Below are positions 1-35,535 of a stretch of DNA of 35,535 nucleotides, in pieces. Each line of letters begins with the position of its first letter. The first letter of the stretch is position 1. The position numbers and the translations under genes were made by a program. The notes below the pieces were generated by a model, which saw only the letters and a list, made by a program, of their open reading frames with translations, had not been told where the DNA came from and searched no databases. The stretch is taken from positions 1-35,535 of the forward strand of contig JALWRH010000066.1 of the NCBI GenBank assembly GCA_026994195.1, written 5' to 3'. The stretch is from Sedimenticola sp. (lineage in GTDB: Bacteria; Pseudomonadota; Gammaproteobacteria; Chromatiales; Chromatiaceae).

Positions 1-289
1 GGGCGGTATCGAGGATGAAGTGATCACCCTCTTCCAGAAGGACAGGGCCATCCTTGAAAGAACCGATGCGGATCTTGGGTCCCTGCAGATCCACCAGCAC
101 GCCCACCTGGCGGCCAGAAGCCCGGCAGCGGTTGCGAATGCGCTCGGCCCTTTCAGCATGCTCGGCATGGGAACCATGGGACAGGTTCAGACGAACGACA
201 TCCACACCAGCCGCTATGACTTCATCCAGAACCTTGAGATCATCGGTGGCGGGACCCAGTGTGGCGACAATTTTCGTGCGTCTTGGCAT
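1..289 (-). CDS. pyk: Pyruvate kinase, N-terminal part (cut by window edge)
   Basis: Pyruvate kinase makes pyruvate and ATP from phosphoenolpyruvate and ADP in the cytoplasm. Only the first 96 or so residues are in the window; the rest lies beyond base 1. The translation starts MPRRTKIVATLGPAT and continues through VVRLNLSHGS and VDLQGPKIRIG. These are the opening strand, the substrate-binding Arg-Asn-Ser stretch and the QGPKIR motif of the TIM-barrel A domain. ATG at 287-289 matches the usual family N-terminus, although no strong ribosome binding site precedes it. The gene follows pgk by 28 bases on the same strand and is probably the next cistron of the tkt-gap-pgk operon. Confidence 0.93.
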   Translation of the reverse strand, partial: MPRRTKIVATLGPATDDLKVLDEVIAAGVDVVRLNLSHGSHAEHAERAERIRNRCRASGRQVGVLVDLQGPKIRIGSFKDGPVLLEEGDHFILDTA

Positions 290-317
290 AGGTTTCTCGG
301 TTGTTCAGGCTGTTGGA

Positions 318-1499
318 TCAGGACTTGGCGCGTTCTTCGAGCATGGCAACGGCAGGCAGTTTCTTGCCTTCCAGGAATTCCAGGAAAGCGCCACCGCCAG
401 TGGAAATATAGGATATACGATCCGCGATGCCGTATTTGTCCACAGCAGCCAGGGTATCTCCGCCGCCGGCAATGGAAAATGCACTGGATTCGGCAATGGC
501 CAGCCCCAGGGTCTTGGTGCCTTCACCAAACTGATCGAATTCGAACACGCCTACGGGGCCGTTCCAGACGATGGTGCCAGCAGCCTTCATCATCTCGCCA
601 AAGCGCGCCGCGGTTTCGGGACCGATATCGAAGATCATGTCATCATCGTCCACATCGTCCACCTTCTTGACAGTGGCTTCAGCGCTTTCGGAAAACTCCT
701 TGCCCACGACCACATCGGTGGGAACGGGAATCTCCCCGCCCTTGGCCTTGGCGGCCTCCATGAGGCGCTTGGCTTCCTCCACCAGGTCCTCTTCATACAG
801 GGACTTCCCCACATTGTGGCCTGCTGCCGCAATAAAGGTATTGGCGATACCGCCCCCCGGGATGAGCTGATCCACAACCTTGGACAGGCTTTCCAGCACG
901 GTCAGTTTGGTGGATACTTTGGAGCCACCCACAATGGCCGCCATGGGGCGATCGGGGTTGTCCAGGGCCTTGCCCAGAGCTTCCAGTTCGCCGGCCAGAA
1001 GGGGACCGGCACAGGCCACGGGGGCAAATTTGCCCGCGCCATGGGTGGAGGCCTGGGCGCGGTGGGCGGTACCGAAGGCATCCATCACGTAGATGTCGCA
1101 CAGGGAAGCGTATTTCTTGGACAGTTCCTCGTCGTTGGCCTTCTCGCCCTTGTTGAAACGCACGTTCTCCAGCAGCACCACCTGGCCGTCGTCCAGCTCG
1201 GGGGCCTTTTCCAGATAGTCCTTCACCAGGGCCACTTCCTGACCCAGAGCCTCGGTGAGATAGTCCGCCACAGGCTTGAGGGAAAATTCTTCAGCAGGCT
1301 CCCCCTCTGTAGGCCGTCCCAGGTGAGACATGAGCATGACCTTGGCGCCGGCATCGATGCAGTGCTTGATGGTGGGCAGGGAGGCGCGAATACGTTTGTC
1401 GGAAGTCACCTTGCCATCCTTGACCGGCACGTTGAGATCCTGACGGATCAGCACGCGCTTTCCGGAAAGATCGAGATCGGTCATCTTGATAACAGACAT
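318..1499 (-). CDS. pgk: Phosphoglycerate kinase
   Basis: Cytoplasmic enzyme that reversibly transfers phosphate between 1,3-bisphosphoglycerate and ADP in glycolysis, gluconeogenesis and the Calvin cycle. The 393-residue protein has the normal bacterial length. Visible hallmarks are [10 protein letters not shown] near the N-terminus (substrate binding), the MSHLGRP motif, KVLDNP-type and GGSKVSTKL motifs in the middle, and the C-terminal nucleotide-binding segments WNGPVGVFE and [12 protein letters not shown] at 1499 has a good AGGAG ribosome binding site nine bases upstream. It lies between gap and pyk on the same strand; the 143-base gap to gap contains two hairpins that could set relative expression. 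Confidence 0.98.
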
Positions 1500-1560
1500 A
1501 ATGGTATCTCCTGCTGAAATATTGATACCTGAACGAATTCAGGGATGAAGTTCAAAACGG

Positions 1561-1585
1561 TTTGCAAAACCCGGGGTTTTGCAAA
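1561..1585. repeat. Perfect 12-bp inverted repeat between gap and pgk
   Basis: The arms TTTGCAAAACCC and GGGTTTTGCAAA are perfect complements around a single central G. A one-base centre suits a protein-binding palindrome better than an RNA hairpin, although longer-loop RNA foldings are possible. It lies 62 bases upstream of the pgk start. Function is not known from the sequence. Confidence 0.6.
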
Positions 1586-1610
1586 TCATTCTGTGCACTG
1601 CGAACGAGAA

Positions 1611-1632
1611 CAGGGCGGGAGATCCCGCCCTG
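1611..1632 (-). terminator. GC-rich hairpin after gap, possible weak terminator
   Basis: A perfect 10-bp stem (CAGGGCGGGA with TCCCGCCCTG) with a two-base centre begins ten bases after the gap stop codon. On the minus strand it is followed by TTCTCG, not a real U-tract. It may cause partial termination or protect the 3' end of gap mRNA rather than stop transcription fully. Confidence 0.5.
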
Positions 1633-1642
1633 CTCACTATGC

Positions 1643-4707
<3,065 letters not shown>

Positions 4708-4985
4708 AAGCCCCTCCCTATTTCAAGCTGATGAAAAACTCTGCCCCTCCACCGCGATATGGGTGGAAGGCCGGTTTCGAAGTTGCGGGGACATGGGCTG
4801 TGGCGTCCCCTTAAAAAATCCTATATTCAGTATCTAGAAAGCATAACCCCTGTGGCCAGCCGGCAACTACCGATGTTTTGAATATGCCCATAAACTGAAA
4901 TTTGGTTCCAATGCGCCTGGAATGAAAAAAATCAAATACCTTCATATCGTTAGGAGATTTCTTTCACATAGATGATGCATTGCAC

Positions 4986-5543
4986 TCATTCATCGATCCA
5001 TTTGATGGAACACCCCATGCTGGGAATCTGTTCTTCCGGTCCCTTTCCCGTCTCGGCCACCTGGCGCATGGCCTCGAACAGATCCCGGCGGGCATCCCCT
5101 GGCGCGGCTTCCTTGCGGCTGGCGTCCAGGCGCCCCCGGTACTGGAGCTCCAGATCAGCATTGTAGCCAAAGAAATCCGGCGTGCAGACCGCGCCATAGG
5201 CTTTCGCCACCTCCTGGGTCTGATCCAGCAGATAGGGAAAAGGGAAATCCTGTTGTTCCGCCACCCGCTTCATGTTCTCGAAAGAATCCTCTTCGTACTG
5301 GGTGGGATCATTGGACATTATGGCCACGGCATTGACGCCCAGGTCGCGCAGCTCCCGGGTATCCCGCACCAGGCGGTCCAGTATCGCCTTCACATAAGGG
5401 CAGTGGTTGCAGATGAACATGACCAGCAGGCCCTTCTCCCCTTTGCAATCGTTCAGGGTCCAGGTCTTCCCATCCACGCCAGGAAGGGAAAAATCGATGG
5501 CTGCTTTGCCAAAATCACAAACGGGAGTCTGCAGGGATACCAT
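4986..5543 (-). CDS. Thioredoxin-fold protein, AhpC/TSA-like (PRX-like)
   Basis: A predicted 185-residue cytoplasmic thioredoxin-fold protein. It carries CNHCPYVK with a CxxC pair at residues 45 and 48, preceded by FSLPGVDGKTWTLND, the usual AhpC/TSA opening. Downstream are AIMSNDPTQYEEDS and the cis-Pro-type segment YGAVCTPDFFGY. This set marks the peroxiredoxin-like thioredoxin family found widely in bacteria; substrate and partner are not known. The frame stays open upstream to 5660, but that extension would overlap the metK promoter and riboswitch and looks non-coding, so ATG at 5543 is preferred. No clear ribosome binding site is visible. The gene diverges from metK. Confidence 0.85.
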   Translation of the reverse strand: MVSLQTPVCDFGKAAIDFSLPGVDGKTWTLNDCKGEKGLLVMFICNHCPYVKAILDRLVRDTRELRDLGVNAVAIMSNDPTQYEEDSFENMKRVAEQQDFPFPYLLDQTQEVAKAYGAVCTPDFFGYNADLELQYRGRLDASRKEAAPGDARRDLFEAMRQVAETGKGPEEQIPSMGCSIKWIDE

Positions 5544-5616
5544 AATGGGCGAATGCCGGTTACCAGTTGTTTCTGAATAGCCGCCTAGTTTAGCAAGGGA
5601 TAAGGATAATAAAAAG

Positions 5617-5644
5617 TTGACAATTCTCCACCCATTGCCATAAT
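5617..5644 (+). promoter_or_regulatory. Sigma70 promoter of metK
   Basis: A perfect -35 TTGACA (5617-5622) and a -10 CATAAT (5639-5644, five of six consensus) are separated by 16 bases. Transcription should start near 5651, immediately before the SAM-II-like aptamer. This gives a leader of about 150 bases. Confidence 0.8.
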
Positions 5645-5652
5645 GATCCGAC

Positions 5653-5703
5653 AGCGCCAATTTGACTCAGATTGCGGGCGCTATATCAAGTACAGCTAAA
5701 GCG
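5653..5703 (+). promoter_or_regulatory. SAM-II (SAM_alpha) riboswitch candidate in the metK leader
   Basis: The leader follows the SAM-II consensus in order. It has a perfect 6-bp P1 stem (AGCGCC 5653-5658 with GGCGCT 5677-5682), the AATTTGAC loop matching the AUUUAAC-type loop, ATTGC just before the P1 3' strand, and a 3' tail TATATCAAGTACAGCTAAA. The tail resembles the GAUAAAUGUAGCUAAA pseudoknot strand of known SAM-II RNAs, recalled from memory. SAM-II RNAs bind S-adenosylmethionine, the product of the downstream gene. The aptamer starts at the predicted first transcribed base and is followed by an intrinsic terminator, so it probably attenuates transcription when SAM is high. A covariance-model search was not possible here. 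Confidence 0.8.
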
Positions 5704-5723
5704 AGCTTCCGGAAATTCCTAGG

Positions 5724-5756
5724 ATCCCGTCTTTGCTGTGCAAGACGGGATTTTTT
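5724..5756 (+). terminator. Intrinsic terminator (attenuator) in the metK leader
   Basis: A perfect 10-bp stem (ATCCCGTCTT 5724-5733 with AAGACGGGAT 5742-5751) has an 8-base loop and runs into six T residues (5751-5756). It lies between the metK promoter and its start codon, and downstream of the riboswitch-like fold. It is therefore a premature terminator of the metK transcript rather than the end of another gene; the neighbouring upstream gene points the other way. Confidence 0.9.
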
Positions 5757-5802
5757 ATGCGCCACATGCCAGAAAGGCACACCGACGCATGGGACAAAAC
5801 TT

Positions 5803-6981
5803 ATGAACAACTATACCTTCACTTCCGAATCCGTGTCCGAAGGTCATCCGGACAAGGTCGCCGACCAGATCTCCGATGCAGTTCTGGACGCCATCATCGA
5901 GCAGGATGACAACCCCCAGCATGCGCGGGTGGCTTGCGAAACCCTGGTAAAAACCGGCGCCGTCATCGTTGCCGGTGAGATCACCACCAATGCCTGGGTG
6001 GATCTGGATGAGCTGGTGCGCAAAGTGATCTGCGATATCGGTTATACAAGTTCAGATGTGGGTTTCGATGGCAGCACCTGCGCCGTCATGTCCCTCATCG
6101 GCAAGCAATCCGGCGACATCGCCATGGGCGTGGACCGCAACAATCCCGAAGAACAGGGCGCCGGCGACCAGGGAATGATGTTTGGCTACGCCACCAACGA
6201 AACCGATGTCCTCATGCCTGCCCCCATCACTTACGCCCACCGGCTGGTGCAGCGCCAGGCGGAAATGCGCAAGAACAAGGTGCTTCCCTGGTTGCGCCCT
6301 GACGCCAAGAGCCAGGTGAGCCTGCATTACCAGGACGGAAAGGTCAGCGGCGTGGATGCCGTGGTGCTTTCCACCCAGCATGACGACGATATCAGCCTGG
6401 AAGACCTTCAGGAAGCCGTGATGGAAAATATCATCAAGCCCGTGCTGCCCGAGGAATGGCTGAAGGAAGGCCCCCGCATTCATATCAATCCCACAGGGAA
6501 ATTCGTCATCGGCGGCCCTGTTGGCGATTGCGGGCTGACGGGGCGCAAGATCATCGTGGACACCTACGGGGGGGCCGCGCGTCACGGTGGCGGCGCCTTC
6601 TCTGGCAAGGATCCTTCCAAAGTGGACCGTTCCGCCGCCTATGCGGGACGTTATGTGGCCAAAAACATCGTGGCCGCCGGTCTCGCGGATCGCTGTGAGA
6701 TTCAGGTATCCTATGCCATCGGCGTGGCGGAACCGACGTCCGTGTATATCGAGACCTTCGGCACCGGCAAGATTGCCGACGAGAAGATCGTGGAACTGGT
6801 GAAACGGCATTTCGACCTGCGCCCCTGGGGCATCCAGCAGATGCTGGATCTGGTGCGCCCCATCTACCGCCAGACGGCGGCCTACGGGCATTTCGGTAGA
6901 GAATACGATGAGGCTACCGGAGCTTTCAGCTGGGAACGCACGAACAAGGCCGAGGCACTCAAAGAGGATGCCGGACTGTAA
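5803..6981 (+). CDS. metK: S-adenosylmethionine synthetase
   Basis: Makes S-adenosylmethionine from methionine and ATP, with release of phosphate and pyrophosphate, in the cytoplasm. The 392-residue protein begins [22 protein letters not shown], with the GHPDK substrate motif. It also has [12 protein letters not shown] (hexapeptide ATP motif), [19 protein letters not shown] and the glycine-rich [16 protein letters not shown] phosphate-binding loop. The open frame continues upstream through the terminator, but the family N-terminus and the leader architecture fix the start at ATG 5803, with GGGA about eight bases upstream. Expression is probably controlled by the SAM-II-like leader. ahcY and metF follow on the same strand. 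Confidence 0.98.
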
Positions 6982-6989
6982 GCTTCACG

Positions 6990-7059
6990 CGTAGGTCGGG
7001 CTGAAACCCGACACAACAACCACCGCCAAGGGTATTGTCGGGCTGAAGCCCGACCTACG
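6990..7059. repeat. REP-like palindromic repeat pair (BIME-like)
   Basis: Two copies of a GTCGGGCTGAAGCCCGAC-type palindrome lie head to head: 6990-7012 (with one arm change, GAAACCCGAC) and 7037-7059. Together they form a larger inverted repeat whose ends read CGTAGGTCGGG and CCCGACCTACG. This motif is recalled as a common extragenic palindrome in proteobacterial genomes, often linked to RAYT transposases. It lies between the metK stop and the ahcY riboswitch and could affect mRNA stability or readthrough from metK. Confidence 0.8.
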
Positions 7060-7071
7060 GCACTCACCTGC

Positions 7072-7140
7072 GCCGAGGAGCGCTGCGACCCCGTCCGGGG
7101 CCAGGCTCGGCACAGGCCAAGTAACACAACGGCGCTCATC
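7072..7140 (+). promoter_or_regulatory. SAH riboswitch upstream of ahcY
   Basis: The sequence matches the S-adenosylhomocysteine riboswitch. P1 is GCCGAG (7072-7077) with CTCGGC (7106-7111). An internal CCCC-GTCC-GGGG hairpin spans 7089-7100. The pseudoknot strands GAGCGC (7078-7083) and GCGCTC (7132-7137) are perfect complements. The conserved GGAGCGCTGCGACC and GGCCAGGCTCGG blocks are present. In known cases SAH binding turns expression on, so that AhcY removes the toxic product. The aptamer ends 14 bases before the ahcY ribosome binding site (CGAGG, 7154-7158), which fits control of translation or of a nearby structure. Confidence 0.93.
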
Positions 7141-7165
7141 ATTTGACATAGAACGAGGTTGAATC

Positions 7166-8563
7166 ATGAGCCAATCAGATTACAAAGTAGCAGACCTTTC
7201 CCTGGCCGACTGGGGCCGCAAGGAAATCGCCATCGCCGAAACCGAGATGCCGGGCCTCATGGCCCTGCGCGCCAAATACGGGGAGAGCAAACCCCTGAAG
7301 GGCGCACGCATCGCTGGCTCCCTGCACATGACCATACAGACAGCGGTTCTCATCGAAACCCTGACCGCCCTGGGCGCGGAGGTGCGCTGGGCATCCTGCA
7401 ACATCTACTCCACCCAGGATCACGCTGCAGCGGCCATTGCCGACGAAGGCATTCCCGTGTTTGCCTACAAGGGCGAAACGCTCACCGAATACTGGGACTA
7501 CACCCACCGCATCATGGAATGGGCCGATGGCGGCACCCCCAACATGATCCTGGATGACGGTGGCGACGCCACCCTGCTCATCAACCTGGGCAGCAAAGCG
7601 GAGAAGGATTTGTCCGTACTGGACAATCCCAGCAGTGAAGAAGAGGAAGTCCTGTACGCCGCCATCCGCAAGCGCGTGGGCGAGCAGCCCGGCTGGTATT
7701 CCAACATTCTCAAGAACATCAAGGGCGTCACCGAAGAAACCACTACCGGGGTGCACCGCCTGTACCAGATGGCGGAGAAAAACGATCTGCCCTTCCCCGC
7801 CTTCAACGTCAACGACTCGGTCACCAAGTCCAAGTTCGACAACCTGTACGGCTGCCGTGAATCCCTGGTGGACGGCATCAAGCGCGCCACGGACGTCATG
7901 GTGGCGGGCAAGATCGCCGTGGTGCTGGGCTATGGCGACGTAGGCAAGGGCTGCGCCCAGTCCCTGCGCGGCCTGGGCGCTACCGTGTGGATCACCGAAA
8001 TCGATCCCATCTGCGCCCTGCAGGCCGCCATGGAAGGTTACCGGGTGGTAACCATGGATGAAGCCGCCAGCCAGGCGGATATCTTCGTCACGGCCACGGG
8101 CAATTATCACGTCATCAATCACGACCACATGGCCGCCATGAAAGACCAGGCCATCGTCTGCAACATCGGCCACTTCGACAATGAGATAGATGTGGCCAGT
8201 CTGGAGCAGTACCAGTGGGAGGAAATCAAACCCCAGGTGGATCACATCATCTTCCCGGATGGCAAGCGCATCATTCTCCTGGCCCAGGGCCGCCTGGTAA
8301 ACCTGGGCTGCGCCACCGGTCATCCCAGCTTCGTCATGTCCAACTCTTTTACCAACCAGGTACTGGCCCAGATGGAGTTGTTCAATCAGACTGGCGAATA
8401 CAAGAACGAGGTGTACATCCTGCCAAAGAAACTGGATGAAGAAGTGGCGCGCCTGCATATCGACAAGATTGGCGTAAAACTCACCACCCTGACCCAGGAG
8501 CAGGCCGACTACATCGGTGTGCCTGCAGAAGGTCCCTACAAGCCCGATCACTACCGCTACTGA
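7166..8563 (+). CDS. ahcY: Adenosylhomocysteinase (SAH hydrolase)
   Basis: Reversibly hydrolyses S-adenosylhomocysteine to homocysteine and adenosine in the cytoplasm, relieving product inhibition of methyltransferases. The 465-residue protein fits the NAD-binding family. It shows [16 protein letters not shown] near the N-terminus, the substrate segment [17 protein letters not shown], the Rossmann motif [25 protein letters not shown] and the conserved C-terminus KPDHYRY. ATG at 7166 has a CGAGG ribosome binding site seven bases upstream. It is probably controlled by the SAH riboswitch directly upstream, and metF follows after 36 bases. Confidence 0.98.
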
Positions 8564-8570
8564 AGGAACA

Positions 8571-8592
8571 GGCTGCCGGGACACCGGCAGCC
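8571..8592 (+). promoter_or_regulatory. Hairpin in the metF translation-initiation region
   Basis: A perfect 9-bp stem (GGCTGCCGG 8571-8579 with CCGGCAGCC 8584-8592) closes a GACA tetraloop and ends seven bases before the metF ATG. There is no U-tract, so it is not a terminator. No Shine-Dalgarno sequence lies between the hairpin and the start; the only purine-rich stretch (GAAGGAA) is before the stem. The hairpin probably limits or tunes metF translation. Confidence 0.6.
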
Positions 8593-8599
8593 TCATACC

Positions 8600-9463
8600 A
8601 TGCAAAACCCAGACAAGCACACATCCATCAGCTTTGAGCTGTTCCCGCCCAAGACCGACAAGGGCATGGACAAGCTCAAGGCAACCGTCACCAGGCTCAA
8701 CGAGCTTCAACCCGAGTACTTCAGCGTCACCTATGGCGCCGGCGGCTCTACCCAGGAACGCACCTTCGCCACGGTGGACTGGCTGCGGGAACAGGGAATC
8801 GCCACAGCCCCTCACCTGTCCTGCATCGGCGCAGACAAGGATGAGATACAGGAGATATTGGAACGCTACCGTAAGCAGGGCGTGAATCGCATCGTGGCCC
8901 TGCGCGGCGACCTGCCCTCCGGCTCAGGGCTGGGCGGACTGGGCGAACTCAACTATGCCAATGAACTGGTGAGTTTCATCCGGGAAAGGTTTGCGGATCA
9001 CTTCCATATCGAGGTGGCGGCCTATCCGGAATTCCACCCTCAGGCAGAGAATGCCCGGGTGGACCTGGACAATTTTGCGCGCAAGGTACGCAGCGGCGCC
9101 CATGGCGCTATTACCCAGTATTTCTACAATCCAGATGCCTACTGGCGTTTTCTTGACGACTGCCAGGCCCGGGGCATAGAGATCCCGGTCATTCCCGGCA
9201 TCATGCCCATCACCAATTATCATTCCCTGGCCCGGTTCTCCGATGCCTGCGGCGCTGAAATTCCCCGATGGATACGCAAACGCCTGGAAGCCTGGGGAGA
9301 TGATCTCGATGCCATACGGGATTTTGGTACGGAAGTGGTGAGCCAGCTGTGCCGCAATCTTCTGGATGGCGGCGCCCCCGGGCTGCATTTCTATACCATG
9401 AACCAGTCCGGCTCCGTCATAAACATCTGCAACAACCTTGGCATTCGTGCGCCGGCCCCGTAA
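8600..9463 (+). CDS. metF: Methylenetetrahydrofolate reductase
   Basis: FAD-dependent cytoplasmic enzyme reducing 5,10-methylenetetrahydrofolate to 5-methyltetrahydrofolate, the methyl donor for methionine synthesis. The 287-residue TIM-barrel protein has the family length. It shows ISFELFPPKTDKG at the start, VTYGAGGSTQERT, RIVALRGDLP, the EFHPQAENARVDLDNFARKVRSGA region and ITQYFYNP. ATG at 8600 matches the family N-terminus. The gene lies 36 bases behind ahcY, so the two are probably cotranscribed, and its 3' end overlaps rsmE by 17 bases. Together with metK and ahcY it completes most of the methyl cycle; methionine synthase is not in the window. Confidence 0.97.
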   Translation: MQNPDKHTSISFELFPPKTDKGMDKLKATVTRLNELQPEYFSVTYGAGGSTQERTFATVDWLREQGIATAPHLSCIGADKDEIQEILERYRKQGVNRIVALRGDLPSGSGLGGLGELNYANELVSFIRERFADHFHIEVAAYPEFHPQAENARVDLDNFARKVRSGAHGAITQYFYNPDAYWRFLDDCQARGIEIPVIPGIMPITNYHSLARFSDACGAEIPRWIRKRLEAWGDDLDAIRDFGTEVVSQLCRNLLDGGAPGLHFYTMNQSGSVINICNNLGIRAPAP

Positions 9464-10178
9464 CTATCTTTCCCAGGACTTGAGCACCGGCAGCAGCATC
9501 GAACTGCCGGCCACGGTGGTTCGTCATCTGGTGCAGGTATTGCGTATGCAGGCGGGCCAGGAAATCGTACTGTTCAATGGTGATGACGGTATCGACTACC
9601 AGGCCGTACTCACAGAGGTAAGCAAACGTCGGGCACATGCCCGGATTCTCTCAGCCGGGAACCCCGAACCACAGCCCAAACTGCAAATCCATCTCGCCCA
9701 GGGCATCTCCCGGGGAGAACGCATGGATCTGGCTCTGCAAAAAGCCGTGGAACTGGGGGCTGTCTCCATCACTCCCCTGACGACTGAACGCACCCAGCAG
9801 AAACTGACGTCTGAACGCCTGGAAAAACGCATGCAGCACTGGCAGAAAATCATCATCAGCGCCTGCGAGCAGTCAGGACGGCGGCGCCTGCCGCTCTTGC
9901 ACCCGCCCCAAACAGTTGCCAACTGGTTGAAAAATGCGCCAAAGACTACGCTGTTCCTCGATCCCATGGCGCAGCATTGTCTCAAAGAGATCCCCCCTCC
10001 CGGTCAGGAACTGGGGTTGCTCATCGGTCCTGAAGGCGGTTTCAGTGACCAGGAAACAGCGCTGGCGGGAAAGTCAGGCTGCACAGGGATTCGTCTGGGC
10101 CCCCGGGTGCTGCGCACGGAAACAGCGCCCCTGGCAGCCATTGCCGCCATTCAGGCTTTGTGGGGAGATTTCTGCTAA
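9447..10178 (+). CDS. rsmE: 16S rRNA (uracil-1498-N3)-methyltransferase
   Basis: SPOUT-family methyltransferase that uses SAM to methylate N3 of U1498 of 16S rRNA. From GTG at 9447 the protein is 243 residues, starting MRRPRNYL like other RsmE proteins. The N-terminal PUA-like part includes PATVVRHLVQVLRMQAG. The C-terminal SPOUT knot shows KAVELGAVSITPLTTERTQ, SACEQSGRRRLP, LLIGPEGGFSDQE and LGPRVLRTETAPLAAIAAIQ. A TTG nine bases earlier would add three residues; neither start has a clear ribosome binding site. Overlap with metF suggests translational coupling. The gene converges on chpC with eight bases between stops. Confidence 0.94.
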   Translation: MRRPRNYLSQDLSTGSSIELPATVVRHLVQVLRMQAGQEIVLFNGDDGIDYQAVLTEVSKRRAHARILSAGNPEPQPKLQIHLAQGISRGERMDLALQKAVELGAVSITPLTTERTQQKLTSERLEKRMQHWQKIIISACEQSGRRRLPLLHPPQTVANWLKNAPKTTLFLDPMAQHCLKEIPPPGQELGLLIGPEGGFSDQETALAGKSGCTGIRLGPRVLRTETAPLAAIAAIQALWGDFC

Positions 10179-10186
10179 CTACCGAT

Positions 10187-10663
10187 TCAGAGGTCGGCGA
10201 CAAGTTCACCAAGACGATCCAGATCAGGAACCAGCGCTTCAGTTTCCTGTACTTTCACCTTGTGGGACACCGGCCAGTCACCGGGCCAGGCTTCATCTTC
10301 CACGGCAGCCAGGTTCTCTTCGTTGAGCTTGACCATCCGGGGCATACCCGTAGCCTCGATACCCACGAAAGGCGCCTTGAGACGATCCGAGAACACGTGC
10401 ACCACGATAATACGTTTGCGCCCCCGGCTCCGGGTCTCTTCCCGCGCAACACCCAGCAGGCGCTCCATGGAAATCAGGGGCAGGGTAAGATTGCGCCAGG
10501 AGAAACTGCCCAGCAGCCAGCCAGCTTCCGTATCCGACGCGACAATCTCCCGGTATCCGAGAATCTCGATGACGGTGGAAACCGGCAGCAGCAACGGGAT
10601 CTGCCGCTGGGGAATGAGCAGGCCCTGAAGATCCTCATCCTTATGCAGCGGTACACTAGGCAT
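10187..10663 (-). CDS. chpC: ChpC-type CheW-like adaptor
   Basis: A 158-residue single CheW-like domain protein that would link receptors to the ChpA kinase. Features are IPLLLPVSTVIEIL, WLLGSFSWRNLTLPLISMERLLG (the GxxxWRxxxLPLI pattern of CheW proteins) and KRIIVVHVFSDRLKAPFVGI. It is last in the Chp operon, and its ATG at 10663 overlaps the chpA stop by eight bases, so translation is probably coupled. Position after chpA matches chpC of Pseudomonas, but the ChpA-adjacent methylesterase chpB is absent. The assignment rests on domain type and synteny. Confidence 0.85.
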   Translation of the reverse strand: MPSVPLHKDEDLQGLLIPQRQIPLLLPVSTVIEILGYREIVASDTEAGWLLGSFSWRNLTLPLISMERLLGVAREETRSRGRKRIIVVHVFSDRLKAPFVGIEATGMPRMVKLNEENLAAVEDEAWPGDWPVSHKVKVQETEALVPDLDRLGELVADL

Positions 10664-13600
10664 CAGCCTTCTCTCCCAGCAAGGTATAGATGTTCTCCAG
10701 CAATTCCGTTTCCTGATAAGGCTTGCCCAGGTAACGGTTCACACCCAGATCCATGGCGCGCTGACGGTGCTTCTCACCAGTACGCGAAGTAATCATGATG
10801 ATAGGGATATCCGCCAGTTCACGCGTGTGGCGTATATGCCGCGCCAGCTCATAACCGTCCATGCGCGGCATTTCGATATCCAGCAGCATGACATCCGGCT
10901 TGGCATCCTGAAGCACCGTGATGGCATCCACACCGTCCTTGGCAGTGAGCACCTGCATGTTGTGGCGTTCCAGCAACCGGCTGGTGACCTTGCGCACAGT
11001 AATGGAATCATCCACCACCATGACGGTAATGCCTTTGACTTCTTCTTCCTGCTCCTGGATAGGCGCGCGGGCCACTACATCCGTACGCACCAGCGCATTC
11101 ACATCCAGCAACAAGGCAATCTTGCCATCCGCCAGAATGGTGCCGCCGGTGAACCAGCGTACGCCGCTTAACTGGGCGCCAATGGATTTGACCACCACCT
11201 GGTAATTGCCCAGCAACTGATCCAGCTGAATGGCCATGCGCTGTTCGCCAGAGCGCACCAGCAACAGGGGATACCATTTGACCGCCTCGTTCATACTGGG
11301 CTCTGCGATGCCCAGCATGGCGCCGAGATAACGTACCGGATACATATGACCATTGTACTCTATGCCTTCCGAGTGGCCTCTGTAGCAGGACTCCAGATCC
11401 TTTCGGGAAGCCCGGATGATGACTTCCGCCGAGCCATGGGGAATGGCGAAGGTTTCATCAGCCACCTGCACCAGGAGCGCCTCGGATATTGCGAGAGTAA
11501 ACGGCAGCCGGATGATGAAACTGCTGCCCCTGCCCCGCTGGGACAGAATTTCCAGGGAACCCCCCAGTTGCTTGATTTCACTGACTACGGCATCCATACC
11601 CACGCCACGGCCAGCGACCTGGGTTACTTCGGTGGCGGTGGTGAACCCCGGCTGCAGGATAAACTGGTACAGGGCATCCTCATCCACATCAGCGCCTTCG
11701 TCCATCAAGCCGTTGGCTACAGCCTTGCGGCGAATGGCATCACTGTCCAGTCCGGCGCCGTCATCGGAAATGGTGAGCACCACTTCCGTACCCTCCCGGG
11801 ACATGACCAGAGACACTTTTCCGGTCTCCGGTTTTTCGTTCTCCCGACGTTGCTCGGGAGGCTCGATACCATGTGCCACGGCATTGCGCAGCAGATGTTC
11901 CAATGGCCCCATGATACGGTTGAGAATGGTGCGGTCAATTTCACCTTCGGCGCCGGACACATCCAATTCGGCTTTCTTACCCAGGTTCTGCGCGGTCTGG
12001 CGCACTACCCGCTGCAGCCGTGAAGCCTGACGGTTGAAGGGCACCATACGGGTACGCAGCAGACCATCCTGCAGATCATTGGTCACTCGTGACTGCTGCA
12101 GCATCAGCGTATCCGCATCCCGTGTCTGCTCACTCAGGGACTCACCGATATTGGACAAGTCGTTGATGGTTTCCGACAGCGCCCGGGAAAGCTGCTGCAA
12201 AGTGGAATACTGGTCCATCTCCAGAGGATCGAAATCCTGATAGCGCTGGGTCTCCGCCTCCCTTTCATGACGGGAGCGGATCTGGGCCTCGGTTTCCAGT
12301 TCCAGAGCCCTCAGCTGCTTGCGCAGGCGGGCAATGGTGTCGTTGAGTTCATCAAGGTTGTTCTGAACCGTCTTGTTGTGCTGCTCCAGACGGGCGCGAT
12401 AGATACTGACCTCACCTGCATTGTTTACCAGCTGATCAAGAAGTTCAGCAAGTACCCGGACGCGTTCTCCTTTGCCCGCCAGTTCCTCTTCAGGTTGCAG
12501 GGGGGGGGGACGTTGCCCGTCCCGGGAAGGCGCTTCGCCGCCGGGGAAAGGCAGTACTCTGCTTTCCAGGTCGCGCAGCTCACTGTCCCCCATAAGCTCG
12601 GAATCCGTCAACATCTGGGAGTCCATGAGCAGGGATGATGCAGCCTGCGTATCTTCAATAGCGCTGGCTTCAGACATCTGGGAGGTGCTGCGGGACATAA
12701 GGGATTCGCTCGCGCCTTCCTCCGACTTTTCCACGGCGATGCCGCCGGGAAGCTGCCACTCACGGCCTTCCGCTGCCGCCTCCAAAGCACGGGTCACGTC
12801 TGTCACATCCGGCAGGGGAGCGGACTGCTGCAACTGATCGATGCTTGTCTCCAGGCCATCCAGACCCAGGCGCACGAGAGGGATCAAATTGCTGTCCGGC
12901 TCCCGCTCCCCGGAAGCAAGGTTCTCAAAAAGGGATTCCAGGGCATGACTGAGATTACCCAGCGGGAAGAGCCCTGCAAAGCGGGCGTTGCCCTTCATGG
13001 TATGAAGATTGCGCATCAGGCCATCGACTGATGCCCGTGCAGTCATATCCTGCTCCCACTGCCCGTACAAGTCTTCCAGCTGCTCGCCTATCTCGGCAGC
13101 TTCCTCAAGGAAAATATCCAAAAGCTCCGGATCCACATCCGGGGGAAGGGCCGTTTTCTTTGCCGGGGATGCCGGCGCAGGCTCATGCAACTGGGAGATA
13201 TTTTCTTCTTCACTCCATGATTCCGACAGAAGAATGGATTCCGGTTCTGCATCCATGGGATGGCTCACTTCTTCGTGAGTGACAGCAGACTCAGCTTCCA
13301 AAGATTCTGCTTCTGCTTCTGCTTCTGCTTCTGTTTCTTCGGGCAGCAATTGGCGCATGCCCTCCAGGAGGGAGTTCAGGGTTTCATTCTGGGAACCCAG
13401 GTCCGGCAGCTTGCCATTGAGGTGCAACAGATCCAAAGAACTTTCCACATCCTCTATCAATGCCGCCACGGTATTTCTTGTATCCGGGTCTACCGTACCC
13501 CCACTGGCGCCCAGCATGCTGAAGAAAGACTCCAACCCCTGCAGAAGCTCACCCAAAGGAGTAAGCCCTGCGTGCCAGGCACCTTCCTTGAGGGCTTCCA

Positions 13601-16600
13601 GGTTAGAGCGGATGCGGGTACTGACATCGGGGTTTGCCTCCCAGGCCATGAGATTCCCGGCAAGATCTTCCAGCTGTTCGCCAGCTTCTTCAAGGAAGCG
13701 TCCCCGGGTTTCCTGATCCGGGATGAAATCGGATACGGCTTCACTGTCTCCGCTGGACTGCAGTTCGGAGATGACATCCGGCAACGCACTGTCCAGTTCA
13801 CGAATATCTTCCAGCAAGTCCTCCCAGCCGTCGATCTCCACACCGGGGGTGTTGATCGCATCCAGCATGCCCTGCATGGTATCCCTGAAGCGTTGCAGGA
13901 CGGACAGTGCCGGTTCATCACAGGCATAGGACAACTGATGCATGTGTTTGCAGTAGTGTTCCATTTCACCCGCCAAAGCTGCCATGGGGGGAACTTCAGC
14001 TAGATGGGAGCTACCATGCAGGGTATGCACAGCACGCACCAGCTCTGCATCGATGACGCACTGATCACAGCCGGCGATAAATTTATCGATAACATTCAGG
14101 TGAGTGGCCGACTCGGCGCGGAAGATATCCACCAGGTCTTCCGCCAGAAGAATCGAAGAGCTTTCAAGGACACTGGCCTTTTCCTGGGCTGCCTCCTCTT
14201 CCAGGTCGAATGGACTTTCACCTTCCAGCTCCAGTTCTTCTGACAGGGGCTCCTCGAGTCCAGCCAGTTCAGAATCGAACTGTTCCTCATCGATCTCCCC
14301 GGAGATCTCCGGCTCAGGCGTCTTCTGGGCTTCCGCCAGGGCGAAGCCACGTTCCTGTAGGCCGTTGACGTCCACTGCCGCCATGCCGCTCTGGGCCTGA
14401 GCTTCGATGAGCACGGGTACTGCCGCAACAACATCGTCAAGATAGGCTATGACCTCGGAAGAAGGGGTAACGCTGCCGTCCATGATACGGTTGAGCAGGT
14501 TTTCCACGGCCCAGGCAAATTCGCCTATGACATGAGCGCCCACCATGCGCCCACTGCCCTTGAGGGTATGGAAAGAACGGCGGAAATCCTGCAGGGCCGC
14601 CTCGTTGCTGGCATCTTCACGCCACAGGGGATACTGCGACTGTATAACCTCCAGCTCCTCTGCAGCTTCCTCCATGAAGATATCGAAGATATCCGCATCG
14701 ATTTCATCCATCTGGGTGGGCATCACTTCAGAAGCTGAAGCCTCTGAAGCTGCTGTCTCCCCAGAGACTTCCCTTTCCTCCAACTGACCCGCCAAGCCGG
14801 AGTCTTGTTCTTCTTCAACCACGGGGGGGGGCGTTGCTGCAGCCGCGAGTTCATCCTCCGGTACATCTTCAAGAGGCATGGAATCGGAGAACAGTTCTTC
14901 ACCAGCGGCATCAGCGCCGGGAGCTTGCGCCTCGTCTTCAAATTCCGGATGTACCTGAGCCTTTGCAGCAGCAGCTTCGGAAGTCAGACTGGCAAGGGCT
15001 TCCTCTGCATAATCGGTGAATTTTTCCAGGTTGATGCGTTTCTCCAGACGCGCTTCGAGGTAGTACTCGATGCCGGCGAAGAAATCTACCAGCGCGCTTT
15101 GTTGCACACCATCCAGCCCCTTGTCATCAAGGGCAAACTCGCGCAATACAGGCTCCGCCCTGTTCATGAGGGCCGATATCTTGTCCAGGCCGGCAAGAGA
15201 GAAAACTCCGATAAGCTTGTGCACATTATCGGCAACTTTACTCAGGCCGGTTTCAGCCGCCATGCCCCGCAGATACTTTTCCACACCTTCCTTGATCTGG
15301 GAAAACTCGGAAAAGGCTTCCTGGATGACCCGTTCGACGCTCTCCTCGGCTTCCTGGTCCTGGATGGCCTCATCAGTAGCTTCCACTTCATCGGAAGAAG
15401 ACACATCAAGTGCGTTTTCCACTTCCACGATAGCCGTTGCGATTTCCATCAGGGCATCATCATCGAGCAACTCGCCACTTTCAGCGGAGAGAGACAACTT
15501 CTCACTCACTTCAGCAAGTTTTTCCCTCAACAACCCACGCCCCAGCATTCCCAGGGTATCGCCGGTTTTGTTGAGCAGATCGCTCAATCCATCCAGCCGA
15601 TGCACTTCTTCCCGGTCTCCCCGGATATACAGATCCAGTGCTTCCTTGACCCGTCCAAGATCTTCATGCAAAGCCCCGGCGACAGCATCCAATACATTCT
15701 CATCAGCGCCGGTTACTGCTTCAGACGCGGATTTGTGTATCTGATCAGGAAAACTGTTGGCCAGGTCAGCAGTACGCTTTACCGTCTGCACCACGGCATT
15801 GGTGGAATGGGAGCGGGAAACGAAATAGAGCAGACTTTTAAGCAGATCGATGGGGAAATCGCGCACCGTGGCTTCCTCACCACGAGCAATCAGATCCTTG
15901 AACACCCGGTCGATGCGGCTGAACAGCCGCTTGACTTCCTGGTCGGCGGTGAATTCTCCATCAATAAGAGTAATAACCAGTGCTTCTGCGGCATCCATCA
16001 AACGGCGCAGGCGCAAAGTTCCAGCCATGGCATTGATTTTCTGCAGCACTTGCAGAACTTCATTCAGACCCTGATCAATATCATTCTCGTTGTACCAATT
16101 CAGAAGGGCCTTGTGGAATTCATTGCGCAAACTTCTGGTCAACCCGGGAATCCTGGCATTGCCGGATCCGGGAACCACGGGTTCTCTTTCCACCAAACGA
16201 TCCAGATTTGGTGCATACAGAACCACTTCTGATGCTGGCGACATGTTGCGCGCGGCGCGCAGGTCGTTCATGGCCGGCAACAATACCAGTGGGATATCGG
16301 GCTCGCCTTTCTCCAGACGATTGAGATAGGGCGGTAGCTGTATGAGTCCCAGCATCAGGGATTCGACAAGGCGCTCATTCCCCCGTAACTCACCTTCTGC
16401 GAGGAGTTTGGCAACACGCTCCATCTCCTCGGCAAGCATCCCCGCGCCATACACTTGCACCATGCGCAAGGTGCCGAGCAGTTGATGGACATACTTCAGG
16501 TATTCCTGAATGCCATCGCCTCTAAATCCTGCCTGCACATACTCTTCCAACGCCTGGCGGGCAAGAAGTATGGTTTCATCCATCCCCTCTTTTACCCAGC

Positions 16601-16637
16601 GCAGGGTCGCGTAATCAGGCTTTTCCACGTCAGTCAT
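10656..16637 (-). CDS. chpA: Hybrid chemotaxis histidine kinase ChpA (multi-HPt, CheA core, CheW, receiver)
   Basis: Central kinase of the type IV pilus Chp pathway, 1993 residues. Degenerate HPt-like helical domains fill the first 550 residues, for example HQLLGTLR at His51. Three canonical phospho-acceptor motifs follow: FHTLKGSGR (His690), VHTLHGSSH (His871) and LHTMKGNAR (His1212). After a Ser/Asp-rich linker comes the CheA dimerisation region. The ATPase follows with an N box at HLLRNAVAHGIEP (about 1582), ISDDGAGLD and AGRGVGMDAV. A CheW domain (about 1710-1855) and a receiver domain follow, with Asp1920 in MLLDIEMPRMDGY and Lys1972. ATG at 16637 has GGGGA seven bases upstream. It is shorter than Pseudomonas ChpA (about 2470 residues), probably with fewer HPt-type modules. 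Confidence 0.95.
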   Translation of the reverse strand: MTDVEKPDYATLRWVKEGMDETILLARQALEEYVQAGFRGDGIQEYLKYVHQLLGTLRMVQVYGAGMLAEEMERVAKLLAEGELRGNERLVESLMLGLIQLPPYLNRLEKGEPDIPLVLLPAMNDLRAARNMSPASEVVLYAPNLDRLVEREPVVPGSGNARIPGLTRSLRNEFHKALLNWYNENDIDQGLNEVLQVLQKINAMAGTLRLRRLMDAAEALVITLIDGEFTADQEVKRLFSRIDRVFKDLIARGEEATVRDFPIDLLKSLLYFVSRSHSTNAVVQTVKRTADLANSFPDQIHKSASEAVTGADENVLDAVAGALHEDLGRVKEALDLYIRGDREEVHRLDGLSDLLNKTGDTLGMLGRGLLREKLAEVSEKLSLSAESGELLDDDALMEIATAIVEVENALDVSSSDEVEATDEAIQDQEAEESVERVIQEAFSEFSQIKEGVEKYLRGMAAETGLSKVADNVHKLIGVFSLAGLDKISALMNRAEPVLREFALDDKGLDGVQQSALVDFFAGIEYYLEARLEKRINLEKFTDYAEEALASLTSEAAAAKAQVHPEFEDEAQAPGADAAGEELFSDSMPLEDVPEDELAAAATPPPVVEEEQDSGLAGQLEEREVSGETAASEASASEVMPTQMDEIDADIFDIFMEEAAEELEVIQSQYPLWREDASNEAALQDFRRSFHTLKGSGRMVGAHVIGEFAWAVENLLNRIMDGSVTPSSEVIAYLDDVVAAVPVLIEAQAQSGMAAVDVNGLQERGFALAEAQKTPEPEISGEIDEEQFDSELAGLEEPLSEELELEGESPFDLEEEAAQEKASVLESSSILLAEDLVDIFRAESATHLNVIDKFIAGCDQCVIDAELVRAVHTLHGSSHLAEVPPMAALAGEMEHYCKHMHQLSYACDEPALSVLQRFRDTMQGMLDAINTPGVEIDGWEDLLEDIRELDSALPDVISELQSSGDSEAVSDFIPDQETRGRFLEEAGEQLEDLAGNLMAWEANPDVSTRIRSNLEALKEGAWHAGLTPLGELLQGLESFFSMLGASGGTVDPDTRNTVAALIEDVESSLDLLHLNGKLPDLGSQNETLNSLLEGMRQLLPEETEAEAEAEAESLEAESAVTHEEVSHPMDAEPESILLSESWSEEENISQLHEPAPASPAKKTALPPDVDPELLDIFLEEAAEIGEQLEDLYGQWEQDMTARASVDGLMRNLHTMKGNARFAGLFPLGNLSHALESLFENLASGEREPDSNLIPLVRLGLDGLETSIDQLQQSAPLPDVTDVTRALEAAAEGREWQLPGGIAVEKSEEGASESLMSRSTSQMSEASAIEDTQAASSLLMDSQMLTDSELMGDSELRDLESRVLPFPGGEAPSRDGQRPPPLQPEEELAGKGERVRVLAELLDQLVNNAGEVSIYRARLEQHNKTVQNNLDELNDTIARLRKQLRALELETEAQIRSRHEREAETQRYQDFDPLEMDQYSTLQQLSRALSETINDLSNIGESLSEQTRDADTLMLQQSRVTNDLQDGLLRTRMVPFNRQASRLQRVVRQTAQNLGKKAELDVSGAEGEIDRTILNRIMGPLEHLLRNAVAHGIEPPEQRRENEKPETGKVSLVMSREGTEVVLTISDDGAGLDSDAIRRKAVANGLMDEGADVDEDALYQFILQPGFTTATEVTQVAGRGVGMDAVVSEIKQLGGSLEILSQRGRGSSFIIRLPFTLAISEALLVQVADETFAIPHGSAEVIIRASRKDLESCYRGHSEGIEYNGHMYPVRYLGAMLGIAEPSMNEAVKWYPLLLVRSGEQRMAIQLDQLLGNYQVVVKSIGAQLSGVRWFTGGTILADGKIALLLDVNALVRTDVVARAPIQEQEEEVKGITVMVVDDSITVRKVTSRLLERHNMQVLTAKDGVDAITVLQDAKPDVMLLDIEMPRMDGYELARHIRHTRELADIPIIMITSRTGEKHRQRAMDLGVNRYLGKPYQETELLENIYTLLGEKADA
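13305..13334 (-). repeat. Hexanucleotide tandem repeat inside chpA
   Basis: Five copies of TTCTGC (the last ends in T) encode an alternating Glu-Ala tract at about residues 1101-1111, in an acidic linker between HPt-type modules. The unit length keeps the reading frame, so slippage would change linker length without breaking the gene. Confidence 0.8.
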
Positions 16638-16666
16638 CAATCATCCCCGGGATGAACTGCTGAATC

Positions 16667-16701
16667 ATTGCCGGGACTGAATGAAGTGCAGTCCCGGCAA
16701 T
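16667..16701 (-). promoter_or_regulatory. Strong intercistronic hairpin between pilJ and chpA
   Basis: A perfect 13-bp stem (16667-16679 with 16689-16701; arms ATTGCCGGGACTG and CAGTCCCGGCAAT) closes a 9-base loop in the 80-base gap after the pilJ stop. No U-tract follows on the minus strand, so readthrough to chpA is expected. It probably protects the pilJ 3' end or lowers chpA expression. Confidence 0.7.
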
Positions 16702-16717
16702 GCGCCAGAAGCTAGCG

Positions 16718-18835
16718 TTACACCTTGTCCGGCAGTACGAAGCCGGCAACGGACTGACGCAGCTGGTTGGTCTTTTCCGCCAGTTCCCCGATCTCGGCTG
16801 CGGCGTTTCTGGTGCCGTCGGTTGTCTGCTGGGTAATCTCCTGGATCACACCCATGGTGTCATTGAGTTGGCGCGCCTCGGCAGATTCCTGCTGGGCCGA
16901 ATCGGCCAGCCGGGTGATGATACCGGCAATCTCATTGGATACCTTCTCGATCTCCTGCAGGGCTGCACCTGCATCCTCTGCCAGGCCGGCACCGCCCACC
17001 ACTTCCGTGGTACTGGCTTCCATGGAACTGACCGCCTCGTTGGTATCCGCCTGGATGGTCTGTACCAGAGCTTCGATCTGTTTGGTCGCGTTGGCTGAAC
17101 GTTCAGCAAGTCGCTGTACCTCATCGGCAACCACCGCAAAACCACGGCCGGCCTCTCCCGCCATGGCCGCCTGCATAGCAGCGTTCAGGGCCAGAATGTT
17201 GGTCTGATCGGCAATATCCTCAATCAGTTCCACGATATTGCCAATCTCCTGGGAGCTTTCACCCAGTCGCTTGATCCGTTTGGAAGTCTCCTGGATCTGC
17301 TCGCGGATGTTGTCCATACCGTTGATGGTCCTACGCACCGCTTCTCCACCCTTGGAAGCAAGCTCCACCGAGTTCTGCGCAACCTGAGCGGATTCTGTAG
17401 CATCACCGGCCATGCTTTCCAGGGCATTGGTCATCTGGTCGATAGTGGCGCTGGCACCAGTGATCTGCTCACGCTGATGCTCCGCCGCATCCGCCAGATG
17501 ATGGATGGTAGCCTGGGTTTCCTGCGCAGAACTGGACACCTCTTCGGTGGTCTGGTTGATGGATTCAACCACCTCGCGCATGGCCTCGATAGCATAGTTG
17601 ATGGAGTCCGCGATAGCCCCCGTGATGTCCTCGGTTACTGTAGCCTGCACTGACAGGTCACCATCCGCCAGGTCGCCCATTTCATCCAGCAGGCGCCGGA
17701 TGGCTTCCTGGTTTCTCCGGTACTGTTCGGAAGTGGCTTCCTCTCGTTTACGAGCCTGTCCCACCAGAACGATGCCCAGTAACACCAGCAACACCGCAGA
17801 CAAACCACCTAAAGCGGTAACCAATGTGGCATTGACAGGAATACCCGCCACTTTCAGGTCAGCCGCTGGGGTTCCGTACAATTTGATAAGTTCGCCCACT
17901 TCCTGGGCCACCTTGTCGGAAGACAGGGAAAGCTGGCTGGGAACATCCATATCAGGCAGCACTTCGCCGGTCGCAAGGGCTTCCTGTGCCTTTTCGCTCA
18001 TACCGGTTTCACCCACGGCCTCCAGGGCCGGCAGCACATCCGAGATCATTCCCAGAATCATGCCAAGGGACTCATCCAGATCACCCAGAATGGCGGTAAC
18101 TTCCAACAGGCCTTCCTTGACGTCCTCCCGTTCCACGGCTTTGATGCCCAGTACCGGACTGCCATTGACCAGAGCATCGATGACTGTTTTCAACTCATCC
18201 ACGTCCTGGGTAAGCTGGTCCACCGCAAGGGCTGTGGCGGAGCCGCCAGCGAGCACGTCGTTGAGGGCGGAGTTGATACGCTCCGTAAGAAACAACTGAC
18301 GGGTCGCGTAATAGATCTGAGTAGGGTCGGCTTTTCCTTCCACCAGGGCATTGGTGACTTCGTTGGATACTTCCAGGAGATCAGGCAGTGTGTCCCGAAT
18401 ACTGTTGATGATCTCGTTTACGGACAAGATAGCATCCTGATTGTCAAGAATCGCATCAACGTGGGAACGCAGTTCCAGCCAGGCGTTTTCCACTTTATGA
18501 AGTTCCGGTTGGATGGCTGCAGGAGAAGGCGGCAGGTTCTGTTCGGGCGAACCGTTCTTGAGCATATCCAGGATCTGGGAGAACCTGTCCCGGGATTCCT
18601 GCATGCGGGCGAAGGAAGCTTCCTTACCGCTCGCCGCTTCAGATGCATATTTCGCGATCCGGTGTGCAAGCACCTGCTGTTCAGACGCACCCAGTACGTA
18701 TTTGTCCAGGTCTGCACTGTGCTTGGCCCAGGCGACGAAGGCCATAACCCCCGCAACCATGGATACCACCAGCAAAACAGAAAGCAGTGGAACCAGGGCC
18801 GACCGGCTGGATCCTTTCTTTGCTCTAGCTACCAT
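16718..18835 (-). CDS. pilJ: Type IV pilus chemoreceptor PilJ
   Basis: Methyl-accepting chemotaxis-type receptor of the Chp system, 705 residues. A membrane helix at about 14-36 and a second at about 338-360 enclose a long helical periplasmic sensor of the PilJ_N type. A HAMP-like linker (about 361-413) leads to the cytoplasmic coiled coil. Its conserved hairpin tip reads [27 protein letters not shown] and continues to [20 protein letters not shown] (about 542-590). No C-terminal tethering pentapeptide for CheR/CheB is seen. It lies between pilI and chpA, and the usual next gene pilK is missing. The start ATG at 18835 follows GGGG at eight bases. Confidence 0.95.
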
Positions 18836-18894
18836 TTCTTTAACCCCTTCATATTGTGAGTTCTACCCACCCAGCTTGTAATGTTTATCATCAT

Positions 18895-18912
18895 GTAACG
18901 GGTTGCCGTTAC
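18895..18912 (-). other. Short hairpin between pilI and pilJ
   Basis: A perfect 7-bp stem (GTAACGG with CCGTTAC) and a GTTG loop lie in the 145-base gap between pilI and pilJ. No U-tract follows. The gap shows nothing else clear and could hold a pilJ promoter. Confidence 0.35.
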
Positions 18913-18980
18913 GGTATTGATCAGTTCAATTCCACCTGCCCCAGCGCAGGCCAATTTCGTCAGACAAAAGCCTTCCGGGA

Positions 18981-19535
18981 CTATGCCGCCGCCGACATGA
19001 AACGTTCATCATTTGCCAAGGCAGCCATACTGAAGACCGGCCAGACGCCATCATCCAACCCAAAGACGTCATACACATAGCGGCCGAGCAACCCATCAAA
19101 ACGGGTATCCGGAATCTGTTTGCTCATGGGAAGATGCCGCATCCCCAGCACTGAGGAAACCAGCAATCCCATGGATGCCCCCCTGTTGCGGATCACCATC
19201 ACCCGGGACTGGTCATTGACCACAACCGGGCTGCCACCAATGAATTGCTGCAGGTCCACGATGGGAAGAAGCTCACCGCGGATATTGGCCAGGCCCAACA
19301 TCCATTTGCTGGTGCCAGGCACCCGGGTGACCGAATCCGGATAGGGCAACAGTTCACGGATTTCATCCATGGCGGAAATAATTTTCACCCCATCCAACAC
19401 AAAAGCCAGCCCCTGCCAGTCCTCTTCCTTGACCATGGTGGCCGGAACCAGTGATTCCTGCTTCCGGCTGCGCTCATCCACCCGGGACAGATATTGCAAC
19501 ACCGCCTGCAGCGAATGCTCTGGGCTGCCGGACAT
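18981..19535 (-). CDS. pilI: CheW-like adaptor PilI
   Basis: A 184-residue CheW-domain protein coupling the receptor PilJ to the kinase ChpA. Visible CheW features are GLAFVLDGVKIISAMDEIRELLPYP, the LGLANIRGELLPIVDLQQFIGG core (the conserved GxxxxRGxxLPxxDL pattern) and VMVIRNRGASMGLLVSSVLGMRHL. Its ATG shares the A of the pilH TGA stop (19533-19537), indicating translational coupling with pilH. The order pilG-pilH-pilI-pilJ is the standard one for the Chp cluster. Confidence 0.94.
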   Translation of the reverse strand: MSGSPEHSLQAVLQYLSRVDERSRKQESLVPATMVKEEDWQGLAFVLDGVKIISAMDEIRELLPYPDSVTRVPGTSKWMLGLANIRGELLPIVDLQQFIGGSPVVVNDQSRVMVIRNRGASMGLLVSSVLGMRHLPMSKQIPDTRFDGLLGRYVYDVFGLDDGVWPVFSMAALANDERFMSAAA

Positions 19536-19897
19536 CAGCTGACCATCTCGCTGACTTTGTTCAACAGTTCACCCACATCAACCGGCTTCACCAGGTAATC
19601 CTTGGCGCCCTGACGCATCCCCCACTCACGATCAGTATCCTGATCTTTGGTGGTTACGATGATAATAGGAATATGCTTGGTGGATGCATTACGGTGAATT
19701 TTTCTCGTTGCCTGGAAGCCGTTCAGCCCGGGCATGACCACATCCATAAGTATGAGATCCGGCATTTCCTCAATGGCTTTCTGCACGCCTTCTTCCCCGT
19801 CTGTCGCCACAACCACCTGGTAGCCTTCGCCACCAAGGGCAGAGCTGAAGATATGCACTTCAGTAGGAGAATCATCAACAATCAGTACTTTTGCCAT
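19535..19897 (-). CDS. pilH: Response regulator PilH (single receiver domain)
   Basis: A 120-residue CheY-like receiver domain with no output domain. It starts MAKVLIVDDSPTE (acidic pair) and has the phospho-acceptor Asp in DLILMDVVMPGLNGFQATRKI. It ends with the TTKDQDTDREWGMRQGAKDYLVKPV switch region containing the conserved Lys. In Pseudomonas PilH tunes or opposes PilG in pilus control. The gene lies 58 bases after pilG and is coupled to pilI. AAGGA precedes the ATG by about ten bases. Confidence 0.95.
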   Translation of the reverse strand: MAKVLIVDDSPTEVHIFSSALGGEGYQVVVATDGEEGVQKAIEEMPDLILMDVVMPGLNGFQATRKIHRNASTKHIPIIIVTTKDQDTDREWGMRQGAKDYLVKPVDVGELLNKVSEMVS

Positions 19898-19955
19898 ATT
19901 TTATTTTTCCTTGCGTAAATTCGTTACTTGGTAATTCAAAGAAATCTTAGAAATC

Positions 19956-20354
19956 TTATGCAGCTTTCGGAATATGCCGGCGTATTGCGTCCAGCAATTC
20001 ATCCCGGCTGAAAGGCTTGGTCAGGTACTGATCCGAACCGGCCAGGCGGCCTTTGGCGCGATCAAACAGACCGTCCTTGCTGGATAGCATAACCACTGGC
20101 GTATCGCTGTAAGCCTTGTTGTTCTTGATCAGCGCACAGGTCTGGTAACCATCCAGGCGCGGCATCATGATATCCACGAAAATCAGATCAGGGTGATGAT
20201 CCGCTACCAGGGACAAGGCCTCAAATCCGTCTTCAGCCGTAACCACCTCACACCCTGCCTTTGACAACAGATTCTCCGCAGTCCGGCGGATGGTCTTGCT
20301 GTCATCGATAACCATTATCTTGAGGCCGGCAACCCCGGAAGTTTCATCATTCAT
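19956..20354 (-). CDS. pilG: Response regulator PilG (single receiver domain)
   Basis: A CheY-like response regulator of twitching motility, 132 residues from ATG 20354. It has IMVIDDSKTIRRTAENLL, phospho-acceptor Asp in LIFVDIMMPRLDGYQTCALIKNN, VVMLSSKDGLFDRAKGRLAGSDQYLTKPFS and the Lys switch residue. These stretches are very close to those remembered for Pseudomonas PilG. An in-frame GTG at 20363 would add three residues; the ATG is preferred because the family starts only a few residues before the receiver fold. It is the first Chp gene, 132 bases after the rhodanese-like gene on the same strand, and probably has its own promoter. Confidence 0.95.
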   Translation of the reverse strand: MNDETSGVAGLKIMVIDDSKTIRRTAENLLSKAGCEVVTAEDGFEALSLVADHHPDLIFVDIMMPRLDGYQTCALIKNNKAYSDTPVVMLSSKDGLFDRAKGRLAGSDQYLTKPFSRDELLDAIRRHIPKAA

Positions 20355-20382
20355 TACTGCCACTCACTGTATACATAACCAT

Positions 20383-20421
20383 CATGATCTGGAAAATATA
20401 CTACACTGCAACCTCATGATC
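20383..20421 (-). promoter_or_regulatory. Possible pilG promoter with paired CATGATC motifs
   Basis: Two identical CATGATC heptamers (20383-20389 and 20415-20421) start 32 bases apart, about three helical turns, in the 132-base gap upstream of pilG. Between them on the minus strand lies TATATT (20400-20395), a plausible -10 element; no convincing -35 is seen. The arrangement could be an operator around the pilG promoter. The factor is unknown. Confidence 0.35.
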
Positions 20422-20486
20422 AGGAAAACATCGCCCTGCCCCCGCTGGCTTTCCCTGCAAGAGAAGCTGGAGGCAAGAGAATCACT

Positions 20487-21245
20487 TTACTGCTCTTCGG
20501 ATGAGCGGGGGATAATGGTCGTCAGCCCCCAAAACTCCCACATGCGCATGCCACCCCGGTAATATTTCACCTTGTCTGCCGGATAGTCCGTTGCCAGCAG
20601 GCCGCGAATCGCCCGGGGAGACTGGCCGCAGTCCGGACCATTGCAGAACAACACCAGATCCTTGGCATCAGTGAAATCCCAGTCTTCCGTCTTGTACTTG
20701 GTATCAATGATGCCCCATTTTTCCAGCAAGGCAGTGAAAAAACCTACCTCGCCCCTCTCCTTGGCGCCAAACCGTTCCAGCAACTGGGCCACTTCGGGGG
20801 AATCCGGTTCCTTGTTGAACTGCGTAAACGGAATATTCACCGAGCCGGGAATCGTACCTTTTTTGTACCAGGAAGGCGTGCGCGCATCAATAAGCATCCC
20901 GCTGCCATCGCGCAACTGGGTTTCCATGAACTGAAACATCTCGACTTCGCCATAGGTCTGGACATCCGGACTGGGACTTATAGGCTTGAGACAATGAGGC
21001 GGGCAGGGGCGAATCGTCTTGGCAAAATACCCACTGAGTTCGTAGTTGGGGTCCTGGACACGCTGCACCCTGACTGAACGTCCTTCATGAATCACATAGA
21101 TATAGGGTTTGTCCGCCGTCAGGCCGACAAACTTGTTTTTTACCCCGACCTTCACCTCTTCGGCAAACGCCGTTGAGATCAATACTGCCAGGCAGGCAGC
21201 CAACCCGCAGAAAAAACTCAGCCCCTTGTGCATCTCAAACTTCAT
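20487..21245 (-). CDS. Exported rhodanese-like protein
   Basis: A 252-residue periplasmic protein with an N-terminal signal peptide (MKFEMHKGLSFFCGLAACL, cleavage probably after AFA near residue 28) and one C-terminal rhodanese domain. The domain shows MLIDARTPSWYKKGTIPGSVNIP, LFCNGPDCGQSPRA with Cys201 and Cys206 in the active-site loop, and YYRGGMRMWEFWGL. A separate CPPHC pair at residues 81-85 lies before the domain. Rhodaneses carry sulfane sulfur as Cys persulfide; which Cys is catalytic here is not certain. ATG at 21245 is preferred over GTG at 21257 because AGGAGAGG sits 11 bases before the ATG but touches the GTG. It lies between a small exported protein and pilG on the same strand. 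Confidence 0.85.
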   Translation of the reverse strand: MKFEMHKGLSFFCGLAACLAVLISTAFAEEVKVGVKNKFVGLTADKPYIYVIHEGRSVRVQRVQDPNYELSGYFAKTIRPCPPHCLKPISPSPDVQTYGEVEMFQFMETQLRDGSGMLIDARTPSWYKKGTIPGSVNIPFTQFNKEPDSPEVAQLLERFGAKERGEVGFFTALLEKWGIIDTKYKTEDWDFTDAKDLVLFCNGPDCGQSPRAIRGLLATDYPADKVKYYRGGMRMWEFWGLTTIIPRSSEEQ

Positions 21246-21310
21246 CTTTGTTTCCACCTCTCCTTTACTGTTACTGTCTTGTTTTTCTCAAACCGGCCTT
21301 TGGCCTGCGA

Positions 21311-21676
21311 CTACCGGTCCAACTTTCTGTTGATGATCATGCGCCGAACCTGCTGCATAGACGCTCCACTCTTATAAAATTTAAAGACCTCAGCCTTATC
21401 CTTCTCTACAAGAGATTTATAGAACGAGTAGGTGCCTTTCGCCTTAGCCTTGAGCAACTGCTCAAACTCCTTCTGGCCAAGCTCGCCAGCCGTATTTTTT
21501 TTCGCTCCCTCCGTAGCGCTGCCTGTGCCGGCATTCGCTGGGGACACCTCTGGTTCTGAGAGTTTGGACGCTTCAGCATCAATATACTTCAGATACTCTT
21601 CTTCCGACAGGGCCAGGCAGTTGCTGGCGGACACGGCAAAAAAACCAGCAACAGCCAGCAATTTTCCCTTAGACAT
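21311..21676 (-). CDS. Small exported protein of unknown function
   Basis: A 121-residue protein I do not recognise by name. The first 22 or so residues (MSKGKLLAVAGFFAVSASN then CLA) look like a signal peptide. The Cys is not in a convincing lipobox, so it is probably periplasmic rather than a lipoprotein. A Ser/Ala/Thr-rich spacer follows at about 40-60, then a helical, charged C-terminal half with FYKSLVEKDKAEVFKFYKSGASMQQVRRMIINRKLDR. This may be a small helical binding module. It lies 65 bases upstream of the rhodanese-like gene on the same strand and is probably cotranscribed, diverging from gshB. Confidence 0.7.
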   Translation of the reverse strand: MSKGKLLAVAGFFAVSASNCLALSEEEYLKYIDAEASKLSEPEVSPANAGTGSATEGAKKNTAGELGQKEFEQLLKAKAKGTYSFYKSLVEKDKAEVFKFYKSGASMQQVRRMIINRKLDR

Positions 21677-21767
21677 GTTCCCTCCTCCACATACAAGAAC
21701 CGGTTCTGCTGACCAACAAAGTTCAGAAACCGTGTTATGTCACCCCCATAACCAATTATTATTATTA

Positions 21768-21796
21768 GCAATATATTTTTGCCTTTGTGGCGTCAA
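21768..21796 (-). promoter_or_regulatory. Possible promoter for the small protein-rhodanese genes
   Basis: On the minus strand TTGACG (21796-21791) is followed after 17 bases by TATTGC (21773-21768), within a very AT-rich stretch. The -35 is good but the -10 is weak. It sits in the 233-base divergent gap (21677-21909) shared with gshB; no clear promoter for gshB was seen. Confidence 0.35.
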
Positions 21797-21909
21797 CATA
21801 GCAAGCTATGCACACCAGCGCAAGACTGCAGCGTAAATTCTTCAGCGCTGCCATCAGAATCCTTGCACATTTTTCAAACAGAGATAATTTGACCATCGGT
21901 GACTGTAGC

Positions 21910-22860
21910 ATGACACTTAAGATTGGAATTGTGATGGACCCCATAAATACAATAAAAATCGCCAAAGACAGCAGCTTTGCCATGCTTCTCGAAGCTCAGA
22001 GAAGAGACTGGATCATCCACTACATGGAGATGGATTCACTTTATCTGGAGAATGGCCGGGCGATGGCGCGAACCCGCATTCTGAAAGTATTCGACAACCC
22101 GGATCATTGGTTCGAACTCCAGGATGAAACCGCCTTGCCCATGGAGCAGCTGGATGCCATCCTCATGCGCAAGGATCCACCCTTCGACATGGAATACATC
22201 TACGCCACCTACCTGCTGGAGCAGGCAGAAGCCCGGGGAGCCCTGGTCGTCAATCGCCCCCAGGCCCTGCGCGACGCCAACGAAAAACTGTTCACAAGCT
22301 GGTTTCCCCAATGCACACCGGACACCCTGGTATCCCGGCGCTACAGTGATTTCTCCCGTTTTCTCGCCCAACACGGGGATATCATTCTGAAACCCCTGGG
22401 AGGCATGGGCGGTGAGTCCATCTTCCGCGTTACGGAAGGGGATGCGAACGTCAACGTCATCCTGGAAACCCTTACCGCAAAACAGTCCCGTTACGCGATG
22501 GCACAGAAATTCATTCCAGAAATCAGCAGCGGGGACAAACGCATACTGGTTGTGGACGGTGAAGCCGTGCCCTGGGCTCTGGCCCGGGTTCCCAAGGAGG
22601 GCGAAACCCGGGGCAATCTTGCCGCAGGCGGCAGCTCCCACGGCGTTCCCCTCAGCGACCGTGACCTGTGGATTGTGGATCAGGTCGCACCCCGTTTGAA
22701 AGATGCGGGCATACTGTTTGCAGGATTGGATGTAATCGGCGACTATCTCACGGAAATCAATGTGACCAGTCCCACCTGCATCCGGGAACTGGACAAGCTC
22801 TACAACCTCAACATCAGCGGCATGCTGATGGACAGCATCGAGGCCAGGATCCCGGCATGA
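21910..22860 (+). CDS. gshB: Glutathione synthetase
   Basis: ATP-grasp enzyme joining gamma-glutamylcysteine and glycine to make glutathione in the cytoplasm. From ATG 21910 the protein is 316 residues, the family length. It starts MTLKIGIVMDPINTIKIAKDSSFAMLLEAQ. It contains ILMRKDPPFDMEYIYATYLLE, the ATP-grasp glycine-rich loop LKPLGGMGGESIFRV, the small-loop region RGNLAAGGSSHG and the metal-binding end DVIGDYLTEINVTSPT. The frame extends 34 codons upstream, but that part does not resemble the family. The stop overlaps the apbE start (ATGA). Proximity to pilG matches pseudomonad gene order. Confidence 0.97.
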   Translation: MTLKIGIVMDPINTIKIAKDSSFAMLLEAQRRDWIIHYMEMDSLYLENGRAMARTRILKVFDNPDHWFELQDETALPMEQLDAILMRKDPPFDMEYIYATYLLEQAEARGALVVNRPQALRDANEKLFTSWFPQCTPDTLVSRRYSDFSRFLAQHGDIILKPLGGMGGESIFRVTEGDANVNVILETLTAKQSRYAMAQKFIPEISSGDKRILVVDGEAVPWALARVPKEGETRGNLAAGGSSHGVPLSDRDLWIVDQVAPRLKDAGILFAGLDVIGDYLTEINVTSPTCIRELDKLYNLNISGMLMDSIEARIPA

Positions 22861-23924
22861 GTCCCCGTCCTTTCATATTCCTGCTTCTGCTCACCGCCTT
22901 CGGCCTGGGAGGCTGTGACAAAAACGAGCCGGTACACAACAGCCGCTTTCTCGCCTTTGGCACCCTCACAGATGTGAGTATCGTTGGCGTGCCCCGGAAA
23001 AAAGCCATAGCCGCCGTGGAATCCCTGGAACAGGATTTCACCATCATGAACCATGCGTGGCATGCCTGGGCCCCCGGCCCCCTGACACGCACCAACAAAC
23101 TACTCTCGGAGGGAAAACGTTTCGCGGTGCCCCCTTCCGTACTGGTGCTGATGCAGAAATCTGCAGAGCTGGCCCGGAAAAGCGACAACCTGTTCAATCC
23201 CGCCATCGGCCGCCTGATTCGCCTGTGGGGATTTCAACGGGACAGCCTGGAGCCCTGGCAGCCGCCTGACAAGCAGGCCGTGCGCGAACTGGTGGAAGCC
23301 AATCCCACTATGGACGACATCCGTATTGATGGCATCCACGCCCGGTGCAACAATCCCCAGGTCCAGCTGGATTTCGGTGCCATCGGCAAAGGCTATGGAA
23401 TTGACCTGGCCATTGAGCACCTGCAGGAAATGGGCATCAACAACGCCATCGTAAACAGCGGCGGCGACCTGCGCGCCATCGGCTCCCGGGGCGGTCACCC
23501 CTGGCGTATCGCCATTCGCGGCGCCAGCGGTTCCGGCATCCTCGGGTTTCTGTACATTTCCGGGGATGAAAGCGTCTTTACCTCAGGCAACTATGAACGC
23601 AACTACCTGTGGAAGGGCAAGGTCTATCATCACATCATCGACCCCCGCAGTGGTTACCCTGCCCGGGGCACCCGCTCGGTCACGGTGATCCACGACAATG
23701 CCACGGAAGCCGATGCTGCCGCCACCGCTCTGTTCGTTGCCGGGCCAAAAGACTGGTATCGCATAGCCCGGCAGATGGGCATAAAATATGTGTTACTGGT
23801 AGATGAAGACAATATCGTGCATATGAACCCCGCCATGGCCAAAAGGGTGCATTTGATGGACAAGCATCAGATTGTGGACATTTCCCCGCCCCTGAGGGAA
23901 GGCAGCAAGACGGCACCCCAATGA
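22857..23924 (+). CDS. apbE: FAD:protein FMN transferase, lipoprotein
   Basis: ApbE-family enzyme that transfers FMN from FAD to a Thr or Ser of target proteins such as Nqr/Rnf subunits, acting at the outer face of the inner membrane. The 355-residue protein begins with a lipoprotein signal ending LGGC (Cys20). It then has the ApbE motifs HAWHAWAPGPLTRTN, FNPAIGRLIRLWGF, LDFGAIGKGYGIDLA, VNSGGDLRAIG and HHIIDPRSGYPARG, followed by AATALFVAGP. The start is fixed by the four-base ATGA overlap with gshB, and it overlaps the tonB-like gene in the same way. The target protein is not in the window. Confidence 0.94.
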   Translation: MSPRPFIFLLLLTAFGLGGCDKNEPVHNSRFLAFGTLTDVSIVGVPRKKAIAAVESLEQDFTIMNHAWHAWAPGPLTRTNKLLSEGKRFAVPPSVLVLMQKSAELARKSDNLFNPAIGRLIRLWGFQRDSLEPWQPPDKQAVRELVEANPTMDDIRIDGIHARCNNPQVQLDFGAIGKGYGIDLAIEHLQEMGINNAIVNSGGDLRAIGSRGGHPWRIAIRGASGSGILGFLYISGDESVFTSGNYERNYLWKGKVYHHIIDPRSGYPARGTRSVTVIHDNATEADAAATALFVAGPKDWYRIARQMGIKYVLLVDEDNIVHMNPAMAKRVHLMDKHQIVDISPPLREGSKTAPQ

Positions 23925-24802
23925 GCGCCACCTACCACCAGCCCCGCAATGAAGCACTGATCACCATGGCGGTCATTGCCGTGATTCTGCACGCCCTGTT
24001 CATACTGGGCGTGAATTTCCGCATGCCCCAGCCCCAGCCCCAACTCACCCAACCCAGTCTGGACGTCATCCTGGTGCCGCCCAAAAAACAACAACCTAAA
24101 CCCAAGGAGGCGGACTTTCTCTCTCTACAGAATACTGAAGGCAGCACGGACAGGAAGGGACGATCCAGGCCAAATGCCGAGCCAACGCTGCCTGCCCTGA
24201 AGAAAAGCACCAAAGCCGCTGAAGAACACATACGCAGCGGTGTAAAGACCCCCCAGGCGCAAAAACAACCGAAAGTGGTAACCACCCGCAGCACCGTCAG
24301 GCACAAGGTGAAACCGGTGCGCAAAGCTCCGGTAAAGGCCCGGCAGAAACCCGATATGACCCAGCTGTTGTCCAGCACCCGCCAGGAAATCGCCCGGCTG
24401 ACGGCAGAACTGGACCGCAACAGCCAGTATGCTTCCCAACGTCCCCGCCACAAAGCCATCAATGCCAGCACCAAGGAATACCGTTATGCCGCCTATCTGG
24501 ATGCCTGGCGCAAGAAAGTGGAGCGCGTCGGCAATCTCAACTATCCGGATGAAGCCAAGCGCAGGAAACTCTATGGCGACCTGCTGCTGCATGTGGCTTT
24601 GCGTGCGGATGGATCTGTACAGCAGATCCGTGTGGTGCGTTCCTCCGGTTACAAGCTGCTCGATGATGCCGCTGTGCGCATCGTCAGACTGGCATCACCT
24701 TTTGCGCCTTTCCCCGAGGAGATCCGCAAGGAGATCGATATTCTCGATATCACCCGCACCTGGCAGTTTATGAGCAACAACAGGCTGTTTTCCGGAAAAT
24801 AG
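23921..24802 (+). CDS. TonB-family energy-transducing protein
   Basis: A 293-residue protein with the TonB layout. A short cytoplasmic N-terminus precedes one membrane helix at about 13-32 (ALITMAVIAVILHALFILG). Next is a Pro/Lys/Gln-rich periplasmic spacer (PQPQPQ, PPKKQQPKPK, then basic repeats to about residue 145). A short helical section and a C-terminal TonB domain from about 195 follow, including LNYPDEAKRRKLYGDLLLHVALRADGSVQQIRVVRSSGYKLLDDAAVRIV. It would couple the proton-motive force to outer-membrane transport. Position next to gshB corresponds to tonB3 of Pseudomonas. exbB and exbD are not in the window. Confidence 0.88.
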   Translation: MSATYHQPRNEALITMAVIAVILHALFILGVNFRMPQPQPQLTQPSLDVILVPPKKQQPKPKEADFLSLQNTEGSTDRKGRSRPNAEPTLPALKKSTKAAEEHIRSGVKTPQAQKQPKVVTTRSTVRHKVKPVRKAPVKARQKPDMTQLLSSTRQEIARLTAELDRNSQYASQRPRHKAINASTKEYRYAAYLDAWRKKVERVGNLNYPDEAKRRKLYGDLLLHVALRADGSVQQIRVVRSSGYKLLDDAAVRIVRLASPFAPFPEEIRKEIDILDITRTWQFMSNNRLFSGK

Positions 24803-24875
24803 TCCTGGGTGGGAATTCCCGGATCAATGGCAAACCCATTCCATGTAGACAAAGCCGCCCCCCAGGCAGCGTTGA

Positions 24876-24895
24876 AAAGACCTTCCCTGGTCTTT
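24876..24895. terminator. Possible bidirectional terminator between tonB-like and IPTL-CTERM genes
   Basis: A perfect 7-bp stem (AAAGACC 24876-24882 with GGTCTTT 24889-24895) and 6-base loop lie in the 175-base gap where two genes converge. On the minus strand the stem ends in a UUUU stretch; on the plus strand in UUU. The stem is short, so termination is uncertain. Confidence 0.4.
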
Positions 24896-24977
24896 AAGCT
24901 TCTCTGCACAAGGCCACATACCCATTCAGGCATCGAGCCCCGGGGCCATCGCCCACAGACTCATGCACTGAATGCCA

Positions 24978-26072
24978 TCAGTCACGCCGCCTGCTTCTTA
25001 CCCAGGCTACACCCAGAAGGGCAATTACAATAGCAAGAAAGACCAGACCCCAAAATGACAGGGCGGGGATAGGTTTTGCCGCATTGCCCGCTACATCGTT
25101 GTCCGCAATGACGATGGTCGCGGTGGTGGACGTACCCAACTGGTAGCCGCTGCCCGCAGACAGGGTCAGGATGATGCTCTCATCCAGCTCCACCAGGGCA
25201 TCGTCGATGGGGATTATGGTGATGTCGGCACTGGTGGCGCCTGTCGGGATGGTGACCGTTCCGGACAGGGCGGCATAGTCAGAACCGGGAGTGGCGCTGC
25301 CACTGACTGTATAGGAAACGACAAGGCCCGGCACTTCCCCCCCGGTGGTATGGGCCTCCCCACCACTACCAAGGCTCACTCTGAACACGCCAACATCCGC
25401 TCCAGCTTCCGCCGCGCTGGCATCAATGGCCACCAAGTTGACAACTGGCAGGGTTTGGGTCTGAAGGGTGTAGGACCAGTTATCGATTCCGCTGGTGGTG
25501 TTGAAGCTGGTGGTATTGCTGCTGTTGGTATTGCTTCGAACGAAACCGAAGCTGATCGCGCCGCCCGAGACTGAAAAGTCCGGATGGCTGCCGCCAGCCC
25601 CGGAAAAGTCCATTTGGGTCAACCCCGTCAAATTCACCGACTGCCAACTCAAGCCATTGAAGGTCAGATCCGGGCCGATATACCATACGCCGCCCTGGCG
25701 CAAGGCCGGCTTCGCGCCAATGGCGGCTCCGGTAAAGGGCGGATTGAATTCCTTGTGATCTTCCGTGTAGTCAAGGGTGGCGATAGCGCCCTGCGCCAAA
25801 GGATCATAAGAGGTACCCAGAAACTCATGCACCACGACAATATTGCTGTTGGGCGGCAAGCTGTGGATCATGGCCCGGTAGGCACCGGGATTACCGCCGC
25901 TGCCGGACTGGGACACCGACTGGCTGGCACCTCCCGTGGTTTTTGTGACGATAGGCGTCCAGTCGGCGGAGGCGAACTCAGAATCCGCAATGATAACTGG
26001 CTGGGCGATGACAGCGCTGCTCAACCACAACAGCGTCATGAAAAAAACACTTCTTACAAATGATGGTTGCAT
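24978..26072 (-). CDS. Exported Calx-beta domain protein with IPTL-CTERM sorting signal
   Basis: A 364-residue surface or exported protein. ATG at 26072 has AAGGAG six bases upstream; a longer frame to 26129 lacks this. The signal peptide is MQPSFVRSVFFMTLLWLSSAVIA. Residues about 25-200 form an unrecognised beta-rich part (laminin-G-like at most). A Calx-beta-type domain follows at about 208-327, with the SYTVSGSATPGSDYAALSGTVTIP core and a closing VIADND. The C-terminus has IPALSFWGL (335-343), a hydrophobic helix and SRRRD. This is an IPTLxxWG-type tail, known in the IPTL-CTERM/exosortase H (XrtH) system, and suggests cleavage and surface sorting. No exosortase is in the window. It lies 198 bases downstream of the SLH-like gene on the same strand. 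Confidence 0.85.
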   Translation of the reverse strand: MQPSFVRSVFFMTLLWLSSAVIAQPVIIADSEFASADWTPIVTKTTGGASQSVSQSGSGGNPGAYRAMIHSLPPNSNIVVVHEFLGTSYDPLAQGAIATLDYTEDHKEFNPPFTGAAIGAKPALRQGGVWYIGPDLTFNGLSWQSVNLTGLTQMDFSGAGGSHPDFSVSGGAISFGFVRSNTNSSNTTSFNTTSGIDNWSYTLQTQTLPVVNLVAIDASAAEAGADVGVFRVSLGSGGEAHTTGGEVPGLVVSYTVSGSATPGSDYAALSGTVTIPTGATSADITIIPIDDALVELDESIILTLSAGSGYQLGTSTTATIVIADNDVAGNAAKPIPALSFWGLVFLAIVIALLGVAWVRSRRRD

Positions 26073-26137
26073 TGGTTTCTCCTTGGAGTCATAACTTTTA
26101 CAAATGGGTGTCTTTTGATTACTACCCAAAATAAGTT

Positions 26138-26226
26138 ACCCCCTCTCCCTTGAGGGAAAGGGCCGGGGAGAGGGTGAAAATCAAGGAATTACCTCCTTTC
26201 CCAAACCCTCTCCCCAATGGGGGTCT
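26138..26226. repeat. REP-like CCCTCTCCC palindromes (two units)
   Basis: Two GC-rich palindromic units lie in the 198-base gap. At 26138-26177 CCCTCTCCC faces GGGGAGAGGG across a short inner repeat, and at about 26200-26226 CCCTCTCCCC is followed by a GGGGG arm. They resemble the common proteobacterial CCCTCTCCC/GGGAGAGGG extragenic repeats. A related unit lies at 28691-28726, so the two sites bracket the SLH-like gene. Confidence 0.65.
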
Positions 26227-26270
26227 GTTTCGGCAGCCTTCTGGACGGGAGAAGGATGCTGTAGTGGGGA

Positions 26271-28502
26271 TCAACGCTCAGCCACCATCAACCCGGCTGA
26301 CTGTTGATGGACCGCCACTTGTTGTAAACGCTGCATCAGGTCGGCCATCAGCTGTTGCTGATCCTGCAAGCGTTGCTCCAAGCGGGCGATCTGCTGTTGC
26401 TGCTGGGCTAGCAGATCCCGGGGAGGCAAGCCGACCAGGGCGCGCACCTTGCCATGCTGGTCGCGACTCAAAGCCCGGCCGATGATGTAGCGGTAGTCCG
26501 CTGCCTTGAGGTTTTCCGGGCTGACCGCGCGGGCCTTGCCGTCATTGGCGCCACTGGCCAGCAGCCAGTCACCGGCGGCCGCGCTACCCGTGACATTGAC
26601 AGGCACCTGCCCAGTGAAGGCCGCCAGGGCCTTGCCCTTGTCGCCGTTCATGTCGCTGTTGCCCGTAACCACGGGGGCGGTGCTAATGACGAACAGGCGC
26701 TCGGCATCAGTGGTGTCCCGCCACAGTTTTCCCTGGCGCAGGGCAACCACTTCACCAGCCTGCAGATCCGGCAGTTCAGTAGGCAGGTATTCGGCAAAAT
26801 CTGCTCCGCCGCTGCGGTAGTTGACCCCTCCCGCGCCATCGCCATCAATGGCGCCGACAGCCGTGGCGCCACCCGCGCCATCCGATCCGAAAAACACAAT
26901 GAAATCGTTCAATGTGCCTGGATCCTGTGTGTTGAGCACCAGATGCAGAGCATCGCTGTGGGAATCCGTACTGGTGTTCTGTATACGTGCCACCGCTGAG
27001 GTATTGTGGTTGTCAACCACATGTAACTGATACGCTGGCGCATTGGTGCCTATGCCCACGCCACCGCTGGCGCGGATCAGGAACTGGTCAGGGCCGGTGG
27101 ATGTAAAATCTACGTTGGTGCTGTCGGCCCAGATAAAAGTGCCTTCATCGCCATCACTATCACTTCCACCCACCTGGTCTGCCGTGCGAACCTTGGCTCG
27201 GTGACCTGCGGCAAAACTGTACTTGCCTCCCGCAACATTGTTGTAGCCACCGGGAATCATCGAGTTGGTTCCAGAAGCGGTATTGAATGCCCCGCCACTA
27301 ACCGTGGCTCTGTTGCCGCTGGCAGTATTGTGGTAACCACCCCCAACCGTCGCGTAAAACTGGGTGCCGGCATTTCCATTTCCACCCCCGATGGTGGTGC
27401 CGTTGGCGCTGGCGGTATTGTGGTAACCACCACCCACCGTGCTACTCCCTGCGCTGGCATAATTTCCATTGCCGCCGGAAACCGTTGAATAATCCCCCGT
27501 GGCCTCATTGACACATGCCTGGGTGCCATCACCACAGGTGGTAATTGATGGATCACCCCCACCCCCGGCAACAGTTGCACCAGGCGCCGAAGTGACATTG
27601 AACGACGCGCCCGCCTGAATTTCCGGGGCATGAATGCCCGCATTGGTATACGTATTGTCTTTGACAGTGATTGCGGTTTTATTGTTGACCTTCACCGTGA
27701 ACGGCTGATCGTTCAATGTGCCAATGAAGTTACTGCTGTTGGCCGTATTACCCCCCAACTCCCAGGCCGGAGGCGCAATGGTGTCATCATCAATCTCGCA
27801 GACAACTGCGCCGGTGGATGAGATGGAGCGAATGGCCTGTCCCTGGGGACAAACACCCAATACCCGACGCTGCACCATTGCGGTATCCACGCTCAGGGTA
27901 ACGTCCCCCGAGACACCGCCGCCACTGAGCCCGGTGCCAGCATTGACGGCGGTGATATCGCCACCGCCTCCACCCGTCCCTGTATCATCCGCCGCGCAGG
28001 CCCAGGCGCTGCCATTCCACTTGGCCACCTCACCGCTGCTGCAGCTCAGTCCCGCCAAGGTGTCGGCATCACCATCGAGCAGGTCGGCGGGAACATTCAT
28101 GAAATTGGACCAGTCAAGGTAATGACTGCTGTCTTGGCCGTCCAGCAGGTCGGCATCCAGGCCGGAACCTGCGCCATCGAGCTGGCTGTACAGGGTCTCT
28201 TCCAGGCCCCTGACCAGGAACACTGCCATCTGCGCCCGGGTGACCAAATCCTCGGGGCAGTAACTGTTGCCACCGCAGCCCTGGGTGATATTCAGATTGG
28301 CGAACTCCTCGATGAAACCGCAGGCCCAGTAAGTATCGGGCACATCGTCGAACAGCGTCCCCGTACAGACATAGGTTGCCGCCTCTACAAAGGCTTCATA
28401 GCTCCCTGGTGCCGGCGCCTCCGCCAGAGCATCGCCACCCGTCCAGATTCCTGCCAGCAGCAGGGCCAGCAGGCGTTTGTTGAACATAGCTTTGTTTTTC
28501 AT
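26271..28502 (-). CDS. Large exported protein: SLH-like module, YadA-like head repeats, C-terminal coiled coil
   Basis: A 743-residue exported protein I cannot name. ATG at 28502 has GGAGG eight bases upstream; the frame from TTG 28517 is less likely. After a signal peptide (cleavage probably near ALA, residue 27) an S-layer-homology-like segment spans about 49-100 (LFDDVPDTYWACGFIEEFANL, then VTRAQMAVFLVRGL). A Gly/Asp-rich region with LDGQDSSHYLDW follows. Six 15-residue repeats of SxTVGGGYHNTASGN type, like YadA/trimeric-adhesin heads, occupy 338-427. A tail-fibre-like GGVGIGTNAPAYQLHV lies at about 480-495, a further domain starts at ADFAEYLP (about 567), and a Gln-rich coiled coil is at 697-735. 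No beta-barrel anchor or Peptidase_S74 motif is clear. A trimeric fibre is plausible. The CadC-like regulator gene is immediately upstream. Confidence 0.85.
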   Translation of the reverse strand: MKNKAMFNKRLLALLLAGIWTGGDALAEAPAPGSYEAFVEAATYVCTGTLFDDVPDTYWACGFIEEFANLNITQGCGGNSYCPEDLVTRAQMAVFLVRGLEETLYSQLDGAGSGLDADLLDGQDSSHYLDWSNFMNVPADLLDGDADTLAGLSCSSGEVAKWNGSAWACAADDTGTGGGGGDITAVNAGTGLSGGGVSGDVTLSVDTAMVQRRVLGVCPQGQAIRSISSTGAVVCEIDDDTIAPPAWELGGNTANSSNFIGTLNDQPFTVKVNNKTAITVKDNTYTNAGIHAPEIQAGASFNVTSAPGATVAGGGGDPSITTCGDGTQACVNEATGDYSTVSGGNGNYASAGSSTVGGGYHNTASANGTTIGGGNGNAGTQFYATVGGGYHNTASGNRATVSGGAFNTASGTNSMIPGGYNNVAGGKYSFAAGHRAKVRTADQVGGSDSDGDEGTFIWADSTNVDFTSTGPDQFLIRASGGVGIGTNAPAYQLHVVDNHNTSAVARIQNTSTDSHSDALHLVLNTQDPGTLNDFIVFFGSDGAGGATAVGAIDGDGAGGVNYRSGGADFAEYLPTELPDLQAGEVVALRQGKLWRDTTDAERLFVISTAPVVTGNSDMNGDKGKALAAFTGQVPVNVTGSAAAGDWLLASGANDGKARAVSPENLKAADYRYIIGRALSRDQHGKVRALVGLPPRDLLAQQQQQIARLEQRLQDQQQLMADLMQRLQQVAVHQQSAGLMVAER
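27222..27491 (-). repeat. Six 45-bp coding repeats (15-residue YadA-like units)
   Basis: Six consecutive 15-codon units encode S-x-T-V-x-G-G-x-x-N-x-A-S-x-x type sequence at residues 338-427, with a partial seventh unit (YSFAAGHRAKV). Copies two and four share GGGYHNTAS. The regular period and Gly-Asn pattern suit a left-handed beta-roll head as in trimeric autotransporter adhesins. Confidence 0.8.
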
Positions 28503-28600
28503 TATTACATCCTCCAAATGGTGAAGTCAGGACAACAGCCAAGGGCTGTGCTTGGAGCATGGCCAAACGGCAACCTGGCGGCTTGATTTACCTGGAGGAA

Positions 28601-28650
28601 ATTGTGAAGAGATTGTGAACTCTTTATAAATCAGCAGCTTGAATCACAAT
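28601..28650 (-). promoter_or_regulatory. Candidate operator and promoter of the SLH-like gene
   Basis: The octamer ATTGTGAA occurs twice in direct orientation 11 bases apart (28601-28608, 28612-28619), one helical turn. A near-copy in the opposite orientation, ATCACAAT, lies at 28643-28650. On the minus strand TTGATT (28653-28648) and TATAAA (28628-28623) could be -35 and -10, but the 19-base spacer is long. ToxR/CadC-type regulators often use short direct repeats at helical spacing, so the neighbouring regulator is a candidate binder. Confidence 0.45.
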
Positions 28651-28690
28651 CAAATAAGAGAACAGGCGAAAGGCTACGCCAACAGACTCA

Positions 28691-28726
28691 CTCTTTCCCC
28701 CGGGGGAGAGGGTTGGGGTGAGGGGG
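28691..28726. repeat. REP-like CCCTCTCCC-type palindrome
   Basis: CTCTTTCCCC is followed by CGGGGGAGAG and then GGTTGGGGTGAGGGGG, in the 240-base gap between the CadC-like gene and the SLH-like gene. It belongs to the same repeat type as the units at 26138-26226. The remainder of the gap holds the candidate promoter and operator. Confidence 0.65.
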
Positions 28727-28742
28727 AAATAGGCTAGGTTAT

Positions 28743-30761
28743 TCAGAAAATGATTTCACGCCACTTCTGATTTGAAAGCGCGTTTTCATAGGCCTGCAGA
28801 TATTTCTCATGGGTGGCCGCCCAGAGGCTGCCGGCCTTTTCTTTCACGGCCCTGGCAATATCCACGGCATCCGCGAAACGCTTTTCCTCATAGGCAAGAT
28901 GGGCGGGCAAGAGCGCGTAGGTGGGGTCGGGGGAGGCAAACTCACTTTCGGTTTGCAGGTATTTCCTGGCCTGGTCAGGCAGATGCAGATTGAGGTAGGC
29001 CCGCGCCAACAGATTGGCTGCCATGTGGCCGGCATACTTCAACCCCTGCCGTTCGAAATCAGGAAGCATTTTGCTGATTTCGTTTACGGCGACCTCATAC
29101 TTCCCTTCCATGATATGAATATCGGCCAGTTCAACCTTTACCAGGGCAGCCCCTTCGGTACCTCCAAGTTTTTCAAAGGCTGCCTGCAAATCCGTCAACA
29201 TGCTGACAGCACGACCGAGCTCCCCTTTCGATTTCAGGATAACAGCCTGTTGAAATTTGGTCATGGCCAGGTATTGCCGGTTGCCCAGGCGCAGAAACTG
29301 CAATTCGGCGTCCTTGTAGTATTTTTCCGCTTGGGTGTAATCATTGACCGTCATGTGGATATTGCCGATATTGAACGACACCATGCCAATCCCGGGACGG
29401 TATCCGGCCCGCCGGTACAATTCCATGGCCTTCAGCAAGTATTCCAGGGCTCTGTCCACATCCCCAGCAGCCTGGTAACTGGTGCCGATATTCATGGTTT
29501 CCATAGCCTGATCTACGACATTCCCCGCTTCCTCTGCCATCTTCAACAGGCGTCGGGAGGTTTCCCGTGACAAACCAAGCTCCCCCTTGGTGTACTGGAT
29601 ATTGGACACCACCCGCAGGGCTTGGTAGCGGACATCCGGCGGCAAATCATCCCGCGCCAGCAGGCCGTCCGTGATTTTCAGCGCCTCATCCAGCTTACGC
29701 ATGCGATAGCGGGCATCCGCCAGCTTTACCCGGGCCCAGACGAATTCCGGCTCCTTTTTCAGGGCAAGTTCGAGGAACTGAACCGCGGAGACATATTGGC
29801 CGTTGAACAGTTCCTGGGTGCCCAGGGCATAGGCCTGGTTGGCGGCTTCATCGGTGGAATAGGTATCCCGTACGCTGACCAGCCAGGGCTGCGCGGGGTC
29901 CACCAGCCGGACAACACTGCCGGCAAGCGCTGACCCGGCTTCGATGACGGTATTCCCATTAACCGTCTTGCGCTTGGCAACCCCTCTGGAACTGACCACC
30001 TGGTAGGAGATTTGAGGATGCGGATCGGTGCGCTCCAGGCGGGCGGAAAGCAGTATCTGGCATCCCAGATCCCCACAGAGAGACTCAAATACCTTCAGCA
30101 TTTCCAGGGGTGTAGAGGGCGTTTCATCCAGGGCCATGTTGTCCAGATAGCTGATGACTTTTTTTGTTTCCACGGTGTTGATACCGGCTGACTCCCCCAG
30201 CAGCTGCCGAACCATGTCCATGAGCCCCAGGTTTATCCAGGCGTAGGTTTCATCCCCGCTCCCGTTCTCGAAAGGCAGCACGGCAATGTTGTAAGGATAA
30301 TCCCCAAGGTCCAGAGATGGTGGTTTTTCGGGCCGGGTGAACAAGTAGGCGGCCAGGGCGGTCGCCAGCATCAGTCCCAGGACGGCCCATGGCCAGCGTC
30401 TGGGCATTTCTGCCATTTTCTCCCGGGGTTCCGCAGCAGGACTGTCTTCAGCAAGCAGCTCGGGCTGAACCAGAAAACGCACGCCCACGCCATGTATGGT
30501 CTTGATGTAGGTGGGATGCCTGCTGTCATCGCCCAGGAGCTGGCGGGTGCGGCGAATCAGCTGGGACAAGGCCCAGTCACTGATTTCCTGCCGGGGCCAG
30601 AGGGTTTCCAGCAGTTCCCGCCGGGTCAGGGTTTCCGGATAGCGCTCCAGCAGCAGCAGGATGAACTGGAACACCCTGTTCTCCACCTCCAGCAGTTCTC
30701 CATCCCGGTAGAAAAGCGTTTTGTCCGGGTTCAACCGGAATTCATTGAATCGGTAGATCAT
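28743..30761 (-). CDS. ToxR/CadC-type membrane transcription regulator with TPR domain
   Basis: A 672-residue one-component regulator. Residues 1-100 form an OmpR-like winged helix (FRLNPDKTLFYRDGELLEV, RRELLETLWPRQEISDWALSQLIRRTRQLL, IKTIHGVGVRFL). One membrane helix at about 122-142 (PWAVLGLMLATALAAYLFT) leads to the periplasmic part. This begins with a TolB/FlgO-like fold (YNIAVLPFENGSGD) and continues with TPR-type helical repeats from about 310 to the end. The layout is that of CadC-like sensors that read an extracytoplasmic signal and activate nearby genes. ATG at 30761 has AAGGGG seven bases upstream. It is followed after 240 bases by the SLH-like gene on the same strand, the likely target. 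Confidence 0.88.
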   Translation of the reverse strand: MIYRFNEFRLNPDKTLFYRDGELLEVENRVFQFILLLLERYPETLTRRELLETLWPRQEISDWALSQLIRRTRQLLGDDSRHPTYIKTIHGVGVRFLVQPELLAEDSPAAEPREKMAEMPRRWPWAVLGLMLATALAAYLFTRPEKPPSLDLGDYPYNIAVLPFENGSGDETYAWINLGLMDMVRQLLGESAGINTVETKKVISYLDNMALDETPSTPLEMLKVFESLCGDLGCQILLSARLERTDPHPQISYQVVSSRGVAKRKTVNGNTVIEAGSALAGSVVRLVDPAQPWLVSVRDTYSTDEAANQAYALGTQELFNGQYVSAVQFLELALKKEPEFVWARVKLADARYRMRKLDEALKITDGLLARDDLPPDVRYQALRVVSNIQYTKGELGLSRETSRRLLKMAEEAGNVVDQAMETMNIGTSYQAAGDVDRALEYLLKAMELYRRAGYRPGIGMVSFNIGNIHMTVNDYTQAEKYYKDAELQFLRLGNRQYLAMTKFQQAVILKSKGELGRAVSMLTDLQAAFEKLGGTEGAALVKVELADIHIMEGKYEVAVNEISKMLPDFERQGLKYAGHMAANLLARAYLNLHLPDQARKYLQTESEFASPDPTYALLPAHLAYEEKRFADAVDIARAVKEKAGSLWAATHEKYLQAYENALSNQKWREIIF

Positions 30762-30804
30762 AAAGCCCCTTGGCGTGTGCTGAAATTGGTGTTTTTTTTA
30801 TTGC

Positions 30805-30810
30805 ATTATA
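30805..30810 (-). promoter_or_regulatory. -10 element of the CadC-like regulator promoter
   Basis: On the minus strand a perfect TATAAT lies 44 bases upstream of the start codon. The -35 region (about CTTCAT with 16-base spacing) is poor, as at promoters needing an activator. It lies in the 121-base gap shared with the divergent yqgE promoter. Confidence 0.55.
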
Positions 30811-30864
30811 GGCCAAGTTCCCTGACATGAAGGGCGGGGGTTCTAGCAAGGCATCTCATGCTGT

Positions 30865-30873
30865 TGGTATAAT
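30865..30873 (+). promoter_or_regulatory. Extended -10 promoter of yqgE
   Basis: TGGTATAAT is a perfect extended -10 (TGn plus TATAAT). No -35 is recognisable, as is usual for such promoters. The -10 ends only nine bases before the yqgE ATG, so transcription would begin within about three bases of the start codon or on it. Confidence 0.65.
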
Positions 30874-30882
30874 TACCTTCCC

Positions 30883-31446
30883 ATGAGCGAATCTTCCTCA
30901 CTGACCGATCATTTCCTGATCGCCCTGCCGATTCTGCGGGACCCCAACTTTTCCCGCACTGTCACTTATATCTGCGAGCATAACAAGGACGGCGCCATGG
31001 GCATCATCATCAACCGCCCTTGCGATCTTCAGCTCATGGACATCCTGCACCACATGGACATACAGGAAACCCCAGCCACCCCCCGGGAGTTCCCCGTGCA
31101 TATCGGCGGCCCGGTGCAGGAAGACCGGGGTTTCCTGCTCCATTCCCCGCCAAAGCGCTGGGATTCCACCCTGGTGATCAGTGATGATATGGCCGTGACC
31201 ACCTCCCGCGATCTGCTTCAGGCTCTGGCCCGGGGAGAAGGACCGGAAGAAGTGTTCATCGCCCTGGGTTACGCCGGTTGGGGTCCAGGACAGCTGGAGC
31301 AGGAACTACAACAGGACAGCTGGCTGTTCAGCCCCGCTTCCCGGGAGATCATTTTCCACACACCTGTGGAAAAGCGCTGGGAGGCTGCCGCGACTCTGGC
31401 AGGTGTGGACCTGAACCTGATCAGCAACACCGGTGGCCATGCCTGA
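30883..31446 (+). CDS. yqgE: YqgE/AlgH family protein
   Basis: A 187-residue member of the YqgE/AlgH family, whose biochemical role is unclear (linked to alginate regulation in Pseudomonas). It shows the family N-terminus DHFLIALPILRDPNFSRTVTYICEHNKDGAMGIIINRP, then HIGGPVQEDRGFLLHS and ALGYAGWGPGQLEQEL, and FHTPVEKRWEAA near the end. ATG at 30883 has no ribosome binding site (TACCTTCCC precedes it) and lies nine bases after a TATAAT. It starts the yqgE-ruvX-pyrR-pyrB-pyrC'-pyrK run, whose order matches Pseudomonas; its 3' end overlaps ruvX. Confidence 0.95.
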   Translation: MSESSSLTDHFLIALPILRDPNFSRTVTYICEHNKDGAMGIIINRPCDLQLMDILHHMDIQETPATPREFPVHIGGPVQEDRGFLLHSPPKRWDSTLVISDDMAVTTSRDLLQALARGEGPEEVFIALGYAGWGPGQLEQELQQDSWLFSPASREIIFHTPVEKRWEAAATLAGVDLNLISNTGGHA

Positions 31447-31843
31447 GACTCTGCTGGGCTTCGACTACGGCACCCACAAGATCGGGGTGGCCGTGGGCCA
31501 GGAACTCACCGGCACGGCCAATCCGCTTACTGTGTTGAACCGGGTCAAGGACCAACCCGACTGGGACAGCATCAGGCGTCTCATCGAGGAATGGCGCCCC
31601 CAGGGTCTGGTGGTGGGTTTGCCCATAGGTCCGGACGAGAAAGAAACCCCCATGACCCAGGCGGCGCGCAAGTTCGCCCGGCAGTTGGAGGGGCGCTTCG
31701 GTCTGCCTGTACACCTGGCTGATGAAAGGCTAACATCCCGGGAAGCCTGGAGCCGCATTGGCGGCATCGCCACCCGGGATGTCACGCGCATCGACTCCAT
31801 GGCAGCCAAACTCATCCTGGAAACCTGGTTCAGCAGCCTATGA
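31439..31843 (+). CDS. ruvX: Putative pre-16S rRNA nuclease / Holliday junction resolvase-like protein
   Basis: YqgF-family RNase H-fold protein, thought to process the 5' end of pre-16S rRNA. The 134-residue protein shows LLGFDYGTHKIGVAVGQ (first acidic residue in the opening strand), the GLVVGLPIGPDEKETPMTQAARKFARQL motif and VHLADERLTSREA with the second acidic site. The conserved Asp comes near the end (RIDSMAAKLILETW). ATG at 31439 is preferred; GTG at 31433 would add two residues. It overlaps yqgE by eight bases and pyrR by four. Confidence 0.94.
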   Translation: MPETLLGFDYGTHKIGVAVGQELTGTANPLTVLNRVKDQPDWDSIRRLIEEWRPQGLVVGLPIGPDEKETPMTQAARKFARQLEGRFGLPVHLADERLTSREAWSRIGGIATRDVTRIDSMAAKLILETWFSSL

Positions 31844-32379
31844 GCAAACGCATCTTCATGCAGCAGGAAGCCATCCTGGACATCATCCAGGGCATGGCCC
31901 GCCTGACCCGCAAACACCTGCAGGAGCGGAAGATTCCTGATCCGGCCATGATCGGCATCCACACCGGCGGCGTATGGATCGCCCAGCGCCTGCATCAGTT
32001 GCTGGACATAGAGCCGCCCCTGGGACAACTGGACATCAGTTTCTACCGGGACGATTTCACCCGCATCGGAATGAACCCTCAGGTGAAGCCTTCCCAGATC
32101 CCTTTCGATGTGGAAGACCGCCACATCATTCTGGTGGACGACGTGATTCAGTCCGGGCGCACCATACGCGCCGCCATGAACGAGATCTTCGACTTTGGCC
32201 GCCCGGCCTCCATTACCCTGGTGAGCCTCATCGAGCGCAGTGGCCGGGAGCTGCCCATACAGCCGGATATCATGGGTCTGGAACCTCCCCTGGCGGACAA
32301 TGAACACATCCGCCTGCAGGGACCGGACCCTCTGGTGCTGGAGATCAGCGGCCATCCTGGCAATCGGGAGGCCTCATGA
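31840..32379 (+). CDS. pyrR: PyrR-type uracil phosphoribosyltransferase / pyr regulatory protein
   Basis: A 179-residue type I phosphoribosyltransferase. The PRPP-binding loop is [22 protein letters not shown] (about residues 96-117), with YRDDFTRIG and the PyrR-like flap region. In Gram-positives PyrR binds pyr mRNA and attenuates it; in Pseudomonas it is a regulator or bifunctional protein. No PyrR-binding attenuator was seen upstream of the operon, so its RNA target, if any, is not apparent here. ATG overlaps the ruvX stop (ATGA), and the pyrB start overlaps its stop in the same way. Confidence 0.94.
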
Positions 32380-33350
32380 ACACCCCTATCCAACAGACCG
32401 ACGCCCAGGGCCGCCTGCGCCATTTCCTCAGTATCGAGGGCTTCCGGCGGGAACAGCTGGAACAGATTCTGGATGCTGCCGAATCCTTCGCCATGCTGCC
32501 GGGGCGCCAGGTCAAGAAAGTCCCCCTGCTGCGCGGCAAGATCATCACCAACCTGTTCTTCGAAAACAGCACCCGCACCCGCACCACCTTCGAGCTGGCC
32601 GCCAAGCTGCTTTCAGCGGATGTCATCAACTTCAACGTCAATGTCTCCGCCACGGCCAAGGGGGAAACCCTGCTGGACACCCTGCGCAACATCGAAGCCA
32701 TGCATTCGGATATGTTCGTGGTGCGCCACCAGGCCTCCGGCGCAGCCCATTTCATCGCCCGCCATGCCGCCCCCGGCGTGAGCGTCATCAACGCCGGCGA
32801 CGGGCGTCATGCCCATCCCACCCAGGCCATGCTGGACATGTTCACCATCCGCCGCCACAAGGGGGATTTCACACCCCTGCGGGTAGCCATCGTGGGCGAT
32901 ATCCAACATTCCCGAGTGGCGCGCTCCCAGATCATGGCCCTGAACACACTCGGCGTGAGCGAAGTACGGGTAATCGCTCCGCGTACCCTGCTGCCCGCCG
33001 AGGCGCGTTCTCTGGGCGTACATGTCTATCATGACCTGGCGCAGGGCCTGGAGGATGTGGACGTCATCATCATGCTGCGCCTGCAGAAGGAACGCATGGA
33101 GCACGCCCTGCTGCCTTCGGAGCACGAATACTTCCAGCTCTACGGCCTCACCCAGGCACGCCTGAAAAAAGCCAAGCCCGATGCCATCGTCATGCACCCG
33201 GGTCCCATCAACCGGGGCGTGGAAATCGCCTCTGAAGTGGCGGACGGCCCCCAATCGGTCATCCTGCAACAGGTAAGCTACGGCATCGCCGTGCGCATGG
33301 CGGTCATGTCCATGGCCCTGGGCGGCACTGCCGGGGAGACCCAGTCATGA
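32376..33350 (+). CDS. pyrB: Aspartate carbamoyltransferase catalytic subunit
   Basis: Condenses carbamoyl phosphate with aspartate, the committed step of pyrimidine synthesis. The 324-residue protein has [13 protein letters not shown] (carbamoyl-phosphate site STRTR at 65-69), SATAKGETL (Ser91 and Lys95, the loop completing the neighbouring active site), [29 protein letters not shown] and [12 protein letters not shown]. The extended N-terminus before FLSIEGF resembles class A ATCases, which assemble with PyrC'. No pyrI follows, consistent with that class. ATGA overlaps link it to pyrR and pyrC'. Confidence 0.97.
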
Positions 33351-34630
33351 ACCGTATCCATATTCAGGGAGGGCGTCTCATCGACCCAGCCAATGGCGTG
33401 GACGCCAGGCAAGACCTGTGGCTGGAAGACGGCAAGGTGCTGGCCGTGGGAGAACAGCCCCAGGGATTCAAACCGGATCAGGTCATCGACGCCAGGGGAA
33501 AAATCATCTGCCCCGGCCTCATCGATCTGGGCGTGCATCTGCGTGAACCCGGCCAGGAGCACAAAGGCACCATTTGCAGTGAAGGCCGGGCTGCCGCCCG
33601 GGGCGGCATCACCACCTTGGTGTGCATGCCCGATACCCTGCCCGTCATCGACACTCCGGCGGTCTGGGAACTCATACGCCGCCGCGCCAAAGCCTGCGGC
33701 AATGCCCGGGTGCTGGCCATCGGCGCCCTGACCCATGGACTGGCTGGCGATCAGCTGGCAGAGACAGGCGCCCTGAAACAGGCCGGCTGCGTGGCCGTGA
33801 GCAACACCCGCCGGCGCATGGCCAATACCCTGGTCACCCGGCACGCCCTGGAGTACGCCAGCACCTTTGACCTGCCCGTGATCCTGTGCAGTGAAGATCC
33901 CCATCTCAAGGCCAATGGCTGCGTCCACGAAGGCGCCGTGGCCAGCCGCCTGGGACTGCCCGGCATTCCCGCAGCGGCGGAAACCGTGGCTGTGGCCCGG
34001 GACCTGGCCTTGACCGAACATACCGGCTGCCTCAGCCATTTCCACACCCTGTCCACGGGCCGCGCCATCGAAATGATCCGTCAGGCCCGCCAGGACGGCG
34101 CGCAGCTCACGGCGGGCGTGGCCATACACCAGCTGTTCCTCATGGACATGGACGTGGATGGCTTCAATGCCGCCTGTCACGTGGATCCGCCCCTGCGCAC
34201 CCAGGGCGACCGGGATCGCTTGCGCCAGGCCGTGCGGGACGGCGACATCCAGGTCATCTGCTCGGATCATCAACCCCATGAGGAAGATGCCAAAACCGAA
34301 CCCTTTCCCCTGACAGCCCCCGGCATATCGGGCCTGGAAACCCTGTTGCCCCTGAGCCTGAAGCTGGTGCAAGAAGGGATACTGGATCTGCCCACAGCCA
34401 TCGCCGCCCTGACCAGCGGCCCGGCCCGGGTGCTGGATCTGCCCCTGGGGCGCCTGGATCCCGGGCGCAGCGCCGACATCTGCATTTTCGATCCAGACGC
34501 CATTTGGGAACTGGATCCTGAAACAATGGCCAGCCGGGGAAAGAATACGCCTTTTGCAGGTTGGGAATTCCGTGGCCGCGTCACCCATACCCTGTTCGAA
34601 GGACGGCTCACCTGGAGCAATGATTCATGA
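33347..34630 (+). CDS. pyrC': Inactive dihydroorotase homologue PyrC' (ATCase partner)
   Basis: A 427-residue dihydroorotase-fold protein that probably serves as the structural partner of PyrB. Active enzymes have HVHLREPG; here the motif is LGVHLREPG, with Gly62 in place of the first zinc His while His64 stays. The usual MPNT is MPDT (Asp96), and the next zinc His (before CED) is replaced around Cys181 in [25 protein letters not shown] keeps the catalytic Asp position. Loss of two metal ligands indicates a pseudoenzyme like Pseudomonas PyrC'. ATGA overlaps join it to pyrB and pyrK. An active PyrC should exist elsewhere. Confidence 0.92.
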
Positions 34631-35490
34631 AACACCCGGAACATCGCAGCAGCATCTTCGTCGAAGAGGCTGAAATCATCCGTCATGAAGCCTTTGCCGG
34701 CGATCAGTTCATCCTGCGCCTGCACGCGCCCCGCTGCGCCGCAAAAGCCCGGCCCGGCCAGTTCGTGCACCTGACCGTGGATCCCCAGCGCCCCATGCGC
34801 CGTCCCATTTCCATCATGCGCGCCCATGCCCGCGAAGGCTGGATAGACTTGCTCTACAAACGGGTGGGCGAAGGCACGGCCCTGCTGGCGAGGCGCAAGC
34901 CCGGCGAAACCCTGAGCAACCTCGGCCCCATCGGCCAGCCTTTCAAGGTCACCAGAAAACGTCCCCTCCTCATCGGTGGCGGCGTGGGCATGCCGCCCAT
35001 GCTGTTCGTGGCTGAAAGCCTCAGGGGCAGCGACCACCAGCCCCTGGTGATCCTGGGTTCGGAAGTGCCCTTTCCCTTTACGCCCCGCCCTTCCGACATT
35101 CTGGTGCCCGGCATGCCCGAGGGCGTGATCGCCACAATGCCCCTGCTAGACGACTGGAACATCGCCTGCCGGCTCACTTCAGGTCAGGACATGCCCGGCG
35201 TACACCAGGGCTATGTCACGGACTTGGCCCGCCACTGGCTGAACGCCCTGGATGAAGCGGCCAGAAAGGAAGTGGAGGTGCTGGCCTGCGGCCCCCATCC
35301 CATGCTGGAGGCGGTGGTCGCCCTGGCGCGGGACTTTGACCTGCCCGTGCAGGTTTCCCTGGAGGAATTCATGGCCTGCGGCGTGGGCGGCTGCGCCGGT
35401 TGCGCGGTAGAGGTGCAGACGCAAAACGGCCCGTCCATGCAGCGGGTCTGTGTGGACGGGCCGGTGTTCAACGGTTACCAAGTGTTCTAG
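34627..35490 (+). CDS. pyrK: Dihydroorotate dehydrogenase electron transfer subunit (PyrK-like)
   Basis: A 287-residue flavin/iron-sulfur protein. The N-terminal ferredoxin-reductase-like FAD domain has RPGQFVHLTV and MRRPISIM (the RPxS FAD motif). A nucleotide-binding domain shows LLIGGGVGMPPMLFVAESL and VLACGPHPMLEAV. The C-terminal cluster motif has Cys251, Cys256, Cys259 and Cys275 (CGVGGCAGC then RVCVDGPVF), a 2Fe-2S site. With PyrD of class 1B it passes electrons from dihydroorotate to NAD. Its ATG overlaps the pyrC' stop (ATGA). A class 1B pyrD would be expected just beyond or elsewhere; only 45 bases remain in the window. Confidence 0.9.
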   Translation: MKHPEHRSSIFVEEAEIIRHEAFAGDQFILRLHAPRCAAKARPGQFVHLTVDPQRPMRRPISIMRAHAREGWIDLLYKRVGEGTALLARRKPGETLSNLGPIGQPFKVTRKRPLLIGGGVGMPPMLFVAESLRGSDHQPLVILGSEVPFPFTPRPSDILVPGMPEGVIATMPLLDDWNIACRLTSGQDMPGVHQGYVTDLARHWLNALDEAARKEVEVLACGPHPMLEAVVALARDFDLPVQVSLEEFMACGVGGCAGCAVEVQTQNGPSMQRVCVDGPVFNGYQVF

Positions 35491-35510
35491 CCCGAATATT
35501 TCACCCGGTC

Positions 35511-35529
35511 GCTGGAAAAATATTCCAGC
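35511..35529 (+). other. Hairpin after pyrK, near the window edge
   Basis: A perfect 7-bp stem (GCTGGAA 35511-35517 with TTCCAGC 35523-35529) with a 5-base loop begins 20 bases after the pyrK stop. Only six bases remain beyond it, so a U-tract cannot be judged. It could be a terminator or a mere intergenic fold. Confidence 0.35.
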
Positions 35530-35535
35530 TTACTG

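Follow-up and report, generated by a model that had tools for sequence, protein, structure and literature searches.

In Escherichia coli, cadBA is the adjacent target of the transmembrane regulator CadC. The accessible part of one study describes CadC as binding head-to-head and not tandem sites (PMC5430869), and the Streptomyces PHO box consists, according to an excerpt of another report, of direct repeats of 11 bp whose core is GTTCACC (PMC9019756). The words TPR and tetratricopeptide are absent from the main text of a survey published in 2023 on transmembrane regulators (PMC10269533; word search), and the targets and signals of TPR-bearing ToxR-like regulators are little described in the literature that we found. 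Among surface proteins, Veillonella trimeric autotransporters carry an SLH domain, according to the portion available (PMC7549365), and the S-layer protein of Methylomirabilis lanthanidiphila carries IPTL-CTERM, as stated in an extract of its description (PMC8671808). Our searches found no literature joining exosortase, S-layer homology and Gammaproteobacteria, and none joining direct repeats, OmpR family, 11 bp and winged.

Here we describe a locus of Sedimenticola sp. that may connect a membrane switch of the one-component type with an SLH/UspA1-type chimera that lacks a YadA anchor. Its 19-bp candidate operator is unique in the genome and adjoins the regulator gene, which makes both the target and the mechanism directly testable.

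Gene content of the block

The window, the whole stretch of 35,535 nucleotides that was analysed, belongs to a genome of 3.0 Mb (G000). Its block 24978-30761 extends on the minus strand from the stop of the IPTL-CTERM protein gene (IPTL) to the start of the regulator gene (REG), and includes the gene of a fibre-like protein (SLH) as the third member (Table 1). The first-pass annotation had described three opposite-strand surface and regulator genes in this interval; the coordinates are exact and the domain content is matched by Pfam. All three genes have dN/dS values of 0.13-0.20, indicating purifying selection, and they are considered real genes for this reason.

Table 1. Positions of the genes, domains and sites in the window
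Feature	Positions	Strand	Basis or remark
IPTL-CTERM protein, 364 aa from ATG (383 from upstream TTG, 26129)	24978..26072	-	ORF, Pfam
IPTL-CTERM motif (KPIPALSFWG + TM + RSRRR)	24987..25073	-	Pfam
Calx-beta domain, residues 271-345 of 383	25095..25319	-	Pfam
Palindromic repeats CCCTCTCCC/GGGAGAGGG in the SLH-IPTL gap, with one terminator-like stem	26139..26230		
Fibre-like protein, 743 aa from ATG (748 from TTG at 28517)	26271..28502	-	ORF, model, profile matches
Predicted C-terminal helix, coiled-coil-like, residues 694-739	26286..26423	-	Model of low overall confidence; sequence
GIGTNAP...LHV segment, residues 455-529	26916..27140	-	Weak Bdellovibrio MAT fibre similarity, E 0.006-0.009
UspA1/YadA-like beta-roll head, residues 332-464	27111..27509	-	PDB 3pr7 match
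Single SLH domain, Cys-containing, residues 56-98 of 748	28224..28352	-	Pfam
Candidate operator TTCACAATCTCTTCACAAT	28601..28619	-	99-117 bp upstream of fibre ATG
CadC/ToxR-type transmembrane regulator, 672 aa	28743..30761	-	Pfam, predicted model, structure matches
TPR superhelix, residues 305-671	28749..29849	-	Pfam TPR families; model
Hydrophobic, presumed transmembrane segment, about residues 122-141	30339..30398	-	Sequence; helix 127-142 in model
Winged-helix DNA-binding domain, residues 1-103	30453..30761	-	Trans_reg_C; model; CadC 5ju7 E 6.9e-23
TATAAT hexamer before yqgE	30868..30873	+	TATAAT or TACAAT in relatives printed, with and without block

In Pfam, REG scores 47 bits against Trans_reg_C and also matches several TPR families, in agreement with its earlier description as a sensor-type transmembrane CadC-type regulator with TPRs. 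The family profile of its winged helix matches the ToxR and PhoB structures in addition to that of CadC, and the sequence and model place an alpha/beta part after the hydrophobic stretch, followed by the TPR region. The predicted layout is that of the CadC/ToxR type, with an OmpR-type winged helix, a single presumed transmembrane segment and a C-terminal sensor domain, and the TPR superhelix would be periplasmic if the CadC topology holds.

The fibre-like protein contains one copy of the SLH domain (25 bits, cut-off 20.8), through which it may bind cell-wall polymer. Its head resembles that of UspA1 (E 3.9e-20), which bears out the YadA-like impression of the first pass. Of the two hallmarks of type Vc trimeric autotransporter adhesins, the protein has the YadA-like head and lacks the C-terminal YadA anchor, as a Pfam scan that admitted matches to E 1 found no anchor family. 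The structure predicted for the 743-residue protein as a monomer was too poor to assign a fold (pLDDT 43.2), and no Foldseek match reached E 0.001. The earlier reading as a possible fibre is supported as a possibility, and the protein may trimerise and be located on the cell surface.

IPTL comprises a signal peptide, an undefined N-terminal part, a Calx-beta domain (33.4 bits, over the cut-off) and, at its C terminus, an IPTL-CTERM sorting signal that includes the IPTL motif, a TM segment and a basic end. The signal scores 23.5 bits against PF18203 (cut-off 20.8) and 15.9 bits against TIGR04174, which is under the cut-off of 20.5 for that model. Absence of an exosortase from the genome was considered and rejected: PF09721 gives no match, yet the exosortase H (XrtH) model TIGR04177 finds one on contig C57 (8636-9100) with 184.8 bits against a cut-off of 86. 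The enzyme that the first pass proposed to look for is therefore located, and with the signal and XrtH in the same genome IPTL is probably a sorted protein, as had been suggested.

Distribution and history of the block

The block had been proposed to interrupt a tonB-yqgE neighbourhood, and these genes do adjoin each other directly in 8 of the 13 relatives of the genus used for the gene-order count (G153 stood outside it), with 28-53 bp between the tblastn matches, stop codon counted in. The fetched stretch upstream of yqgE gave no tonB match in three genomes (G126, G149 and G150). The whole block, with the same genes, order and place, recurs in G151 (identity to G000 of 91% for REG, 82% for SLH and 74% for IPTL). 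In G152 it is found at the same place but split over two contigs, one carrying the start of REG (about the first 120 residues) next to yqgE, the other SLH and IPTL continuing to tonB, apbE and gshB, and most of REG may be missing. The idea that the block is unique to its source species was dropped, as the first family sample (146 genomes) simply lacked these two relatives and genus searches found both. The refuting observation named in the first pass, that the three genes never co-occur elsewhere, is half borne out: the trio recurs, but only at the same tonB-yqgE site in two sister genomes. These observations support the block being an accessory insertion when G000 is compared with most genomes of the genus. 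Because a TATAAT or TACAAT hexamer precedes yqgE in the relatives compared, with or without the block, the insert lies upstream of this element.

A clean single gain of the block was rejected since the gene trees conflict. In the gshB, apbE and tonB trees, G000 and the block-less G077 fall together (support 0.91-1.00), whereas the yqgE and ruvX trees lean toward G151/G152 (support 0.50 and 0.83), and dS values do not decide between these histories. The block may have been lost in G077 or transferred by recombination.

A candidate operator upstream of the fibre gene

The gap between REG and SLH contains a tandem 11-bp repeat, TTCACAAT-CTC-TTCACAAT, upstream of the presumed target. The exact pattern TTCACAATNNNTTCACAAT occurs once in G000 and once in G151, each time before the fibre gene; 13 other genus genomes contain no exact copy and a single match with one mismatch (G149), and a reversed-pattern control gave none in 15 genomes. 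The repeat is absent from G152. It falls within the well conserved part of the gap, where 27, 30, 26 and 27 columns per 30 are identical (columns 120-239), as compared to 9-21 per 30 in columns 0-119. The half-site is missing from the 260-bp upstream regions of four paralogues of the fibre family.

Related regulators elsewhere in the genus also adjoin genes of exported proteins, different from the fibre/IPTL pair, and several of these gaps have 11-bp tandem repeats. At eight regulator loci (seven of the genus and one of another family; spacings 6-22, run of at least 7), 11 bp was the uniquely best repeat spacing in four, and at one more locus it shared first place with 22; the shuffled-sequence P for four of eight loci is about 1e-5, with a criterion fixed after seeing the data. 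At two of the eight (C83, and C197 of G152) the 11-bp run never exceeded 4, and runs were only 5 at C41 of G029, orthologous in place to C158, and in the G500 relative. An 11-bp rule for the CadC-TPR regulators of the family was rejected, with runs of at least 8 in 2 of 27 upstream regions of distant regulators and 13-bp runs likewise in 2. Co-variation between operator and winged helix was unsupported overall (Spearman 0.09 over 10 pairs, although one pair does match, p 0.003).

Fibre-family paralogues occur elsewhere singly or as a tandem pair without such a regulator (C62, C91), or with a two-component pair instead (C85). A scan for fibre modules, confined to the best 80 of 417 relatives and possibly lacking records very close to G000, gave 75 loci from named genomes, and block orthologues lay nearby only in the G152 and G151 loci (IPTL in L133 and L134, REG in L134); L196 has a 24% match in the TPR part. 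Inspection with a G146 query revealed a more distant regulator near the fibre module of L137 (G152 C25).

Explanations of the locus

We regard it as somewhat more probable than an even chance that REG controls the adjacent fibre gene through a PhoB-like tandem 11-bp operator, within an accessory insert in which IPTL is inherited alongside. REG would be a one-component, membrane-anchored CadC/ToxR-type regulator acting in cis, the cytoplasmic winged helix of which binds the tandem repeat and, once bound, switches on the gene of an exported, SLH-bearing and UspA1-headed fibre-like protein. The TPR superhelix would read a signal on the opposite membrane face, and the putatively XrtH-sorted Calx-beta protein would be a separate third gene. 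The repeat could also serve another OmpR-family protein instead of REG. Of the "regulated surface module" proposed initially, the REG-fibre pair has gained a candidate cis site, but membership of IPTL in the same regulon is unsupported, as the SLH-IPTL gap has no 11-bp repeat.

The three genes might instead be unrelated accessory genes at a permissive intergenic site, with REG controlling other genes or only itself. The confinement of the trio to one locus, the palindromic repeats in both gaps, the paralogues on C62, C91 and C85 and the other partners of related regulators all fit this idea, but the operator-like repeat, which in two genomes occurs at the fibre promoter and nowhere else, and the exported-protein genes beside regulators at several loci speak against it, and we consider it rather unlikely. 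That each regulator of a genus-wide TPR-CadC family has its own 11-bp operator before a neighbouring gene for an exported fibre or adhesin, with the TPR sensing the product in a private feedback on each surface structure, appears quite improbable.

A single operon or regulon, the joint expression of which would yield REG, the fibre and the XrtH-sorted protein for one surface structure, is quite unlikely in our view. Strand and order are the same wherever the block occurs (whole in G151, on two contigs in G152), and the second G000 regulator (C83) also faces a cohesin-like protein, the C terminus of which is IPTL-like; this protein and IPTL are the two best IPTL matches of the genome. However, the C83 match is below the cut-off (15.9 bits) in a gene cut by the contig end, a third weak match (C122, E 0.82) likewise lies at the end of an ORF, so the IPTL-regulator pairing may be incomplete, and G146 (84% complete) has a regulator with other partners and no XrtH above the cut-off. 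Besides the missing repeat, a terminator-like stem precedes the IPTL gene, although such stems are equally frequent in shuffles. Very unlikely, in our view, is an export monitor, in which the TPR superhelix binds the fibre or its peptide and adjusts fibre synthesis: the TPR model is structurally similar to MalT domain III and the peptide-binding Rap/NprR proteins (Z 18.7-23.1), and partners at other loci look exported, but eukaryotic TPR proteins reach equally high scores in this comparison.

Comparison with known systems

REG is predicted to share the N-terminal winged helix, one TM segment and large C-terminal sensor of CadC and ToxR-like receptors, and its proposed target gene is adjacent, like cadBA for CadC. 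It differs from CadC in its long TPR superhelix and in the nature of the proposed target, the fibre-like protein. A tandem 11-bp repeat is proposed as its operator, in contrast to the Cad1 sites, to which CadC binds in head-to-head arrangement according to the accessible part of PMC5430869. The repeat has 11-bp direct repeats and a TTCAC core in common with the PHO box of PhoB/PhoP-type regulators, as far as the excerpt of PMC9019756 describes it; unlike the PHO box, the candidate operator adjoins the gene of a regulator predicted to be membrane-anchored and one-component.

The nearest case to the SLH/UspA1-type chimera that our literature search found is that of the Veillonella proteins, where a single chain likewise combines SLH with YadA-like material; in the portion available (PMC7549365), their SLH is C-terminal and follows the YadA anchor, whereas here it is N-terminal and no anchor was found. 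The Bdellovibrio MAT fibres, in the available text of PMC10769870, have a similarly chimeric build and a GIGT-AP-LHV motif to which the fibre-like protein shows weak similarity (E 0.006-0.009); the fibre-like protein differs from them in having SLH and no S74 domain match in the Pfam scan. Finally, both components of exosortase H/IPTL-CTERM sorting, the signal and XrtH, are present here, and compared to the M. lanthanidiphila S-layer protein, as presented in the extract of PMC8671808, the carrier is a Calx-beta protein whose gene adjoins a fibre gene.

Position and bounds of the block

The window comes from a 3.0-Mb draft genome (G000), in which the tonB–yqgE interval holds, on the minus strand, the genes of a transmembrane regulator, a fibre-like protein and an IPTL-CTERM protein, in that order. 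The first-pass annotation regarded this block as an insertion, and a comparison of gene order agrees: yqgE was found in all 14 other genus genomes, and in 8 of the 13 whose yqgE regions were fetched (G153 being left out) tonB lies directly beside it (G077, G148, G154, G029, G146, G141, G106 and G147). The block occupies this site completely in G151 and over two contigs in G152, and no tonB match is present in the stretch fetched at yqgE in G126, G149 and G150. The insert is bounded by the tonB stop on one side and, on the other, by the TATAAT/TACAAT hexamer that precedes yqgE in G000 and the nine relatives printed, and its GC (0.52–0.60) is similar to that of the flanking DNA. The gene trees do not agree on a clean single gain: those of the upstream genes group G000 with the block-less G077. 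In G152 only regulator residues ~1–120 were found, at a contig end, and the remainder was not found in its draft genome.

Features of the block and of related loci (L, fetched loci; C, contigs)
Feature	Position	Remark
tonB	23921-24802	one flank
yqgE	30883-31446	other flank
Candidate operator TTCACAAT-CTC-TTCACAAT	28601-28619	regulator-fibre gap; 11-bp spacing
Palindromic repeats	window 26141-26206, 28704; L029 9411-9536, 11560-11712; L031 7854-7866	
Regulator winged helix	residues 1-103	matches CadC, ToxR, PhoB chains
Regulator hydrophobic segment	about residues 122-141	
Regulator TPR superhelix	residues 305-671	AlphaFold model
UspA1-like head, fibre-like protein	residues 332-464	E 3.9e-20
G152 partial regulator	L050, L120	
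G146 small protein	L216:10695-11033	G152 relative, L120:1-222
Second CadC-TPR regulator	L028:12459-15646	G000 C83
Fibre-family gene by putative kinase	L031:3232-7564; L224:3744-8320	G000; G077
Tandem fibre-family genes	L029:7282-11521; L225:4169-8620	G000; G077
PF09721, no XrtH above cut-off	G146 C25, C234; G126 C36; G149 C38; G153 C90	

The regulator and its candidate operator

The AlphaFold model of the regulator (mean pLDDT 82.9) also contains an alpha/beta part, and its TPR part is nearest to MalT domain III, followed by Rap/NprR and several eukaryotic TPR proteins. The single sequence (E 1e-25) finds matches in 3 of 369 sampled class genomes, G000 counted, and a nine-row profile in 36 of 146 sampled family genomes.

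We somewhat favour the reading that the regulator controls the adjacent fibre gene in cis through a putative tandem 11-bp operator. A shorter form of the repeat, with up to two mismatches, gives two overlapping matches in the window, both at this site, against 0.08 expected. Genome-wide, the exact repeat occurs once in G000 and, identically, once in G151; G149 has one single-mismatch site, and 12 other genus genomes contain neither form (control 0). The repeat is absent in G152, whose fibre gene has a different upstream region, and the half-site was not found upstream of four fibre-gene paralogues. The 11-bp spacing recurs with other letters beside related regulators (G146, G152 C25, G147 C158, G029 C13) and was not seen beside those of C83, G152 C197 and G029 C41. 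Under a strict spacing rule, set afterwards, 4 of 8 regulator loci qualify (P about 1e-5 from shuffles); G029 C13 fails because 22 bp ties with 11. Upstream of distant regulators no 11-bp enrichment appears (27 of 28 with readable upstream DNA).

By a crude signal-peptide rule (background 32/168 genes; L219 gave no score), the regulator's neighbouring gene, taken on the repeat or divergent side, is classed as exported in the window, C83, C25, C158, C13 and the G500 relative. In G146 and C41 it is not so classed, and in C41 the second gene along is; C25, found via the fibre module, is not an independent draw. The G146 orthologue (52%) sits at a different place; its neighbours are a gene of the subtilase family, a protein that carries GTGLSGGG and has a signal-like N terminus, and a divergently placed protein of 112 aa. 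A relative of this last protein (44.6% over 74 residues) has its end upstream of the G152 fibre gene. In G146 the small protein has a signal-like start; it ends in VEDDGCD(D/E) and has no Pfam match. Divergent to the second G000 regulator stands a cohesin-like protein whose C terminus is IPTL-like and whose gene is truncated by the contig end.

The fibre-like and IPTL proteins

The SLH-like/YadA-like character proposed initially is borne out by one SLH domain, which follows the signal peptide and precedes an LDG/GTGLSGGG stretch, and by the UspA1-like head. A GIGTNAP-LHV segment weakly resembles Bdellovibrio MAT fibres, and the predicted C-terminal helix looks coiled-coil-like. No YadA anchor was found in the protein. 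The first ~245 residues recur at 50–71% identity in four other G000 genes (C62 twice, C91, C85) with different passengers. Outside Sedimenticola MAGs, fibre-module loci are mostly from Chloroflexi or Anaerolineales and resemble the protein mainly in the SLH part (75 loci kept from named genomes, among the best 80 of 417 relatives).

Another fibre-family gene, in G000 and G077, adjoins a putative sensor kinase and response regulator, named by reading rather than family search. Tandem fibre-family genes, whose flanks differ between the two genomes, carry GGYFKD-type repeats and a shared C-terminal part in G000. Palindromic CCCTCTCCC/GGGAGAGGG repeats cluster next to such genes: 15 of 18 core matches lie within ~300 bp of one in 151,004 bp of G000, stretches partly picked for holding them.

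The third protein combines Calx-beta with an IPTL-CTERM signal scoring under the TIGR04174 cut-off. Exosortase H (XrtH), which the first-pass annotation proposed to locate, passes its cut-off in G000 and 7 of 14 relatives; four genus members lacking such a match have a general PF09721 exosortase instead. Eight of the 15 genus genomes have IPTL matches that pass the cut-off, borne by differing proteins at the loci read, and a third weak match in G000 (C122) slightly weakens the regulator–IPTL pattern.

Of the regulated surface module suggested at first, the regulator–fibre pair is marked well enough for testing, and the sorted IPTL protein is only a possible regulon member. The combination was not found described, and the parts of the block are all of known kinds.
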